A stretch of DNA of 64,000 nt from Bdellovibrio bacteriovorus (GTDB lineage Bacteria > Bdellovibrionota > Bdellovibrionia > Bdellovibrionales > Bdellovibrionaceae): positions 310,001-374,000 of the forward strand of contig NZ_CP020946.1 in assembly GCF_002208115.1 (NCBI RefSeq), in the 5' to 3' direction. The notes below the pieces were generated by a model. That model saw only the letters and a list, made by a program, of their open reading frames with translations. It was not told the DNA's origin and did not search any database. The translations under genes and the position numbers were made by a program. Every line of letters starts with the position of its first letter. Positions within the stretch are counted from its first letter, which is position 1. This document shows positions 1 to 64,000 of this stretch, in pieces.

Positions 1-463
1 ATACGTAGCTGCCTTCGATAATACGGCCTGCTTTGCAGTTTTTCAAAGACTCGCGTTTGCCGTTGTAGTCGCAGTCACCCACGTACCAGGCTTTTTCGGA
101 ATACTTGATTTTGTAGCCGATCAGGCGGGCGCCTTTGTAGAACGCCAGAACTTCATCCAAACGAGTGCGGCCGGCAGCGTGATAATCGCCCTCTAGAATC
201 GTGTCGCCCCAAACCTGAGCTTGCTCCACTGCGATGGCCTTCAGGTTGTCGCGGGTGGGATCGTTCAGTTTGTTCATGCGGGTTTTCTGGCTGTAAACGA
301 TCTGGTGGGAATAGTTGGATTTGCACGGCTGGGTCTGGCAAGCGTGCTCGTAGTGAGCCGCTTCTTCGTAGAATTTGTCGCCGTTCGGGCCCATCTGATC
401 AGCCATCGCCAAAGAGGAAACGAATAGCCCCAAAAGTGCTGTGACTGCAGTTTTCAAAGACAT
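1..463 (-). CDS. Secreted protein of unknown function, C-terminus outside the window
   Basis: The frame opens at 463 and runs off the left edge, giving 154 visible residues. It starts MSLKTAVTALLG, a classic signal peptide ending near residue 21 (SLAMA before DQMG), so the product is probably exported to the periplasm or beyond. An AGGAGG motif lies 6 bases upstream of the ATG, which fixes the start. The mature part has four visible cysteines (HACQTQPC and later GDCDYN, KNCKAG), which could form disulfides after export. I do not recognise the family. Confidence is high that it is a gene and low about its role. Confidence 0.8.
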   Translation of the reverse strand, partial: MSLKTAVTALLGLFVSSLAMADQMGPNGDKFYEEAAHYEHACQTQPCKSNYSHQIVYSQKTRMNKLNDPTRDNLKAIAVEQAQVWGDTILEGDYHAAGRTRLDEVLAFYKGARLIGYKIKYSEKAWYVGDCDYNGKRESLKNCKAGRIIEGSYV

Positions 464-529
464 AGAAACCTCCTGTGAGGTGAATATGCTCCGAAATCGA
501 GGAAACTTTTAATACATACAAAAGAACTT

Positions 530-535
530 ATTATA
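530..535 (-). promoter_or_regulatory. Candidate -10 box (TATAAT) for the gene starting at 463
   Basis: On the minus strand a perfect TATAAT lies about 67 bases upstream of the ATG at 463. No convincing -35 hexamer sits 16-18 bases further upstream, so this is only a candidate sigma-70 promoter. Confidence 0.35.
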
Positions 536-555
536 CAAAAAATGAATCAACCGGA

Positions 556-582
556 GGCCGACCGCGCATAACGAAGTCGGCC
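556..582 (-). terminator. GC-rich hairpin after the endonuclease-like gene
   Basis: GGCCGAC (556-562) pairs perfectly with GTCGGCC (576-582). It lies 9 bases past the stop of the minus-strand gene ending at 591. On that strand a run of T occurs only about 14 bases beyond the stem, so it is a weak or atypical terminator at best. Confidence 0.4.
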
Positions 583-590
583 CGGGAAGG

Positions 591-1397
591 CTATTTCAGA
601 CGGAACGAGGCCGAAAGGGGCTTGTGGTCCGAGGTTTCGATATTGTTGTGCAGGGTTGTGGAAGTGGCTTCCAGCCCGCGGACGTAGATGTGATCCAGTT
701 TGAACCTGCGGTTGTCGTTGGCAAACGGCAGCTTCTTCATCTTGAGTTTTCCAAGGATTTCATCAAGATAGGCCAAGCGTTCGCCATTCCAGGAATTGAA
801 GTCCCCGGCAAAAATCAGCGGACCGTCGTGTTTTTTCAGGAAAGCCGCGACCTGTTCGATCTGCTCGCGGTTGTGTTTGTTGGCCACGAAATTCAAACCG
901 TGGATGTTCGCAACCCACAATGTGAACGGGCTGTTGGCGATGGCGTATTCGCTGACCAGCACCATTTTCGGGGTTTTGATCACGGGTTCGCGACCCGGGC
1001 TGCGCAGGAAGTGAACCATGGACGGGCGCGCGTAAGAGCCATTCATGACGCCGGTCTGATCGCCGTCTTTTTCCAGGAAACTTGTGGCAAAATCCCAGCA
1101 ATAGTTCTTCTGGCGCAGGATCACGTTCGGAACGTAAGAATCAATCATGCCTTCCTGAATCAGGATCAGATCGTTTTTGGGAACAAAATATTCAAAGTCG
1201 CGGGCCCAGCGGTCTTTGGCTTCGGCTTTTTTGATGTTCCACACGAACAGGTCAAAGTTGGACGGCAGAAACTCGTGCTGGCATTGGCCAAACTGAGTGT
1301 GAACGTCTTTGTCTGCGGGAATTTCGTTTTGCACCTCTTCGGCGAACGCGAATGAGGACACGGACAGGGTCAGCGCCAGGATCAATCCCTTGATCAT
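591..1397 (-). CDS. Secreted endonuclease/exonuclease/phosphatase-fold protein
   Basis: Predicted 268-residue phosphohydrolase of the EEP superfamily, which includes DNase I, exonuclease III and sphingomyelinases. Visible family motifs are VWNIKKA near the start of the domain, a catalytic-type QEG, FAGDFNSWN, and the C-terminal SDHKPLSASF. It begins MIKGLILALTLSVSSFAFA, a signal peptide, so it acts outside the cytoplasm; in a predator it could attack prey nucleic acid or phospholipid, which is inference. The start at 1397 is preferred because GGAGC lies 6 bases upstream; an in-frame ATG 10 codons earlier lies inside the terminator of the preceding gene. The substrate cannot be told from sequence alone. 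Confidence 0.8.
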   Translation of the reverse strand: MIKGLILALTLSVSSFAFAEEVQNEIPADKDVHTQFGQCQHEFLPSNFDLFVWNIKKAEAKDRWARDFEYFVPKNDLILIQEGMIDSYVPNVILRQKNYCWDFATSFLEKDGDQTGVMNGSYARPSMVHFLRSPGREPVIKTPKMVLVSEYAIANSPFTLWVANIHGLNFVANKHNREQIEQVAAFLKKHDGPLIFAGDFNSWNGERLAYLDEILGKLKMKKLPFANDNRRFKLDHIYVRGLEATSTTLHNNIETSDHKPLSASFRLK

Positions 1398-1411
1398 TTT
1401 TTGCTCCTTGC

Positions 1412-1441
1412 AAAAAAAGCCCCTCATCAGTGAAGGGCTTT
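1412..1441 (-). terminator. Intrinsic terminator of the GNAT gene
   Basis: Read on the minus strand, AAAGCCCTTCA pairs with TGAGGGGCTTT (one mismatch, loop CTGA) and is followed by a run of seven T. It begins 7 bases after the stop of the gene at 1448-1972 and ends just ahead of the ribosome-binding site of the next gene. Confidence 0.85.
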
Positions 1442-1447
1442 AGGATT

Positions 1448-1972
1448 TTAAACTTTCTTTTCAAGGACTGTGAACTGCAGTCCTTCGACTTTCGGAATTC
1501 CGAAGCGTTCATCACCGTAAGGGAACGGCTTGGTTTCCTTGGTGTTGCGGAAGCCATGCTTTTCGTACCACTTGATCAGCTCTGTGCGAACGGAAATCAC
1601 TGTCATGAAAATGGTAGTACAATCCCAGAATTGCGCAAGAGCCTCTGACTCATTGAGCAACAATTTTCCGAGTCCTTTCGACTGTAATTCAGGAGCCACG
1701 GTCAGCATGCCCAGATACATTTTTGAACCTTGTTTTTCGACGTGGACACAACCCAGAAGATCACCGTTGTCGTCATCTTCCGCCACCAAAATCACGGACT
1801 CTTCCTTGTCGATCAGTGCCTGAATGCCTTCAGCATCCACACGCTGTCCATCCAACAAGTCAGCCTCTGTCGTCCACCCTTGTTTGGAACTGTCCCCGCG
1901 ATAAGCGGAATTAACCAGTTCAACCAAATCTTCAATGTGACTATGATCAGCCTGAGTAAATTCAATATGCAT
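1448..1972 (-). CDS. GNAT-family N-acetyltransferase
   Basis: 174-residue predicted acetyltransferase. The acetyl-CoA binding motif A is visible as LTVAPELQSKGLGKLLL (Q-x-x-G-x-G near residues 97-102), followed by the usual WYEKHGF in the C-terminal half. GNAT enzymes move an acetyl group from acetyl-CoA to an amine on a small molecule or protein; the substrate here is unknown. The start at 1972 is chosen because GGGGGAAGCT directly precedes the ATG; longer reading would translate through the inverted repeat at 1983-2057. It is followed by its own terminator. Confidence 0.85.
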   Translation of the reverse strand: MHIEFTQADHSHIEDLVELVNSAYRGDSSKQGWTTEADLLDGQRVDAEGIQALIDKEESVILVAEDDDNGDLLGCVHVEKQGSKMYLGMLTVAPELQSKGLGKLLLNESEALAQFWDCTTIFMTVISVRTELIKWYEKHGFRNTKETKPFPYGDERFGIPKVEGLQFTVLEKKV

Positions 1973-1982
1973 AGCTTCCCCC

Positions 1983-2057
1983 AAAAGGTACCTGCTTACT
2001 TTTGCATAAACGGTGCGTCTAGCGCGATGCTTATGCAAAAGTAAGCAGGTACCTTTT
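1983..2057. repeat. 27-bp perfect inverted repeat with 21-bp spacer
   Basis: Positions 1983-2009 and 2031-2057 are exact reverse complements over 27 bases. The left arm begins AAAAGGTACCTGCTTACTTT. The 21-base spacer (2010-2030) has no obvious symmetry. The element starts 2 bases past the stop of the methyltransferase gene and ends 10 bases before the GNAT start, so a transcript of either strand would fold into a very stable hairpin with A/T-rich ends. It could serve as a terminator or processing site, or be a copy of a REP-like dispersed element; a degenerate half-copy may lie at 41698-41713. Confidence 0.9.
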
Positions 2058-2059
2058 AG

Positions 2060-3097
2060 TTACTTCTTTTTGGTGTAGATGAAAAGCTCTTTGCCTTGGC
2101 GGCGGGGGATTGATTTTTGCCAGCGGCCCCAGAAGATGGGGTGGTAGTGGTTTTTCAGACGCTGGCGCAGCTCCCACTCGGTGCCGCCGTAAGGTGGGCC
2201 CTGGCGTTTTTCGAAGGTGAAGAACACGCCCATCAGATGGCCGCCTTGGACCAGCACGCGGTTCCAGATTTTGACAAGCTCCTGACGGCGTTCCGGATTG
2301 ATGGCGCAGTAACAAGTGTGTTCAAACACGACATCAAAGGACTGGTCAAAATCCTGTGGCAGCTTGAAAAGGTCCGCCTGCACAAAGTTCAAAGTCGGCA
2401 GATGGCCGTAAAGTTTTTTAGCGCGTTCCAAAGCCAATGGGGAGATGTCGACGGCCGTGACAAAGTGGCCGGCCGCTGCAAACAAAGCCGCATCATGACC
2501 TTCGCCACAACCCAAAACCAACACGCGGGACCGGCTGATTTTCAGTCGGGGAATCATGTCTTTCAGAGCTTCAGCGGGTTCGCCCAGATTCCAGCCCGGA
2601 TTTTCTTCCTGCTGGTAGATCTGACTCCAGTAGGTTTCTTTTTCGACGTCTTTGTGGGATGGCCAGTAAGCCGGGATGTCGTAGGTTTTGCCGTTAAATT
2701 CGATGAAGTCGTCGCCGAATTCTTCAAGCAAGTTGAAGAACGTGGCCTGGGCCTTACGGGACATCACGAACGGGATTTTATTGGCGGCATAACCGTGAAA
2801 GCGGTCCCATTCGTCCAAAGACAACGATTCCAGATCGAAGGCATAATGAACGCCATACGGAAGCAGGATTTCCCAGGTTTTGTCATCTTTCAGATTTACT
2901 TGAGCGGCTACGTAGGGTTCGTCGAAGGCTTCAACGATCACCGGGACATCGCCGAAGGTGGAAAGCAGAGTTCCGCCTTCGTGAATTTTCAGATTTTGCA
3001 GGATTTCCTGCCCCACAATCGGGTCTTGGATGCGAACCTCGCGGCTCAGAGCAAAACCCTCTTCATCAATCTGGATGAAATTTGTGGGAATAGCCAT
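2060..3097 (-). CDS. SAM-dependent methyltransferase, thiopurine/thiol methyltransferase-like
   Basis: 345 residues. The C-terminal half is a class I SAM methyltransferase: VLVLGCGEGHDA (residues about 192-203) is the SAM-binding motif I and VDIS about 15 residues on follows the second strand. The segments VFEHTCYCAI and GPPYGG fit the thiopurine/thiol/halide methyltransferase (TPMT) branch, which uses sulfur nucleophiles. The first 155 residues are an extra N-terminal region I cannot assign, making the protein about 100 residues longer than typical TPMT. The ATG overlaps the stop of the upstream gene as TAATG, which implies translational coupling. The 27-bp inverted repeat lies directly downstream. 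Confidence 0.75.
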   Translation of the reverse strand: MAIPTNFIQIDEEGFALSREVRIQDPIVGQEILQNLKIHEGGTLLSTFGDVPVIVEAFDEPYVAAQVNLKDDKTWEILLPYGVHYAFDLESLSLDEWDRFHGYAANKIPFVMSRKAQATFFNLLEEFGDDFIEFNGKTYDIPAYWPSHKDVEKETYWSQIYQQEENPGWNLGEPAEALKDMIPRLKISRSRVLVLGCGEGHDAALFAAAGHFVTAVDISPLALERAKKLYGHLPTLNFVQADLFKLPQDFDQSFDVVFEHTCYCAINPERRQELVKIWNRVLVQGGHLMGVFFTFEKRQGPPYGGTEWELRQRLKNHYHPIFWGRWQKSIPRRQGKELFIYTKKK

Positions 3098-3597
3098 TAG
3101 TGGCCAGGAGTTGCTGTTGGAGCAGGAGTCGGAGTCGCAGTGGCTGCCGGAGTCGCCTCTGGAGCTGCTTCAGTTGTTGCTTCGTCCGCACCCGGAGTGA
3201 TTGTGGAACCTTCCGTGAAGACCACGATATCATTGGTGGTTTTTACGGATTGCAGAACCCATTTATCCACGTTTTCCTGATCAGAAACATCGCGGTAAAG
3301 AACCGCTTCGCCTTCGATCACTTGTTCCATGGTTTCGCCATCTTCAGCCACGTCCGTGAACTTGTAAGCAAACACCGCACGAACCTTGTTGTCGCTCAGG
3401 GTTTCAGTCCACAAACGGGAGATGGAAAGGTCTTTGGCGTGTGGCTTTTTAGCAGCCAGAGTCTGAGTGATAAGTTCAGCCAGTTTTACCTGAATGCCGG
3501 AGTGCGTCTCAAATCCTACGGCTTGGGAAGTGTGGATCACGTTCCAGGTCCAAACCAAGGCAGCAATGAAAATAACCAGGCTTACAATTTTCTTCAT
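3097..3597 (-). CDS. Membrane-anchored protein with Pro/Thr/Ala-rich tail, unknown function
   Basis: 166 residues. Residues about 4-20 (IVSLVIFIAALVWTWNV) form one membrane anchor or uncleaved signal, then a small soluble domain, then a low-complexity tail from about residue 135 rich in alanine, threonine and proline (ATPAATATPTPAPTATPGH). Such tails often span the periplasm or cell wall. It shares a TAATG overlap with the methyltransferase gene, so the two are probably co-translated. I do not recognise a family. Confidence 0.7.
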   Translation of the reverse strand: MKKIVSLVIFIAALVWTWNVIHTSQAVGFETHSGIQVKLAELITQTLAAKKPHAKDLSISRLWTETLSDNKVRAVFAYKFTDVAEDGETMEQVIEGEAVLYRDVSDQENVDKWVLQSVKTTNDIVVFTEGSTITPGADEATTEAAPEATPAATATPTPAPTATPGH

Positions 3598-3635
3598 CTC
3601 TAGAGTCCTCTCTCCATTTACTCAGTGTGATAAAA

Positions 3636-3664
3636 CTGACATCGCTATCCGAGCATGATATTCA
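3636..3664 (+). promoter_or_regulatory. Candidate sigma-70 promoter of the leucine operon
   Basis: CTGACA (3636-3641) and TATTCA (3659-3664) are separated by exactly 17 bases and lie 35 bases upstream of the first gene of the plus-strand operon. They match the -35/-10 consensus at five of six and four of six positions. No operator could be recognised. Confidence 0.45.
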
Positions 3665-3698
3665 GTTTTTTTCAACACTCGCACAGAGAGGGTATCTC

Positions 3699-4334
3699 AT
3701 GAACCAACAATGGCTGACAATCTTAATGTCAAAGGGGATTGAGCTGGAGCAGAACCTGCGTCAGCAGTTGCAAAACGCCAAAGACGGGCTGAAGTCCCAG
3801 CTTGAAGAACGGGGTATTCGTCTGAGTGCCGCGGACCTGGCAGCCTTGCTGGAAGAGGTTTCTCCGAAGGCCTCTCATGCTGCGCTTAGTTATGCGCTGG
3901 ATATCGTGCGCCCGTTCTCGGCCGGGATGGGTCTGAGAATTTCTCGCTTGTCAGACACGCAGGTTGAAATGGTGGTTCCGGCTCGCACTCGCAATCTGAA
4001 CGAGGTGAAAACCATGCACGAGGGTGCGCTGGTGACCGCGGCGATTGAGGCGGCCAAACTTCTGTGGATGCGCCATGCCCCGATGGGGTCTTTTGAAATC
4101 AACGTGACCCGTATTGAATCTGAATTGTTCAAAGTCACCAGTGAAGAGTGCCGTGTTCGTATGGAGCTTCCTGAAACAGTCCGCGAAGTGGTGCTGGCGG
4201 AAGTCCGCGATCACCGCGAAGCCAAAGCCGAGGTCGAGCTGAAAGCCTTCGATAGCAACGATCAGGCCGTGGCGGAGTTCCGTTTGCATTTGAGTTTTAA
4301 ACACACTCCGGCTTTGCCCGGCAGTGAGGGATAG
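3699..4334 (+). CDS. Hotdog-fold (thioesterase-like / DUF4442-type) protein
   Basis: 211 residues from the ATG at 3699, which has GAGAGGG upstream; an earlier in-frame ATG at 3627 lies inside the putative promoter. The N-terminal 60 residues are a helical, glutamine-rich region. The rest resembles hotdog thioesterases: [19 protein letters not shown] fits the long central helix of that fold, and [14 protein letters not shown] the following strands. As the first gene of the leucine operon, 11 bases before the carboxylase gene, it could hydrolyse or bind a pathway acyl-CoA. That role is inference. Confidence 0.6.
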
Positions 4335-4345
4335 TACAAGGTTCT

Positions 4346-5953
4346 ATGGAAATTTTAGAGACAAACATTGATTCCAGTTCCAGTGATTTCAAGCTCAACC
4401 GCGAGGCCATGCTTGGTATCGTCAACGAATGGCGTGAACGCGTAAACCTTGTGAAACAAGGTGGCGGCGAAGACGCGACTAGAAAACACAAATCCCGTGG
4501 CAAGCTGACGGCGCGTGAGCGTATCGAGGCTTTGGTGGACGGCGGAACCGCGTTCCTTGAGTTCTCAACACTTGCGGCGTGGGACATGTACGAAGGCCAG
4601 GCGCCGGGTGCGGGTGTGGTCACCGGTATCGGTGTTATCCACGGCACTGAATGCGTGATCGTGGCGAACGATGCGACGGTCAAAGGCGGCACGTACTTCC
4701 CGATGACGGTGAAAAAGCACTTGCGCGCGCAAGAGATCGCTTTTGAAAACGGTCTGCCTTGTATTTACCTTGTTGATTCCGGTGGCGCCTTCCTGCCTAT
4801 GCAGGCGGATGTGTTCCCGGATCGCGATCACTTCGGAAGAATCTTCTACAACCAGGCCCGCATGTCGGCCGCCAACATCCCGCAAATCGCGGTGGTGATG
4901 GGTTCTTGTACCGCGGGTGGCGCGTACGTTCCGGCGATGAGTGATGAAACCGTGATCGTGAAAGAAAACGGAACCATCTTCCTGGGGGGGCCTCCTCTGG
5001 TGAAAGCGGCGACCGGTGAGGTTGTTGATGCTCAGGAACTGGGCGGGGCGCAGGTGCACTGTGAAACTTCCGGTGTGACGGATCACTTTGCGGAAGATGA
5101 CGAACACGCGATTGAAATCACCCGTTCCATCGTGGCTCACCTGAACCACAAGCGTGCGGTGCAGTTGAAGACTCTGCCTGTGGAAGAACCATTGTTCGAC
5201 CAGAAGGAACTTTACGGGATCATCCCGAAAGACAGCCGCACTCCATTTGATGTGCGTGAGGTGATCGCGCGCATCGTGGACGGTTCCCGCTTCCATGAAT
5301 TTAAACCGCTGTACGGTAAAACTCTTGTAACGGGCTTTGCCCACATCTGGGGCATGCCGGTGGGTATTATCGCCAACAATGGTGTGTTGTTCAGCGAAAG
5401 CTCTTTGAAAGCGGCGCACTTTATCGAACTGTGTGAACAGCGCGAAGTGCCTTTGATCTTCCTGCAAAACATCACCGGCTTCATGGTCGGTAAAAAATAT
5501 GAAAACGAAGGTATCGCCAAACACGGCGCGAAGATGGTGATGGCCGTTTCCAACGCCCATGTGCCGAAATTCACCGTGGTGATTGGTGGTTCTTACGGTG
5601 CCGGAAACTATGGTATGTGCGGTCGTGCCTTCCAGCCTCGTCAGTTGTGGATGTGGCCTAACGCCAAGATCAGCGTGATGGGTGGCGAGCAGGCAGCCAA
5701 CGTTCTTCTGACTGTGAAAATGGATCAGATGGCGGCGAAAAAACAAACGATGTCTGCTGAAGAGCAGGCGGAATTCAAACGTCCAACTTTGGAAAAATAC
5801 GAAAAAGAAAGCGCTTGTTATTATTCTTCAGCGCGCCTGTGGGATGACGGGATCATTGATCCGGCGGACACCCGCCGTGTGCTGGCATTGGGGATTTCCG
5901 CAAGCCTTAACAAGTCCTGGGGTGAAAAAACTCAGGGCGTCTTCAGGATGTAA
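4346..5953 (+). CDS. mccB: Methylcrotonyl-CoA carboxylase, carboxyltransferase (beta) subunit
   Basis: 535 residues, the normal length of MCC beta. It transfers CO2 from carboxybiotin to 3-methylcrotonyl-CoA, giving 3-methylglutaconyl-CoA in leucine breakdown. Characteristic acyl-CoA carboxylase motifs are visible: [16 protein letters not shown] (acyl-CoA site), [22 protein letters not shown], and [16 protein letters not shown] followed by [10 protein letters not shown] near the C-terminus. The [11 protein letters not shown] segment and its neighbours (methylglutaconyl-CoA hydratase and HMG-CoA lyase) favour MCC over propionyl-CoA or geranyl-CoA carboxylase. The next gene begins 2 bases after the stop. 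Confidence 0.92.
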
Positions 5954-5955
5954 TT

Positions 5956-6735
5956 ATGTCTTTTGTTGTAGTTACAGAAATGAATCAGGTGGCCTATGTG
6001 AAACTTCACAGGCCCGAAGTGCGTAACTCTTTCAACCCGGAGATGATCGCCGAGCTGACCAGGATCTTCACCGATCTGGAAGCGCGCAAGGATCTGCGTG
6101 CTGTGGTTCTGCAAGGGGAAGGCAAGGTCTTCTGTGCGGGCGCAGACCTGAACTGGATGAAAGAGATGGTGAACTTCACCTTCGAACAAAACCGTGAAGA
6201 CTCTTTGAAGCTTTTCGGTATGTTTGAAGCCATCGCCCAATGCAGTCTGCCGGTGATTGGCATGATTCACGGCGCGGCCTTTGGCGGCGCTTTGGGGCTG
6301 GTGGCGGTTTGTGACGAAGTCATTGCTGAAGAAAACACCCAGTTCTGTTTCAGTGAAGTGAAGCTGGGAATCGCGCCGGCGGTGATCAGTGCCTTTGTGA
6401 ACAAGAAAGCTGTGCCGGGCAAAGTTCGTCCGTTGATGCTTTCAGGTGTGGTGTTTAACTCGCACATCGCCCAGCAAGCCGGTCTGGTAACTGAAGTGGT
6501 TCCAGTGGGTGAAGGCCACACGGCTTTGCAAAAGGTTCTGCACGGCTACATGCAGTGCGGTCCGGATGCGGTTCGTGAAACCAAAAAACTATTGAATGAT
6601 CTTGATACCTTGAACTGGGCCGATCAGCGCAGCCGTACAACCACGGTGATCGCAGAACGTCGCGCCAGCAATGAAGGGCAGGAAGGCCTGAAATCCTTCC
6701 TTGAAAAGCGTGAGCCCGCATGGAGACTGAATTAA
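5956..6735 (+). CDS. liuC: Enoyl-CoA hydratase family, probable methylglutaconyl-CoA hydratase
   Basis: 259 residues of the crotonase fold. Oxyanion-hole segments are GEGKVFCAGADLNWM (near residue 58) and GMIHGAAFGGALGL (near 101), and the catalytic-loop segment CFSEVKLGIAPAVIS follows. In this operon the expected step is hydration of 3-methylglutaconyl-CoA to HMG-CoA; sequence alone cannot separate this from other crotonases, so the specificity comes from context. The stop codon overlaps the next start as TAATG. Confidence 0.85.
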   Translation: MSFVVVTEMNQVAYVKLHRPEVRNSFNPEMIAELTRIFTDLEARKDLRAVVLQGEGKVFCAGADLNWMKEMVNFTFEQNREDSLKLFGMFEAIAQCSLPVIGMIHGAAFGGALGLVAVCDEVIAEENTQFCFSEVKLGIAPAVISAFVNKKAVPGKVRPLMLSGVVFNSHIAQQAGLVTEVVPVGEGHTALQKVLHGYMQCGPDAVRETKKLLNDLDTLNWADQRSRTTTVIAERRASNEGQEGLKSFLEKREPAWRLN

Positions 6736-8213
6736 TGAAAAAGTTCACACGTATTGCCATCGCCAATCGCGGTGAAGTGGCTGTTCGTATTATCAAAGCC
6801 TGCGAGGAACTGGGGATTGAAACCGTTCTTCTGCACTCAGAAGCCGACATCAACACCCGCGCTTATCGTATGGCGACTAAAACCATCTGCGTGGGTCCTG
6901 CGGCAACGGCGGAAAGTTATCTGAACATTCCAGCCAACATCAACGGCGCTTTGGCCGGTGGTGCGCAAGCGGTGCATCCGGGTTTTGGTTTCCTGTCTGA
7001 AAACGCTGATTTCGCGGAGGCTGTGAACAAAGCCGGTTTGACCTTCATTGGTCCTTCTCCGGAAGCGATCCGTGCTTTGGGTGACAAGGTTCACTGTAAA
7101 GAGCTGGCAAAGCAGGCGGGTTTGCCGCTGGTGCCGGGTTATCAGGGTGAAAACCAGGATGTGGCTCACTTGATTACGCAGGCTGAGAAAATCGGCTATC
7201 CGGTGATCGTGAAGGCCGCTGCCGGTGGTGGTGGCCGCGGGATGAAGCTTTTAAAGTCTTCCGTCGAAGCACACGAGCTGATTGAATCCGCCCAGCGTGA
7301 AGCGCAGTCGGCTTTTGGTTCCCCGAAAGTTTTCCTTGAAAAGTATCTGGATCGCGCCAAACACATTGAGTTCCAGGTCTTCGGTGACAGCACCGGAAAT
7401 GTGCAGCACTTCTTTGACCGTGAATGCTCTGTTCAGCGCCGTCACCAGAAAATCATCGAAGAGGCGACTTCGCCTTCTTTGACCGATGATCTGCGCCGCC
7501 GTATGGGTGAAGCGGCTTGTGCGATTGCGACTTTGGGCAAATACAAAGGCGCGGGCACGGTGGAATTCCTTCTGCAAGATGGGGAGTTCTATCTTTTGGA
7601 AGTGAACACTCGTTTGCAGGTCGAACACCCGGTAACAGAAGAAGTTCTGGGCGTGGATCTGGTAAAAATGCAGATCCTGACTGCACAAGGCGACTTTGTT
7701 CACGACAACAAGCAGATCCGTGCGCCGAAGGGTCATTCCATCGAATGCCGTATCTATGCTGAAAATCCATTCCTGGGTGGCGTACCTTCCACAGGTCTTT
7801 TGGGGCATGTGGAATGGCCCGAAGGCCCAGGCCGTCGTTATGAATACGGCTTTGATTCAGGTGATACCATCACGCCGTACTATGACCCGATGATCGCAAA
7901 AGTGATCGTGTGGGATGAAAACCGTCCGCGTGCGATTCAGAAAATGATCCGCGTGCTGAAGGATTCCGTGGTGTTTGGGGTTCACACGAACATTCCGTAC
8001 CTGATCGAAATTCTTTCTCACAAAGAATTTGTCATGGGCACGATGACGACAAGATTTATTGAAACCTACTTCAGTGAATCACTGAAAGAACCAGCTTTGA
8101 CGGAAATTGAAAAAACCGTGGCAGCCGGAGCTTTGTTGCAACTTCGCGGAGGCGCTGGTGAAACGGCCAAAGCTTCCGCATCCCCTTGGGCTTCTTACTG
8201 GAGAGGTATCTAA
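6735..8213 (+). CDS. mccA: Methylcrotonyl-CoA carboxylase, biotin carboxylase (alpha) subunit lacking the BCCP domain
   Basis: 492 residues. It carboxylates biotin with ATP and bicarbonate. Biotin carboxylase motifs include IANRGEVAVRII at the N-terminus, the glycine-rich ATP-grasp loop KAAAGGGGRGMK, the FDRECSVQRRHQKIIEEA segment and EVNTRLQVEHPVTE. Ordinary MCC alpha chains are about 650-700 residues and carry the BT and biotinyl domains on the same polypeptide; here the protein ends at SPWASYWRGI, at the BC/BT boundary, and the biotinyl domain is the next gene. Start 6735 overlaps the previous stop (TAATG) with GGAG 9 bases upstream; a start at 6720 is possible but less likely. Confidence 0.9.
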   Translation: MKKFTRIAIANRGEVAVRIIKACEELGIETVLLHSEADINTRAYRMATKTICVGPAATAESYLNIPANINGALAGGAQAVHPGFGFLSENADFAEAVNKAGLTFIGPSPEAIRALGDKVHCKELAKQAGLPLVPGYQGENQDVAHLITQAEKIGYPVIVKAAAGGGGRGMKLLKSSVEAHELIESAQREAQSAFGSPKVFLEKYLDRAKHIEFQVFGDSTGNVQHFFDRECSVQRRHQKIIEEATSPSLTDDLRRRMGEAACAIATLGKYKGAGTVEFLLQDGEFYLLEVNTRLQVEHPVTEEVLGVDLVKMQILTAQGDFVHDNKQIRAPKGHSIECRIYAENPFLGGVPSTGLLGHVEWPEGPGRRYEYGFDSGDTITPYYDPMIAKVIVWDENRPRAIQKMIRVLKDSVVFGVHTNIPYLIEILSHKEFVMGTMTTRFIETYFSESLKEPALTEIEKTVAAGALLQLRGGAGETAKASASPWASYWRGI

Positions 8214-8593
8214 TGGAAGTGAAAGTAAGAATCGACGGTGTTGATCACAAAGCTCAGGCCCAACTGATTGCCGGGACATTGTGGGTTCATTATAACGGCC
8301 GTGTTTTCACTCAGGACGCCACGACGGGACGAAAGTCCCGTAAAAAGGGCGGGGCGAGTGGTTCCTCCGATCAGATCATGGCCCCTATGCCGGGTAAAGT
8401 GACCAAGTTGCTTTTGGCTCCAGGTGCGGCTGTGGCTGCAGGCCAGGCGGTTTTGGTGATGGAAGCCATGAAAATGGAGTACACTTTAAAGGCAGAGATC
8501 GACGGAACTATCGACAGTGTGAACTGTGCCGTCGGCGAACAAGTGGCCTTGGGTAAAGCCCTTGTGAAAATCAAACCAGCATCCGATAAATAG
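8213..8593 (+). CDS. Biotin carboxyl carrier protein of the acyl-CoA carboxylase
   Basis: 126 residues. The C-terminal 75 residues are a biotinyl/lipoyl domain: IMAPMPGKVTKLLL, then VMEAMKMEYTLKAE, where the lysine of EAMKM is the biotinylation site. The N-terminal 45 residues resemble the remains of the BT domain that follows BC in a normal MCC alpha chain, and are joined by a basic Gly/Ser linker (RKSRKKGGASGSS). The start overlaps the mccA stop as TAATG, and GGAGAGG sits 6 bases upstream, so it is truly translated as a separate protein. It must be modified by a biotin ligase encoded elsewhere. Confidence 0.9.
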   Translation: MEVKVRIDGVDHKAQAQLIAGTLWVHYNGRVFTQDATTGRKSRKKGGASGSSDQIMAPMPGKVTKLLLAPGAAVAAGQAVLVMEAMKMEYTLKAEIDGTIDSVNCAVGEQVALGKALVKIKPASDK

Positions 8594-8598
8594 GGCCT

Positions 8599-9534
8599 AT
8601 GAAAAAGTCAGTTGTCATTGTGGAAATGGGATTAAGAGACGGTCTTCAGAACGAAAAAACGGTTCTGGATGCTGACACTCGTGTGGAGCTTGCAAGACGA
8701 CTGATTTTGGCCGGAACCAAGCGTGTTGAAATCGGGGCATTTGTTTCCCCGACCTGGGTTCCGCAAATGGCGGGCACTGCGGAAGTGTTGCAAAAGACTT
8801 TCGCGCAGGTGAAGTCCGGAGTAATTCCCAAGAAGACTGAATTTTCGGTTCTGGTTCCCAATGAACGCGGGATGATGGATGCCATCGCCAGCGGCGTAAA
8901 GGAAGTTGCGATCTTTGCGGCGTGCTCTGAATCCTTCTCTTTGAAAAACATCAACTGTTCCATCGATGAAAGCTTCAAACGCTTCGAGCCGGTGATGGCT
9001 TTGGCAAAGAAGCACAAGATCAAAGTGCGTGGTTATCTTTCCACGTGCTTTGGTTGTCCCTTTGAAGGCAAGGTGTCTGAGGCCAAAGTGGTGAAGCTTG
9101 CTCAGCGCATGCACAAGCTGGGTGTGTACGAGCTTTCCATCGGCGACACCATCGGCGTGGCGGATGTGGGGCAGGTGGAATCTTTGTTCAGAAAGTTGAA
9201 GAAAGTCGTTCCGGTAAAAAAACTTGCCGGTCATTTTCATGATACGCGCGGGCAGGCTTTGGCGAACATTCTTGCGGCGTACAAACTGGGGATCAATGTC
9301 TTTGACACCAGCCTGGGTGGTTTGGGCGGATGCCCTTATGCTCCGGGGGCCACGGGCAACGTTGCGACTGAGGACGTGGTTTACATGTTCCATGGTATGG
9401 GTGTGAAAACGGGTCTGAATCTGGACAAGCTGATTGAAATCAATCCGTGGATGGCGGAAAAAATCCAGCATCCACTTCCATCAAAGGTCGGCAAAGTCGG
9501 CCGTTTGAAACCTTTGGGTAAAGTTCAAAAGTAA
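8599..9534 (+). CDS. mvaB: Hydroxymethylglutaryl-CoA lyase
   Basis: 311 residues, the usual size. It cleaves HMG-CoA to acetoacetate and acetyl-CoA, the last step of leucine degradation. VEMGLRDGLQNE at the N-terminus carries the metal/active-site arginine and aspartate; GHFHDTRGQALANI supplies metal-binding histidines; and GLGGCPYAPGATGNVATED is the family signature with the essential cysteine. It lies 5 bases after the biotin carrier gene and ends the operon. The stop lies one base from the stop of the convergent transglycosylase gene. Confidence 0.93.
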   Translation: MKKSVVIVEMGLRDGLQNEKTVLDADTRVELARRLILAGTKRVEIGAFVSPTWVPQMAGTAEVLQKTFAQVKSGVIPKKTEFSVLVPNERGMMDAIASGVKEVAIFAACSESFSLKNINCSIDESFKRFEPVMALAKKHKIKVRGYLSTCFGCPFEGKVSEAKVVKLAQRMHKLGVYELSIGDTIGVADVGQVESLFRKLKKVVPVKKLAGHFHDTRGQALANILAAYKLGINVFDTSLGGLGGCPYAPGATGNVATEDVVYMFHGMGVKTGLNLDKLIEINPWMAEKIQHPLPSKVGKVGRLKPLGKVQK

Positions 9535-9535
9535 A

Positions 9536-11158
9536 TTATTTCTGAGCGGAGGTTTGTGATGCCATTTGCGGTGTCACAAGCAGTTCCGGATACAGTTTAG
9601 AGTACCAGTACTGGTTGCGCAGGATGCCTGCGACGTATTCACGGGTTTCATCAAACGGAATCAGGTCCACGAACAGCAACGGATTTTCCACCGGATAGCG
9701 TTTCATCCATTTGCGTACGTTGCCGCTGCCGGCGTTGTAGGACGCCAGGGCTTTCATGTGATCATTCTTGAATTCTTTTACCAACGCAGCAAAATAGCGC
9801 GCACCCAACTGGATGTTGCTTGAGGGATCCAGCAGTTCTTTGTCGGTGACCACGCGTTTTTTCAGATCTTTCGCCGTGCGAGGCATGATTTGCATCAAGC
9901 CCGTCGCGCCCACCGGGCTTTTGGTGTTCGGATTGAAGGAACTTTCCTGACGGATCAAAGACAGAAGCAGGAACGGATCCTGATCGCGGTGATGTTTGAT
10001 CACCAGATCTTCAAACGCCAGTGGATAATAGATATTCAGATTCTTCAGTGTCTTGAACTGAGGATGATTCTGGAACAGGCGGCTGAGCACCATGAAACGC
10101 TGATGATTCATGTCATCAAACTTCGCCAGCAGTGTTGCCACATAAAGCTGGAAACCGGGTTCTGCCTCGGCCAGCTCTGCATAGTCGATAAATTCAAGCG
10201 TGCGTTTTGCCAGGGCATCTTTTTGCTGAGCCATGAAGTGCTCAACCAATTGGATGGCGCCATTCAGATCTTCAAATGAGCTGCGGGTCTGCATGCGCTG
10301 CTCTCGCAGGTCGGAAACCGTCTGATAAGGGCCGTCTTCCATTGTCGCGTAGTCTGTCAGGATGTGATAGCTCAGCGGGAAGCTGGTGAAGTGATCTTCC
10401 ATGGTGTTGGCAGAGACAGATTTCCCTTGCTCGCGCGCGGCATGATTCATCCAGAACTGCGCACGGGATGTCAGTGCGATGTCCTTGGAAAGCGTGGAAA
10501 GTTTCTTCAGGAAGTCTGTGGCTTGTTCAGGATTGTCCTGCCAGATTTCAAACAAACCGCCACGGTAAAGACCAAGATCGCTGAATTCTTTATCTGTGCT
10601 GCAATCGAAAGTGCGGGCATACAGCGCGCGCACGGTGGAAAGCACTTTTGCATCGGGAAGTTTTTCTTCCAGCTTAAAGGCTATGGCAGTTGCCAGGTGC
10701 GGGGAAATGCAGGTTTTGTCGTTTAGAATATGCTCAGTCAGGTTGTGGCGATCTTTGTTTGAAAGAGTCGAAACAGCGCGCACACTTTCTGATTCAGAAG
10801 TGTTGGAAAGCTCTGTCCATTTTTGCTGACGAATTAATTTTGTCAGTTGGGCTGCTTTCAATCGGGTGTCTTTATCTTTCCCGGCAGCGGATTTGTCTTT
10901 ATAGAAGCTTTTGCAAAGAACGGCATTGCGTTCGATATGGCAGCCCTTATAGCGGGCGGCAAAGAAGTTGTGCTTTTCATTCAGTTGAATAAAGAGCTCA
11001 GCGGCTTCTTTGTGTTCCTGGGAAACAGGGGTGGGGCTGGCATGTACATTTTGTAACAGCTGCCCAAAACCGGCATCGAAATAGCAACCGGCCGCCGCTA
11101 ATGTCAGGGCGAAGGTGCTTGAAATCATTAATAAAGTCTTAAACCGGTTTTTCTGCAT
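9536..11158 (-). CDS. Soluble lytic murein transglycosylase, lipoprotein
   Basis: 540 residues. It cleaves the MurNAc-GlcNAc bond of peptidoglycan to a 1,6-anhydro product. The C-terminal SLT domain is clear: LLSLIRQESSFNPNTKS contains the catalytic glutamate, followed by GATGLMQIMPRTA and ALASYNAGSGNVRKWM. Residues 100-380 are a helical region like the superhelical U domain of Slt70. The N-terminus (MQKNRFKTLLMISSTFALTL then AAAGC) is a lipoprotein signal with lipobox A-A-G-C. The downstream residues YFDAG have no Asp at +2. It is probably used for wall remodelling during growth or prey invasion; that role is inference. Confidence 0.9.
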   Translation of the reverse strand: MQKNRFKTLLMISSTFALTLAAAGCYFDAGFGQLLQNVHASPTPVSQEHKEAAELFIQLNEKHNFFAARYKGCHIERNAVLCKSFYKDKSAAGKDKDTRLKAAQLTKLIRQQKWTELSNTSESESVRAVSTLSNKDRHNLTEHILNDKTCISPHLATAIAFKLEEKLPDAKVLSTVRALYARTFDCSTDKEFSDLGLYRGGLFEIWQDNPEQATDFLKKLSTLSKDIALTSRAQFWMNHAAREQGKSVSANTMEDHFTSFPLSYHILTDYATMEDGPYQTVSDLREQRMQTRSSFEDLNGAIQLVEHFMAQQKDALAKRTLEFIDYAELAEAEPGFQLYVATLLAKFDDMNHQRFMVLSRLFQNHPQFKTLKNLNIYYPLAFEDLVIKHHRDQDPFLLLSLIRQESSFNPNTKSPVGATGLMQIMPRTAKDLKKRVVTDKELLDPSSNIQLGARYFAALVKEFKNDHMKALASYNAGSGNVRKWMKRYPVENPLLFVDLIPFDETREYVAGILRNQYWYSKLYPELLVTPQMASQTSAQK

Positions 11159-11162
11159 AGTT

Positions 11163-11178
11163 GTTAAAGTGGTTTAAC
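11163..11178. promoter_or_regulatory. Small dyad upstream of the transglycosylase start
   Basis: GTTAAA and TTTAAC flank GTGG as a perfect 6-bp dyad 4 bases upstream of the ATG at 11158, where a ribosome-binding site would be expected but is absent. It could be an operator or a chance palindrome. Confidence 0.25.
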
Positions 11179-11273
11179 TGCACTAACCGTACCCTTTGGA
11201 GGCTAAGCAGATTGGCGGTGGATTCCACTTAAAATGCTTTTGAAACGTGTCAGATTGAGACGAACTGACTAAG

Positions 11274-12080
11274 ATGATGTCTATGCATTTTTTAAAAGCG
11301 CTTTTGGTCATTGCGATAGGATTGTCAGGCGGAGTGGTCTTTGCCAAAGAGACCTGCTCTAAGCAGTATATCGTGGGTACCAACAACTATATGCCGATGT
11401 ACTTTCGTAATCCCGGCGGCCAAGCCGGGGGCGTTGATGAGGATCTGATCTCTGCCATCATGGCAAGAAGCGATTGTGGATACAATTCCCGAGGCATGTC
11501 CCGGCCGATGGCGGTTGAGTCCTTGAAGCGAAATCAACTGGATTTGATTCTGCTGGTGGCAGAAAATAACATCTATTCCGATGGCGGCGCAGATTTCATT
11601 CCACTGTTTCGTTCAGTGCGTGAACTGGTTGTGCGCAAATCGAAATATAAAAAGGGTCAGACGGTTGCTGATGTTTTCGGAAATAGAAAAGTCATTTTTG
11701 GAAACCTGATCGGATCCCGTGCGGTGATGACAGAGCCTGAGTATCAGATGCTGCTTAAAGACAGCCGGATCATTCAGGTGCCGGATGCTGTCGGTGTTTA
11801 TTCCCTGATTCAAAAAGGCCGTACGGATGCAGTTATTGCGACTCCGCTTTTGAATAACTATCTGGTTAAAGATTTAAAAATAGAGAATGACGTCATCCTG
11901 GTTTCGGATCGCAATTTTACAACGTCATTGGGTATTTATGTTTCCAGGCAGAGAGTGGGACAGCAAGACCGCGCAAGGCTTGAAGAGGTCGTGCGTAAGA
12001 TGAAGAAAGACGGGACCATAGAAAGAATCATCTCAAAGTATCTTACGCAGGATCAGATGTCGTCAGTGACCTTCGAATAG
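11274..12080 (+). CDS. Extracellular solute-binding protein (family 3), orphan
   Basis: 268 residues. It has a signal peptide (HFLKALLVIAIGLSGGVVFA) and a periplasmic type II solute-binding fold. The segment YIVGTNNYMPMYFRNPGGQAGGVDEDL is the typical first lobe of amino-acid binding proteins, SLKRNQLDLILL the second strand pair, and FTTSLGIYVSRQ the hinge return. No permease or ATPase gene is near, so it may be a sensor or a binding protein serving a distant transporter. It is a paralogue of the protein at 28731-29501: both end with an LGIYVS motif and a K-M-K-x-D-G-(T/S)-(I/L) helix. There is no strong ribosome-binding site; ATG 11274 or 11277 could be used. Confidence 0.75.
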   Translation: MMSMHFLKALLVIAIGLSGGVVFAKETCSKQYIVGTNNYMPMYFRNPGGQAGGVDEDLISAIMARSDCGYNSRGMSRPMAVESLKRNQLDLILLVAENNIYSDGGADFIPLFRSVRELVVRKSKYKKGQTVADVFGNRKVIFGNLIGSRAVMTEPEYQMLLKDSRIIQVPDAVGVYSLIQKGRTDAVIATPLLNNYLVKDLKIENDVILVSDRNFTTSLGIYVSRQRVGQQDRARLEEVVRKMKKDGTIERIISKYLTQDQMSSVTFE

Positions 12081-12084
12081 ACGG

Positions 12085-13230
12085 TTACTGACAGGATTTT
12101 GCTTTGGAAGGCGTGAAGTTATAGATCATGGTGCCGCCTTCTTTCAGGAATCCTTGTTTCAGTTGATCCAGATATGGGGGCGGAGTTCCCAGCTTGCTGC
12201 GACCGTGGCGGACGGTGTCCAGTGATCCCGCAACCCCCAGACAACCCTGAGTTGGAGTATACGGATCCCAGCCGTGCAACAGAACGCCGCGACCATGGAT
12301 ATCCTGATTTTCCGGCTCGAGGCCCAACAGTTCAATACCGTCACGAATATTACCGCCGCGCGGAGGGCTGTAGGCTTTGGTCATGATAGCGCCATTCGGA
12401 GTTTTCAAGGAACCCCGGCCGTTACCGAAGCCGCCTTCACCGCGGGACACCCAAAGGGGATTTTTATCCACAACATTGGCTAGGGAGCCATCGGCGTTCA
12501 AAATCCACATTTTTCCCATCACACCGCCATCAGAGAAGTCATTGAAAATGAACTTGTCCTGATTGACCTTGCCTTTGTTTTTCTTCAACGCTTCCATAGC
12601 CTGCTTCAGGCCGCAGTTCAAAGTCTTGTTGTTCTGAATGACTTCAGGAAATTTCTTTTCATCGCAATTGGCAGTGGCGCTGCGGGAGTTCAGCATGCGA
12701 TTGGTGCTGTCGATCTTTTCCGTCATCGCCGAAGCCATGGCATCAGCCTCGGCCACTTCAGTTCCGGTGCTTGGCGTGACCAGGGATTTCGGTTTGGATC
12801 CCAAGCCGAACAAGTTCAGGAACCAGTCGATCAAATTAAAGCTTCCGGTTTTGTAGGCTGGCACATCGCTGGTCAAAGTACAGTTGGTAGTGCCATCACC
12901 GGCGGAGCAGGTGGCAGCATCACTGCCCAGATCGGACTTTTGCACCACCAGGCTTGAGGATTTTGCCAATGCCTGCAGATCGGCGTTGTCGGAAGTGTCT
13001 TCCGTGCCGCTGATATCAGTGACCTGATAAAGAGAGTTTTTATCAACGTCTTTTAAAAAGCCGCTGTTGCCTTCGTACTGGGGAGTGATAAAGCGGGTGC
13101 CCTCTTTGACGGCCTGAAGTTTCACCGAAGAGTTTTTTGGCAAGGCCCCGATAGGCATGACCGCCTCGGTGGATGCATAACTGACTGCTTGTAACAGAAA
13201 TATTGAAGCGCCAACAATGAACGGTCTCAT
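12085..13230 (-). CDS. Secreted murein L,D-transpeptidase-like protein
   Basis: 381 residues with an N-terminal signal peptide (about 1-19, ending SYAS). The last 170 residues resemble the YkuD_2-type L,D-transpeptidase catalytic domain: WVSRGEGGFGNGRGSLKTPNG, then IELLGLEPENQD, then VLLHGWDPYTPTQGCLGV. The final segment holds the H-x-n-G-C pattern, with the cysteine (GCLG) the likely nucleophile. Such enzymes make or exchange 3-3 crosslinks or attach D-amino acids in peptidoglycan. The 200-residue N-terminal part is unrecognised, contains one tryptophan-rich patch (LIDWFLNLFGLGSK) and two cysteines, and may anchor or inhibit the enzyme. Confidence 0.7.
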   Translation of the reverse strand: MRPFIVGASIFLLQAVSYASTEAVMPIGALPKNSSVKLQAVKEGTRFITPQYEGNSGFLKDVDKNSLYQVTDISGTEDTSDNADLQALAKSSSLVVQKSDLGSDAATCSAGDGTTNCTLTSDVPAYKTGSFNLIDWFLNLFGLGSKPKSLVTPSTGTEVAEADAMASAMTEKIDSTNRMLNSRSATANCDEKKFPEVIQNNKTLNCGLKQAMEALKKNKGKVNQDKFIFNDFSDGGVMGKMWILNADGSLANVVDKNPLWVSRGEGGFGNGRGSLKTPNGAIMTKAYSPPRGGNIRDGIELLGLEPENQDIHGRGVLLHGWDPYTPTQGCLGVAGSLDTVRHGRSKLGTPPPYLDQLKQGFLKEGGTMIYNFTPSKAKSCQ

Positions 13231-13311
13231 AGTCTTAATTTAAATGAAAAAGACTCTGAAATTAAGGCCAGTTTCTGTCAAATGGCGGGGAAGGTCCTGT
13301 TCCGGGAAAAA

Positions 13312-13334
13312 CTGAGGGGCACTGGACCCCTCAG
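13312..13334 (-). terminator. Intrinsic terminator of the TonB/receptor operon
   Basis: CTGAGGGG (13312-13319) pairs perfectly with CCCCTCAG (13327-13334). On the minus strand five T follow the stem. It lies 17 bases past the receptor stop. Confidence 0.85.
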
Positions 13335-13350
13335 ATACAAAGAGCGGTGC

Positions 13351-15183
13351 TTAGAACAGGTATTCCGCTCCCAGTGAGCCAGAGAAGCCCTCTGAATAGA
13401 AGCTGTAGGTTTCTTCATAGCGGTGGTCCGTCAGGTTGTTCAGGCGGGTGAAGACATTGATATTGTCATTCCATTGATATGAATAAGCAGCGTTGGCGGT
13501 CACATAACCCGGAATTGAAGTGGAGGCATAAGCCGTCATCGAGATCGGTGCGCCGTTATCCATGCGTTCGCCAGCACCCACCAGCTCCAAAGCAGCGGTG
13601 TGTTTGTCGTGGTTTTGGATGTATTTCAGGCTGCCGTTCACAAGCGGACGACGCAGCAGCCACGTGCCGGTGTCGACATTGCGTGGCTCCTGATAACCGT
13701 AGGTCGCGATGAATGTGCCGCCAGTCCAAGGACGGATGGTATAGCTGATATCAACACCACGGGTTTCGGTTTTGGAAACGTTTTCGTACTGAATGCTTGG
13801 GAATGAACCGGAAATCTGGATCAGATCCGTGAAATCAGAACGGAAGAAAGTGATGGAAGCGCTTTGGCTTTCAGAGATTTCAAATTCCTGCATCAGGCTG
13901 TACTGAACGGCGCGCTCGGCTTTCAGGTCTGGATTGCCATAAGAAGAATACAACTGGAACAGGGATGGAATCTTGTATCCGGAAGCCACTTCAAGCTTGG
14001 TGTGCTCAAACACGGTCAGGCCAATTTGATAGGTGCTGACAGCATCCTGATCCGCCCAGTTTTCCACGCGGCCACCCACGGCCAAAGAAAAGCCCGGATG
14101 GAATTCATAGTCAGCCTTGGCAAAGACACCGCGCTGTTCAGAGAACGTATTCACGGATTCCACACCCTTGTCACGGTATGTGAAGTCTTCATAAAGATAG
14201 CTAAGCCCCGCAGCCACGCTGATCTTTTCAGACTTGTACGGAGTCAGATCCAGACGGGCGGTGCGCAGATTTGCGCCATATTTCTGGTCAGTGCCTGTTG
14301 GGTTTTGTACTGGAACAACCGGCCACTCATAAGTGCGCAAGCTGTTTTGCATGCTCAAAGCCAGGCGCGGTTCGAACGGAAGTTCGTTGAATTTCATGTA
14401 AGTGGAACCACCAATCTGACGGGTGAACATTTCCAGATCCTCGGTGTCCATCACCTGATTGGTGGTGCGATCCGTGGTCGGGGACGTGTTGAAGTCCTGC
14501 AGGAACAGGGCTTTCAGGTTTCCATCAACAGCGCCCTTCCATACATAGGCACCTTCGGCGTTCCAGTTGTTGCGGGAATAGGTTTCGGTGGAATCAAGCA
14601 CTGGGGATTCTGCGTCTCTCCATGCGCCATGACCGCGCAATACCAAGGCGTTGTTGTCATTCAAAGCTTCTGTGTGACCGACAGTCACGTCGCGGAAGTT
14701 CTGGGTGCCCAGTTGACCTTGCAGGGAGCTTTGGCTTTTGATTTCCTGAGGAATAGTATCGATCTTGATTACGCCGGACAATGCCTGACCGCCGTAAAGC
14801 ACTGTCTGGCCACCTTTGATGATTTCAATGCGGCGAACGGATTTGATATCCAGGGAATTCAAATTGAATGTTCTTTGCACCGTAGAGGCGTCATAGAACG
14901 GAACGCCGTCGACAATGATCATCACGTGCCCAGAGTCACCGCCACGAATGAAGATGGAGTTGGGCTGAAAGGGTGTGCTGACGACGGTTATGTTGGCCTG
15001 GCTGGAAAGCAGACTGGTGATGTTCGGAGCGCGGGAATCCTTGATGGTCTTTTCATCGATCACGACCTTGTTGGAGGTGTTAAAAACAACATCCTCAACA
15101 ACGGTTTCAAAACTGGGAACAGCTTCTTGAGCGTGAGCGGCCAAACCCAGGAACAGGCAGGCAAGCAGAACTGAATATTTCAC
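13351..15183 (-). CDS. TonB-dependent outer-membrane receptor (BtuB-like)
   Basis: 610 residues. Signal peptide 1-18 (ends AHA). The plug domain is visible: IKDSRAPNITSLLSSQANI, IFIRGGDSGHVMIIVDGVP, IEIIKGGQTVLYGGQALSG, then IKIDTIPQ. The rest is a long beta-barrel with alternating aromatic strands, ending in the terminal phenylalanine (GAEYLF) needed for outer-membrane insertion. It imports a large ligand powered by TonB, whose gene lies 28 bases upstream. Plug similarity is closest to the vitamin B12 receptor type, but no cobalamin riboswitch is visible upstream, so the substrate stays open (cobalamin, siderophore or other). Confidence 0.88.
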   Translation of the reverse strand: MKYSVLLACLFLGLAAHAQEAVPSFETVVEDVVFNTSNKVVIDEKTIKDSRAPNITSLLSSQANITVVSTPFQPNSIFIRGGDSGHVMIIVDGVPFYDASTVQRTFNLNSLDIKSVRRIEIIKGGQTVLYGGQALSGVIKIDTIPQEIKSQSSLQGQLGTQNFRDVTVGHTEALNDNNALVLRGHGAWRDAESPVLDSTETYSRNNWNAEGAYVWKGAVDGNLKALFLQDFNTSPTTDRTTNQVMDTEDLEMFTRQIGGSTYMKFNELPFEPRLALSMQNSLRTYEWPVVPVQNPTGTDQKYGANLRTARLDLTPYKSEKISVAAGLSYLYEDFTYRDKGVESVNTFSEQRGVFAKADYEFHPGFSLAVGGRVENWADQDAVSTYQIGLTVFEHTKLEVASGYKIPSLFQLYSSYGNPDLKAERAVQYSLMQEFEISESQSASITFFRSDFTDLIQISGSFPSIQYENVSKTETRGVDISYTIRPWTGGTFIATYGYQEPRNVDTGTWLLRRPLVNGSLKYIQNHDKHTAALELVGAGERMDNGAPISMTAYASTSIPGYVTANAAYSYQWNDNINVFTRLNNLTDHRYEETYSFYSEGFSGSLGAEYLF

Positions 15184-15211
15184 TGATAAATCCTTTAAAC
15201 CGGTGCAAGAC

Positions 15212-15802
15212 TTAATTTACTTCTAATTTAAATCTATAGGTGTAACGGATCTTAACAGCAACAGATTCTTCGCCTTTGAAAGCTGGTTGAAATTCGAATT
15301 TTTTCAGTGCCTCCACGGCGGATTCATTCAAGCCATGACCCGGTCCGCTTAGAACCTGCACGTGGCGGACTTTGCCTTCGCGGTCGATCAGGATTTCCAG
15401 AATGACGGGCCCATCCACAGCGGCTTTCTTGGCTTCTTCCGGATATTGGGCTTTGAATTCACGTTTAACTTTTGGAAGACGGGTGATTTCGCTGAAGCCC
15501 ACCGGGGTGGTGGAATCTCCGCCACCACCTGCCGCACCCGCGTCTGCGTTGGCAGTTGTTTCAGGGGCTTCGCTCTTTACAGATTCCGACGGAACAGTCG
15601 GTGCTGGTTTGCTGACAGCAGCCGGAGGTGCCGGCGGCAGGCCTGAAACACCTGCAGGGCTTGTAACCGTCAGATCCACCACGGTCCCCAGATCTGGAGA
15701 CACCGGCGAAGCACCCCACTGCAGGGCCGTGACCGCCAGCAAATGCAAAATAACTGATAATAGGATCCAAAGTTTAAGTTTCAAGCCCTTAGACCTTCTC
15801 AT
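15212..15802 (-). CDS. tonB: TonB-family energy transducer
   Basis: 196 residues. One membrane helix near residues 9-28 (LWILLSVILHLLAVTALQW), with the histidine typical of TonB anchors, then a Pro/Ala-rich periplasmic spacer (residues about 45-95), then the C-terminal TonB domain: REFKAQYPEEAKKAAVDGPV, ILIDREGKVRHVQVL, ESAVEALKKFEFQPA. It couples the proton motive force from ExbB/ExbD (not in this window) to the receptor encoded next in the operon. There is no clear ribosome-binding site beyond TTGGAT. Confidence 0.88.
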   Translation of the reverse strand: MRRSKGLKLKLWILLSVILHLLAVTALQWGASPVSPDLGTVVDLTVTSPAGVSGLPPAPPAAVSKPAPTVPSESVKSEAPETTANADAGAAGGGGDSTTPVGFSEITRLPKVKREFKAQYPEEAKKAAVDGPVILEILIDREGKVRHVQVLSGPGHGLNESAVEALKKFEFQPAFKGEESVAVKIRYTYRFKLEVN

Positions 15803-15903
15803 AATCCAATTTTAAGTCAATGCCCGGCAGGGCTATTGTGGGAAGAGCTCAGATGGTGTAGAGTGGTTCTTGTCGGGCTCTAAATCCGGCGTCTATGAGA
15901 AAT

Positions 15904-15967
15904 TAATCCGTCATCTTATTCTTTTTTTAAGAACTCACATCGGCCCCCTTCGGGCTTGGACGGATTA
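15904..15967 (+). promoter_or_regulatory. Inverted repeat in the ABC-F leader, possible attenuator
   Basis: TAATCCGTC (15904-15912) is the exact reverse complement of GACGGATTA (15959-15967), which lies 6 bases before the ABC-F ATG and covers its only GGA ribosome-binding candidate. Between them are a T-run (15922-15928) and a small CCC-TTC-GGG hairpin. A three-codon open frame (ATG AGA AAT TAA) starts at 15895. The layout would suit translational or transcriptional attenuation, known for some ABC-F genes; this is inference. Confidence 0.4.
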
Positions 15968-15973
15968 TTTACT

Positions 15974-17503
15974 ATGCAAAACAATTTATTTCAGGTGACC
16001 GGAAGGTCCCTGTTCTATGAGCTTCCCAACGGGGCGAAGCTTTTGAATGATATTTCATTTACGTGGAACTTTCGCCGGTGTGCCTTGGTCGGCCCCAATG
16101 GCGTGGGGAAAACCACGCTGGCAAAGATTCTTGCAGGAATTTTGGAACCCAAAAGCGGTGAATTGCGCTGTTCACAAAACGTGGTGTATCTGGCGCAGGT
16201 CAGTGAACCGGCAGATATCACCGTCGGTGAGTATCTGATCGGCCTGTGGGAAAGCCCGGTAGCGGACCCGGCAGTGTGGGGCTTGCTGCTTCAGGATATT
16301 CCGCTGGAGCAAAATCTAAAGTGTTTGAGCGGTGGCCAGTGGACCCGTGTGCGCATTGCTGAAGCCCTGGGGCGCGGCGGTGGGCTGCTGATCCTGGATG
16401 AGCCGACAAACAATCTGGATCGTGAGGCGCGCGAACTCGTGTATCGCTTTGTGCGTGAATATCCGGGATGTCTGCTGCTGATCAGTCACGATCGTGAACT
16501 GATGGAGGAAGTCGACGGTATCTGGGAGCTTTCCAGTCAGGGACTTTCAAGCTATGGCGGCAGCTATTCTTTTTACGAAGAGCAAAAACAGGCCGAACGG
16601 GAACTGCTTGAGGAAAAGATCGACCGCGCAAGACGTGAAAAAAAGAAGCTGGAACGCGAACACCACGACAAATTGCAGACCCAGGAAAAGCGCATGCGTG
16701 CAGGTGACGCCAAAGCCGCCAAGGGCGGGATTCCCCGGATCATTGTTGGCGGACTGAAGCGCCGGGCGCAGGAAACCCACGCACGCATCAATGTGAATGA
16801 GGAAAAGCGTGTGGAAAAGTCGCAGGAAAACCTGCGCGAACTGGTGCAGGCGCAAAAGGTTGAAAGCCGTCTGGGGCTGGATTTGAGCGCCGCAGCCCTG
16901 CCGGAAGGAAAGCTTGTTTTTGAGCTGGATCACTTCAACTTAAGTTATCTTTCAGAGGGTTCCTTTCTTTGGCAGGAGCCATTGACTTGTGCCATGCGCG
17001 GACCCCGAAGATGGGCTTTGTATGGAAGAAATGGCGCGGGCAAAACCTCGTTGCTGGATTGCCTGTTGGGCCGTTCACAAGCGGTGCGCACCGCAGGTGT
17101 CTGCCGTCTGGGAGAGGTGCCCGTTCAGGTCTTGGATCAAAAGTATTCGTTGCTGGATGCCGATCATTCTGTGCTGGAAAACGTGATGGAAAAATCCAGG
17201 TTTGATCCGATAGAGACCCGCAACCGTCTGGCACAGTTTCAGTTCTTTGGTGACATGGTTCATCGCAAGACCCGGGACTTAAGCGGAGGTGAAAAGCTGA
17301 AGGCGTCTTTGGCGAAGCTATTGCTGTCCCAGCCCGTGCCGCAGCTCTTGATTCTGGACGAGCCCACCAACAATCTGGATCTGGCCAGTTTGAAGGTTCT
17401 GGAAATGGCCTTGGCAGAATACGCCGGAGCGCTGCTGGTGGTTTCCCACGATGAGGTGTTTCTGCAAAATATCGGGGTCGAAGCGGTATTGGAAATCGGA
17501 TAG
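15974..17503 (+). CDS. ABC-F family ATPase (ribosome-associated type)
   Basis: 509 residues with two ATP-binding cassettes and no membrane segments. First cassette: GPNGVGKTT (Walker A), CLSGGQWTRVRIAEAL (signature), LLILDEPTNNLD (Walker B). Linker: a highly charged coiled coil (KIDRARREKKKLEREHHDK). Second cassette: GRNGAGKTS, DLSGGEKLKASLAKLL, LLILDEPTNNLD. ABC-F proteins bind the ribosomal E site and rescue stalled or antibiotic-bound ribosomes. Which subfamily applies cannot be fixed by eye. ATG 15974 is chosen; a TTG 18 bases earlier is in frame. A possible attenuator precedes it. Confidence 0.88.
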   Translation: MQNNLFQVTGRSLFYELPNGAKLLNDISFTWNFRRCALVGPNGVGKTTLAKILAGILEPKSGELRCSQNVVYLAQVSEPADITVGEYLIGLWESPVADPAVWGLLLQDIPLEQNLKCLSGGQWTRVRIAEALGRGGGLLILDEPTNNLDREARELVYRFVREYPGCLLLISHDRELMEEVDGIWELSSQGLSSYGGSYSFYEEQKQAERELLEEKIDRARREKKKLEREHHDKLQTQEKRMRAGDAKAAKGGIPRIIVGGLKRRAQETHARINVNEEKRVEKSQENLRELVQAQKVESRLGLDLSAAALPEGKLVFELDHFNLSYLSEGSFLWQEPLTCAMRGPRRWALYGRNGAGKTSLLDCLLGRSQAVRTAGVCRLGEVPVQVLDQKYSLLDADHSVLENVMEKSRFDPIETRNRLAQFQFFGDMVHRKTRDLSGGEKLKASLAKLLLSQPVPQLLILDEPTNNLDLASLKVLEMALAEYAGALLVVSHDEVFLQNIGVEAVLEIG

Positions 17504-17550
17504 GGTCCCAAAAAACAGGGGCCCACCCTTTGCAATGTTCCAGCTTCGCT

Positions 17551-19104
17551 ATGTTTGCTCGTTGGTTCACCGTTCTATCTTTTGTGTGTTTTGGCCTACT
17601 TAGCCTTTTTGTCGTTCAGATGACAAGAAGGCCGCTCTGTATTGAATCCAAGGTTGTCGAAAGAATCGACAGACTGGGACCTCAGTCGACGGACACCATC
17701 TATCGCTGTGCTGTGAACCGTGAAACGGCTTACAGCACCTATTTTGGGGAGCAAAGCCGGGACCTGACGTATCGGATTCAAAAGACCGAGCGTCTGCTGG
17801 AAAGCTTTGAACCCTTCCGCAAGAAAGTGCAGCTCACGATCTTCCCGGATCGACCGTACTTGTACCGCGTTCAGGGACAGCATATTTTTATCGGCCAGAA
17901 GATGCTGGAGGCTCCGGGGCATCTGGAAAAGGCGCTAGCAAAAGTCTGGTATCACGAACGCAATGACTCCTTGTTTGTGCAGCAGGATCTGATGGAAGAA
18001 GTCTTTACTGATTTCCTGGTGTATCTGGATCTGGGGGATCTTGATATCGGAGACCCGGATACGCGTCTGAAGACAGCGCTTCGTAAAGTGAAGTGGCCGT
18101 TTGTTCTGAAATCTGTGGCAGCTTACTGTGATTCGCCATGGAAGCAGTCTGAACACTTCGCCCTTTGTCAGAATAAAGCCGAAGCCGCGCATGAGCTGAA
18201 TCAGCAAGTGGTGGAAATGAGTCTGCGCCCGCTGCTGGTCACAAGCTGGGTGAATGCCTATCGTCAGTTGACGATGAAAGAGCGTTTTGAATTCACGCAG
18301 AATCTGCCGCAGCTTTTGCGCGCTGACCATTCCGAGCCTTTGCCGATCGTGGGCAGTGCTGAAGCCATGATGTCCGACACCGCTTTGATGAAAGCGGCTG
18401 AAGCCATCAAGAACGTGAATCTGTTTGTTTCAAAGACCAATGCCATCAAGGATTCTGAAACTCATCGTTTGTTCCTGGCGAATTTCACCAATGAACTTCG
18501 CATGAACGGGTTCCATGACGCCTTTGCCGAAGCGTCCTTTGATGTTTTGTATGTGGCGCAGGAAGAGCTGAACGAAAAATCCAAAGTGCTGCAGCAGTTT
18601 ATGAAAATTGCCAAAGCCCAGCCAAAACTTCAGATGGCCGTACGTGATGGAACAAACCTTTGGATGCTGCCATCCCGTTATCCGGTGCCGGTAAAGTCTT
18701 TTGGTCAGATCAAGTCAGTCCGTACCGTGGTGGAAAAATGCGGTGGCTACAATTTTAGCTATGTGATGGACTATGCCGAAGAAACCGAAAAGTTGCTGGT
18801 AGTGGACCATTGTGACGGCAAAAAAGAGATCCAGTATTCCCGCTATCTTTCGGAAGGGGCTGAAGGTTTTGGGGCTCAGAACAAAGGAACCGCGTTTGTG
18901 CAGTTCCATCTGCCTTCGTTGCTGATGAAGAAGGCCGAGCTGGAGCAGGTTTCAAATGTCTTTGAATTTATTCAGAAGCGCGATGTGGAAAGTGCGCCTT
19001 TTAAAAGCCTGGGCTGGCGCGAGGTTCACTGGAGTGAGCAGGCCAATGCTTATCAGCCAAAGGCCTTTGTCGATGCTATTGAATGGTTCCGCGTTCCAAA
19101 CTAG
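17551..19104 (+). CDS. Large membrane-anchored or secreted protein, unknown function
   Basis: 517 residues from ATG 17551 (a TTG at 17530 is an alternative; neither has a clear ribosome-binding site). A hydrophobic helix at residues about 4-24 (RWFTVLSFVCFGLLSLFVVQ) anchors or exports it. The remainder is soluble, with paired cysteines (LC near residue 31, YRC near 55, AYC and LC around 195-210, EKCGGYN and VDHC later) and mixed alpha/beta composition. I recognise no family. Its TAG shares the CTAG palindrome with the stop of the convergent lipoprotein gene. Confidence 0.75.
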   Translation: MFARWFTVLSFVCFGLLSLFVVQMTRRPLCIESKVVERIDRLGPQSTDTIYRCAVNRETAYSTYFGEQSRDLTYRIQKTERLLESFEPFRKKVQLTIFPDRPYLYRVQGQHIFIGQKMLEAPGHLEKALAKVWYHERNDSLFVQQDLMEEVFTDFLVYLDLGDLDIGDPDTRLKTALRKVKWPFVLKSVAAYCDSPWKQSEHFALCQNKAEAAHELNQQVVEMSLRPLLVTSWVNAYRQLTMKERFEFTQNLPQLLRADHSEPLPIVGSAEAMMSDTALMKAAEAIKNVNLFVSKTNAIKDSETHRLFLANFTNELRMNGFHDAFAEASFDVLYVAQEELNEKSKVLQQFMKIAKAQPKLQMAVRDGTNLWMLPSRYPVPVKSFGQIKSVRTVVEKCGGYNFSYVMDYAEETEKLLVVDHCDGKKEIQYSRYLSEGAEGFGAQNKGTAFVQFHLPSLLMKKAELEQVSNVFEFIQKRDVESAPFKSLGWREVHWSEQANAYQPKAFVDAIEWFRVPN

Positions 19105-19919
19105 GGGTTGTCCAGGCTTGGCAGCTCTTCCTTGAAGGCCGAGATATCTTTCTGCAGTTTGTCTCGGTTGTTTTCCAGAGTATTCAAATCACTTTGCAAT
19201 GAAAACACCTCTGATTTTTTGCTGTTGATATTTGAATCAAGCACAGAAATCTGGGAATTGAAGTGAGTCACCAACTGGCTTTGCTGATTTATCATTGCCG
19301 CGGACTTGCTGGATTCCAGACCGCTTTTCTCCGCTTCCAACGCGCTCAATCTGCTGCGTGCAAAACTTAAATTATTGCGCTTGTGCAGAATATCCATATC
19401 CAGGCTGCGTACTTCGGAGGACTTGCTGTCGATCAGGGATTGAACGTATTTTTTGCGACCTTTACGGTATTCAGGCAGGAAAGCCGGTTCAAGTTCCTTC
19501 GGGCAAACGTTCTGATACTTTTTGCCGGAGGTGCCGGCAACGAAGCCGTTGGATTTTGCACAGTAATCCACCGTGCCTTTGCGGTGTTCAGCAACCAAAA
19601 CATTAATCTGCGGTCCTTCGCAGATATCGCGAGAGAAGAAATCACCACTTTTTCCGATGATGTACGCATTGGTGGTGGTGCAGTACTTTTCAACGCCGCT
19701 TTTAAAGCCTTTATCCAGTTGGGATTCCTGAATATCAGCCTCGACTTTGCGGCATTCGTTCACTACCGGGTCGGCATTCAGCCATTGGCCGCGCATGGCA
19801 ACTTTTTGGCCGTGTTCAAACCAGTTGATGGATTCGCAGTCTTTCTTTTTGAAGTAGCTTGCACAACCCGCCAATTGAAATGCCATTACCGTCAACACCA
19901 ATACACGCAACATCGTCAT
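19101..19919 (-). CDS. DUF2799-type lipoprotein with C-terminal coiled coil
   Basis: 272 residues. Lipoprotein signal with lipobox LAGC (MLRVLVLTVMAFQLAGCAS). Residues 25-150 carry the repeating pattern seen in DUF2799 proteins: C-E-S-I-N-W-F-E-H-G, then two Y-C...G...G...V/I-C units (KYCTTTNAYIIGKSG, DYCAKSNGFVAGTSGKKY). The last 100 residues form a coiled coil rich in S, E, K and L. Function is unknown. The ATG overlaps the ABC-F stop as TAATG, so it is the last gene of the CoA/ABC-F unit. It was probably carried along rather than functionally linked. Confidence 0.75.
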   Translation of the reverse strand: MTMLRVLVLTVMAFQLAGCASYFKKKDCESINWFEHGQKVAMRGQWLNADPVVNECRKVEADIQESQLDKGFKSGVEKYCTTTNAYIIGKSGDFFSRDICEGPQINVLVAEHRKGTVDYCAKSNGFVAGTSGKKYQNVCPKELEPAFLPEYRKGRKKYVQSLIDSKSSEVRSLDMDILHKRNNLSFARSRLSALEAEKSGLESSKSAAMINQQSQLVTHFNSQISVLDSNINSKKSEVFSLQSDLNTLENNRDKLQKDISAFKEELPSLDNP

Positions 19920-21751
19920 TACCCCACAAGCTGTTTCAGCTCGTTTTCAAAATTCTGCTGGTCTTCCATGGCTTGCAGCATGGAGGATTCCAGATCTTCA
20001 ATGGCCCCGCTCAGTTCATGCAGCTCTTTGGCCAGGCCTGCGGCTTTGTCCCCGGCCGCGGTCATCAGACTTTCATTTAAAGCGTCTCTCTTTTTAGTGA
20101 GATCGGCAATCTTCTTGTCACAGTCTTCAATCAGTTTCTGGGCCTTCTTGATCTGGGTCTCAAGCTTCTTTCGTTCTTCTTTATAGTTGAATTTCGGAGC
20201 CTCGGCGGCTTTTTCGGAACTGACTTTTTGCGTTGTCGCGCCTTCGTTCAGATCACGTTCTGCCAGGAAACCTTTTTGCAGACTCCAAACATACTCGTCA
20301 TAGGTGCCGGGATACAAAGTCAACTTCCCGTGGTTCACCTCGAGGATTTTGTTGGCCACGCGGCCGATAAAACCCCGATCGTGGCTGACCGTGATGATGG
20401 TGCCTTCGTATTTTTCCAAAGCCGTGGTCAATGCCTCGACTGTGTCAAAATCAAGGTGATTCGTAGGCTCATCCAAGAGCAGCAGCGGTGATTTTTGCAG
20501 CAGGATCTGACCCAAAGCCACACGGGACTTTTCGCCGCCGGAAAGGACTTTCACTTTCTTGTGAACGTTGTCCCCGGAAAATAACAAACTGCCGGCGATG
20601 TTCAGCACATCCTGCTGGGTTACTTCTTTGTGGGCGGCAGAGGCCATGGCTTCTAAAACTGAATGTTCAGGATTCAAAGATTCCGGCGTGTGCTGGGCAA
20701 AATAGGACAGGCTGACCTGATGACCCCATTTGATGGATCCACGCACCAGGGGAATCTGTTCACCCAGGGACTTTAACAGAGTGGATTTACCGGCCCCATT
20801 CAGCCCCACGATGCCCAGATGATTGCCGCGCTCTAAGCGCAGGGTTACGTCTTTCAAGATCACCTTGTCGCCATAACCACATTCGACATTTTCCACTTCC
20901 AGAATCATTTTTCCGGTCTGGGAGGCCGGCGGAATGTGAATATGGGAATGGGTGGGTGCTGCCTTCACCTCGATGACCTCCATTTTTTCCAAAGCCTTAA
21001 GGCGGCTTTGCGCCTGACGGGCTTTGGTGGCTTTGGCTCCGAAACGGGTCACAAAGTCCATGATGGATTTCTTTTTGGCTTGTTGGCTTAGAACCTGCTT
21101 TTGCAGAATTTCAGCCAGCATTTGTTTTTGTTCAAAATAGTCGTCAAGACTTCCCGGGAACTTCACGATGTCGCCGGATTCGACTTCCAGAATATGATCC
21201 GTCACCCGGCGCAGGAATTCGCGGTCGTGCGAAATCAGCAGAAATGCGCCTTTGTATTCCTGCAGGAAGTTTTCCAGAACCAGCAGGGTTTCCAGATCCA
21301 GGAAGTTCGTTGGCTCATCCAGCAACAGCAGGTTGGGCTCTTGACCGATCAGGTACAATAGCTTCACACGCATGCGGTAGCCACCGCTGAGTTGCTTTAA
21401 GTGGGACTGGAAGTGACTTTCCGTCAAACCCAGTTTCAAACCGAACTGTTTCAGCTCCCACAGAGGCTTGATGCAATTTTTTTCCAGATACTCTTCGACC
21501 TTTTGATCGACGTCCCAGTCAGATTCCTGTTCCAGATAGCCCAGACGCAGTTGTTGGGATTTGGTCACGATCCCTTCATCAAGATGTTCCTGATCGACCA
21601 GAATTTTAAACAGAGTGGATTTGCCGGCACCGTTGGGGCCGATAACGCCGACGTGTTCACCTTCGTTGATCGCGAAAGTGGCATCGTCAAAGAGAACTTT
21701 GGCGCCAAAGGCCTTGTGGCCGGATTGCAGTTGCAGAAGAGTGATAGCCAT
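19919..21751 (-). CDS. ABC-F family ATPase with C-terminal coiled coil (YheS/Uup-like)
   Basis: 610 residues. First cassette: GPNGAGKST, QLSGGYRMRVKLLYL, LLLLDEPTNFLD; linker with basic coiled coil (RFGAKATKARQAQSRLKALE); second cassette: GLNGAGKSTLL, VLSGGEKSRVALGQILL, LLLLDEPTNHLD. The last 90 residues (KKLETQIKKAQKLIEDCDKKI and on) form a coiled coil like the C-terminal extension of Uup and YheS. The start at 21751 (MAITLLQLQ) fits the family; a longer frame begins at 21820 without support. It lies 77 bases downstream of panD on the same strand. It is a second ABC-F in 6 kb; the two are not close copies. Confidence 0.88.
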   Translation of the reverse strand: MAITLLQLQSGHKAFGAKVLFDDATFAINEGEHVGVIGPNGAGKSTLFKILVDQEHLDEGIVTKSQQLRLGYLEQESDWDVDQKVEEYLEKNCIKPLWELKQFGLKLGLTESHFQSHLKQLSGGYRMRVKLLYLIGQEPNLLLLDEPTNFLDLETLLVLENFLQEYKGAFLLISHDREFLRRVTDHILEVESGDIVKFPGSLDDYFEQKQMLAEILQKQVLSQQAKKKSIMDFVTRFGAKATKARQAQSRLKALEKMEVIEVKAAPTHSHIHIPPASQTGKMILEVENVECGYGDKVILKDVTLRLERGNHLGIVGLNGAGKSTLLKSLGEQIPLVRGSIKWGHQVSLSYFAQHTPESLNPEHSVLEAMASAAHKEVTQQDVLNIAGSLLFSGDNVHKKVKVLSGGEKSRVALGQILLQKSPLLLLDEPTNHLDFDTVEALTTALEKYEGTIITVSHDRGFIGRVANKILEVNHGKLTLYPGTYDEYVWSLQKGFLAERDLNEGATTQKVSSEKAAEAPKFNYKEERKKLETQIKKAQKLIEDCDKKIADLTKKRDALNESLMTAAGDKAAGLAKELHELSGAIEDLESSMLQAMEDQQNFENELKQLVG

Positions 21752-21828
21752 ACGGCCTAAACTGAAGGAATTTCGTCGCGGGGTCAAGAGCGGGAAGGCC
21801 ATTTGGCGGGCTTCCCGCATTTTTAAGG

Positions 21829-22203
21829 CTACTTATTGTTCTTGCGGTCTTCTTTGCGCTTTTCAGTGACTTTGTTTTTTGCGTTTACAAAAACCACTGT
21901 CGGCTCATGTTTCTTGGCTTCATCCATGCTCAGTCCGCAGTAAGAACAGATGATCACCAGATCGCCTTTTTGTACGTGACGGGCGGCAGCCCCATTCAGG
22001 CAGATTTCGCCCTTTTTACCCTTGATCACGTAAGTGGAAAAGCGCGCGCCGTTGTTGCAGTTGTAAATATCCACGCGTTCGTTCATCAACAAACCAGAGG
22101 CTTTGATCAGATCCGGACAGATGCTGACAGAGCCTTCATAGTTCAGATCGGCTCCGGTAACGGTGGCGCGGTGAATTTTGGTTCTAAGCAATGAAATATT
22201 CAT
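21829..22203 (-). CDS. panD: Aspartate 1-decarboxylase precursor
   Basis: 124 residues, typical length. It makes beta-alanine from aspartate for pantothenate synthesis. It is a self-processing pyruvoyl enzyme: the cleavage site is NYEGSVSI, between Gly24 and Ser25. Other family residues are KIHRATVT near the N-terminus and NNGARFSTYVI with the conserved NGA. The C-terminus is extended by a lysine-rich tail (KVTEKRKEDRKNNK). It lies 10 bases after coaX in the pan-coa unit. Confidence 0.95.
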   Translation of the reverse strand: MNISLLRTKIHRATVTGADLNYEGSVSICPDLIKASGLLMNERVDIYNCNNGARFSTYVIKGKKGEICLNGAAARHVQKGDLVIICSYCGLSMDEAKKHEPTVVFVNAKNKVTEKRKEDRKNNK

Positions 22204-22213
22204 AAATAAGTCC

Positions 22214-22984
22214 TTAAGCGTTGTGTTGCAGGGCGATCAGCATGCCTTTAAGAACAAGGTCCGGCACGATTTCGTCGAATACTTTTTCTTTTTCAAACAA
22301 ATAGGAAAAACCACCGGTCCCGATCACCATCGGGCGTTCCCCCTGGAAACACTCTTTGGTGATTCGTTCTGTCAGTTCCTTGATGGTGCCCAGATGACCA
22401 TAATAAAGACCCGACTGGATGCTTTCGATGGTCGCACGTCCCAGGGCCTCGTGCATGGCCACGATTTCCACGGACGGAAGCTTGGCCGTTTTGCTTTCCA
22501 AGGCCTCCATGCAAAGGCGCAATCCCGCCACGATGGATCCCCCCAGATAGTCCTTGTCCTTTGAAACCGCACAGAACGTGGTGGCCGTACCCAAGTCCAC
22601 CAGAATCAGATTCTTACCCGGATACAGGTGAGTCGCCGCAATGGAGTTGGCGATACGATCCGCGCCGACTTCCAGTGGGTTTCTGTATTTGATTTTCAGA
22701 CCGGTTTTAACGCCGGCCTGCAGAATGAACGGATTGATATTGAAATATTTCATGCAGGCGCCGCGCAGGGAATAGATCACTTCCGGTACGACGCTGCAGA
22801 TGGCGATTTGTTTCACCTTTGCAGGATCAAAGCCGTTTTCGCGAATGGCCGTGCGCAGGAAAATGCCGGTTTCATCGGAAGAAGCCCCGCTTTTGGAGTT
22901 CTTACGGAAAGACAGAACCATCTTGTCCTTATCAAAAAGCCCGGCATAAATCTGGGTGTTACCCACATCAAGACACAAAATCAT
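22214..22984 (-). CDS. coaX: Type III pantothenate kinase
   Basis: 256 residues. It phosphorylates pantothenate with ATP, the first step of CoA synthesis, and needs a monovalent cation. Visible motifs are [15 protein letters not shown] at the N-terminus (phosphate-binding loop with D-V-G-N-T), [16 protein letters not shown] (G-A-D-R), and [14 protein letters not shown] (D-x-G-T-A-T-T). The gene overlaps coaBC by 4 bases (ATGA), so expression is coupled. Confidence 0.95.
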
Positions 22985-24252
22985 AAAGAATCCTTTGGCA
23001 GCACCACACGAATCAGTTCACTGGTCAGTTGATCCAGATTTTCACAGGCAACAAAGCCTTCGTGATTGAACAGCGTGAACTTGTGGGTGCGGTTGACGAT
23101 ATCAATTTCGCTTAAATCATTGTGAACGACGAAGTCCGCGTGGGAGTTGGCAAAAAGCTTTTCCACGGCGTGGGCTCGCTGTTCAGGAGTGGCGTGACTG
23201 GTCAGTTTAAACGCAATCACTTTCAGGTCCTTGTTTTTTGAATAATCCTTCAGTCGGTCCACAATCTTGTAGTTGCGCTTCAGAACGATATTCATTTTAT
23301 CAGCGTCAGAGCTGACTTTCTTCACCTCAAACGGACGGAAACTTTGGCCATCGACTTCGATGTGGTCGACAGAATAGTCACTGACGGCGGCCGCATGGAT
23401 CACGTGGGTGAAATCCTCGGTGGAAAGGTAGTGCTTCATCTTTTCATCCAAAGTCGCAAAGCTGACGAACAGGTCACGGCGGGTGACGTGTTCAGACCTG
23501 GGTGAAGCATGGGCTTGCAGCAAGGTCACATCAAAGCCCATCTGGGTCATGTATTCAGCCAGCGCAATGCCGGTGCGGCCGGAGCTGAGGTTGCTGATCA
23601 CACGAACCGTGTCGATGGGCTCTTGCGTGCCCCCGGCAGTGATCAGGATTTTCACTTTGGAAAGAGCAGAAGACTTCGGAGCGACCGAGGCCGCTGCGGT
23701 GTCTTGCGCAGGTTTATGAAGCGCTTCCAAAGTCATTTTCAGAATCAGATCCGGTTCCAGCAGTTTGCCCCAGCCTTCTTCACCACAGGCTAGAATGCCG
23801 GAAGCTGTGTCCAGGATCTGCACACCCATCTCTTTCAGTGCGGTCAGGGATTTTTGTGTCACCGGGTGCAGATACATGCTGGTGTTCATGGCCGGAGCGA
23901 CCAGGAAGGGCTTTTTAAAGTCATGAGCCAGGAATAGAGTCTGCAGCAGATCATCACCCACACCTTGAGCGGCTTTATTGATGAAGTTCGCCGTGGCTGG
24001 TGCCACCAAAATCACATCCGCCCAACGCATCAGGTGGATATGATCCATGACGTTGCCCATGGCGTACATGTCACTGATCACGGGTTTGCCGGTCAGGCCT
24101 TCCAGGGTGGCGTTGCCGACAAACTTCAGCGCCGACGGGGAGGCCACAACCTGAACGTCACAGTTATTCTGCACCAGTCGGGAGACCACGTGACAGGCTT
24201 TGTAACAGGCAATCGAGCCTGTCATCATGAAGAGAACTTTAGATTTGGACAT
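22981..24252 (-). CDS. coaBC: Bifunctional phosphopantothenoylcysteine decarboxylase / phosphopantothenate-cysteine ligase
   Basis: 423 residues. The N-terminal flavoprotein domain (CoaC, about 1-180) shows [16 protein letters not shown], the [11 protein letters not shown]-type loop ([15 protein letters not shown]) and the substrate-clamp [11 protein letters not shown]. The C-terminal domain (CoaB) shows [20 protein letters not shown], a hallmark of the ligase, then [12 protein letters not shown] and [10 protein letters not shown]. Together they convert 4'-phosphopantothenate plus cysteine to 4'-phosphopantetheine. It overlaps panC by 14 bases and coaX by 4. Confidence 0.95.
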
Positions 24253-24994
24253 TGTCGATCAACCTCACTTCACCGAGTTTGGCGGCGACGAAGCGGCGGT
24301 TTCCCACATCCGTCACATAATCCACGATAAATCCCTGCGCTGACAAAGAAGCCGCAGCTTCCGCCGCGGTTTTGCTCTTCGTAATGGCTTTAAAGATGGC
24401 CGGTGCTTTCTTTCGCTCTTCCGGGGTTAGGCGCAGATTGCGCGAACTTTTAGCCAGACCGTCTTCTTCGCGCACGGTCGGGACCGGAACGATTTCCAGG
24501 TCCATGAAGAAGCTTTCCACCATGCCTTGAATCAGGGTCAACTGCTGGAAGTCCTTTTCGCCGAAATACGCCTTGGTCGGGCGAACCACATTGAAAAGTT
24601 TCATCACCACCGACAGCACACCATCAAAGTGGCCCGGGCGGTGGGCGCCATCCAGCAGGGTGGAATATTCATTTTCAGAAACTTTATAGCGGTAATTGTC
24701 CGGGTACATTTCCGGATAGCGTGGGAAAAAGATGGCATCGACGTTGTTTTTTTCGGCCATCGCCAGATCCTGATCCCAGGTCTGCGGATATTTTTCCAGA
24801 TCTTTTGGGTCATTGAACTGGGTCGGGTTCACGAAAATGGAAAGCACCACAAGGTCGTTGTTCTTGCGGGCTTGTTTGATCAGTTCCTCGTGGCCCGTGT
24901 GCAAAGCCCCCATGGTGGGAACAAAACCCACCGTGCCGGATTGCTTGCGGCGCCAGGCCTGAAATTCGGAAGGAGAGCGCAGGACCTGTGTCAT
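24239..24994 (-). CDS. panC: Pantothenate synthetase
   Basis: 251 residues. It joins pantoate and beta-alanine using ATP. Class I synthetase-like HIGH signature MGALHTGHEELIKQAR (HTGH) and the family segments FVNPTQFNDPKDLEKYP, GHFDGVLSVVMKLFNVVRP, and YFGEKDFQQLTLI are all present; KSSRNLRLTPEER matches the KMSKS-like region S-S-R-N. It overlaps the panB stop by 4 bases. Slightly shorter than the usual 280 residues but no domain is missing. Confidence 0.95.
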   Translation of the reverse strand: MTQVLRSPSEFQAWRRKQSGTVGFVPTMGALHTGHEELIKQARKNNDLVVLSIFVNPTQFNDPKDLEKYPQTWDQDLAMAEKNNVDAIFFPRYPEMYPDNYRYKVSENEYSTLLDGAHRPGHFDGVLSVVMKLFNVVRPTKAYFGEKDFQQLTLIQGMVESFFMDLEIVPVPTVREEDGLAKSSRNLRLTPEERKKAPAIFKAITKSKTAAEAAASLSAQGFIVDYVTDVGNRRFVAAKLGEVRLIDNVQI

Positions 24995-25782
24995 GAATAG
25001 CTCTCTTTCTCGGAAGGGAAGGTTTCAGCGCTGACTTCCTGATGGTACTTGTTCAAAGCGCCTTTGATGGTGTTAAAGCCATCAAGGTATGTTTTTACGA
25101 ACTTCGGTTTGAATCCCTGGTTCATGCCCAGCAAGTCCTGCAGGACCAGCACCTGACCGTCGCAATCCACACCCGCACCGATTCCGATGGTTGGAATCTC
25201 CAGTGCCGCCGTGATTTCTTTGGCCAGTTTCGAAGGGACACATTCAAGGACGACCGAAAAGGCGCCAGCTTCCTGCAATTGCAAAGCGGCTTCCAGAATT
25301 TTCTTCTGCGCTTTTTCATCGCGGCCCTGAACTTTGAATCCGCCCAGTTGATTGACGGATTGCGGGGTCAGCCCCAAGTGCCCCATCACCGGAACACCAG
25401 AATCCACCAGATGGCGGACCAGCTTCAGGTTTCCGGCAGCGCCTTCCAGCTTCACGGCGTGAGCGCCGGCTTTCATGACTTTTTCCACCGCGGTCATATT
25501 GGCCGTCAGGCCTTTGCGATAGCTCATGAATGGCAGATCGGCGATCACAAACTTATCACCAGCCCCGCGCACAACCGCGGCCGTGTGATGAGCCATGACA
25601 CTGGCTGAAACATCCAGCGTGGTGGAATGCCCCAACATCACCATCGCCAAAGAGTCTCCGACCAGAATGCAGTCGATATCACTGTCGGCCACAATGCGCG
25701 CGAAGGAATAGTCGTAGCAGGTGATCATCGAGATCTTTTGCTTTTTGCTTTTCTTGTCATGGAAATCGAGGATGGTTTTCAT
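24991..25782 (-). CDS. panB: 3-methyl-2-oxobutanoate hydroxymethyltransferase
   Basis: 263 residues. It adds a hydroxymethyl group from methylene-tetrahydrofolate to 2-ketoisovalerate, making ketopantoate. Visible motifs are KISMITCYDYSFARIV, DCILVGDSLAMVMLGH, VIADLPFMSYRKG, and VLECVPSKLAKEITA followed by GIGAGVDCDGQVLVLQDLLG. ATG 25782 (MKTILDFHDKK) is 7 bases after the stop of the upstream reductase-like gene, with AGGG in range; a longer reading would overlap that gene. Confidence 0.95.
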   Translation of the reverse strand: MKTILDFHDKKSKKQKISMITCYDYSFARIVADSDIDCILVGDSLAMVMLGHSTTLDVSASVMAHHTAAVVRGAGDKFVIADLPFMSYRKGLTANMTAVEKVMKAGAHAVKLEGAAGNLKLVRHLVDSGVPVMGHLGLTPQSVNQLGGFKVQGRDEKAQKKILEAALQLQEAGAFSVVLECVPSKLAKEITAALEIPTIGIGAGVDCDGQVLVLQDLLGMNQGFKPKFVKTYLDGFNTIKGALNKYHQEVSAETFPSEKESYS

Positions 25783-25789
25783 AGGGCCC

Positions 25790-26509
25790 TCACTTTCGCG
25801 GATACTCAGGCCAAAGGGTTTCAAGAAAGGCTTTGTACACAGCCTGATAAGGATCATCGTTTAAGGCCTGCAGATTCTTTTCGACTGTGGCGGCATCTTT
25901 GCGCGCCAACGGGCCGGTGAAGGCATCTCCAGGGTTCGCCAAAGTGTTCTGTATCACTCTTTCAATATAAGGCTTGGCGGCACTTTGCGGTATTTTCATC
26001 TCGGCAAAGCCATCCAGCATCTTGGCAAGCAACAAAGTGGTGAAGTTTCCACCGAGCACACACAAGGCGTGATACCGGGCTTTTTCAAAGGCGAAGATGT
26101 TGGAATAAGAATTAGGAAGTCCCGGCAGGGCCTCAATCAGGGAATCACATCCGGTCAGTGCAAAGTGAATCTGCTGGTAGGTGGACAGATCGTAAAGATC
26201 CGGACCAAAGGTCATCAGCGGGTGTGCTGCGATCATTCCTTTGAAGTACAGTGCACCCGAGAAATGCACGAGCGTTTTGTCTTCATGCTGGGCCAAGTGC
26301 TCTTGATAAAAGGACTCCAGCGCACTGTCGCTAATAGCCAGCAGAATATGCGAGCTCGCAGAAACTTTGCCCGCCAAAGCAGAGATGTCCTCGCTGCGGT
26401 CCCAGGTCTGGTATTTTAGATTGAGTAAATGGAAATAGTGGGCGACATGTCGGGCGACACGGCCAGAGCCAATAATAAGAAATGTAGGAACAGTCTTTGT
26501 CGCATTCAT
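25790..26509 (-). CDS. panG: Rossmann/DUF2520 protein, probable ketopantoate reductase of the PanG type
   Basis: 239 residues. An N-terminal NAD(P)-binding Rossmann domain (FLIIGSGRVARHVAHYF, G-x-G-x-x-A at residues 14-19; ILLAISDSALESF) is followed by a helical DUF2520-type domain (HALCVLGGNFTTLLLAK). This architecture matches PanG, the alternative ketopantoate reductase described in Francisella. It is the first gene of a unit that otherwise contains panB and panC but no panE, so it fills the missing step (ketopantoate to pantoate). Family assignment is from memory of the domain order; function is inferred from context. ATG 26509 begins the Rossmann motif; upstream in-frame sequence reaches into the divergent promoter. 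Confidence 0.75.
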   Translation of the reverse strand: MNATKTVPTFLIIGSGRVARHVAHYFHLLNLKYQTWDRSEDISALAGKVSASSHILLAISDSALESFYQEHLAQHEDKTLVHFSGALYFKGMIAAHPLMTFGPDLYDLSTYQQIHFALTGCDSLIEALPGLPNSYSNIFAFEKARYHALCVLGGNFTTLLLAKMLDGFAEMKIPQSAAKPYIERVIQNTLANPGDAFTGPLARKDAATVEKNLQALNDDPYQAVYKAFLETLWPEYPRK

Positions 26510-26657
26510 ATGTGGGTACCTGTCCTTTGCGGGATCAAGTCCTCTGTAATGTTCGCAACCTAACATAATTCTAACAGATTTCAACGATTCTTGCCAATAT
26601 GCGTAAATGCGGCCGTGGGCGCTGGACTTAGCTCTTAAACTAAGTAAAGTTCCGCTC

Positions 26658-27392
26658 ATGAAATACTTGTACTGGATCAGCGCCGTCGCCGTGATTGCAT
26701 TGGGTGTGTTTTTCTCCATGAATTTTCAGATTCAGGAACGCTCTATTCCCAAAATCAAATTTTCTCAGGTTGAAGTTCCTGAAAAGATGGGAAAAGGCAT
26801 TTACGAAAGACTGCGCATGGAAATCAAAAATGCGCCGATCGTATTTCTGGGTGTGACTCCGGGCCAAATCGAGGATCTGGAACTGTGGAGAGGCTTTATG
26901 GAGGCCAATCAAGAGCAGGGTTCCAAGTACGACGTGATTGTCGTGGACCCGCAACTGCCTTACGTGGAGCTTTTCAATTCCACCATGCGCCTGGATGTCC
27001 AAAATGAAATGCCCCGTTTTGTCGAGGGCGTGAACAACGCTCGTGCGCAAGGGCTGCGAGTGGCCGTGATAGTGCCTTACATTTATTCTTCGCAACTTGT
27101 GAAAAAAGGCCCTGCCAATCGTCTGAAGGAAGAGTACAAGATGGACGTGACAAGTTTCTCGGTGATGAAATTCCCGGTGACTCGCGAGCAGGAAGAAACC
27201 TTCCAGCCTGTGTGTGATCTGGATGGCACAAGAGACCTTGCCGGCACCGGACATCTGGGCTGCATGGTTATCGAAGTGGCACGCAAAACGTACCGCAAGA
27301 AATTTGAAGAAAACAAATACTCAGGCATGATGGAACAAACCGGCGCCAAAGACTACATCGTGCTACTAAACCGCAACGCCAGCCCCCGCTAA
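26658..27392 (+). CDS. Membrane-anchored protein, unknown function
   Basis: 244 residues from ATG 26658 (a further in-frame start at 26607 has no ribosome-binding site). One hydrophobic segment (YLYWISAVAVIALGVFFSM, residues 3-22) anchors or exports it; the rest is periplasmic with alternating strands and helices such as APIVFLGVTPGQIEDLELW and KYDVIVVDPQLPYVEL, reminiscent of an SGNH-like or Rossmann-like alpha/beta fold, but no catalytic motif can be named. The gene is divergent from the pan operon across 148 bases. Confidence 0.7.
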   Translation: MKYLYWISAVAVIALGVFFSMNFQIQERSIPKIKFSQVEVPEKMGKGIYERLRMEIKNAPIVFLGVTPGQIEDLELWRGFMEANQEQGSKYDVIVVDPQLPYVELFNSTMRLDVQNEMPRFVEGVNNARAQGLRVAVIVPYIYSSQLVKKGPANRLKEEYKMDVTSFSVMKFPVTREQEETFQPVCDLDGTRDLAGTGHLGCMVIEVARKTYRKKFEENKYSGMMEQTGAKDYIVLLNRNASPR

Positions 27393-27446
27393 AAAGGTTC
27401 CCGGTTCTTTTTTGGGTCTACAGAGCGTTATAAGAGGAGAAGATAG

Positions 27447-28007
27447 ATGAAAACGATGATGCTTGTTTTGTCTCTGTTGGCAGGTTTCACTGCTGAAGCC
27501 CGCAGCGTTCTTGAGCAGCCTTGGCAGTCTGCTGATGGCCGTGCGATTGTTCGTTTCGTTGAATTCAACGGCAGGCTGACTCTGAACACTCGCAGTTATT
27601 ATCCAAATGGCGCCCCTTCTGATTATTTCTTTGAATTCTGGATGCCGGAGGGCCGCGATGTGCGCCCTGGTGAAACAATCCAGGGTCGTCTGCGCAGTTT
27701 GGATGGTTATTATGGCTGTGTGTTTGATGAACATGCGCAAGCTCAACTGACTGTGGATGGAACTTTGAAAGTTCATTATCCTTTGTTGACGTTCCACCGT
27801 GAAACACGCTCGGTGCGTGATGGTAACGGCGGCCGCCACTATCGTCGTGTCATCGACTGGAATGGCTGGGGCTGGGTTGAGACCGTTTATTCCTATCCAG
27901 TGGAACGCTGGAGAGTGATTTCTTCTGAATGCGTGATCAACCAGCGCAACTGGGTGACCAATGAATTGTTCCCGGTCGGTGAACGCCCGGTTCCTCGCCC
28001 CAACTAA
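27447..28007 (+). CDS. Small secreted protein, unknown function
   Basis: 186 residues with a signal peptide ending near residue 18 (LLAGFTAEA) and a strong ribosome-binding site (AAGAGGAG 9 bases upstream). The mature part is beta-rich and unusually full of tryptophan, tyrosine and arginine (DYFFEFWMPEGRDVRPGE, DWNGWGWVETVYSYPVERW), with two cysteines (GCVF and SECV). Tentatively a small secreted beta-barrel or beta-sandwich. No family recognised. It lies 12 bases upstream of the SDR gene and may be co-transcribed with it. Confidence 0.75.
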   Translation: MKTMMLVLSLLAGFTAEARSVLEQPWQSADGRAIVRFVEFNGRLTLNTRSYYPNGAPSDYFFEFWMPEGRDVRPGETIQGRLRSLDGYYGCVFDEHAQAQLTVDGTLKVHYPLLTFHRETRSVRDGNGGRHYRRVIDWNGWGWVETVYSYPVERWRVISSECVINQRNWVTNELFPVGERPVPRPN

Positions 28008-28019
28008 AAGGATTTCTTC

Positions 28020-28730
28020 GTGAAAAAGATCGCTGTCGTCACTGGTGCAAATCGTGGTTTGGGTCTTGCCTTGAGTGAGGCCCTGGCACAAAGGGGCTTC
28101 AAAGTCCTGATGGCGATGAGAAATCCGGACAAAGCACAAAAGACCCTGAACGGCCTGACCATGAAGGGTCTGGATGTCGTGCCAATGAAGCTTGATCTGT
28201 CCCAGGAAAAAAGCATCAACGACTTTGTCGAAGTGATCAAACGCGAATACGGTTTTGTCGATGTACTGGTGAACAATGCCGGCATCCTGATCGACAGTGA
28301 AGACGGCGGAAATTCCTCGCTGTTTAAAACCAAAGCCTCCACTTTGCAAAAAACTTTTGCCACCAACACCCTGGGGCCGTTCCTGCTGACTCAGAAAATC
28401 TTCCCACTGATGAAGCAGGAAGGTTATGGTCGCATCGTCAATGTCTCCAGCGGCATGGCTCAGCTTTCGGAAAAGCAGAATGCCTCGGCGTCTTATCGTA
28501 TTTCCAAAACGGCTCTGAACATGGTGACGAATCTTTTTGCCTCGGAAGTTTCCGGCGAAGATATTTGTGTGAATTCGGTATCGCCAGGATGGGTGCGCAC
28601 GGATATGGGCGGGCCGCACGCGGATCGTTCAGTTGAACAGGGGATCAAAGGTCTTCTTTGGGCGGCGACGTTGCCAAAAGGCGGTCCCAATGGCGGTTTC
28701 TTCCAGGATGGCGAATCCTTAAGCTGGTAA
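28020..28730 (+). CDS. Short-chain dehydrogenase/reductase
   Basis: 236 residues. GTG start at 28020 with AAAAGGA upstream. Nucleotide-binding VTGANRGLGLALSEAL (T-G-x-x-x-G-x-G), VLVNNAGI (N-N-A-G), catalytic serine in IVNVSSGMAQL and the Y-x-x-x-K pair in SYRISKTALNM are all present; the conserved PGWVRTDMGG follows. An NAD(P)-dependent oxidoreductase closest by eye to the carbonyl-reductase type; the substrate is unknown. Its stop abuts the stop of the convergent binding-protein gene. Confidence 0.88.
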   Translation: MKKIAVVTGANRGLGLALSEALAQRGFKVLMAMRNPDKAQKTLNGLTMKGLDVVPMKLDLSQEKSINDFVEVIKREYGFVDVLVNNAGILIDSEDGGNSSLFKTKASTLQKTFATNTLGPFLLTQKIFPLMKQEGYGRIVNVSSGMAQLSEKQNASASYRISKTALNMVTNLFASEVSGEDICVNSVSPGWVRTDMGGPHADRSVEQGIKGLLWAATLPKGGPNGGFFQDGESLSW

Positions 28731-29501
28731 TTAATCCTTATAGTATTTCAGATCTTCTTCTCGGACATAGTCCTTGGCAGAACGGGCCAGGGACCCGTCG
28801 GACTTCATGCGTTTGATAATGTCTTTGATTTTATTGCGTTCTTTTTCTGTTACACGGGCTTTGGAAACATAGATGCCCAGATCCTGCGCCTGATTCGGGT
28901 CCGGTAAAATCACAAAGTTATGATCCTGACCTTTGCGCGATAAGTAATAGTGAGTGAACAGTGGGGTCGAGAACGTGGCCTGCGTGCGGCCTTTGATCAG
29001 GTTGGCAAAGATGTCGGCGGGGCCGGGCACTTCAAACAGGCGCTTTTGTTTGAAAAGTAATTCCCGTTCCTGATCGGACATAAAAAATCCAGCCCCAATC
29101 AGGGTCGAGAAAACGATTTTGGAGCTTTTTAGGTAATCATCGATCTTGTAGGCGGGGTTGAAGACTTTTTTATCGACAATCAGCATGCGTGGCACGCGAT
29201 AGGCCGGTATGAACTCTGCGACTTTGTCCATTTCAGCGTCGCGGATCGCAAGCCCCATGATGTCGACACGGTTTTTGAGAAGCTTTTCTTTGTTGGCGGC
29301 ATATGATCCCGGGATCTCGGTTTCACGGCATTCAAGCTGCTTCACGACTTCAGTCATCAGAACATACGAGTGGCCTTTTTTAACGCCGTTTTCGATGAAG
29401 TAGGAAGGCTCGTTGTCCATAAAGGCCAGAACGAAACGTCTTTCGCAAAGGTCATTGGCGTGCGCAAACATCATCGCAAAAAGGACATTCAGCAGAATCA
29501 T
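28731..29501 (-). CDS. Extracellular solute-binding protein (family 3), orphan
   Basis: 256 residues from ATG 29501 (a TTG start 12 codons earlier is possible). Signal peptide MILLNVLFAMMFAHA. Family-3 periplasmic-binding features: FVLAFMDNEPSYFIENGVKKGHSYVLM, the ligand-loop KNRVDIMGLAI, and the C-terminal QAQDLGIYVSKARV. It is a paralogue of the protein at 11274-12080 (shared LGIYVS and helix motif). No transporter genes are adjacent; it follows the outer-membrane barrel and a membrane-anchored protein on the same strand (gap 54 bases). Confidence 0.72.
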   Translation of the reverse strand: MILLNVLFAMMFAHANDLCERRFVLAFMDNEPSYFIENGVKKGHSYVLMTEVVKQLECRETEIPGSYAANKEKLLKNRVDIMGLAIRDAEMDKVAEFIPAYRVPRMLIVDKKVFNPAYKIDDYLKSSKIVFSTLIGAGFFMSDQERELLFKQKRLFEVPGPADIFANLIKGRTQATFSTPLFTHYYLSRKGQDHNFVILPDPNQAQDLGIYVSKARVTEKERNKIKDIIKRMKSDGSLARSAKDYVREEDLKYYKD

Positions 29502-29555
29502 GAAGTTTATTGTGATTAAGCCGAGTTCATCGGGCAAATTGAAATTCGCCCAGGT

Positions 29556-30641
29556 CTAGTATTCGTACTCACTTCCGAACACCACGCCGACCGTAGAGCT
29601 TTCAACCGTCGTGCTTTCTTTGCCATAGTAAAAGCCGACCGCAGATCGCAGCGCGCGAGTTCTCCATGAATACCCTACGGATGTATTGAAATTCTGTCCG
29701 AAGTAATCCACATCCGAACCAAATCGGTGGGAAATACCACACAAAAGCTGATGTCCGTCCGCGGCTCCATAACGATAACCAAAACTTTGCGAGAACGTGT
29801 AACGATCCAGATTTCCCGAGACTTCGACAAAAGAAGAATCCGTCAGAAATTCGTGATGTCCCACCTTGAAGCCGTGACCGATCAAGAGTTTGCCCTCTTC
29901 ATTGGTGACGCTGGATCTGGCGTCATCATCTTCGCTGACGGTGAAGTCGCCTGGAGGTGATCCATGGGTGAAGATTTTGGAAGAACCCTTGTTCTGGTTG
30001 TACAAGGACAAGCCGCGCGAGTTGAAATTCACACCCAATGTGTAGTGTTCAAACTGAAAGTGCGTCGAAAGCCCCAGGGCTACATTCAGATTCTTGTATT
30101 CGGACTTGGTTTTGGAAACCACATAAATGTCTTGTGCGGGGAAAGAGCTTTCGCCAACCCCGAATGTTTTTGCCTCGGAATAGCGAGCCAGGAACTGGAT
30201 GGCAAGCGGAATGGACTTAAAGGCCATCGAGTATCCCGAAACCATGCGACTGATGTTGGCTTCGGCATCAAACGAGGTTTCGTTCTTGCTGGACTGCCAG
30301 GAAAACAGACCCTGTAAAGTGTTGGCGACAAAGAATTCATGCACCAGATCTTCGCCGACCACCAGATTGCTCAGGTAAGAAGGTGCCAGTCCCAAGGACG
30401 ATGAAAATGTCTGGCCTTCGTTTTTGGAATTGATGGCCCCAATCGAGTTTCCATTCAGGCTGAAGGCATTGTCCTGTCTTTGGCGAAGCAGACTGGGATT
30501 GTAATAAGACGCGGCCTTGGAGTGAGTGGTCGCCACGCCGGTGTTGGCCATCATGCCTTCATAAAGGCCCACGGGAAGAATCTGCGCCAAAGCCGTGGAA
30601 GAGGTCAGAAGAATTGAAAGAGCGTACAGAACGGATTTCAT
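29556..30641 (-). CDS. Outer-membrane beta-barrel protein (FadL/OmpP1-like)
   Basis: 361 residues. Signal peptide 1-19 (LLTSSTALA). The mature N-terminus MMANTGVATTHSKAASYYNP resembles the start of FadL/OmpP1 barrels (small, A/G-rich segment followed by Y-N-P). The remainder is a run of amphipathic strands rich in Ser, Gly and aromatic residues, ending in Tyr (GSEYEY). Very likely an outer-membrane channel, perhaps for hydrophobic molecules. It is related to the frameshifted barrel at 37960-39101. It lies 11 bases downstream of the 310-residue protein gene. Confidence 0.75.
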   Translation of the reverse strand: MKSVLYALSILLTSSTALAQILPVGLYEGMMANTGVATTHSKAASYYNPSLLRQRQDNAFSLNGNSIGAINSKNEGQTFSSSLGLAPSYLSNLVVGEDLVHEFFVANTLQGLFSWQSSKNETSFDAEANISRMVSGYSMAFKSIPLAIQFLARYSEAKTFGVGESSFPAQDIYVVSKTKSEYKNLNVALGLSTHFQFEHYTLGVNFNSRGLSLYNQNKGSSKIFTHGSPPGDFTVSEDDDARSSVTNEEGKLLIGHGFKVGHHEFLTDSSFVEVSGNLDRYTFSQSFGYRYGAADGHQLLCGISHRFGSDVDYFGQNFNTSVGYSWRTRALRSAVGFYYGKESTTVESSTVGVVFGSEYEY

Positions 30642-30651
30642 CAGAGTATCT

Positions 30652-31584
30652 CTATTGTTTGTTCAGACGGACTTGTCCGGTCATGGCGTATTCGCCGCGC
30701 TTTTTCTGTTCATAGACGTTCCCCACCCAAACTTGAGTGTTCCCATTTAAAGGATAGATTTGAATATAGGCTTTGTCGGCGCGGATATTGACGATCAGGG
30801 CGCTGCTGCCGGAAACGGTCATATAGTCCTGCAAAGGTCCGCTGGATGTCTGGGATCGGCTGATAACTTCACCGCTGTCCTTTTTGGAAAGAATGACCAG
30901 GGCATAGGCATCTTCCTTATTGGGCTGTCTAAGGCGGACGTCCCAGGTGATGAGCCAGTCTGACTTGTGTGTTTTGCGATCAAAGAAGGTGATCTCTCCA
31001 TTGTAAACACCCTGGATGCCGCTGGAGTTTTTGGTTGAAAGGGGGGAGCTGGCAGTCAGCGTCGCAAACAGGTCTTTGATCTCCATTTTTTTCAGTTCTT
31101 CCAGCGCGAGGTTTTCGTCACGGACTTCAAGAAGTGTTTTTTCGTGGCTGATCCACTCGTTGCCGGTCTTTGAGGTGGCCACAGTTTGCGCCGCAGTCGG
31201 AGCGGCATCGGTGGGAACCGGGCTTGAGGTCATCGCAGCGGCAGCCGGTGTTTGGGCAGGCGCTGTGGGAATAATGCATGCGCCCTCCAGCATTGTCGGG
31301 CTTGTGGATTTAAACGCCAGCTTTACGCCCAGTTCGGCCAAAAAGACGGTGACGATCTTTCCCAGAATCTCGTCCGCCTTCTTGTAGCGCTCTTCGAGAG
31401 TTTTCAGATTCTGGTATTCTTCAAAGTCCTTCTGAGTCAGTGCAATCAGTTCGGATTTGACCTGATCGGCGATGACCGCCGATGCCGTCGAAGTCGGTGC
31501 GGTGGAGCGCCCGAGAGAAAACGAAACAACTGCGACGGCAGCAACAACCAGGACAATCAGAATCTGCGACGAATTTTTCTTCAT
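30652..31584 (-). CDS. Membrane-anchored protein with beta-rich C-terminal domain, unknown
   Basis: 310 residues. N-terminal anchor IVLVVAAVAVVSFSLG (about 9-25), a charged helical stretch up to residue 85 (FEEYQNLKTLEERYKKADEIL), an Ala/Pro/Thr-rich linker with one cysteine (ACIIP), then a 140-residue domain with regular strands (GVYNGEITFFDRKTHKSDWL, TVSGSSALIVNIRADKAYIQ). No known family is visible. Likely co-transcribed with the barrel gene 11 bases downstream. Confidence 0.7.
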   Translation of the reverse strand: MKKNSSQILIVLVVAAVAVVSFSLGRSTAPTSTASAVIADQVKSELIALTQKDFEEYQNLKTLEERYKKADEILGKIVTVFLAELGVKLAFKSTSPTMLEGACIIPTAPAQTPAAAAMTSSPVPTDAAPTAAQTVATSKTGNEWISHEKTLLEVRDENLALEELKKMEIKDLFATLTASSPLSTKNSSGIQGVYNGEITFFDRKTHKSDWLITWDVRLRQPNKEDAYALVILSKKDSGEVISRSQTSSGPLQDYMTVSGSSALIVNIRADKAYIQIYPLNGNTQVWVGNVYEQKKRGEYAMTGQVRLNKQ

Positions 31585-31623
31585 TTGGAAATGGTACTTT
31601 GGGGCGTGGGCAAAGAAAATAAA

Positions 31624-31649
31624 AAAGCCATCCCCGAAGGGATGGCTTT
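31624..31649 (-). terminator. Intrinsic terminator after the HAD nucleotidase gene
   Basis: On the minus strand AAAGCCATCCC pairs perfectly with GGGATGGCTTT around a TTCG tetraloop and is followed by six T. It lies 37 bases past the stop of the gene at 31686-33059. Confidence 0.95.
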
Positions 31650-31685
31650 GACGCGGCAGGGACCTGAATTAGAACCAGGAACCTT

Positions 31686-33059
31686 TTAGAAGATTTCGTG
31701 AGCCAGTGGGCGGCGAGGCGCACGGAAGTAGGTTCTTGGCGACAGATCCAGCAGATCGCTCAGCTTCTGCATGTAAACGCAGGCATAGCGGTCTAGTTGG
31801 TAGGCGAAGTAACTTTCTTCGTTGCCGGCTCTCATCAGTTGACCCCAGTTGGAGTTGTACATGGCCTGCTGCTTTTTGATCAGTTGGCTGATCTGGGCGT
31901 CGATCTCAGAAATAGTCTTCTGCAAAGTTTCGATCTGAGGTTCATTGGCCGCCACGGATTTTTCAATCTTGCGGGTCATGATGTCCGTCAGTTCATCTTC
32001 GAGAGGTTCTTTCTTTTTCATCAGGGTTTCGATTTCCTGATTGATCGGTTCAGCCTGCTTGTTGTTTTCAACTTCAACGTCAAGTTCCTCGATAACCATC
32101 GCGGTTCTCCAGTTGCAGTCCTTTTTCAAGCGCAGGATATCACCGTAGATATGGTCACCCACGTAAAGGATGTCATCCCCCGCCAGATCCAGATCGGCCG
32201 TGAATTTCTTCGCGTTACCGCCCTGATAGATCCCCGGAGTCAGCTTGCCTTCCATGTTGGTCATAGTGCCATCGGCCGGATTCACGCGCAGGTACTTCTG
32301 GTTTTCGTAGAAGAACTTCGGTTTGGAAGCAAACGTGATCACGAACTCAAACAGATCTTCCCAGGACTTGTGCTCTTTCAGGAATGGCTGAATCGCATAG
32401 TCCAAAAGCAGTTTCGTGTAGTGGAAGTCAGAGTTCGTCAACACGAAGATCTTTTTCCCGTGACGACGGAATTTTTCCAGCGTGTGCACCAGGGTTGGAT
32501 CTTTGATGATGAAATGATCCAGGTTCTGTTTCACAACGTCTTTCAGGGAACCGTCGCGGTGAGCTTCATCCAAAGCATCCAGCACGTCGTCAGCAATCTG
32601 CGCGTATTCCGGATACTTGTTGGTTGTGTCCGAGTCTTTCAGTTCCACGATCTGAGCTATCAGATTCGCCAAAGAGATCGAGAAAGACGTGTCCACCGCC
32701 AGGTAGTCGGAATTGGACAGGTCAATGTAAGTGGACTTGTAAAGCTTCTGGTGGCTTTTGAAATCCAGCGGCTTCAGACCGTGATAGCTGGCACGAATCG
32801 CCGTGTAGCGGTTCAGCTTCAGCAGATTTCCCATCTTGCGGTCGATAACCAGGCCACGGATGGCGAAGTTATAGTCGAACACCAGCTTGCGCAAAGTTTC
32901 AGGATAACCGCGTTTGACCAGTTTATCGATCATCGTGGTGTGGGACAGGCGCTCAAAGTTTTCGCTGTTATAACGAACCAGTGTGTGGTCCATGTCCACG
33001 CCGATGTAGCGGATTTTTTTCAGATTCAATGTTCTGTTAACAAATACTTTTCCAGGCAT
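31686..33059 (-). CDS. HAD-superfamily 5'-nucleotidase
   Basis: 457 residues. The HAD signature is at the start, GVDMDHTLVRYN (D22 nucleophile, D24 acid/base), then LTNSD (motif II) and YVGDHIYGDILRLKK (motif III/IV aspartates). Family resemblance is to the HAD-IG cytosolic purine 5'-nucleotidase (cN-II-like) group, which removes phosphate from IMP/GMP-type nucleotides. A charged coiled coil (residues about 330-400) sits in the C-terminal part. Likely role is purine salvage, relevant for a cell recycling prey nucleotides; the substrate is inferred from family. It is cytoplasmic and ends at a strong terminator. Confidence 0.85.
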   Translation of the reverse strand: MPGKVFVNRTLNLKKIRYIGVDMDHTLVRYNSENFERLSHTTMIDKLVKRGYPETLRKLVFDYNFAIRGLVIDRKMGNLLKLNRYTAIRASYHGLKPLDFKSHQKLYKSTYIDLSNSDYLAVDTSFSISLANLIAQIVELKDSDTTNKYPEYAQIADDVLDALDEAHRDGSLKDVVKQNLDHFIIKDPTLVHTLEKFRRHGKKIFVLTNSDFHYTKLLLDYAIQPFLKEHKSWEDLFEFVITFASKPKFFYENQKYLRVNPADGTMTNMEGKLTPGIYQGGNAKKFTADLDLAGDDILYVGDHIYGDILRLKKDCNWRTAMVIEELDVEVENNKQAEPINQEIETLMKKKEPLEDELTDIMTRKIEKSVAANEPQIETLQKTISEIDAQISQLIKKQQAMYNSNWGQLMRAGNEESYFAYQLDRYACVYMQKLSDLLDLSPRTYFRAPRRPLAHEIF

Positions 33060-33070
33060 ATTTTCTTTTC

Positions 33071-33430
33071 TTACTTAGTAACAGGGAGCTGCAGATCATT
33101 CCAAAGAAGCATGCCCCCTTGCATGTTGTATACTTCTTCAAAGCCGTTCATCTTGGCAAAGGCTGTGGCCTTGGCAGAGCGACCGCCACTGCGGCAGATA
33201 AAGACCACAGTTTTGTCTTTGGGCAGGGAGCCCAGTTGCTCAGGGAGAGTGTCCAGTACCATCAGGGAGGAGCCTTCAACGTGACCCAGTTCGCCGATAT
33301 ATTCTTCAGGCTGGCGCACGTCGATCATCACCACGTTTGCCTTGTTCTGCAGAAGCTCCGCAGGGCCAATATCGTAGATTCCCTCAAAATGAGGATTTTC
33401 AGTTTTTGAAGTAAAGTTGACGAATTTCAT
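33071..33430 (-). CDS. Rhodanese-like domain protein
   Basis: 119 residues, a single rhodanese domain. Active-site loop CRSGGRS places the sulfur-carrying cysteine at residue 79; the upstream VVMIDVRQPEEY and the downstream VYNMQGGMLLW are typical. It carries persulfide sulfur or detoxifies cyanide/sulfide. ATG 33430 is chosen because GGAGGA lies 10 bases upstream; a longer frame (33496) lacks support. It lies 11 bases upstream of the HAD gene and is probably co-transcribed. Confidence 0.9.
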   Translation of the reverse strand: MKFVNFTSKTENPHFEGIYDIGPAELLQNKANVVMIDVRQPEEYIGELGHVEGSSLMVLDTLPEQLGSLPKDKTVVFICRSGGRSAKATAFAKMNGFEEVYNMQGGMLLWNDLQLPVTK

Positions 33431-33527
33431 TGTAACGTCTTCCTCCGGCATCAGAGCCAAGACTCTAACCATAGCACCTGCCGGAAAATACAGCAAGAAC
33501 CAGTCAGGCTCGGCGCGCAGCAGATTT

Positions 33528-33551
33528 AGGTCCTAAGTTGTTTTAGGACCT
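33528..33551. terminator. Hairpin after the formylglycine-enzyme-like gene
   Basis: AGGTCCTAA (33528-33536) pairs perfectly with TTAGGACCT (33543-33551), 5 bases past the stop at 33557. There is no T run on either strand, so factor-independent termination is uncertain. Confidence 0.45.
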
Positions 33552-33556
33552 GTAAA

Positions 33557-34513
33557 TCAATTGGAAGCAGATGGCAGGATGGGAGTGGCCGCAGAGACAC
33601 AGCGGAAACCCAGATGATTGGCGGTGTAAGACGCACTGTTGTCCAGATCGATCGAGAAAATCCCGGACTGTGTGCCATTGTAAAGACTGCCCCCGCGGGC
33701 GACGGCCCCACCCGGACTGCTGATCCAGGCAAACCCCATCCCGCAGAAGTCGTTGGTGTTGGGGTCGGCGCATTGCAGACTGGCGGCCGGGGCAAACAAG
33801 GTGGTGAAAGAATCCGCCAGCGTGATCAGTTCCGAGATATAAACATTCGAAGTGGCCGCACCAGCAGAATAGTCATCTTTGGTCCATTCCCACGAGTTCC
33901 CGGCGAAATCCCACAGGACTTTTCCGGTCGAAAGCTGGTGAGTGCGACGGTTTTCGTGCCAAAGCGTGGGACTGCAGACCGCATCCAGAGACGCAAGACT
34001 GTCGGGATTGGTGTCTTCATCCAAATCCAGGCCATAGCAAGGATGATCATCACCGCCCGCAGCCAGTAAGCCCCCGAAATCGTCGTTGAAGTGCCCCCGG
34101 TTCAAAGCGCCCGAAGTGACGGCCCCGGAATTCCAGTTGGTGGATACCGACGCCAGATTCTGCGCCAGTTGGTTCCACTGCGCATTGGAAATCAAGTCAA
34201 AATCCGCACCCAAAGCCTGGCAGGCCGCGACGGCATCGTCCCGGTCAATCGCACCCCACGGAGCCCCGCCAGCCTGCGAAGTTGCCACGGAACCCACGTC
34301 CTTCATTTCATACTTGGCAACACAAAAACCCGGAGGAGGAGAGCCCGCCGGCGCCGGAACATAGACATAGTTCTCCGGACAGGAATAAAGAGTTTCCTCG
34401 ATCACGGCATCTTCGTCCGTGCTGCCGTCTTCTTTTTTCAAGTCCAGTGTGCAGGCGGAAAGCAGCAGGGAAAGCAGAGGTAAAATGGCGTATGGGAATA
34501 TACGTTCAGTCAT
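33557..34513 (-). CDS. Lipoprotein with formylglycine-generating-enzyme (SUMF1/FGE)-like domain
   Basis: 318 residues. Lipoprotein signal with lipobox LLSAC (IFPYAILPLLSLLLSAC) followed by a very acidic spacer. The soluble part begins NYVYVPAPAGSPPPGFCVAKYEM, then W-D-F-A-G-N-S-W-E-W-T-K-D-D (segment around GKVLWDFAGNSWEWTKDD) and the C-terminal VARGGSLYNGTQSGIFS...HLGFRCV, all features of the FGE-sulfatase fold also used in non-catalytic surface proteins. The catalytic Cys pair of true FGE is not obvious, so it may be a structural or binding protein. Start 34513 is the one giving the signal peptide. Confidence 0.72.
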   Translation of the reverse strand: MTERIFPYAILPLLSLLLSACTLDLKKEDGSTDEDAVIEETLYSCPENYVYVPAPAGSPPPGFCVAKYEMKDVGSVATSQAGGAPWGAIDRDDAVAACQALGADFDLISNAQWNQLAQNLASVSTNWNSGAVTSGALNRGHFNDDFGGLLAAGGDDHPCYGLDLDEDTNPDSLASLDAVCSPTLWHENRRTHQLSTGKVLWDFAGNSWEWTKDDYSAGAATSNVYISELITLADSFTTLFAPAASLQCADPNTNDFCGMGFAWISSPGGAVARGGSLYNGTQSGIFSIDLDNSASYTANHLGFRCVSAATPILPSASN

Positions 34514-34592
34514 GCAGGACTCTTCGGTGTCCATTAAAGATTCGTAAAGAGCTATGCGATGAGTCTTCGTGAAATTCCGCGAGATAACGGAT

Positions 34593-34617
34593 GGATCGTC
34601 TCAGACCGAAACGATCC
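34593..34617. other. Imperfect hairpin between M13 peptidase and FGE-like genes
   Basis: GGATCGT pairs with ACGATCC (34593-34599 and 34611-34617), followed inward by one mismatch and two more pairs. It lies between two minus-strand genes, without a T run, and could be a weak terminator or processing site. Confidence 0.35.
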
Positions 34618-34633
34618 GGAAACGTCTCTTGAT

Positions 34634-36622
34634 TTACCAGATTTGCACTCGGTCTTTTTCCGGAAGAGTCATGGGATCTCCAGGCTTGCATTGGAAGGTT
34701 TCCGCAAATGCCGGCTGTTGTTTCACCTGTTCGTTGATGCGTGCCGGACCTGAAGAGTGCGGATCGGTTTTACGCAACAACTTGGCGTTGTCGGGGCGAA
34801 TCACTTCGCACCACAGGCGTCCGTAAGCAACGAAGAAGTCCTTCTTGTCTTTTTCACTGCCTTTGCCGTCAGGGAATGCGGCGTTGTAGGCAAAAGTCAG
34901 CCCGACAAGGTCGGCCACGTTTTCGCCCAAAGTCAGTTTGCCGTCATGATCGGCCTTGTTGAACTGGTCAATCATCTTCTGGCCGCGCAGATTAAACTCC
35001 ATGATGTCCTTGGTGGTCATCCAGGTGCGCAGGCGCCCCTGGGAATCATATTTGGAGCCGCTGTCATCAATACTATGGCCCAGTTCATGACCGACAACCG
35101 CACCCACGGCCCCCAGATTTTCAATCACCGAGCCGTCTTTGTCATAGAACGGGAACTGCAAAATTCCGATCGGCAGCACGAACTTGTTTTCGTTGGAGCT
35201 GTAGTAAGCGTTCACGGTTAGTGGGCTCATGCCCCAGGCGTCCATGTTGGCGGGTTCGCGCATTTCCTGCATGGATTTTTCCCAGCGGGCCTCGCGGTAA
35301 GTACGCAGGTTTTGAATGGCCTGTCTGCTGGAATACTTTTTCACCGGCAGGAAATCCCATTCGCGGTCGTTGTGGGGTTTAACCAGTTGCAGGCGCGCTG
35401 TGCGGATCTTTGCCAAGGCTTCTTTTCTGCCTTCCTTGGAAAGCCAGGTGTTTTTTTCCAGGCCCTGCAGGATGCTGGCGCGAATGCGTGATGCCACTTC
35501 GTTGACTTTGCTTTCGTCAAAATTCGGGAACACTTTTTCAATCAGAACCGCGTCGATTTCTTTCGAGAACAAACGGGTGGCCTCTGAAGTGCAGCGTTCC
35601 TGACGGACCGGGCGCTGGGCCGGGCCACCGAAGAACTTCTTTTCAAAGGCAAACTGTGAAGCAAAGAACTTCGGATAACCATCATCCATAATTCCGCTGA
35701 GTGCGCCATACAGATACGCATCTTTCCAGACTTGCAGATCCCGTTTTGGCAGTTCGGCATTCAGAAAGTCCAAAGATTCCGGAATCGGGGTGTTGACGGC
35801 CAGTTTTTCCGGCACGTATTTGAACAAAACATCCAGCTTCAGGTTCGGATACTTTTTCACCAGATCTTTTTGGGAGGCGACACGTTTTTCGCTCCAGCGC
35901 TGGTGACGAACTGCTGTTACCGGGAAGACTTTGATGAAATCCTGCTCCATGGCGATCTGGGCCTGGGCTTTTTTCACGGCCTCAGCTTTTTTGATTTTCG
36001 GATCGACGGACTGGAAAAAAAGCACCAGTTGCTTTTCATAGTCGGCCATCAGGTCCTTTTGCTCATAGTACTTGTGATCTGGAAGCTCCATCAGGCTTGA
36101 GTACAGCATGGCGTCGATCTCTTTGGGATTATCCAGATTGTTCGTCGGCCACAGACGGATCAGACCTCCCAGTCCGCGCGGCATTTGGGCGTGGGTGTAA
36201 AGAATGAATTCCTCTGTGGACTTGATTTGATCCAGCTCGGCTTTCAGTTTTTTTACTTCGGCTTTTTCATCCTTCGCCTTGGCGGTGGAATCCATGCACG
36301 CCAGATAGTAATCGCGAACCTGGGAGGTGCGTGCATCCAGATTTTTCTGGTGTGGAAGTTCTTTCATGAACTTCATCTGGGTTTCAAGCAGACGTTCACG
36401 GGAATCACTGAAGGCAAACAGGTGACGGCTGCGATCCTCGCGCAATTTGAAAGCGGATTCGGCTTTGGAGCAAACATACTGATGGAAGTTGTGGCACGGG
36501 CTGATCTCTGAATTCAGGGGAAATTCACGTTTGACCGGAATTTCGGAAGTGGATTTGGGAGCGGGTTTTGTGGCCTGCGCCATCAGAGGGGTCATCAGCA
36601 GGGGGAAGAGAAGTTTCAGCAT
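34634..36622 (-). CDS. M13-family (neprilysin-like) zinc metallopeptidase, secreted
   Basis: 662 residues. Signal peptide (LKLLFPLLMTPLMAQA). The zinc motif HELGH lies at residues 512-516 (GAVVGHELGHSIDDSGSKYD) and the third ligand segment ENVADLVGLTFAYNA about 60 residues later; the N-A-Y-Y segment (TVNAYYSSNENKF) and a C-terminal CKPGDPM...VQIW are typical of the family. Two cysteine segments (CHNFHQYVCSKAE, YYLACMD) match conserved ectodomain disulfides. It should degrade short peptides outside the cytoplasm, fitting digestion of prey protein. ATG 36622 gives the signal peptide and has AAGGAC 9 bases upstream. Confidence 0.92.
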   Translation of the reverse strand: MLKLLFPLLMTPLMAQATKPAPKSTSEIPVKREFPLNSEISPCHNFHQYVCSKAESAFKLREDRSRHLFAFSDSRERLLETQMKFMKELPHQKNLDARTSQVRDYYLACMDSTAKAKDEKAEVKKLKAELDQIKSTEEFILYTHAQMPRGLGGLIRLWPTNNLDNPKEIDAMLYSSLMELPDHKYYEQKDLMADYEKQLVLFFQSVDPKIKKAEAVKKAQAQIAMEQDFIKVFPVTAVRHQRWSEKRVASQKDLVKKYPNLKLDVLFKYVPEKLAVNTPIPESLDFLNAELPKRDLQVWKDAYLYGALSGIMDDGYPKFFASQFAFEKKFFGGPAQRPVRQERCTSEATRLFSKEIDAVLIEKVFPNFDESKVNEVASRIRASILQGLEKNTWLSKEGRKEALAKIRTARLQLVKPHNDREWDFLPVKKYSSRQAIQNLRTYREARWEKSMQEMREPANMDAWGMSPLTVNAYYSSNENKFVLPIGILQFPFYDKDGSVIENLGAVGAVVGHELGHSIDDSGSKYDSQGRLRTWMTTKDIMEFNLRGQKMIDQFNKADHDGKLTLGENVADLVGLTFAYNAAFPDGKGSEKDKKDFFVAYGRLWCEVIRPDNAKLLRKTDPHSSGPARINEQVKQQPAFAETFQCKPGDPMTLPEKDRVQIW

Positions 36623-36700
36623 CAACAACAGTCCTTTGTTATGAATTCGGAATCCAAATGCTATCGTTTTTATATTTGCTTCGCAAGACTGGGAAGTGGC

Positions 36701-37960
36701 ATGATCGCAGGACCTATGCCTGTGCACGAAATCGAACTTTCCCCCGAACAAGCCTCTGCTTTGGATCTTTTAAGATCCGGAGAGAATGTTTTTTTGACGG
36801 GTGGGGCGGGCAGCGGAAAAAGCTTTCTGATTCGTCAGTTCATGCGTGAACTGGATCCGAAGGAAATGCCGATCCTGGCCAGCACCGGTGCCGCCGCCGT
36901 ATTGTTGGGTGGTCGGACTTTTCACAGCTTCTTCGGCCTGGGTATTATGGAAGGTGGCGCAGATGCCACTTACGAACGGGCCAGCAAAGACAAACGCCTG
37001 ATGTCCCGCCTGCGCAAGGTCGAAGGAGTGATCATTGATGAAATTTCAATGATTCCCGGTCAGGCCCTGATGATCGCCGAAGCTTTGTCGCAAAGAGCCC
37101 GGGAATCCAAGCTTCCCTGGGGTGGCCTGCGTGTGATCGCGGTGGGGGATTTTGCGCAACTGCCGCCCGTGACACAGACGGGGCAGCGCGACTGGTGTTT
37201 TCTGAACGGCGTCTGGGAAGCCAGTGGTTTTCAGACGGTGATGCTTTCGCATAATCAGCGGGTTTCAGACAATTTGTTTTTGGATGTGCTCAGCGACGTT
37301 CGTCACGGCAAGGTCACGGAACGTGTTCGTGAATTTCTGAATGAACATGTTCAGGATCACGACGAGGACGATCCGGGCACACGCCTGTTCCCGCGCAAGA
37401 TCAACGCTGAAAAATTCAATGAACGAAAGCTTGCCGAAATTGACGAAACAGAAGTGGTGATTGAATCCATTTACAGCGGATCCGAACGTCACATCGAGAC
37501 TTTGAAGAAGGCGTCGCCGATCGCGGAAAAGTTGATTTTAAAAATCGGTTGTCAGGTGATGTTCCTGCAAAACGATCCGCAGCGCCGCTGGGTCAATGGA
37601 ACTCGCGGGACTGTCGTGGATATCACGGCGGATCAGATCACCGTACGCAAGGATCGCGGTCGCGAAGTTCAGGTCAGCAAATCCTCTTTTGCCATTCAGG
37701 ATGCCGAAGGCAATATCATGGCGCAGGTCGAACAGTTCCCCCTGACGCTGGCGTACGCCACCACCATTCACAAAAGCCAGGGCGCCACGCTGGATGATCT
37801 GTGGTGTGATCTCAGTCAGTTGTGGGAGCCGGGGCAGGCGTATGTGGCGCTCAGTCGCCTTCGCAGCGCCAAGGGCCTGCACCTGATTGGGTGGAATCCG
37901 CGATCAATCATCGTCGATCCAAAAGTTTTGCAGTTTTATAAGCAGTTTGAAGGTCTTTAA
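36701..37960 (+). CDS. PIF1/RecD-type ATP-dependent DNA helicase
   Basis: About 419 residues. Superfamily 1B helicase motifs are complete: Walker A FLTGGAGSGKSFLI, Walker B VIIDEISM, VGDFAQLPPV (motif III), the RVSDNLFL region, LAYATTIHKSQGATLD (motif V) and YVALSRLRSAKGLHL (motif VI). Without the N-terminal RecD extension it resembles the compact PIF1 group seen in many bacteria; roles include G-quadruplex or replication-fork processing. Three in-frame ATGs (36641, 36701, 36716) are possible; 36701 has GGAAG just upstream. Its last codon overlaps the start of the next gene by one base. Confidence 0.85.
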   Translation: MIAGPMPVHEIELSPEQASALDLLRSGENVFLTGGAGSGKSFLIRQFMRELDPKEMPILASTGAAAVLLGGRTFHSFFGLGIMEGGADATYERASKDKRLMSRLRKVEGVIIDEISMIPGQALMIAEALSQRARESKLPWGGLRVIAVGDFAQLPPVTQTGQRDWCFLNGVWEASGFQTVMLSHNQRVSDNLFLDVLSDVRHGKVTERVREFLNEHVQDHDEDDPGTRLFPRKINAEKFNERKLAEIDETEVVIESIYSGSERHIETLKKASPIAEKLILKIGCQVMFLQNDPQRRWVNGTRGTVVDITADQITVRKDRGREVQVSKSSFAIQDAEGNIMAQVEQFPLTLAYATTIHKSQGATLDDLWCDLSQLWEPGQAYVALSRLRSAKGLHLIGWNPRSIIVDPKVLQFYKQFEGL

Positions 37961-39101
37961 TGTTTTTGAAAGTAGTGCTTTTCACCTGGGTTTTCTCGGT
38001 AGCGTCTTCTGCATTTGCAATTTATTTTCCATTGCCAGCGGGGCATCGTGAGGCCTTTATGGGCAATGCCGGTGGTGCGATGGAGTCATCTCCGGGAAAT
38101 GCATTGTACAATCCTGCGGGACTGGGTTTCGCTCTACGAATAAGTTGTCACTGTCGGTCAGTGGGACCGCGCTAACCAGTCATCAGATGAAAAACAGCAG
38201 CAGTGACTTGAGTCCCAGCGACTATTCTGTGCGCCCCTTGCTGGCTTCCGGAATTTATCCGATGGAGTGGGGGACCGGAGCTGTGTTTGTGGCAAGCCCG
38301 ATGATGTTGAGCCTGGATGGTTTGTTGAATACGCAGGGTGGTTCCTACAATTCGTCCACACTGACCAGTTTGGACAGTCAGCTTTTGAAGGTCGGGGCCG
38401 CATTTGGCGCAGCCATCAACGACAGCATTTCATGGGGGATTTCTTCTGGCTTGCAGCTAGGGGACTCCAGAACTCACAGTTACAATAAGGTAAGTACGGG
38501 GGGAAATCTTTATGCCACCATATTTACCGAGACGGAAAACAAAAATAAAGGCCTCTTCATTTTGCCGGGGATCCAGATAAAGCCTGTGGCGAACTGGACG
38601 CTGGGTTTATCTGCTCAGTTCATACCTGTGATGCTGGAATCAAAGGCGGTGGATTATACGGCTGTTCACTATGTGGCGACTCCGAACACGGTGAATGAAG
38701 AGACGGTTTCTTATGAGCCGGTGAAGCAGTCCCCTTACTATCTGCGTTTGGCCAATGGCTTTAATCTGCTTGCTGGGAATGACGTGTTTGTTGATGTGAC
38801 TTATACTTCCGAATCCTCGTTGAGGGACGCAGAGGGAGTTGTCGAGAATGAAGAGTCGTTCGTTGTCTATTCTGTTGGCTGGAGAAACAAAAGTTTTGAA
38901 AGCTGGCAGCCTATGGCGGGTTACAGTCATACTTCAATCAACAACAGTACAAATCATCTGACCAGTGCCGGAGTTGCGATTGTGCGTGGCCGAAGTGAGC
39001 TGATTCTGGGTGGCTATTACATGGCTTCGGTACCGAACGAGGATAATGTATTTGAGTATTCGAGCTACGGATTTATGTTCTCAAGCAACGTAGCTTACTA
39101 A
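37960..39101 (+). pseudogene. Outer-membrane beta-barrel (FadL/OmpP1-like) interrupted by a frameshift
   Basis: The first 57 codons (MFLKVVLFTWVFSVASSAFA signal, then MGNAGGAMESSPGNALYNPAGLGF) lie in one frame; from about 38130 the barrel continues in another (STNKLSLSVSG onward to the terminal NVAY). The coding length (1142) is one base short of a multiple of three, and adding one base near GGTTTCGC would give an uninterrupted 380-residue protein. The N-terminal pattern A-N/G-x-G...Y-N-P and the breakpoint align with the intact paralogue at 29556-30641. It is either a real single-base deletion, a sequencing or assembly error, or programmed frameshifting. It follows the helicase gene directly (1-base overlap). 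Confidence 0.75.
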
Positions 39102-39214
39102 AGAATCCACATCAGTTCGCGAAGCATGCCGATGGCGATGATGATTCCCAGTGTTTGTAAGACCAACACTATGTAGAACCAGGCAGGTTGTTTTTTCGAT
39201 GGTGCTTTCGACAT
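39098..39214 (-). CDS. 38-residue single-pass membrane protein
   Basis: Reading frame ATG 39214 to TAG 39098, with GAGGG 6 bases upstream. Sequence features: a lysine-rich N-terminus (MSKAPSKKQP), one continuous hydrophobic helix (WFYIVLVLQTLGIIIAIGML) and a short tail (RELMWIL). This is the composition of a genuine membrane microprotein (positive-inside N-terminus, about 20-residue helix). It overlaps the barrel pseudogene convergently by 4 bases. No family can be assigned; small membrane subunits of respiratory or transport complexes look like this. Confidence 0.6.
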   Translation of the reverse strand: MSKAPSKKQPAWFYIVLVLQTLGIIIAIGMLRELMWIL

Positions 39215-39446
39215 CAGCCCTCTTCATAATCCTCATCGGGTTTAGTTCAGAATGTGTAAACCAGATGAGGTTGAGATTTCATCACTGTAATCCCTCTGTG
39301 AACATCGCCTTTATGTCTGATCCAGCCCCTGGGTTGGGGGCGTAAAATTGATCTAAGTGTTTGATATACCTAAATTTATTCATGCTTGAATAATGCTTAA
39401 TTTGGGGCTACTGTCAGCGCATCGTATATAAGTTGTAGGAGGAGCC

Positions 39447-40505
39447 ATGGCTCAAGTTACCGAGAAAAATCCGGTGGGTCTGAACGGGGTCGATTTTATC
39501 GAATACTCCGGTCCTGATGCCCACTTTTTCGAACAAGTGTTCAAGCGCTATGCTTTTAAAGAAGTTGGCCAAGTTCATGGCAAAAACATCAAGCTTTTCC
39601 GTCAAGGCGACATCAATTTTATCCTGAACTGCGAACCTCAGACATTCGCTACGGACTTTGCAAAACTTCACGGGCCGTGCGTGAATGCAACCGGCTTCCG
39701 TGTTTTTGATGCGGATCAGGCCTTCAAAACGGCTGTGGCTCGCGGTGCGCGCCCCTACGACGGCAACGAACACCAAAAAGGCGCGACTCCTTTCCCGGCA
39801 ATCTACGGCATTGGTGACTCTTTGATCTATTTCATGGATCAGAAGAACCAGGACAAGCTTTACAATGAAATTTTCCAGGTGAAACCTGAAGACAAAGCGC
39901 CCGTGGGCGTGGGTTTCACAGTTGTCGATCACTTCACCAACAACGTACCAAAAGGTGAAATGGACAAATGGCAGCGTTTCTATGAAGACGTTTTCGGCTT
40001 CTATGAGGCGAAATTCTTCGATATCCGCGGCAGCAAGACGGGCCTTCTGTCCCGTGCGATGAGATCTCCGTGCGGCAAATTCTCTGTGCCTATCAATGAG
40101 CCGACTGAAGAAAAATCCCAGATTCAGGAATACCTGGATGAATATAAAGGTTCCGGCATTCAGCACATCGCTTTGCTGACCAATGATATCAATTATTCTT
40201 TGGAGTCTTTGAAGAGCAGCGACATTCAGTTCCTGACGCCGCCTCCGCACACGTACTATGAAATGATTCCTGAGCGTGTACCGGGTGTGACGGAAGATAT
40301 CAGCCGTCTTGAAAAGAATGCGATCCTGGTGGATGGCGACAAAACAGGAAAATATCTGTTGCAGATCTTCACGAAAAACACTTTCGGTCCGATCTTCTAT
40401 GAACTGATTCAGCGTAAAGGCCACGATGGTTTCGGCGACGGAAACTTCCAGGCTTTGTTCGATGCTATCGAGCGCGATCAGCGTGACCGCGGTTATTTGA
40501 CATAG
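39447..40505 (+). CDS. hppD: 4-hydroxyphenylpyruvate dioxygenase
   Basis: 352 residues, typical length. It converts 4-hydroxyphenylpyruvate to homogentisate in tyrosine breakdown. The three Fe(II) ligands are visible: H162 (VVDHFTNN), H240 (SGIQHIALLTND) and E319 (IFYELIQRKG), with the C-terminal GFGDGNFQALFDAIE also conserved. An AGGAGG ribosome-binding site precedes ATG 39447. The 230-base leader (39215-39446) contains a GC hairpin (GCCCC 39325-39329 / GGGGC 39337-39341) but no clear promoter or regulatory motif I can name. Homogentisate dioxygenase and later steps are not in the window. Confidence 0.95.
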   Translation: MAQVTEKNPVGLNGVDFIEYSGPDAHFFEQVFKRYAFKEVGQVHGKNIKLFRQGDINFILNCEPQTFATDFAKLHGPCVNATGFRVFDADQAFKTAVARGARPYDGNEHQKGATPFPAIYGIGDSLIYFMDQKNQDKLYNEIFQVKPEDKAPVGVGFTVVDHFTNNVPKGEMDKWQRFYEDVFGFYEAKFFDIRGSKTGLLSRAMRSPCGKFSVPINEPTEEKSQIQEYLDEYKGSGIQHIALLTNDINYSLESLKSSDIQFLTPPPHTYYEMIPERVPGVTEDISRLEKNAILVDGDKTGKYLLQIFTKNTFGPIFYELIQRKGHDGFGDGNFQALFDAIERDQRDRGYLT

Positions 40506-40513
40506 GTGATTTG

Positions 40514-41698
40514 ATGGAACTGATTCGTTCTTTGTCCCTGCCTGCCATTGGAACCAAGCTCACGGCTGAAGAAGCCATGAGCCTTGCCATCAGCGAGGCC
40601 TATAAGGGAGCAACGCGAGTCAGTCCCAACCCGCTGGTGGGTGCGGTGGTTCTGGATGCTCAAGGAGGATTTTTATCCGCCGGTCATCATGAATTTTACG
40701 GCGGCCCCCATGCGGAAGTGAATGCTCTGAAAAATCTTTCGCCGGAACAGCTTAAAGGCGCTCATGCCTTTGTTACGCTGGAGCCTTGTGCGCACGAAGG
40801 GAAAACCCCTTCCTGCGCCAAGATGATGGCAAAACTTCCACTGAAAAAAGTGACCTTTGGTTTGATCGATCCCAACCCGCTGGTGGCGGGGCAGGGCGCG
40901 GAAATTCTGCGCCAGGCGGGGATTGAAGCCGAGGTGTTTTCTTCGCCTCATCCGGCCCTGGATGCGAAAATCAAAACAGAGCTTGAAGAAGTCTGCGAAG
41001 CGTTCCTGTGGAACTTCCGCAAAAAGAAAGTCTTCGTTTCTTTGAAGATGGCTTCCAGCCTTGACGGGCAGGTGGCGCTTCGTTCGGGTGAAAGCCAGTG
41101 GATCACCGGTCCTGAATCCCGGGAATACGTTCACTACATCCGCGCCTGCCATGATGGAATCCTGGTGGGTAAAGGCACCATTGATTTTGATAATCCGTCT
41201 TTGAACATTCGTCACCCGCAGATCACGAAAAAGAACAAGGTCATCGTGGTCGATGGGGAAGCTGAGCTGCTGCCGAAATTCACCAATCTGAAACTTTCCG
41301 AAGTGCATGCCTCTGAGGATGTGATCTGGTGTGTGGCCGAAGAGCTGCGTGAAAAGGTTGAAAAACTGCGCGGCACTTTGGCGAAATCCCCGGACGTGGT
41401 TTACGTAAAAACCCGCGTGGGTGGCGATCTGGATCTGGAAGACCTTTTGGCGCAGCTTTATAAAAAAGGTCTTCGATCGGTGATGGTTGAAGGGGGCGCA
41501 TTCACGGCCAGCTCCTTTGTTAGTTACCACCTTGTAAATCGACTTTATATGTTCCAGGCTCCTATCATCATGGGCTCTGGAGGCTCTCGGTCCTGGACGG
41601 AAAGCGTTCGTATTTCCACCATGACGGATAAGATCCACTTGAAGAACCCTCGTTATCTGACTTTCGGTAACGATTTCATGATCACGGGGACCTTATAG
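40514..41698 (+). CDS. ribD: Bifunctional riboflavin-biosynthesis deaminase/reductase
   Basis: 394 residues. N-terminal deaminase: zinc motif HAEVNAL and PCAHEGKTPSCAKMM (P-C-x-n-C); then the reductase: VSLKMASSLDGQVALRSGE, ITGPESREYVHYIRA, DGILVGKGTI and MVEGGAFTASSFV. It performs two consecutive steps (pyrimidine deamination and ribosyl reduction) of riboflavin synthesis. ATG 40514 with AGGTGAT upstream is chosen over TTG 40511. It lies 8 bases after hppD and may be co-transcribed. No FMN riboswitch lies in the short gap and none was recognised upstream. Confidence 0.95.
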   Translation: MELIRSLSLPAIGTKLTAEEAMSLAISEAYKGATRVSPNPLVGAVVLDAQGGFLSAGHHEFYGGPHAEVNALKNLSPEQLKGAHAFVTLEPCAHEGKTPSCAKMMAKLPLKKVTFGLIDPNPLVAGQGAEILRQAGIEAEVFSSPHPALDAKIKTELEEVCEAFLWNFRKKKVFVSLKMASSLDGQVALRSGESQWITGPESREYVHYIRACHDGILVGKGTIDFDNPSLNIRHPQITKKNKVIVVDGEAELLPKFTNLKLSEVHASEDVIWCVAEELREKVEKLRGTLAKSPDVVYVKTRVGGDLDLEDLLAQLYKKGLRSVMVEGGAFTASSFVSYHLVNRLYMFQAPIIMGSGGSRSWTESVRISTMTDKIHLKNPRYLTFGNDFMITGTL

Positions 41699-41713
41699 GT
41701 ACAGCTTACTTTT
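41698..41713. repeat. Degenerate copy of half of the 1983-2057 repeat
   Basis: GGTACAGCTTACTTTT here differs from GGTACCTGCTTACTTTT in the left arm of the 1983-2057 inverted repeat by one substitution and one deletion. In both places the motif immediately follows a stop codon. Chance similarity cannot be excluded. Confidence 0.35.
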
Positions 41714-41744
41714 CAAAGGCAGGGGTGCTAAAACCCTCCCTTTG
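41714..41744 (+). other. Hairpin between ribD and the PspC gene
   Basis: CAAAGG-c-AGGG (41714-41724) pairs with CCCT-c-CCTTTG (41734-41744) across one C/C mismatch, loop 9 bases. Strong stem, no T run. It could be an internal terminator or an mRNA stability element. Confidence 0.5.
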
Positions 41745-41771
41745 CTTGAAGCAGTATTGATGGAGGCCGAA

Positions 41772-42188
41772 GTGACCGAACAAAACACACAGAAACTGGA
41801 CTATCGTTGGGTTCGATCCGATAAAGGCGCCTTGGCTGGCGTTTGTAAGGGTTTGGGCGACGCTTTGGGTATCGAAACTTGGATACTGCGCGTCATTTGG
41901 CTGGTTGCGGTTCTCTGGTTTGGCAGTGGGATCGTGTTTTATTTGATCCTGGCAGTTTGCTTGCCCCGTGTCGACAGACTGGACCAAGCTCTAGATAGAA
42001 AGCTTCTTGGCGTGTGTGCTAGAATAGCTAAACGGTACCACATCGAGGTGGGAGTAGTAAGAACGGGATTTGTTCTGTTCTCGCTGGTCACTTTCGGTGC
42101 TGCGATCCTGGGTTACGGCCTTTGTTACTTTCTTATTCCCAAGGCTGACGAACCCGCAAGTCGCTCAAAGAGCGCAGGAGTATTTTAA
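41772..42188 (+). CDS. Tandem PspC-domain membrane protein
   Basis: 138 residues from GTG 41772, chosen because GGAGG lies 5 bases upstream; ATG 41760 is possible. Two PspC units follow each other: residues about 16-62 (ALAGVCKGLGDALGIETWIL, then VIWLVAVLWFGSGIVFYLI) and about 75-125 (KLLGVCARIAKRYHIEVGVV, then FVLFSLVTFGAAILGYGLCY). Each is a short cytoplasmic G-V-C-x-G/R-(I/L)-A motif plus a membrane helix. PspC proteins sense envelope stress with PspA/PspB; no other psp gene is near. The duplication is unusual; most proteins have a single unit. Confidence 0.75.
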   Translation: MTEQNTQKLDYRWVRSDKGALAGVCKGLGDALGIETWILRVIWLVAVLWFGSGIVFYLILAVCLPRVDRLDQALDRKLLGVCARIAKRYHIEVGVVRTGFVLFSLVTFGAAILGYGLCYFLIPKADEPASRSKSAGVF

Positions 42189-42193
42189 TATTT

Positions 42194-42613
42194 ATGGGTG
42201 ATGACAGTAGTAGGTCGATCGTAAAATCCCTGAAAAACGAATGGTCTTTGTTTTTGGAAGCTTTCCAGGGCGAAGACGCTGATGAAACTAAACCGTCGCA
42301 AGACGCCTTTGCCACGGGCCAACTGGAAGTTCTGGATCTGGAGCAGATCCGCGAAATGACCAAGGCTCTGGTCGAGGACCGCAAAAAGCTCAATCAAAAA
42401 TTGGAGTCCCTGTCCAAAGAGATCGACCTGAATTCGGCGAAGCTGGAAAGCCTGCGCCTGGTTGGTGGTGAAGAGGACGAAACCATGTCCCGTATCAACG
42501 AACTGCATGATCTGGGTCAGAGCATGGCGCAAGCACTGCAGAAACTAGACAAGCAGCTTCGTAGTATCCGTGAACAGGAAGACAAACTGAATGAGGAGCT
42601 TCTGACATCCTAA
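42194..42613 (+). CDS. Coiled-coil protein, unknown function
   Basis: 139 residues, soluble. After an acidic N-terminus it is a long heptad-rich helix (LDLEQIREMTKALVEDRKKL, SKEIDLNSAKLESLRLVGG, QKLDKQLRSIREQEDKLNEE). It starts 5 bases after the PspC gene and overlaps the next start by one base (TAATG), so the three genes are likely co-translated. PspA is also a coiled-coil partner of PspC, but this protein is much shorter and not a recognisable PspA. Confidence 0.7.
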   Translation: MGDDSSRSIVKSLKNEWSLFLEAFQGEDADETKPSQDAFATGQLEVLDLEQIREMTKALVEDRKKLNQKLESLSKEIDLNSAKLESLRLVGGEEDETMSRINELHDLGQSMAQALQKLDKQLRSIREQEDKLNEELLTS

Positions 42614-42858
42614 TGGGATGGTGGTTGCTTCTTCCTTTTATCGCTTCGGCTGACTTTGCCTTCACCGGCAAAGTCGTGAGCCTGCAAAAAAATCCCCTGA
42701 AAAACAACTATCTGGTGCGTATGGAAAGTGTCGATAATCCCTTGGAGGTCGACAAGGGCCCAGAGTACCTGTGTCTGCATAAGGCCATGAAGTCGCAAGA
42801 CCCGGTGCTGTTCACCTTTGATGCGCGTCTTTTTAAAATTCGCACCTGCAAGCTTTGA
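42613..42858 (+). CDS. Small secreted or membrane-associated protein, unknown
   Basis: 81 residues. N-terminal hydrophobic segment (MGWWLLLPFIASADFAF) that looks like a signal peptide, then a compact beta-rich domain with two cysteines (YLCLH and RTCKL) able to form a disulfide. Last gene of the ribD-pspC unit, ending 13 bases from the convergent PhoD-like gene. No family recognised. Confidence 0.6.
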   Translation: MGWWLLLPFIASADFAFTGKVVSLQKNPLKNNYLVRMESVDNPLEVDKGPEYLCLHKAMKSQDPVLFTFDARLFKIRTCKL

Positions 42859-42871
42859 TCGTTTTCGTCTG

Positions 42872-44188
42872 CTATCTTTGCACTGTGCCGGCGTGACTGA
42901 TCAGCAGTTTGCCGGTTCGTCCAAGGCAGTACAGGTCCGTCGACAAACCGTTTTTGACGGTCTCAGTTTTCATAATCATAAAATTATGCTTCCAGGTGTG
43001 AGTCAGTCTTCGCGGGTTTCGCATGTACCAGGCCGTGGGATAATTAATACTGTGCATGGCGCTGGAGGTGAATTCAAAGGTTCGATACCCCAGAAGCTGA
43101 GGTTCAATTTTTAAAACTTCACTGAAGTGCACATCCCCTGAGGCAAAGACCACGGGGGCTTCCAACCGGCGAAGTTTTCCGGTCAGATCAGAAAGGTTGC
43201 GCATGTATTCTTTCTGAAACGAATCGTTGCCGATATAGGATGAAAAATACTGACTGCCGTTCATCAGCCAGGAAGGTTTGTCATTCTCACCTAAAGTTTC
43301 AAGCAGCCATTCCTGCTGATCCGATCCCCACATCATGCCGCCGGTTCGGGGTTCATCGCGGAAGAAGCGGTCATCCATAAGAAAGAATCTTTGTCCAAAT
43401 CCGGTCAGCACCGAACCGACCCCATGACCCTTGCGATAGCCAGCGACAGGTGTAGAGCCGAAGAAGCATTCAAAGATCCGTCGGGAGACATGCTTCATGG
43501 CATAGTGGCGATTTTCATTGTTTCGGCCATAGTCATGATCATCCCAGGTGGCCAAGGTTGGAATCAGCCGCGGTTGTCGGAAATGCGCCAGAGTCGTGCG
43601 CGTTTCGCAGTGGCGGCGCCACAGGTCTTTTTCCGTCCCGTCACTGCCCAGGTCGCAGTACACCGAGTCCCCCAGCACAAACACCAGTTCGGGAAGTTCG
43701 GCAAACATCCGGTCCCACATATTGCTGTTCTGGCTGTGATAGATGTCACAGGAACAACTGATCATTGCAAAGCGCAGATTTGTCTTTCGATTTAAAGGTA
43801 AACTTTTAAAGATCCGTTCGTCCAACACAGTGCCGCGGTCCTTATCGATGACCTGCAGGCGGTACAATTGGTCGGCCTGCAGTTTTTCCGCGATCAGCTT
43901 GTCGATGCCGTATCCGGAATGCTTGCGGTGCTCTTCATCCCATTTACGCACGGGAAGATCGCGCCCTTGCGAGTCTTTCACTCGGTAAGCGTAAGGATTT
44001 TTTCCTTCCGTCAGGATGGTGAACTGAGCCGAGATTTCGTTGGTCATGTTCTGGCAGATGGGAATTCGGCCGGTGTAAAGATCGGATTGATATTCATTGC
44101 CCGCCAGCGCAAGCCCCGCGGGGAGGCTTGTGTATATCAGCATGGATTTCGTGGCATTTTCCAGGAACTCGCGGCGTGACGTGCTCAT
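42872..44188 (-). CDS. PhoD-like phosphatase, probable Tat substrate
   Basis: 438 residues. N-terminus TSRREFLENATKS is a twin-arginine motif (S-R-R-E-F-L) followed by a hydrophobic stretch, so it is exported folded by Tat. The metallophosphatase part shows FAMISCSCDIY, LVFVLGDSVYCD, LATWDDHDYGRNN (PhoD signature with D-D-H-D-Y-G) and VVFASGDVHFSEVL. PhoD enzymes hydrolyse phosphodiesters or phosphomonoesters with Fe/Ca. A GTG one codon before ATG 44188 is possible. Confidence 0.85.
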   Translation of the reverse strand: MSTSRREFLENATKSMLIYTSLPAGLALAGNEYQSDLYTGRIPICQNMTNEISAQFTILTEGKNPYAYRVKDSQGRDLPVRKWDEEHRKHSGYGIDKLIAEKLQADQLYRLQVIDKDRGTVLDERIFKSLPLNRKTNLRFAMISCSCDIYHSQNSNMWDRMFAELPELVFVLGDSVYCDLGSDGTEKDLWRRHCETRTTLAHFRQPRLIPTLATWDDHDYGRNNENRHYAMKHVSRRIFECFFGSTPVAGYRKGHGVGSVLTGFGQRFFLMDDRFFRDEPRTGGMMWGSDQQEWLLETLGENDKPSWLMNGSQYFSSYIGNDSFQKEYMRNLSDLTGKLRRLEAPVVFASGDVHFSEVLKIEPQLLGYRTFEFTSSAMHSINYPTAWYMRNPRRLTHTWKHNFMIMKTETVKNGLSTDLYCLGRTGKLLISHAGTVQR

Positions 44189-44261
44189 CACATTATCATC
44201 GCGGTAAGAGTTCCTGCTTGGGGAGGCCTCTGTTCAAAAAACAGAGATGACAGATTTGTTA

Positions 44262-45047
44262 CTAACGATCGCGGTTCTGGAATTCCTTCCATTCACGCAG
44301 TTTGCGAATGCTTTGTTGCAAAACGGTTTCCAGAATCACCAGTTCTTTTTTGGTCGGCGTGTTTTGCAAAAGCATACGACGAAGAACGGTGAAGACATTG
44401 ATCTTTCTTTGGCGGGTCAGATCAAAGCCCATTTCTTCAAGCCAGGTTTTCAAAGTGGCCTCGGGATCAATGCCCTCGATGCCTTGGGGGGCGCGGCGAA
44501 CTTTTCCGCCGTCCAGTTTCGTACGTTGTCCACCCCAGGTGCGGCGCAGACTGTACATGCCAAGCAGTGTGGCTTGCGCCAGATTCAAACTCCAGTTGTC
44601 ACCAAATGTCGGGATGCAGGCGCAGAAGTTGGCGTGCTCAAGGTCTTCTCCGGCAAGTCCCCAGTCTTCGGGGCCGAAGACCAAGTGAACGACGTAAGGC
44701 ACGTCACTTTCCACCTGGAACTGAGGGGCTTTGTCGGCGATGTCCTTAAGAACTTCATCGACATCACGCACTTGACGGCCTTTGCCATCGCGGGCGGTGA
44801 AGGCGACTTTGATGCTTTCGGGTTCTTGTTTCAGGAACTCGTCCCAGGAAGCATAAGTCGTGCGGTTTTGCAGGCCGGTTTGGCCGGTGGCCGCCGCTTG
44901 CTGGGCTTCATAGGTGATTTCGCACTTGGGATCAATCAGGATCAGCTTTTCAATCCCCATGTTGGACATAGCCCTTGAAGTGGCGCCGATGTTTCTTTCA
45001 TAGATAGTGCGAACCAGAACAATACGAATCTCAAAAGGACGTTTCAT
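44262..45047 (-). CDS. SPOUT-family RNA methyltransferase (TrmJ/TrmH-like)
   Basis: 261 residues. Conserved SPOUT knot segments: VLVRTIYERNIGATSRAMSN (start of the fold, N-I-G-A/S), VHLVFGPEDWGLAGEDLEHA and IPTFGDNWSLNLAQATLL (the S-L-N-x-A motif near the SAM loop). TrmJ makes 2'-O-methyl at tRNA position 32; which RNA this protein modifies is not certain. The ATG is one base past the stop of the phenylalanine hydroxylase gene, so it is probably co-transcribed with it. Confidence 0.85.
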   Translation of the reverse strand: MKRPFEIRIVLVRTIYERNIGATSRAMSNMGIEKLILIDPKCEITYEAQQAAATGQTGLQNRTTYASWDEFLKQEPESIKVAFTARDGKGRQVRDVDEVLKDIADKAPQFQVESDVPYVVHLVFGPEDWGLAGEDLEHANFCACIPTFGDNWSLNLAQATLLGMYSLRRTWGGQRTKLDGGKVRRAPQGIEGIDPEATLKTWLEEMGFDLTRQRKINVFTVLRRMLLQNTPTKKELVILETVLQQSIRKLREWKEFQNRDR

Positions 45048-45048
45048 T

Positions 45049-46791
45049 TTACAGGGCTCCAGCCAATACCAGGCCGTCAGAAATCAGGCCGTGGGTTTTT
45101 TCATCCTTCTTGGACAGAGTCGCCAGATCGTCTTCGATCTGTTTTTTTAGTTTCGATTCAGGGTGACGAGATAAAACAAGTTCCAAAGACTCCATCAGCA
45201 GCAGCCAGTCGGTCGGCATCAGGGTTTTGTGAATTGTCAGAACTTTTTCCAAAGCGTCAGTCAAGGCAGGCCCCTGAAATTTGTCTTCGCGGATCTTGCG
45301 AACCTGACCGTACAGGCTTTGTCTTTGCAGTTCTTCGTTGGAATACTTCGGGGCCGGAACACGTTTGGCCACGAAGTCAGTGGTTTCACCATAAGCTTCG
45401 CGATCTGCAGGCCCGCCAAACACTGACGGGACCGTGGATCCCACGGCCATGTCAAAGGTGCCCCACTCTGGAGCAAACAGCACGCGGCCGTTGAATTCCG
45501 CTTTGGCATCGGTCAAAGCCAGGACCAGGGTCTTTCCGTCTTTTTGCAGAACGGACTGAACCTTGCCGGTCACAACGACGCCAGAAACAAATTCAAGGCG
45601 CGTTTCTTTGCCCGCAACCACATTCAGTTCAGCCCACTGGCTGGCTGTGAATGTGGAAGGGCACTGATTTGGATACGCTTTCAGGAAGCCCACCGGAGTT
45701 CCGAATCCATGGGCATGATACTTTTGATCATGGCCGGGAAGTTCGTGATCCTGATAGGACAACTGCGAAGGCCCTTGCAAACGCAAATAAGCCAGGGCGC
45801 CGTTACTGTCGGTGATCGCTTCCACGATCTGACCGGAAATCTGCAGGCCGGAATTCAGCTCGGCCGTGTTCACGGACTGAGCTTCGATAGCTTTGTTTAA
45901 GCCCTTCAGGCCGCCGATACGGAAGGCCATCTGGTTCGCCATTTCATCCAGCACTCGCACCAAAGTTTTGAAATCCTTCGCCACGAACAATTGCGGCTGC
46001 GGTTCAGTAATGTCATAGGAAGTTTTAATGCAGTCCACAGTCAGAGGGATCTTTTTCACCTTCTGACTTAGGCACCACTTGGATTCACCGACACTGGAAA
46101 GCAAGCCCGCACCAAAGATCTTTGGATTGTCGAGCTCACCAATCAAACCGTATTCCGCCGTCCACCAGTTCATGCGGGACAGTTCAGACGCTTCTGAGAT
46201 ATGGCTGATGCTTTTACCAACCTTGTCCAGATGTTCTTCCGCCGCCTTGACCTGTTCAGGTGTGGAGGCCGGGTTTTCCTTGATGTCAGAAAGGTCACGG
46301 ATGGCTTCGTAAAGATCCAGATCCTCTTTGCTGATGATGGCTTTCTTCGCGACCTGAGCATACTGGCGCAGGTAATCGGAAAACTCCGGATGAATTAGAA
46401 TCGGGGCGTGACCCGCAGCTTCGTGAACAATGTCCGGGGCCGGGGTGTATAGCAAATGATCCAGGGTGCGCATGTCCGAAGCAATTGGCAGCACCCCAAG
46501 GGATTGCAGCTCCATGAAGGCTGCCGGCGGGATAAAGCCACTGACCGGCAATGCGCGCCAGCCGAATTCCTGGATTTTTTTACTGACGTCCTCAATGCGC
46601 GGAATGCGTTCGATATCGATGCCGGTTTTCTTCAAACCTTCGACGTAACATTCATGAGCATGTTTGGACAAAAAGGCCTTCAGTTGGCGCAAAACATAGC
46701 GCCACACAGCCTGATCAACGGGAGTGTACTTTTCGTAGTGTTGTTCTACGACGTATTTTCTTAAGTGTGGCGGTAGAAAGTCCGTCTCCAT
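45049..46791 (-). CDS. phhA: Aromatic amino acid hydroxylase (phenylalanine 4-monooxygenase), long form
   Basis: 580 residues. It makes tyrosine from phenylalanine with tetrahydropterin and iron. The iron site is PDIVHEAAGH (H123, H128) with the third ligand in NWWTAEYGLIG (E213). This covers the catalytic domain up to about residue 300. The remaining 280 residues form an extra C-terminal region that I cannot assign; ordinary bacterial phenylalanine hydroxylases are about 270 residues. Together with hppD 5 kb away it suggests phenylalanine/tyrosine catabolism. It is the upstream gene of a pair with the TrmJ-like gene. Confidence 0.88.
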   Translation of the reverse strand: METDFLPPHLRKYVVEQHYEKYTPVDQAVWRYVLRQLKAFLSKHAHECYVEGLKKTGIDIERIPRIEDVSKKIQEFGWRALPVSGFIPPAAFMELQSLGVLPIASDMRTLDHLLYTPAPDIVHEAAGHAPILIHPEFSDYLRQYAQVAKKAIISKEDLDLYEAIRDLSDIKENPASTPEQVKAAEEHLDKVGKSISHISEASELSRMNWWTAEYGLIGELDNPKIFGAGLLSSVGESKWCLSQKVKKIPLTVDCIKTSYDITEPQPQLFVAKDFKTLVRVLDEMANQMAFRIGGLKGLNKAIEAQSVNTAELNSGLQISGQIVEAITDSNGALAYLRLQGPSQLSYQDHELPGHDQKYHAHGFGTPVGFLKAYPNQCPSTFTASQWAELNVVAGKETRLEFVSGVVVTGKVQSVLQKDGKTLVLALTDAKAEFNGRVLFAPEWGTFDMAVGSTVPSVFGGPADREAYGETTDFVAKRVPAPKYSNEELQRQSLYGQVRKIREDKFQGPALTDALEKVLTIHKTLMPTDWLLLMESLELVLSRHPESKLKKQIEDDLATLSKKDEKTHGLISDGLVLAGAL

Positions 46792-46804
46792 AGTGGTCTG
46801 CCTC

Positions 46805-47773
46805 TTACAGGTCTTTGTCGTCTTTGGACAGATAGTTCTGAATATAATCAGCGACGGCTTTTTCCAAAGGCCATTTCGCCGGGCTCATGCCCGCAGCCAG
46901 CCACTTGTCGGTTTTAGCTTCGGTGAAGTATTGATACTGGCCGCGGATGTTTTCAGGCATCTCAAGCCAGTTGATTTTCATGTCTTTCCCCATGGCCTTG
47001 AACACACCACTGGCCAGATCCAGCCACGTGCGTGGTTTTCCGAAGCCCATGTTGTAAACGCCATTCTTTGGTTTCTTGTCCATCAGCTCGGCCATCCAGC
47101 CGGTGACGTCCTTCACATAAACGAAGTCACGCATGAATTCGCCGTCTTTATAGTTCGGGTCTGCGGATTTGAACAGTCCCAACGCGCCGGTGTCCTTGAT
47201 CTGATTGTAGGCTTTAAAGGCCACGCTGGACATGGCGCCTTTGTGGTATTCATTCGGACCAAAGACGTTGAAGAACTTAAGTCCATACCAGTGTGGAGGA
47301 GTTTTTGTCTGCTTCACCGCCCAGCGGTCAAATAGAACTTTGGATTCACCGTACAGATTCAGCGGACGCAGTTTTTCAGGATCGGTGGTGTCGTCAAAGC
47401 CCAGTTCACCTGCTCCGTAAGTTGCAGCACTGGAGGCATAGATCATGGATTTGCCATGTTCTGCGCACCATTCAAAGATTCTTTGTGTGTAGTAAGTGTT
47501 GTTCTCCCACAGGAACTCTTTGTTGGTTTCTGTCGTGGAAGAGCAGGCGCCCATATGGATGATCCAGGTGACTTTCTTTTTTGCTTCCTCGGTTTCAAGG
47601 AACGGCCACAAGTCATCCTTCAAAAGGAACTTGGTGATTTTTTGTTTGCGAAGAAGATTGCGTTCGGAAAGACCGACCGAGTCCACCGCGACGATATCGG
47701 TAAGACCTTTTTGGTTCAGTTCCCACACCATCACACTGCCAATAAAACCGTTTGCGCCTGTTACAATAATCAT
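46805..47773 (-). CDS. hldD: ADP-L-glycero-D-manno-heptose 6-epimerase
   Basis: 322 residues. It makes the L-glycero heptose donor for lipopolysaccharide inner core. NAD(P) motif VTGANGFIGSVMV at the N-terminus, HMGACSSTTETN (the family's S-S-T-T signature), SAATYG and the Y-x-x-x-K pair NLYGESKVLFDRW are visible; GEFMRDFVYVKD is also diagnostic. It lies 13 bases upstream of phhA on the same strand. The 176-base gap to the divergent protease holds the promoters but no motif I can name. Confidence 0.95.
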   Translation of the reverse strand: MIIVTGANGFIGSVMVWELNQKGLTDIVAVDSVGLSERNLLRKQKITKFLLKDDLWPFLETEEAKKKVTWIIHMGACSSTTETNKEFLWENNTYYTQRIFEWCAEHGKSMIYASSAATYGAGELGFDDTTDPEKLRPLNLYGESKVLFDRWAVKQTKTPPHWYGLKFFNVFGPNEYHKGAMSSVAFKAYNQIKDTGALGLFKSADPNYKDGEFMRDFVYVKDVTGWMAELMDKKPKNGVYNMGFGKPRTWLDLASGVFKAMGKDMKINWLEMPENIRGQYQYFTEAKTDKWLAAGMSPAKWPLEKAVADYIQNYLSKDDKDL

Positions 47774-47949
47774 AGTGATTTTAAGGTATTACAGGGGGTC
47801 GAAAAGCTCAAGGCCGGGGGCGTTGTTCAGGGCCTGTGCGAACAGGAAATTTCTTCCAAAATGGGGGTGAAAAACGGCACCTAGAGCCGATTAATTCGAT
47901 CTGGGCGGGCACGGTGGTTGCTCTCTAGGAGCGGGTCGGGAGGGCCGAA

Positions 47950-49506
47950 GTGCTCAGTTCACCACGTTTTTTCATAATCTCATTGATGGTTTTGGTCTTG
48001 GGGGCCAGCCTGTATCTTGTGCGTCTTTCAGGTAAAGACGTCAGCAAGGTGAAGTCCGGTGAAGACTATTGGGCCGAGACCGGCTTGGGGCCGGCAGCCC
48101 TGGAAGACCTGCTTCAGGATCAGACCTGTGGCAGTTCCGAACGCTACTTCCTGGCTTGTGCCAATGCCATTCTGACAGTTGCCAATCGCTACAATCTGAG
48201 CCTGAATTTGCAAGGGGAGCTGGTCCCAGTTCACGAAGCCTTGTCTGCCGACATGAGCTCTGAGAAAAAACAGTTGGAACCGTGGAAAGAATATTTCACT
48301 TCACACACTGCCAAAGCCACACAGATCTCTTTCCTGAAAGCATGGGAACAACTGAAGGCTGAATATATCAAACCCAAACAAAGCTCCATGATGGTGGGCC
48401 TGGGGTTGAATGGTTTTATCTCGGTCTTCCGTGATCCACACACTTACTTTATGCCGGTCAATCAGTTCCAGGAAGTGATCTCCAGAGCCGACAGTCGTTC
48501 GGTCACTTTGGGAATCACGTTGGGCAGCCACAAAGGCCAGTACGTTGTGCGCAAGCTGACCGAAGGCAGTCCCGCGAAAGCTTCCGGCATTCAAAAAGGG
48601 GATGTGCTGATTTCCATCAACGGCACCCCTGTTAAAGGTCTGATGCAGCCGCGCGTTTCTGAATTGTTGAAAGGTGAAGTCGGCGATGTGGTTCGCATCC
48701 GTGTTGAGCGTGATGGCGAAACCTTGAAGTTCCGCCTGCGCCGCCAGGAAATCACTGTGGCCACGGTTTCCACCCGAGTGATCGAAGGCATCAAGCCTAT
48801 TGCGGTGATTGGTATCAACAAGTTTGCCCGTGGCGCCTGTGAAAAGGTGAAAGAGTCGCTTGAGATCGTCAAACGTTCCCACGTGCGTGGTTTGTTATTG
48901 GATTTGCGTGACAATCCAGGCGGTCAGATGGAAGAAGCCGCTTGTATTGCGAGTCTTTTTGTAGGACCTGAAAATAAGATCTTCGAAGTTCGTTATCTGG
49001 ATCCAAGCAAAAAGGCTGAAGTCTTCTATGGTGGCGAGGAAAAGCATTTTGATATGCCAATGGCTGTACTGGTGAATGCAGCCTCTGCCAGTGCTTCTGA
49101 AATCGTGGCCGGGGCTTTGCGTGACCTCAATCGCGCCGTGCTGGTGGGTGAAAGAACTTTCGGAAAAGGTTCTTTCCAAGAGGGTGAATACTGGTCCCAG
49201 AACAAGAAGATCGCTTTGTTTGAAACCAAAGGCTTCTACTACCTGCCATCGGGCCGCTCCCCACAGATGAAGGGGCTGGAGCCGGATGTGGCGGTGAATT
49301 TTGAAGAGATCTCTGTCGTGCGCGAGGCGGAGCAGTTCATCAATCCGCTGCGGGCACCGGAACGTCAGGTGCGTGCGATGGCGCAATCCATGTCCAGCAG
49401 TGAATGTCTGGACTTGGAAGACGGTTCTCCTTCTGATGATTTACAACTGACAAAAGCTCGTCAGGTTCTTTTCTGTACAAAGGCTGTGGCGAGGGCGGGG
49501 CTATGA
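47950..49506 (+). CDS. C-terminal processing peptidase (S41), exported or membrane-anchored
   Basis: 518 residues. GTG start with GGGAGGG 5 bases upstream. N-terminal anchor (FFIISLMVLVLGASLYLV). A PDZ domain (residues about 175-265; SPAKASGIQKGDVLISINGT) precedes the S41 protease domain: LLLDLRDNPGGQMEEAA, VLVNAASASASEIVAGALRD (catalytic serine in S-A-S-A-S-E) and VGERTFGKGSFQ (catalytic lysine in G-K-G-S). It removes C-terminal segments of periplasmic proteins; other roles unknown. Its stop overlaps the next start as ATGA. Confidence 0.9.
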   Translation: MLSSPRFFIISLMVLVLGASLYLVRLSGKDVSKVKSGEDYWAETGLGPAALEDLLQDQTCGSSERYFLACANAILTVANRYNLSLNLQGELVPVHEALSADMSSEKKQLEPWKEYFTSHTAKATQISFLKAWEQLKAEYIKPKQSSMMVGLGLNGFISVFRDPHTYFMPVNQFQEVISRADSRSVTLGITLGSHKGQYVVRKLTEGSPAKASGIQKGDVLISINGTPVKGLMQPRVSELLKGEVGDVVRIRVERDGETLKFRLRRQEITVATVSTRVIEGIKPIAVIGINKFARGACEKVKESLEIVKRSHVRGLLLDLRDNPGGQMEEAACIASLFVGPENKIFEVRYLDPSKKAEVFYGGEEKHFDMPMAVLVNAASASASEIVAGALRDLNRAVLVGERTFGKGSFQEGEYWSQNKKIALFETKGFYYLPSGRSPQMKGLEPDVAVNFEEISVVREAEQFINPLRAPERQVRAMAQSMSSSECLDLEDGSPSDDLQLTKARQVLFCTKAVARAGL

Positions 49507-50147
49507 TTACGACGACACTTTTTAAACACAAATTTATTCCGGCAAAAAGAAAATCCGAGTACCTGATGATCGTGCTGCACGGTCGTGGTGACAGTATCAA
49601 GCCGTTCTTTTCATTTGATGAAGAACTAAATCTGCCTGAAATGAATTATCTGCTGCTGAATGCGCCCCGCAAGTTTCTGGATGGCTACACCTGGTATGGA
49701 GAACCTCCGTATCAGGCCAACGGCGTGATGAAGATCCGTGAAAAGCTTTTTGATCTTTTAAACGATCTTGAAAATCAGGGTTGGGACAGTGAAAAGATCT
49801 TCCTGTTTGGCTTTTCGCAAGGCTGCCTGATCAGTGCGGATGTTGGTTTGAACTATCCCAAGAAGCTGGCCGGTGTGGTCGGTATCAGCGGCTATTTCAA
49901 CTTCTATCCCCGTTGGAGAAACAATCTTTCGTTGGATGCGAAGAAAACCCCGTGGCTTTTCACCCACGGTCACCAGGATGATATTCTGCCTCTGGAAGAG
50001 ACCAAGTACGGTGTCGACAAACTGAAGGACGCGGGTCTGAAAGTGGAGTGGGTTGAAATGGACAAAGACCATTCCCTGAAAGATGAAGAGTATCCCATTA
50101 TAAGACGCTGGGTTCGCGACCAGCTTTCTGATTTAAGAAAAAATTGA
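49503..50147 (+). CDS. Alpha/beta-hydrolase, phospholipase/carboxylesterase type
   Basis: 214 residues. Nucleophile elbow GFSQGCLISA (serine in G-F-S-Q-G), oxyanion-region YLMIVLHGRGDS, catalytic aspartate in FTHGHQDDILPLEE and histidine near the C-terminus in DKDHSLKDEE. It resembles small bacterial carboxylesterases/acyl-protein thioesterases (dienelactone-hydrolase-like size). Substrate unknown. Coupled to the S41 peptidase gene by a 4-base overlap. Confidence 0.85.
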   Translation: MITTTLFKHKFIPAKRKSEYLMIVLHGRGDSIKPFFSFDEELNLPEMNYLLLNAPRKFLDGYTWYGEPPYQANGVMKIREKLFDLLNDLENQGWDSEKIFLFGFSQGCLISADVGLNYPKKLAGVVGISGYFNFYPRWRNNLSLDAKKTPWLFTHGHQDDILPLEETKYGVDKLKDAGLKVEWVEMDKDHSLKDEEYPIIRRWVRDQLSDLRKN

Positions 50148-50187
50148 ACAACATGACGGCCATCATGCAGAAGTAAATCCACCCCAC

Positions 50188-50218
50188 CGAGAAGTTGGAT
50201 GTAACCAACAACTTCTCG
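50188..50218 (+). promoter_or_regulatory. Perfect hairpin in the hemerythrin 5' region
   Basis: CGAGAAGTTG (50188-50197) is the exact reverse complement of CAACTTCTCG (50209-50218). The right arm ends immediately before AGGTGAAAG, the ribosome-binding site of the hemerythrin ATG at 50228. It could be a repressor operator or an RNA switch controlling translation. Confidence 0.55.
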
Positions 50219-50227
50219 AGGTGAAAG

Positions 50228-50638
50228 ATGGCTGAATCATTCTTTAAATGGGACCAGGAGCGACTAACCACACATGTGGACGCCATGGACCATGAACATC
50301 AAAAACTAATCCAAATCATGAACCGTCTGTATGAGCGTAACGAAGCCAAGGCCTCCAAGGCCGAACTTACGTCCATCGTGCGTGAACTGGCCAGTTGGAC
50401 CGTGACTCACTTTGACCACGAGGAAAAGTTCTTCGACACCCTGGCGTATTCACAGGCCGCCGTTCACAAGAAGATCCACCGGGATCTGATCGAGCGTCTG
50501 AAGGGGCACCAGGCAGAATTTGAAAAAACCGGGGTGCTGACACCAGCCTTCTTCCAGTTCCTGAAAACCTGGCTGACCGCGCACATTATGGGGATTGACA
50601 CCAAGTACGGTGAAATCGCCGCCAAGAAGTCGGCTTAA
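50228..50638 (+). CDS. Bacteriohemerythrin
   Basis: 136 residues. The di-iron oxygen-binding set is complete: H in LTTHVDAMDHEHQKLI, HFDHEEKFF, HKKIH and the terminal HIMGIDTKYG with its aspartate. Such proteins bind O2 (or NO) and may store, sense or deliver it, useful for a predator moving between aerobic and oxygen-poor sites. It is a standalone gene between a strong 5' hairpin and a strong terminator. Confidence 0.92.
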   Translation: MAESFFKWDQERLTTHVDAMDHEHQKLIQIMNRLYERNEAKASKAELTSIVRELASWTVTHFDHEEKFFDTLAYSQAAVHKKIHRDLIERLKGHQAEFEKTGVLTPAFFQFLKTWLTAHIMGIDTKYGEIAAKKSA

Positions 50639-50650
50639 AAGGCAGAAAAC

Positions 50651-50677
50651 AAAAAGGCACCCGGTGGGTGCCTTTTT
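50651..50677. terminator. Bidirectional intrinsic terminator between hemerythrin and the SelO-like gene
   Basis: AAAAAGGCACCC (50651-50662) pairs perfectly with GGGTGCCTTTTT (50666-50677), loop GGT. Five or more T flank the stem on both strands, so it can end transcripts arriving from either convergent gene. Confidence 0.95.
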
Positions 50678-50680
50678 GTT

Positions 50681-52537
50681 TTAGATGGATTCCTTGTGTT
50701 CTTCCACCAGACTGAGCAGCCGGGCATAAAGATCCATTTTGACCGCCGGGGTCTGTTGCAGTTCCTTATAGAAACGGCCTGTTGGAATTTCCGGCATTCC
50801 GTTTTGTTCAAAGACCAGCTTGTCGATGATCTTCTGGATCTGCTCCATGCTCAGGCCCTTTTTCTTTTCGGTGATGATTTCTTCAACCATCTCGATCAGG
50901 GCGTTGCCGGTGATGCGTTTTTCTGAATTCAGCTTTTCAGCGCGGTCAGAAATGCCTTTAAGAATATGCTCGGGCTTGTTTTTACCAGCCGCCGTCTGAA
51001 CCAGCTCGCGGTACAGGGACTGGAAGTTTTCAATATGACGACGCTGCTTTTCACCCATGCGGGCATCACGGTTCTTGGCAAAACCGGACAGCACCGTCTT
51101 AAAGAAATTGTTTTCAGTCATCCAGCGTTTTTCAAAAGGCAGCGGACTGTCCTGAAGGAACTTTGGATAGTCCCTCATGATCGTGCGCATATTGTACAGC
51201 GCGGGGTGATTTACTCCGTCAGCGACTTTTTCGGTATTGCCGCTGACTTTGCACCTTTCAAAGAATGAATACTCTTTGTCAAAGCGGGCAAACAGACCGT
51301 CTTTGGCCAAAATATGACTGCGCTGGGTTTCATTAAAGCCCATGCGATAAAGAAGTCTTTCGGCGCGTTTGTTATCAAAGACCTTGTTGAAGTTCTGCAC
51401 CGCCGGGTGGTGGGCAAATTCACGCAAAGGCTTTTTCTTTTTGGTTTTAAGGTAATCCACCATTTGCGCAAAGACCTGCACAATCAGACGGGCTTTTTGT
51501 TTTTGCTCGTTCAGATTGGTCGAGAATCTTTCCACGTCATCATAGCGGTATTTGTCATGGCGAATACCAAACTGACGAACACTGCCATAATCAATGATGC
51601 CGGCATCAGCCAGAACGTTGTCACCGTCCCAGTCAAGCCACGCAAAGATATAGTCCGTATCCAGCAGGGCGGTGAATTCACCGAAGGCCTTGGATACTTC
51701 ATGCAGCATTTCATCGTATTTGGCGCTGCCTTTGGGTTTAATATCCCAGGCTTTGTTCATCACCTGACGGTCAATCAGATAGTCTGTGGCAGATTTCAGG
51801 TTATCCAGACGCTCTTGCTTCAGATAAAGGAACAAGTGGGCCGGACGGATCAGGTTTTGAGCCGCACGAACGCCAATGCCGTAACCTTTGCCCAGATCAA
51901 TCACACACAAAACACGTTCAGTGCGCACGCCTTGCAGGTGCATCACTTCAGCCAGAATCGAAGCGCCCAGCAGTTCATCAATTTCAGCCAGACCGCAGCC
52001 ATAGCCAAATTCAGTGCCGCCGGTTTTTAGTGGCTTTTGCGCCGCCACGGCGCCTGGAGCAAGGCACGTCACACCCGTGCCGCGGCTGGAAACATCCCAG
52101 GTCGTACCGCGATGGTAAACAGTGCCGTTCCAGATGCCACGCCCGTCGCCCGAGGTTTTGCCCTGTTTGTTCGAGTGTTGCAGTTGCAGATAGCGGGTGG
52201 CCATGTATTCGTGGGGACGGATGGTGTCAGGATCAATGCGACGGTGAGTGAGTTCGTCGTATTCGTTGATGATTTGCAGAGAGAAAGTCTCAATCAGTTT
52301 TTCCTGAAGATCATCCGTCATTTGATGAGGATGGTCGGAAGGGATCAGTCCCATTTCTTTGGCGAGAATGAAATTGAAATAGGCGACTTTGCCAGTTTGC
52401 AGTTCACGCACTTTATAAGATACAAAGCCGTCTTTTACTGCTTCCATCCAAGGATGCACGCCGTTGAGCTGATCAAAGGACGAATAAAAGTTCGTCACTT
52501 GTTGTAACTTTCTCGCGCCGCTATGTTTCATCGTCAT
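50681..52537 (-). CDS. Divergent SelO-family (UPF0061) pseudokinase-like protein
   Basis: 618 residues from ATG 52537 (AAGGAG 11 bases upstream; an in-frame GTG lies 4 codons earlier). Several segments line up with SelO, the protein AMPylase: SGDGRGIWNG (residues about 129-138; SelO has LGDGRGILLG), GTTWDVSSRGTG (144-155; SelO GTTMDWHLKGAG), ILAEVMHLQGVRTERVL (SelO SEAMHYLGIPTTRAL), DGDNVLADAGIIDYG (304-318; SelO NTDN...LDYG) and the following R-H-D-K...Y-R-Y-D. The metal-binding N/D positions are conserved, but the SelO catalytic lysine (LKGAG) is replaced by arginine (SSRGTG). It is 140 residues longer than E. coli SelO. Activity is therefore uncertain. The alignment is by eye. Confidence 0.62.
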   Translation of the reverse strand: MTMKHSGARKLQQVTNFYSSFDQLNGVHPWMEAVKDGFVSYKVRELQTGKVAYFNFILAKEMGLIPSDHPHQMTDDLQEKLIETFSLQIINEYDELTHRRIDPDTIRPHEYMATRYLQLQHSNKQGKTSGDGRGIWNGTVYHRGTTWDVSSRGTGVTCLAPGAVAAQKPLKTGGTEFGYGCGLAEIDELLGASILAEVMHLQGVRTERVLCVIDLGKGYGIGVRAAQNLIRPAHLFLYLKQERLDNLKSATDYLIDRQVMNKAWDIKPKGSAKYDEMLHEVSKAFGEFTALLDTDYIFAWLDWDGDNVLADAGIIDYGSVRQFGIRHDKYRYDDVERFSTNLNEQKQKARLIVQVFAQMVDYLKTKKKKPLREFAHHPAVQNFNKVFDNKRAERLLYRMGFNETQRSHILAKDGLFARFDKEYSFFERCKVSGNTEKVADGVNHPALYNMRTIMRDYPKFLQDSPLPFEKRWMTENNFFKTVLSGFAKNRDARMGEKQRRHIENFQSLYRELVQTAAGKNKPEHILKGISDRAEKLNSEKRITGNALIEMVEEIITEKKKGLSMEQIQKIIDKLVFEQNGMPEIPTGRFYKELQQTPAVKMDLYARLLSLVEEHKESI

Positions 52538-52661
52538 GAGATTCCACACTCCTTGTAGAAAAATGAGACACTCTTCATATCGGCAAGCCAGGCCTGCACT
52601 TTAATATTAAGCCCTAAAAAAGTTATTCCGAATACTAGACTGGACATAATAAGGGGACTTC

Positions 52662-53288
52662 ATGAAGACATCTGGCTTTTTACTTCTAGTGCTGATCTCA
52701 ACGACCTCCTTTGCCCTGAAGCGCGACCCGCCGGGAAAGCTGCTGCGACCGCAGTTTTCAGCTTCGCAACCTTGCGAGAACCGTCCCGACTTCCTGACTG
52801 AGATCCGCAGTGAGTTCGTCGGTTCCCTGAAGCACCTGCCAGAAACGGTTTTGGTGGCCCGGGATGTGGAATATTATGTGGAAGGCAAGGCTGACGCGGA
52901 AAATCTGCGCATGCATGGTTACCAGTCCTTTATGAAAGCTCCCGCAACGCCAGCCAAAGTCCTTTGTGGCAGCACCGCTCAGGACCTTAGCCAGAGGTTT
53001 TCTTTGATGGCTCCCACTTTGATCGACACTCACAAGGAAAACCGCGTGGGACAAAGCTTGTGGCAGTTTCAGTTGCTGACGGACTCTCAGCGTTTTTCAT
53101 TCTGGAATTTGAAGACTGCGGGCCTGCGCGGGGGTGAAAGCCTGGAGGACTGGATCAAAAGCAGCGGAGCTCAGTATAAGATCTATCAAAAGACCCACAC
53201 CGAGTATGAGTTGATGCTGATTAAAACTGAGGGCAACGTGACTCAGTATCTGTCCGTTCGCTATGACTCGGTTCCGAATCTGAAATAG
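52662..53288 (+). CDS. Secreted protein, unknown function
   Basis: 208 residues. Signal peptide (TSGFLLLVLISTTSFA). Basic N-terminus of the mature protein (LKRDPPGKLLRPQF), two cysteines (QPCENR and VLCGST), mixed alpha/beta composition. AAGGGG precedes the ATG. Convergent with the following gene; no family recognised. Confidence 0.7.
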   Translation: MKTSGFLLLVLISTTSFALKRDPPGKLLRPQFSASQPCENRPDFLTEIRSEFVGSLKHLPETVLVARDVEYYVEGKADAENLRMHGYQSFMKAPATPAKVLCGSTAQDLSQRFSLMAPTLIDTHKENRVGQSLWQFQLLTDSQRFSFWNLKTAGLRGGESLEDWIKSSGAQYKIYQKTHTEYELMLIKTEGNVTQYLSVRYDSVPNLK

Positions 53289-53308
53289 CGCTGGCCTTTG
53301 GTGGGGGA

Positions 53309-53845
53309 TTAAAGGCGACGACGGAAGTAGCCTGGATATTCCAGCACTAGACAGTCTTTATCCACTGTGAGGTCCGCGCTGAAGTGGACCTCTTTTGTTT
53401 TGGCATCGATGGATTCAAAGCGATAGATGCTTTGTTCCGGTGTGTTCTTCAGTTCGGTATATCGCTGGCTGGCTTTTTTGGTTTTAAACTGCAAAGCATC
53501 AACCCAGGTCACTTCAATTTCATAGACTTGCAAAAACTGCGAGCGCATCCATTGAATTGGCAGGGTGTTGGTGAATGGAGACGGAAAAATATCCACAAAC
53601 AGGGAATCAATCAGGTCCGAAACGCCGACCTTTTGGTTCGGATGGGTTAACGACTGCACGTGAAAGTTCTGTACGCTGTAGGAATCATCCATGGTGATGC
53701 TGTACTTGATGCGCTGAAGTTTTCCGGCTGAATCAGGGTAAACCAGCAGGGAGTCAGCGAAGATGTTATCTCCGGCTGTTTTCAGCACCAGATGTTCAAA
53801 CCCGACTCCCTTCAGGGATTCCCATACAACGTCCTGCACTTGCAT
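53309..53845 (-). CDS. Putative glycolipid-binding family (DUF1089-like) protein
   Basis: 178 residues, cytoplasmic. Features fit PF06475 as I remember it: a W near the start (VVWESLKGVGFEHLVLK), LQRIKYSITMDDS, FTNTLPIQWMRS (the family's F-T-N-T-L-P-I), then ASQRYTEL and the terminal LVLEYPGYFRRR. Ligand and role are not established in general. ATG 53845 is favoured by GAGGTG 6 bases upstream; a GTG start 9 bases earlier is in frame. The gene is divergent from the histidine kinase gene. Confidence 0.65.
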   Translation of the reverse strand: MQVQDVVWESLKGVGFEHLVLKTAGDNIFADSLLVYPDSAGKLQRIKYSITMDDSYSVQNFHVQSLTHPNQKVGVSDLIDSLFVDIFPSPFTNTLPIQWMRSQFLQVYEIEVTWVDALQFKTKKASQRYTELKNTPEQSIYRFESIDAKTKEVHFSADLTVDKDCLVLEYPGYFRRRL

Positions 53846-53980
53846 ACCCACCACCTCGTACGTCTAACAGGATAACACAGAGAGATTTGTCTGGTCCGGG
53901 AAAATGTTCGGGAAACTGCCAAACGTTTTGACAGCTCGGATTTCCGCTTCATGGTGAGATCCAAAATCCGATAAGAATAC

Positions 53981-56497
53981 ATGGGCTCAGCATCGTTTCT
54001 TAAAAATCTGCTGACACGCTTTGGAGTGGAGTTCGGTCTGATGGGTCTCATCGGGTTGGGGCTTCTTACGTTCCAGCACCCCGAGCTTTTAAAGCTGAGC
54101 CAGTACTCTGAACGACCTTTGAGTGAACTGACCGAAGTGCTTCGCACAACAGAGCAGATTCTGGTGCGCGCCGAAGCGGCCCAGGATCGATTCCTGGTGT
54201 CCCGTCAGCCCACCGACTTGCAGTCTTATAACAGTGAAATCACCGCTTTGAACGGGCAACTGGCCAGAATGTCGCAATTGGTGCGCAACAAACCCCGCGA
54301 ACACGCCATGGCCGTAAAGCTGGGGCATCTGATTCGGGCGCACATTGAAACGGCCAACACGCAAGTGATGAATCCGCAGCGCCGTCCGGCGCAGACCGAA
54401 GAGTCTTTGGATAAAACCCGCTATCAGATCCGCCATCAACTGGTCGAGATGCAGGCGGCGTCCGCACCCGCGATTAAATTCAAACCCACCAAAGAAGGTA
54501 AGAACTTCCTGCTGGGCTTGTGTGCGGCGATTGCTTTGATCGTGGTCAGTCGTGTTTTGCAAAGAAAAGAACAGCGCGAAACCCGCAAGGCTGTGGAAGC
54601 CCTGCAGGGAAAATCCATTCTGCTGGATACAATCCTGAATTCCATGAGCGAGGCCCTGATCGTCGTGGATCAGAATGGCTGGTTTACCCATTACAATGCA
54701 GCCGCGCAACGAATCATCGGCTCCCGGATCAAGGAAATTGCAACTGATTCCAGTGTGGAACAGTTGGGGTTCTTTAATCTTGAGGCCGGTCGCCCGTTCA
54801 CGCGGAAAGAGCTGCCGTTGTATCGTGCGCTTAGTGGTGATCGCGTGGATGATCAGGAGATTTTTGTTCAAAATGCCGAGCATCCAGACGGAATTTATAT
54901 TTCTCTTTCCAGCCGTCCGCTGAACGACATTGACGGCGGCATATCCGGCGCCCTGATTGTGTTTAAGGATATCAGCCGTCGCAAGATGGTCGAACAGGAA
55001 TGGATCCGCGCCCGTGAGGCCGCGTTAGAGGCGTCTCAGAAAAAATCGGATTTCCTTGCGGCGATGAGCCACGAAATCCGCACGCCGATGAATGGCGTGA
55101 TCGGTATGACGACGTTGTTGGCGGACACGCATCTGAATCCGGAACAGACCGACTATGTCGGAAATATCAAACGTTCGGCGGAGTCCTTGTTGATGCTGAT
55201 CAATGATCTTTTGGATCATTCAAAAATCGAAGCGGGCAAGATCCGCCTGGATCCGCAGCCGCTGGATCTGCAGTTCCTGGTGGAAGACGTGCTGGAGATG
55301 TTCAAGCCCACGGTGGCGGAAAAGAACATCGGTCTTGAGTGCCGCTTTGATGGCCGGAATCTTTGGCATTACCGCGCCGATGCCGGACGCCTGCGCCAGA
55401 TTCTGGTGAATCTGATGGGGAACGCGGTGAAGTTCACGGAAAAAGGCTTTGTCCGTCTGGAAGTTTCCAGTCGTGGCGACAGCGACGGCAAAACGGCATT
55501 GTTGTTTGAAATTAAGGACACCGGTCAGGGACTGCAAGAGCATGAAAAGCGCTCGCTGTTCCAGAAGTACTTCCAGGCAAAAGCCGGAATGAAGTTTGGT
55601 GGCACAGGGTTGGGGCTTTCCATTTGTAAACAGCTTGTGGATCTGATGGGTGGCGAGATTGGCGTTGAAAGTGTGCCCGGTGTCGGATCCAATTTCTGGT
55701 TTATGGTGAACCTTGAAGAATGCGCGGGGGAAGTGCAGCTGCAGAGTTCAGAGATTCGTTTTGCCAAGATTTTCTCAGGCCATGTGCTGGTCGCTGAAGA
55801 TCAGATCGTCAATCAGCGGGTGGCTGAAAGTTATCTGACCAAGCTGGGTTTGAAAGTGGAAATCGCCGGCAACGGTCAGATCGCTTTGGAAAAAGCCCGC
55901 AGCAAGTCCTATGACTTGATCTTTATGGACTGCCAGATGCCAGTCTTAAATGGCTATGAAGCGACAAAGCAGCTTCGCCTGTTGGAAAACACCCTGGGCC
56001 GCAAAACCCCGGTGGTGGCGCTCACAGCCGAGGGCACCAGTGGTGAACGAAAGAGCTGCTATGAAGCAGGCATGGACGACTTTTTGACGAAGCCTTTGGA
56101 GCTTCATAAACTGATCGCGACCTTGCATCGCTGGTTGAAGCCGTCAGAGAAAAATCTGGATCTGAAAGCTTTGGAGAGTCTGAAAGATCTGATTTCAAAT
56201 GATCGCAGCCTGACAGAAGTGCTGATCGAGGATCTGGAGCAAACAGGGCCTGTGTTGTTGCACGAAATTCGTGAGGGTATCGAGGCCAGGAACCTGGAAA
56301 AGATCTCTGAAGCGGCCCACGCTCTGAAATCCAGTGCGGCGACTTTGGGGGCCAAACAGGTGTCTGAGCTTTGTCAGAAGCTGGAGGATCTGCAGGACTT
56401 TACCGAAGCAGAGTTTTTACTGAAACAGACGGAACGCAAGTTTTTTGAAAGTCTTTCGGAGTTAAAGACATACTCCTCCAGAGTGAGGGCGGCATAA
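53981..56497 (+). CDS. Hybrid sensor histidine kinase with receiver and HPt domains
   Basis: 838 residues. Two membrane helices (near residues 16-30 and about 172-190) enclose a helical periplasmic sensor region of about 140 residues. Then: a PAS domain (about 205-335), HisKA with phospho-acceptor H364 ([19 protein letters not shown]), an ATPase domain ([32 protein letters not shown]), a receiver with D650 ([18 protein letters not shown]) and a C-terminal HPt with H780 ([15 protein letters not shown]). This is a multistep phosphorelay kinase. Signal unknown. It lies one base upstream of the response-regulator gene, its likely partner. Confidence 0.93.
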
Positions 56498-56498
56498 G

Positions 56499-57188
56499 AT
56501 GGCTAAAATACTGATCGTGGATGATCAAAAAAGTGTGTTACTGACTTTAGAGGCTCTGTTGATCAAGGACAATCACCTGGTCACGGCCTGCATGAATTCG
56601 ATTGATGCTTTGGATAAGCTGACCAATGAACATTTTGATCTGATGATCACAGATGCCATCATGCCGGGCGGAGCCACCGGTTATGCCCTGATTCGCACGG
56701 TTCGCAGCAATCCCCAACTGGCGCACCTGCCGGTGATTTTGCTGACGGGGAAGAGGGAAAAGGCTGATATCGAACGAGGCATTGAATCCGGCGCGAATGA
56801 CTATGTGGTGAAACCAGTGGACCCGGAGCTGCTTTCTGCCAAGATTCAAAACCTGCTGGCGAAAACTGAGAAAGACACTGCTCACTTTGTTGAAGCCCCC
56901 GTGCATGCGAAGGCCGAATGGGAAACCAAGACAGAGATCATGGCGGTGTCTGAGCTGGGGATGACAATCAAATCAAACATTCCGATGCCTTTGGGGATGG
57001 TGACCCGAATTTCCAGCAGCCTTTATGAAGACATTGGTATCAGCAAGGTGCCGTTGAGAATTACGGCCTGCGAGGAAACCAAAACCGCGACCGAAACCTT
57101 TTATAAGATCCAGGTGCATTTTGTTGGTTTGACGGAAAAAGAACTGACACCACTGCGTCTGTGGATTCGTTCCAAAAAGACGTTTTAG
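56499..57188 (+). CDS. Response regulator with degenerate PilZ-like output
   Basis: 229 residues. Receiver domain with acidic pocket (VDDQKS), D52 phospho-acceptor (DLMITDAIMPGG), T/S and K105 (VVKPVDPEL). The C-terminal 100 residues look like a PilZ domain: AEWETKTEIMAVSELGMTI resembles the (D/N)-x-S-x-x-G motif, but the usual R-x-x-x-R for c-di-GMP binding is not evident. Adjacent to the hybrid kinase, so phosphate may reach it through the HPt. It may link sensing to motility or c-di-GMP-type control. Its stop overlaps that of the convergent ATP-grasp gene. Confidence 0.85.
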   Translation: MAKILIVDDQKSVLLTLEALLIKDNHLVTACMNSIDALDKLTNEHFDLMITDAIMPGGATGYALIRTVRSNPQLAHLPVILLTGKREKADIERGIESGANDYVVKPVDPELLSAKIQNLLAKTEKDTAHFVEAPVHAKAEWETKTEIMAVSELGMTIKSNIPMPLGMVTRISSSLYEDIGISKVPLRITACEETKTATETFYKIQVHFVGLTEKELTPLRLWIRSKKTF

Positions 57189-58348
57189 AGTTTCACCGTC
57201 GCAAAGCCGCCGTAGGTGGTGCGCAGATTCGTGACCTGTCCCTGATAGAGTCTTGCCAGAACCATTTGCATACGCCCCTGATAAGCATAACAACGCAGAT
57301 CATACTTGAAAGCCTGAGGTCCTTCCGGCGTTTCAAAGGTTTGTTCCGGAGCTGGCATGTATTCCTGCGCAATCATATCCTGACCCACGATCTTGTCATA
57401 GGTGCTGCGGCTGATGGTGCCGCCGCGATAGGACTGTTTGGAGCCAAAGGCGTTTTTCGGTTTAAAGAAGAACTTTTTGCGATTGCCCCAGATTTCGTCG
57501 GCACGCTCGGTGCTGATATCAAAGGATTCCGGCACCGCTGTGCGAACCAGGTTCAGATCCTCGCCAGTAAGACCCTGGCTTTCAAGGAATCCAGGGGTGC
57601 CCCAGTCGATCAGGCGCTGCTTATCAGCCAGCATCAGATATTCAAACGGATTCGGTGACAGGCACGCGTCACGGCTCAGGAACTTTTCACGCAAAACAGA
57701 ACTGGAGGGTTCGGTCAGGAAAAAGTCTGTGTGACGGTTGTAAATAAAGTCCGGATGGAAGTCCTTGAACAGCTCGCGATAGTCGACAATGCGGGAATCC
57801 CAGCCGAAGGATTTGAACAGCTCGTTGTAAGCCAGGAACTCAACATACAGTCTTTGCTGGAAAGGGGCATCGTCGGTGATCGCCACTTTGAAGCCGGGGC
57901 CGGCTTTTTTCCCCTGCAGCTCCATTTCCGTTTCGATGGAGCGGCGAATTTCTTCAGGATTGAAATCGGGAACCGGAAGAGAATGCCCCTTCATGCGGTA
58001 CATTTCATAGCCCAGGATCAGAAAAGCGGCGTTGGTGTTCACTTCGATGAGCTTCAGATTCTGATGCTCGTCCAGGTGAAAATCATAGCTCATCATGATG
58101 GATTTATTGCCCGGGTCCTTCAGACCTTTTTCGGCAATCAAAGACTGGTAGTGCTGCAGATAAGAGGGCTGCTGGCGCATGTTGTACAGAGCAGAGATGA
58201 TCTTTTGCGCCTTCTGAATCACGTCCGGGGACAGAGCCACGGTAAACGGTGAAATCAGATTTTCAGAAACGATGTCCTCAAGAGGCTCTTTTTCAAGCCC
58301 CTTGTAGGAAGAACGAAGCTGCTGGATATAGTCAGCCTTCAGATTCAT
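57185..58348 (-). CDS. ATP-grasp ligase-like protein
   Basis: 387 residues. Features of ATP-grasp enzymes: LKLIEVNTNAAF (acidic metal site), KKFFFKPKNAFGSKQSYRGG (lysine and glycine loop for ATP), MIAQEYMPAPEQ and the C-terminal FKYDLRCYAYQGRMQMVLARLY ...VTNLRTTYGGFATV. Such enzymes join a carboxylate to an amine or thiol using ATP. The layout recalls glutathione-type or glutathionylspermidine-type ligases but I cannot name the substrate. It follows the peroxiredoxin gene by only 2 bases, so the two are co-expressed. The start at 58348 lacks a strong ribosome-binding site, consistent with coupling to the upstream gene. Confidence 0.7.
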   Translation of the reverse strand: MNLKADYIQQLRSSYKGLEKEPLEDIVSENLISPFTVALSPDVIQKAQKIISALYNMRQQPSYLQHYQSLIAEKGLKDPGNKSIMMSYDFHLDEHQNLKLIEVNTNAAFLILGYEMYRMKGHSLPVPDFNPEEIRRSIETEMELQGKKAGPGFKVAITDDAPFQQRLYVEFLAYNELFKSFGWDSRIVDYRELFKDFHPDFIYNRHTDFFLTEPSSSVLREKFLSRDACLSPNPFEYLMLADKQRLIDWGTPGFLESQGLTGEDLNLVRTAVPESFDISTERADEIWGNRKKFFFKPKNAFGSKQSYRGGTISRSTYDKIVGQDMIAQEYMPAPEQTFETPEGPQAFKYDLRCYAYQGRMQMVLARLYQGQVTNLRTTYGGFATVKL

Positions 58349-58350
58349 GG

Positions 58351-58878
58351 TTACTTCAGTGGAGTGATGTGTTCGTCGCCCACTTTCCAGCCGGCCTGGC
58401 AAAGCTCTCCGGTCTGGCAGCCCTGAAGCACGCGCAGGATTTCTTTAGCATCACGGCCCACGGATGTATTGTGGATGCCCATGTACTGAATTTTTTGGTC
58501 TGGATCGATGATGAAGGTGCCGCGGGTCGCAATACCACGATCTTCAAACAGCACGCCGTAATCACGGGCAATACGTTTTGTCAGATCGGCCATCAGTGGA
58601 TAACCCAGGTTTCCAAGGTCATCACGCAACCAGCGTTTGTGAGAGTGTACAGAGTCCACGCTGCAACCGATAACAGTCGCACCCGCATTGTGGAATTCCT
58701 TCAGGTGCTCGCGGAACTGAGTCAGTTCCGTCGGGCATACGAAAGTGAAATCCAGCGGATAGAAGAACAGAACCACCCATTTACCTTTGAAGTCGTTCAG
58801 TGAAATATCTGTAACTTCGCCGCCATCAAACACAGCCTGAGCTGCAAAGTGCGGAGCGGGTTGATTAATCATTGGCAT
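58351..58878 (-). CDS. 2-Cys peroxiredoxin (AhpC/TSA family)
   Basis: 175 residues. It reduces peroxides. Peroxidatic cysteine C48 in DFTFVCPTEL with the conserved threonine; a resolving cysteine is probably C160 in the GELCQAGW segment (another, C153, lies nearby). It lacks a reductase domain, so a thioredoxin-like or AhpF-like partner is needed. First gene of a two-gene unit with the ATP-grasp protein, divergent from exonuclease III over 60 bases. Confidence 0.93.
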   Translation of the reverse strand: MPMINQPAPHFAAQAVFDGGEVTDISLNDFKGKWVVLFFYPLDFTFVCPTELTQFREHLKEFHNAGATVIGCSVDSVHSHKRWLRDDLGNLGYPLMADLTKRIARDYGVLFEDRGIATRGTFIIDPDQKIQYMGIHNTSVGRDAKEILRVLQGCQTGELCQAGWKVGDEHITPLK

Positions 58879-58938
58879 AGATGTGTCTCCTTGCTATTAA
58901 TTGATGCCTTTGATGGTGTGGAAACTCAAGGAGAAACT

Positions 58939-59706
58939 GTGAAAATCATCTCTTGGAATGTGAATGGAATTAGGGCTTGTCACAAGAAAGGTCTTCTCGA
59001 TTTTGTGAACAGGGAAAAGCCGGATATTTTCTGTATTCAGGAGACAAAAGCTCACATTGATCAGGTGGAAAATGAACTGAAGAAACTCACCTGGAATCAT
59101 TCTTACTGGTCCTCGGCTGTTAAAAAAGGTTATTCGGGCGTGGCGACGTTTGTGAATGAAGAGCCAAAAAACGTGGAATACGGCTGGGGTATTTCTGAAT
59201 ACCAGTCAGAAGGCCGCATCATCATTTCCGATCACGGTCCTTTTGATCTGTACAACATCTATTTCCCGAACGGCGGTTCCGGCGATGTTCGTCATAACTT
59301 CAAGCAACAATTTCTGAAAGATCTGAATCTGCATCTGAAAGAAAAGCTGGCGACCGGACGTCAGGTGGTTGTGGTCGGGGATTATAACGTGGCTCACGAG
59401 GCCATCGACGTCCATGATCCTGTCCGTCTGTCCAAAGTCAGCGGCTTCTTCCCTGAAGAACGTGCCTGGTTTGATTCATTCGTGGACCTTGGTTTCATCG
59501 ACACCTTCCGTTATTTCAAGCCGTCCGAAGCAAAGCGTTACTCCTGGTGGGATTATCGCCAAATGGCACGCATTTCAAACCGCGGCTGGAGAATTGACTA
59601 CATCTGTGTCTCAAAAGGCCTTGAGAAATACCTGGCTTCAGCAGATATTCTCGACCAAGTCGAAGGCTCGGACCACTGCCCGGTCGTAGCCACTTTGGAT
59701 ATCTAG
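58939..59706 (+). CDS. xthA: Exodeoxyribonuclease III
   Basis: 255 residues from GTG 58939, supported by AAGGAG 6 bases upstream and by the family N-terminus VKIISWNVNGIRA. It nicks DNA at abasic sites and removes 3' blocks. Motifs: IFCIQETKA (catalytic glutamate), YNIYFPNGGSG, VVGDYNVAHEAIDVHDP, and the C-terminal GWRIDYICVSKG and EGSDHCPVVATL (catalytic D-H). Shares its promoter region with the peroxiredoxin gene, suggesting joint response to oxidative damage. Confidence 0.95.
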   Translation: MKIISWNVNGIRACHKKGLLDFVNREKPDIFCIQETKAHIDQVENELKKLTWNHSYWSSAVKKGYSGVATFVNEEPKNVEYGWGISEYQSEGRIIISDHGPFDLYNIYFPNGGSGDVRHNFKQQFLKDLNLHLKEKLATGRQVVVVGDYNVAHEAIDVHDPVRLSKVSGFFPEERAWFDSFVDLGFIDTFRYFKPSEAKRYSWWDYRQMARISNRGWRIDYICVSKGLEKYLASADILDQVEGSDHCPVVATLDI

Positions 59707-59722
59707 AAAAAGGGGTCCACAA

Positions 59723-60304
59723 ATGATCATGATTCCATTTCCATTCATCGTTGCAGAGCTGGTGATCTTTTTCCTGGCCGTGCAAGAGTGGGGTTTCCTG
59801 AACACGCTGGGCCTGTACTTGCTGCCCTGCCTGCTGGGCTTCCTGATCATGACCACCGTAGGCCGCGTGGCTTTGATGAGCCTGCAAACCTCCATGATGC
59901 GCGGGCAACAACCCGGAAATAAAATCCTTCATTCCGGCGCTTTGTTCCTGTCAGGTTTGCTGTTCCTGATTCCAAGCTTCTTCGCCCGAGTCGTTGCAGT
60001 GGTTTTGTTCCTTCCAGGTCTTCGCCATCTGGCCATCTGGAGATTCAAAACCTACATGGCCAAAAAAATGTCCCAGGGCTCTGCCAGAGTCTTCAATTTC
60101 GGCGGCGGACCTTTCGGCTTCGGCGCAGGAATGGGCGGCATGGGTAACGGCCAAGCCAACAACGGCTTCCGCTACTACGAATTCAGAAATCAAGGCGGCG
60201 GCTTCGAAGAAGTAAGAGAAGAACGCGAAATTCAGGCCGAAGTATTGGACGTAACACCTCTAGAGATCACCCACGAAGACAGCAAACCAAAAGAAGACAA
60301 ATAA
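59723..60304 (+). CDS. fxsA: FxsA-family inner-membrane protein
   Basis: 193 residues. Three hydrophobic segments (PFPFIVAELVIFFLAVQ; LLPCLLGFLIMTTVG; ILHSGALFLSGLLFLIP) and a following one near residue 90 match FxsA, a membrane protein named for suppressing F exclusion of phage T7. The tail is Gly-rich then charged (EEVREEREIQAEVLDVTP), again as in the family. Its role in most bacteria is unknown. It lies 17 bases downstream of xthA and may be co-transcribed. Confidence 0.88.
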   Translation: MIMIPFPFIVAELVIFFLAVQEWGFLNTLGLYLLPCLLGFLIMTTVGRVALMSLQTSMMRGQQPGNKILHSGALFLSGLLFLIPSFFARVVAVVLFLPGLRHLAIWRFKTYMAKKMSQGSARVFNFGGGPFGFGAGMGGMGNGQANNGFRYYEFRNQGGGFEEVREEREIQAEVLDVTPLEITHEDSKPKEDK

Positions 60305-60393
60305 GCGAGCTTCCCCAATTCAGAGGCCTTTGAAGGACCTCAAGAACCAGTAAAACTAGTCTTAAGATCCGTTTAAAGCTCCTCAAAAAACGA

Positions 60394-60500
60394 CGAACAT
60401 TACTTTGCGTAAGTAGTTTGTTCGGCATTCGAACCTCCTCGGAAAACGAAGAGGCTCAAATTCCATAAAAAGCGAAATGAGGAAGCTCATTTCGCTTTTT
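60394..60500 (+). ncRNA. Candidate small RNA: two hairpins plus an intrinsic terminator
   Basis: Three consecutive stem-loops on the plus strand: 60394-60424 (CGAACA/TGTTCG with an inner TACTT/AAGTA), 60434-60454 (CCTC-c-TCG/CGA-a-GAGG around GAAAA) and 60467-60500, a perfect 15-bp terminator hairpin. No long open frame occupies the plus strand here. This is the architecture of a trans-acting small RNA of about 110-190 nt starting after fxsA, or of a long fxsA 3' UTR. No promoter was recognised. Confidence 0.4.
60467..60500. terminator. 15-bp perfect intrinsic terminator
   Basis: AAAAAGCGAAATGAG (60467-60481) pairs perfectly with CTCATTTCGCTTTTT (60486-60500), loop GAAG, with T-rich ends on both strands. 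It can serve fxsA or the candidate small RNA on the plus strand and any transcript on the minus strand. Confidence 0.92.
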
Positions 60501-60591
60501 GCATTTCACATACCCAATCTTCCCAAACCCTCGAAGCAGTCTCATAGCGCTCGTGCGCAATTTTGCTCCAACCTAAAATGATCTGATTGTC
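60487..60591 (-). pseudogene. C-terminal remnant of a lost gene
   Basis: A 34-codon minus-strand open frame ends in TGA inside the 15-bp terminator and reads with protein-like composition (GWSKIAHERYETASRVWEDW, then VCEMQKAK). It has no start codon: a TAG lies directly upstream. The end-plus-terminator arrangement looks like the tail of a deleted gene. It may also be chance. Confidence 0.3.
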
Positions 60592-60609
60592 CTACCAAGC
60601 TGTCGTTGT

Positions 60610-60743
60610 GGCAGAGGGAGGATAAAGACGAATCCGCTGCAAGTTCCGCAGCGAAAACAAAAAACGCCGGCGGAAGCCAGCGTTAATAGTGTAGAGCGAG
60701 GATGTGTTCGAAGCGGCGGGGTCGGCTTTAGCCTCTCTCTGCC
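60610..60743. repeat. 18-bp near-perfect inverted repeat enclosing two further hairpins
   Basis: 60610-60627 can pair with 60726-60743 over 18 positions (one G-T and one A-G exception). Inside are CGCTGC/GCAGCG (60635-60640 and 60648-60653) and the terminator hairpin 60663-60684. Comparing the two arms as repeats, similarity extends for about 33 bases (roughly 26 identical), so it may be an inverted duplication rather than just an RNA fold. As RNA, it would form a multi-branch structure. Confidence 0.6.
60663..60684 (-). terminator. Intrinsic terminator of the penicillin-binding protein gene
   Basis: On the minus strand AACGC-t-GGC pairs with GCC-g-GCGTT (one mismatch, loop TTCC) followed by six T, 72 bases past the stop at 60756. 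Confidence 0.8.
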
Positions 60744-60755
60744 GCATCCGGGAGC

Positions 60756-62048
60756 CTACTTGGTGGAAGAAACCACGCGCCCGTTTTTAGGTTGGTTCGA
60801 AACCACTGGGCCGAAGTATTTGCGGAACATGGACTGACCCAAATGCGCAGATTTAACTGTCCAGAATTTTTTGTTCACAGTGATAGCAGCAACCGCGATC
60901 TTGCGTTCGCCATCTTGGGCGTAGCCCACGAACCAGTCAGTGCGACCTCTTGGGTTGTCGCCAGTCAGGTGACCGGTTTTACCGCCCATTTCGATTTCAC
61001 GGAACTTGCGGTCTTTGGTGATCGGGCGGAACGAGCGGCGGGAGGTTCCTGCCAGGACTGTTCTTTCCATCAGCTCTCGCACTTTCGCGGCGGATTCTTT
61101 GGTCATGATCGTGCCGTTGTTCAAAGTTGAACCCTCGTAAAGGGATTCGCCTTTTTCATCAGTCACATTGCGCACAAGGTAAGGGATTACAACCTGACCG
61201 TCGTTGGCGACAGCAGCGGCGATCATTGCGCCTTGAACCGGGCTCATGCGGTTGGTTTTGTTGTAACCGGAAGCCACTTCAGCCATTTCAAAGCCTTTGC
61301 CTGGCGGAACGTAAGCCACACCCATTTCAACCGGGAAGTCCGCGGGGATTTCCTGATTGAACATGAAGCGGTTGGCGTATTCGTTCAGGTCTTCGGGGTG
61401 CAGGTTTTCGATGCTCAGACGACCGAAAGCCGTGTTGATCGAGCGGGCGAAGGCGTCTTTCAGGGTGATCACGTTGGTCCAACGGGTCACTTTGTCAGAA
61501 AGAACGTTTTTCTTGTACAGAGTGTAAGCGCCGCCGTTGTAGCGGATCTTGCTTTCAGGGCTGACGCCGGCTTTATCAACTGCCGCTGTGGCCGTGACAA
61601 CCTTGAAAACGGAAGCGGCCGGGAACGTGGCCTGCAGATTCAGGTTCGGAGCATCGGCATCGTCACGCTGGAAGCTCGACATTACCAGAACTTCTCCGGT
61701 CATTGCGTCGATCATAAAGACCGCGCCATAGTCAGGCTTGTAGGATTTCAGCAGGCGGTCGGCTTCACGTTGAAGAGTGTCGTCGATGGTGTAGTTCAAT
61801 TTCACGGCCTGCTCTTCGCCGTTCCATGGGATCTTAAGAGACTCTGGCAGATCATTGGCGCGAACTTTCGAGCCAATGGCTTTTGCCAACTGAGTGCGCT
61901 GTTCAAGTTGAGATTTGATTTTCTTGTGAGCTTGAACCTCTTGGCTGTCCGCAGAGGACGTAAAACCTAACAGAGAATAAAGGCCTACCAGGCAAGCTCC
62001 TGAAAAAACGAGCAGTTTTAGCAACTTATAATTGTTTTTAGATGACAT
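60756..62048 (-). CDS. Penicillin-binding transpeptidase, membrane-anchored
   Basis: 430 residues. One N-terminal helix (LLKLLVFSGACLVGLYSLLG) anchors it in the inner membrane. The transpeptidase triad is complete: S-x-x-K in FPAASVFKVVTA (S146 from this start), S-x-N in FARSINTAFGR and K-T-G in MGGKTGHLTG. There is no glycosyltransferase domain and no PBP dimer domain, so it is a short class B-like enzyme, close to FtsI/PbpA or penicillin-sensing BlaR-type folds. It crosslinks peptidoglycan or acts in cell shape. Start 62048 (MSSKNNYK) is the likely one; 14 codons more are open upstream but lack a ribosome-binding site. Confidence 0.88.
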   Translation of the reverse strand: MSSKNNYKLLKLLVFSGACLVGLYSLLGFTSSADSQEVQAHKKIKSQLEQRTQLAKAIGSKVRANDLPESLKIPWNGEEQAVKLNYTIDDTLQREADRLLKSYKPDYGAVFMIDAMTGEVLVMSSFQRDDADAPNLNLQATFPAASVFKVVTATAAVDKAGVSPESKIRYNGGAYTLYKKNVLSDKVTRWTNVITLKDAFARSINTAFGRLSIENLHPEDLNEYANRFMFNQEIPADFPVEMGVAYVPPGKGFEMAEVASGYNKTNRMSPVQGAMIAAAVANDGQVVIPYLVRNVTDEKGESLYEGSTLNNGTIMTKESAAKVRELMERTVLAGTSRRSFRPITKDRKFREIEMGGKTGHLTGDNPRGRTDWFVGYAQDGERKIAVAAITVNKKFWTVKSAHLGQSMFRKYFGPVVSNQPKNGRVVSSTK

Positions 62049-62184
62049 TATTTTATGGTAGCACCAATTTTTTAACGCTTTCAAGGGCATTCTCAGAAGA
62101 AGTCACTGGAAATGCCATTCTGGTGCGCTTTTCAGGCCTATTCCTCGTGACTCTCGAGGGGACTTGGACTAAAGACTAATAAGC

Positions 62185-62793
62185 ATGAAGACCAAAGAAC
62201 GCATTCTCGTCACCTCCATCGAACTCTTCAATCGCAGCGGCGTTGTGGCTATCACGACAAATCATATCGCGAAAGCCATGGATATCAGCCCCGGCAACCT
62301 GTATTTCCACTATGACAACAAGGAAGAGATCCTGATTGAGCTGTTTAAGAGAATGGCGAAAGAGACCTACGACGTCTGGCGCCCCAGCCGTGCCAAGAAG
62401 TCGACTCCGCTGGTCTTCATCAGCGACAACTTCGAGTTGTACTGGCGCTATCGTTTCTTCCACCGCGAAATGTACGCCCTTCGCCGCCGTGACCAGCAAC
62501 TGGCGAAGATGTGGCGCAACCACATCCAGAAAATGATGAAACTGATGGTCATCCTTTACCGCCAGTGGGTGAAGGACGGCAAAATGGTGAAGATCGCCGA
62601 AGTTTCTGAAATGCAGTACATCGCCGAATCCCTGCTGGCGATGGCGACGACCTTCCTGCAGTTCTTTGAATCCGCAGAAAAGCAGCCCGGCAAGCGCAGC
62701 ATCGAGCGTGGTAAACGCCACGTGGCCCGTCTGTTGTTGCCATATACTTCTGGCGAAACAAAGAACGAGTTTGAAAAATTTCTAAAGTCCTAG
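62185..62793 (+). CDS. TetR-family transcriptional regulator
   Basis: 202 residues. N-terminal helix-turn-helix: TNHIAKAMDISPGNLYFHYDNKEEI (residues about 28-52) with the family G-N-L-Y-x-H-Y. The C-terminal ligand domain is helical and basic. Targets are unknown; it is divergent from the penicillin-binding protein gene (136-base gap), a usual place for self-regulation and regulation of the neighbour. No clear palindromic operator was found. Confidence 0.88.
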   Translation: MKTKERILVTSIELFNRSGVVAITTNHIAKAMDISPGNLYFHYDNKEEILIELFKRMAKETYDVWRPSRAKKSTPLVFISDNFELYWRYRFFHREMYALRRRDQQLAKMWRNHIQKMMKLMVILYRQWVKDGKMVKIAEVSEMQYIAESLLAMATTFLQFFESAEKQPGKRSIERGKRHVARLLLPYTSGETKNEFEKFLKS

Positions 62794-62882
62794 CCTAAAA
62801 TGTCACCTGAGGGCGAATATAAGCCGTTCTCAGCTGGCAGACTCATTGCTTTAGGTCAGAGTCATCAACGAAAGGCTCTGAC

Positions 62883-63227
62883 ATGAAAACCATCGCCACA
62901 TTCTTCGCCGTGATTCTGTTTGCTTCCAATTCCATGGCGGCTTCCCAGTGTGCAGAGCTTAAAAAAGAACTTCAGGCCATGCAGAAGGCTCAGGCCCAGA
63001 TCATGGCAAGCCTGGTGAACAATCACGAAACTTTCGCGTCTTCTTTGGAGGAATACTCCACGACAATGAAAACAGCCAAGGGGTCGGCTGTGAAAGCCGT
63101 CTCGAAAGAGATGGATCAATCCGCTCAAGCCTTCCGCACTCGCGGAGTTCAGGGGAAAAAGATGGCCACACAACTTAACGCCGCAACCGGGGATTTGCTG
63201 GCGCGTGTGGCTTCTTGTCTTAATTAG
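62883..63227 (+). CDS. Small secreted helical protein, unknown
   Basis: 114 residues. Signal peptide (KTIATFFAVILFASNSMA), then an all-helical mature domain (CAELKKELQAMQKAQAQIMA, VSKEMDQSAQAFRTRGVQGK) with two cysteines near its ends (SQCAEL and ASCLN) that could close a helical hairpin. Resembles secreted four-helix or coiled proteins in general size but no family is recognised. It is followed by two hairpins, the second a terminator. Confidence 0.7.
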   Translation: MKTIATFFAVILFASNSMAASQCAELKKELQAMQKAQAQIMASLVNNHETFASSLEEYSTTMKTAKGSAVKAVSKEMDQSAQAFRTRGVQGKKMATQLNAATGDLLARVASCLN

Positions 63228-63248
63228 TCTTTATATATGCCTGTGGGA

Positions 63249-63268
63249 CGCTTCTCGGGGGAGAAGCG
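63249..63268 (+). other. Perfect 8-bp hairpin upstream of the terminator
   Basis: CGCTTCTC (63249-63256) pairs with GAGAAGCG (63261-63268), loop GGGG, 22 bases after the stop of the small secreted gene. It could stabilise the mRNA 3' end. Confidence 0.55.
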
Positions 63269-63282
63269 ATCCTGAATCGTGC

Positions 63283-63308
63283 AAGGCGACCTCATAGCAG
63301 GTCGCCTT
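63283..63308 (+). terminator. Intrinsic terminator of the small secreted gene
   Basis: AAGGCGACCT (63283-63292) pairs perfectly with AGGTCGCCTT (63299-63308), followed by a T-rich stretch (CTTTATTTC). Confidence 0.85.
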
Positions 63309-63691
63309 CTTTATTTCTGGGCCTTGTTCTAAGGGCTTTCAACGACTGTCAGTCGGCAAACTCGCTTCAATCTGAGATTCTTCGAGGGAAAAAGCCCCTT
63401 TCTATTTTCATTTCGCAAACTGAGGGCTAGAATTCTAACGCGTTGCGAGTTTGAGCGGGCGATCTAATCAAAATTGGGATTATAATTGTAAGAAGATGAC
63501 TTGGAGATGGGTTTTTGAGGTCAGCCGCTATGGCGCTCCCATGGCCGCAGTTAAGGATTCGTCAGGATTTACAACGCTTTATTTAATTTTAAGTTAATGT
63601 AAGATTTTTTGCTTGCAAAAATTACAGGTCTAGAACTTAATAGGTCAGTTCCAAATTGGCACTTAAGCTGGAAGGAACTCGAGGGGGCAAT
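63309..63691. other. Intergenic region before the DksA-like gene
   Basis: About 380 bases without a confident gene. It contains a 9-bp inverted repeat, CAAACTCGC (63357-63365) and GCGAGTTTG (63445-63453), a palindrome TAGAATTCTA near 63428-63437, a TATAAT at 63481-63486 and a 33-codon open frame 63496-63597 (M-T-W-R-W start, no strong ribosome-binding site). AT-rich sequence from 63580 on probably holds the promoter of the next gene (TTGCTT at 63612, TAGAAC 16 bases later). Confidence 0.35.
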
Positions 63692-64000
63692 ATGGCTATC
63701 TCTGAAAAGCTGGTGACTGAATGTCGTACAAAGCTTTTGCAAACGAAGCAGGATATCCTCAATAGAGTGAAAGAAGCTCGTTTGAACTTGGACCAGAATG
63801 AGGAAAAGGGCGGCGATGAAGGCGACCAAACGGTTCGCGTTTTGGCTGAACAAGAATTCCTCAGCATGCATGAAAGACTGCGTGGTCAACTGATGGAAAT
63901 CGAAAGCGCCTTGGCTCGCATTGAGGGCGGCACATTCGGTTACTGCGAAGAGACTGAAGAGGCGATTGAGCCTGAAAGACTTCGCGCTATTCCTTGGACT
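63692..64000 (+). CDS. DksA/TraR-family protein, C-terminus outside the window
   Basis: 103 visible residues from ATG 63692 (GAGGGGG 5 bases upstream), open to the window end. A long coiled coil (residues 1-80) leads to the family tail GTFGYCEETEEAIEPERLRAIP. The first zinc-finger position is C-x-x-T rather than C-x-x-C, as in single-cysteine DksA relatives of some alpha-proteobacteria. DksA-type proteins bind RNA polymerase with ppGpp and adjust rRNA and amino-acid gene transcription. The remaining zinc ligands would lie beyond the window. Confidence 0.85.
   Translation, partial: MAISEKLVTECRTKLLQTKQDILNRVKEARLNLDQNEEKGGDEGDQTVRVLAEQEFLSMHERLRGQLMEIESALARIEGGTFGYCEETEEAIEPERLRAIPWT

Follow-up and report, generated by a model that had tools for sequence, protein, structure and literature searches.

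The predicted panG gene and its operon

The window, by which we mean the whole analyzed stretch of 64,000 nucleotides from Bdellovibrio bacteriovorus, contains an unbroken minus-strand run of six genes, panG-panB-panC-coaBC-coaX-panD, which overlap or are separated by gaps of a few bases. A hairpin precedes the first gene. The features are the following:

26515..26542, minus strand: RNA hairpin of the pan-motif type (9 pairs, two bulged A, 8-nt loop), 5 nt 5' of the panG ATG
25790..26509, minus strand: panG, Rossmann plus DUF2520, predicted NADPH-dependent ketopantoate reductase (239 aa; PF10728, 1.3e-15)
24991..25782, minus strand: panB, ketopantoate hydroxymethyltransferase (PF02548, 9.9e-109), 7 nt 3' of panG
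24239..24994, minus strand: panC, pantoate-beta-alanine ligase (PF02569, 7.1e-90), 4-nt overlap with panB
22981..24252, minus strand: coaBC, phosphopantothenoylcysteine synthetase/decarboxylase (PF04127, 1.1e-33; PF02441, 1.4e-27)
22214..22984, minus strand: coaX, type III pantothenate kinase (PF03309, 1.2e-68)
21829..22203, minus strand: panD, aspartate 1-decarboxylase (PF02261, 5.6e-47)

The panG reading frame is open and complete over its 239 codons, with the stop codon at 25790 on the minus strand. It stays open in the 5' direction as far as an ATG at 26719, and the start at 26509 is favored on the basis of the homologues and of the conserved hairpin immediately upstream. A divergent gene on the plus strand (window positions 26607-27392) starts less than 100 nt from panG, and as the panG frame extends into this gene without a stop, as far as 26719, an annotation pipeline may pick too long a start.

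In the Pfam search, residues 133-227 of the panG protein match DUF2520 (1.3e-15, 57.7 bits, cut-off 25), residues 9-44 give a sub-threshold NAD-binding match, and the PanE/ApbA domain ApbA_C (PF08546) gives no match. The AlphaFold model, which has a mean pLDDT of 95.4, is alpha/beta and Rossmann-like towards the N-terminus and helical towards the C-terminus. A fold search with this model places the DUF2520 proteins BF3122 (3d1l) and TM1727 (2i76) at the top, followed at lower rank by imine reductases and ketol-acid reductoisomerases (KARI), 4xeh among the latter. The predicted fold thus supports a Rossmann dehydrogenase of what we would label the 6-phosphogluconate-dehydrogenase-like type. The initial annotation had described the gene as a Rossmann plus DUF2520 protein at the head of pan-coa genes, and the PF10728 match, the structural model, and the six-gene run bear this out.

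Two candidate sequence features were considered and rejected. The N-terminal "M(R/G)QVP" of many homologues is not a peptide motif, as in other homologues the same bases lie out of frame or before the start. Residue N133 is N in the panB-linked proteins, whereas four other DUF2520 proteins have A or G there; since 3d1l has N as well, the residue does not mark PanG cleanly.

Ketopantoate reductases in the genome and known relatives

The genome searched is a single contig of 3,769,537 bases with a stated completeness of 100%, in which DUF2520 occurs only once according to the profile search. The corresponding search of the complete genome for the missing ALTERNATIVES gave 0 matches to ApbA_C and 0 matches to KARI_C. 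A second PanE was ruled out, as the sole match to the ApbA N-terminal domain is weak and corresponds to ProC, and so was IlvC as a hidden reductase, since KARI_C is absent and the lone weak KARI_N match is an S-adenosylhomocysteinase by reading of its sequence. Ketopantoate reductases are known in three kinds, and with the C-terminal domains of both PanE and KARI absent, only the DUF2520 kind is present here. It had been claimed from the operon that no panE accompanies these genes, with the advice to look for one elsewhere; the claim turns out to be true of the whole 3.77 Mb genome, where ApbA_C is nowhere found and ProC accounts for the single ApbA N-domain match.

DUF2520 proteins are treated as PanG in a passage of PMC4572677, which refers to Miller et al. 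2013 and lists Enterococcus, Francisella, and Clostridium difficile as having homologues. Judged by that description, the Bdellovibrio protein resembles the Francisella PanG in its Rossmann plus DUF2520 architecture and in replacing a missing PanE, but differs in that its gene belongs to a predator, is the first of six in a pan-coa run, and has a pan-type hairpin where it starts. YkpB of B. subtilis, which belongs to the PanE family, goes by the name PanG as well (excerpt of PMC11487621) and should be kept apart from the DUF2520 PanG. TM1727 of Thermotoga maritima and BF3122 of Bacteroides fragilis are related to the panG protein by profile matches (3.6e-22 and 1.3e-24, respectively), although their identity to it is 19-21% and their entries carry no function. 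T. maritima is also without ApbA_C, but it has KARI and IlvD and is thus not dependent on a PanG.

The genome-scale model iCH457 of B. bacteriovorus HD100 has pantothenate among the required supplements, as given in a section of PMC7529429. The pan-coa locus contradicts this published auxotrophy.

Exchange of PanG and KARI across the phylum

The survey covered an evenly drawn sample of 144 genomes of the phylum, the same set throughout, with PanE, KARI, and DUF2520 each called by one profile. DUF2520 was found in 58 genomes, PanB in 124, ApbA_C in 7, KARI_C in 62, and IlvD in 1; the IlvD search was positive in 14/14 control genomes. DUF2520 and KARI do not occur together in any genome (0/144). 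A Fisher test on these counts takes no account of how the genomes are related, and its p value is not taken as a probability. The 124 PanB genomes comprise 58 with DUF2520 only, 59 with KARI only, none with both, and 7 with neither, while the 20 genomes without panB include three with KARI and none with DUF2520. Except in genome G023, the DUF2520 match ends 12-113 nt 5' of the PanB match on the same strand (57/58 genomes). Genome G069 has the same panG and hairpin.

Among the seven PanB genomes with neither protein, G031 and G046 have ApbA_C, and G043 has a PanG that the profile missed. In the other four (G001, G020, G052, and G054, with completeness of 80, 93, 61, and 94%, respectively), panB is present and no PanG, KARI, or PanE was found, so that a further reductase or missing sequence must be invoked at their loci (L086, L084, L085, and L083). 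ApbA_C also accompanies DUF2520 in G090 and G129, and KARI in G039. Both DUF2520 and ApbA_C matches are likewise present in the genome of Bacteroides ihuae.

DUF2520 relatives with 25-28% identity were found in eleven plasmid records. Of four plasmid regions inspected, the one from Tsukamurella precedes panC-panD-coaX and three lie in other surroundings; hence, the domain alone does not identify a PanG, whereas the context does. In a quick tree of 89 PanG/DUF2520 proteins with long branches, four outsiders that are non-pan or panC-linked fall on one side with support of 91, and the Bdellovibrionota and the outer groups are intermixed. It had also been suggested that finding the gene in a predator would extend the family. 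The gene is indeed there, but the news is modest, as DUF2520 before panB is common in the phylum and in several others.

The slot of panG is occupied by KARI in 36 of the 62 KARI genomes, where the KARI match lies 6-143 nt 5' of the PanB match. Families f13, f14, f17, and f23 contain both the PanG and the KARI arrangement in different genomes, which indicates either repeated swaps or transfer. The panB-linked KARI proteins are divergent in sequence: their profile scores range from 65.6 to 107.9 bits and those of the unlinked proteins from 120.4 to 222.8 bits, without overlap, and two panB-linked members reach 178 and 172 bits against NCBIfam TIGR00465, below the cut-off of 226. Such divergent genes precede panB at loci L034-L050 (e.g., L034:3348-4313:- and L048:3726-4697:-). 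An alignment of 17 of the 36 panB-linked sequences with three unlinked ones was inspected to see whether the panB-linked group is marked by lost Mg-binding residues; the acidic residues, which we take to be the metal ligands, look kept, and this candidate was discarded.

IlvD is absent in 143/144 genomes, and among the 62 KARI genomes G026 alone has it. For the remaining 61, this rules out a role of KARI in the standard scheme of branched-chain synthesis. Presence and position therefore suggest that the panB-linked KARI without ilvD probably serves only as a ketopantoate reductase. IlvC can reduce ketopantoate according to a statement in PMC11487621. KARI/IlvC shares with PanG the place before panB in 36 genomes and a distantly similar fold (4xeh), but it belongs to an unrelated subfamily and is absent from the Bdellovibrio genome.

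At two of these loci a class IV aminotransferase-like gene adjoins the KARI-panB run divergently (L034:4353-5150:+ and L048:4731-5528:+). Its best matches, aminodeoxychorismate lyase and branched-chain aminotransferase, are both sub-threshold, and it might supply 2-oxoisovalerate.

A hairpin at the start of panG

The hairpin reads GGACTTGATC-CCGCAAAG-GACAGGTACC from 26542 to 26515 on the minus strand. Its arms form 2 + 5 + 2 base pairs, separated by one bulged A on each strand. At E <= 0.1 the genome contains it once, and the exact pattern also occurs once. The 121-nt surroundings of the window hairpin fold no better than shuffled sequences (z 0.51).

An element with at least eight of the nine pairs is found at 55 of the 59 phylum DUF2520 genes, which come from 58 genomes (G022 has two); it is absent at L004, L020, L069, and L077, the gene at L020 being the only one that does not adjoin panB. 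The two bulged positions are both A in 56/56 hairpin candidates, and the spacer between the arms varies from 4 to 34 nt among the 55 hairpins. In 22 of these 55 the start codon lies in the hairpin loop, in frame, and in the remaining 33 the start is 0-45 nt 3' of the hairpin. A second hairpin 5' of panG was seen at 1/55 in the phylum and not in the window.

The base pairing was examined in an alignment (A2) of 54 sequences, 51 of them distinct, from which L012 with its 34-nt loop was left out. Standard pairs make up 99.6% of the 459 cells, against 31-47% when the arms are slid out of register. Five of the nine pairs have changed on both sides (11 cells), the shuffled mean being 0.6 for both counts, and 0/500 shuffles reach the observed value on any of five covariation measures. 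RNAalifold, with no structure supplied, returns the same nine pairs from these sequences, whose choice partly for pairing favors the structure.

Relation to the pan motif and distribution of the hairpin

The pan motif (RF01749) was reported by Weinberg et al. in 2010 from three phyla, with two bulged A and with most members in tandem; in the section of PMC2864571 on this RNA, its simplicity and tandem form are taken to point to protein rather than metabolite binding. The panG hairpin shares with it the stem with two conserved bulged A and the place upstream of pan genes, but it is single, touches the start codon, and occurs in at least eight groups as opposed to the three phyla reported. RF01749 and the rest of Rfam give no match in the window even at E <= 10. 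At the tandem locus L174 (2338-2420, minus strand), RF01749 scores 33.1 bits (gathering 36.2; E 1.5e-4 in a short stretch), with its 3' hairpin aligned to the panG-type hairpin; tandem locus L114 and locus L147 are not matched, and 0/18 pattern loci reach the gathering score. The RF01749 model thus seems too narrow, and on the strength of its structure and context we class the panG hairpin as a pan RNA, whose solo form the Rfam model does not cover. The motif is used in annotation in a passage of PMC5670726; beyond this and PMC2864571, the searched literature, with most subscription journals outside it, contains no treatment of the motif.

Within the phylum, model R1 of the hairpin has strong matches (E <= 4e-4) in 54/144 genomes, one in each and every one before panG. 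These are 53 DUF2520 genomes and G043, in which the hairpin lies about 720 nt 5' of panB and the ORF in between, missed by PF10728, matches the panG profile at 3.5e-58. Nine more R1 matches (E 0.0018-0.092) lie away from panB, which is about what is expected by chance for 144 genomes. At the slot of the 36 panB-linked KARI genes there are 0 R1 matches, and a direct hairpin search of 17 of these loci gave at best 11.8 bits (E 1.3). The hairpin thus goes with panG within the phylum.

A scan of 84,980 species for the exact pattern GGACTTGATC N3-17 GACAGGTACC gave at least 114 stretches, against a chance expectation of about eight over the whole collection, as estimated from base counts. Each of the 80 loci listed is located at pantothenate or CoA genes. 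PanG is the next gene at 29 and PanB at 50, and L178 has CoaX only. Judged from the record titles, the listed loci belong to at least eight phylum-level groups, with titles naming Gammaproteobacteria (many of them Legionella), Bdellovibrionota, Ignavibacteria, Cytophagales, groups of Acidobacteria, Elusimicrobia, Marinimicrobia, Spirochaetales, and groups of Verrucomicrobia. A second two-bulge hairpin of different sequence is present within 150 nt upstream in 29/80 listed loci and within 150 nt downstream in 0/80; elsewhere there are 4 in 1.14 Mb.

Proposed function and alternatives

We consider it very probable that panG encodes the DUF2520-type NADPH-dependent ketopantoate reductase that completes pantothenate synthesis, with the solo pan hairpin probably controlling the operon. 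The PanG-type reading of the initial annotation is well supported by the architecture, the operon position, the absence of PanE and IlvC, and the exclusivity seen in the phylum; we infer the catalysis from this context. In the proposed pathway, valine, presumably derived from the prey, would be deaminated to 2-oxoisovalerate, to which PanB would add the hydroxymethyl group, and PanG, an uncommon enzyme at a step for which most bacteria have PanE, would reduce the resulting ketopantoate to pantoate. PanC would then join pantoate to the beta-alanine supplied by PanD, and CoaX and CoaBC would carry the product towards CoA.

The expression of the operon is probably set at the panG translation start by the solo pan-family hairpin. 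A protein (most likely) or a metabolite may recognize the two bulged adenosines, stabilize the hairpin, and hide the ribosome site. As the start codon of the first gene lies within the hairpin or borders on it, such stabilizing binding would block the initiation of the whole run. A translational operator is accordingly the most likely role of the hairpin, with the direction of control and the agent being those that we infer here. PanG itself was considered as an obligate binder of the hairpin, which is unlikely, since panB and not panG is the first gene in 50/80 listed pattern loci.

The DUF2520 protein might instead be an oxidoreductase from a different pathway, with pantoate or pantothenate taken from the prey and the auxotrophy of the metabolic model being right. 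The need of iCH457 for external pantothenate (part of PMC7529429) speaks for this, and so do the DUF2520 relatives known in other gene contexts. It would, however, leave panB and panC useless for want of a reductase, yet retained in a single run together with panD, coaX, and coaBC; moreover, DUF2520 is restricted to genomes with panB (58/124 vs 0/20), and a KARI-like gene replaces it at the same place in 36 genomes, so that we regard this alternative as unlikely. That an unrecognized dehydrogenase reduces ketopantoate, PanG being accessory, is conceivable in view of promiscuous activity: in B. subtilis, the requirement appears on loss of three enzymes including IlvC (passage in PMC11487621), and four of the surveyed genomes (G001, G020, G052, and G054) have panB without PanG, KARI, or PanE. 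The mutual exclusivity of DUF2520 and KARI would then be unexplained, and we judge such an enzyme most improbable as the main reductase.

As for the hairpin, two half-sites near a start codon could also be expected of a DNA operator for a repressor. The arms, however, pair in the way of an RNA strand folding on itself, with two single bulges and frequent G-U (one pair, in 45/51 distinct rows), the spacer ranges over 4-34 nt among 55 hairpins, and the changes preserve the pairing rather than the sequence. The published RNA motif has the same two-bulge form, and a DNA operator is very unlikely when set against the translational operator preferred here.

Implications

The hairpin and the PanG/KARI exchange, both of which the initial annotation overlooked, are more interesting than the panG gene itself. 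A joint reading of the two, which we put forward tentatively as an open contender, is that the pan hairpin is a shared translational operator across at least eight groups, and that the divergent KARI-like protein in the panG slot of Bdellovibrionota genomes without ilvD is a dedicated ketopantoate reductase. The hairpin would act in solo form at the panG start codon and in tandem form before panB, bound in both by a conserved protein, and the KARI would represent a further origin of ketopantoate reductase besides PanE and PanG. If this reading is true, vitamin B5 synthesis in many bacteria is under one RNA-based control.

The panG gene would supply the step missing from vitamin B5 synthesis in a predator that the model description of PMC7529429 records as a pantothenate auxotroph. 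Across the phylum, one enzyme step would be served by two unrelated proteins at the same operon place, one of them a KARI without the remainder of the branched-chain pathway. The pan RNA motif, which in 2010 was reported from three phyla and has no known partner, is now linked to the start codon and to a much larger number of groups, and the solo start-codon hairpins offer genetically simple systems for finding its binder.

A side observation concerns the Legionella loci (e.g., L112:3135-3159:- and L114:4663-4687:+), where the hairpin contains an ATG following GGAGG and an apparent short frame precedes panB. This frame is possibly a leader peptide coupled to panB.
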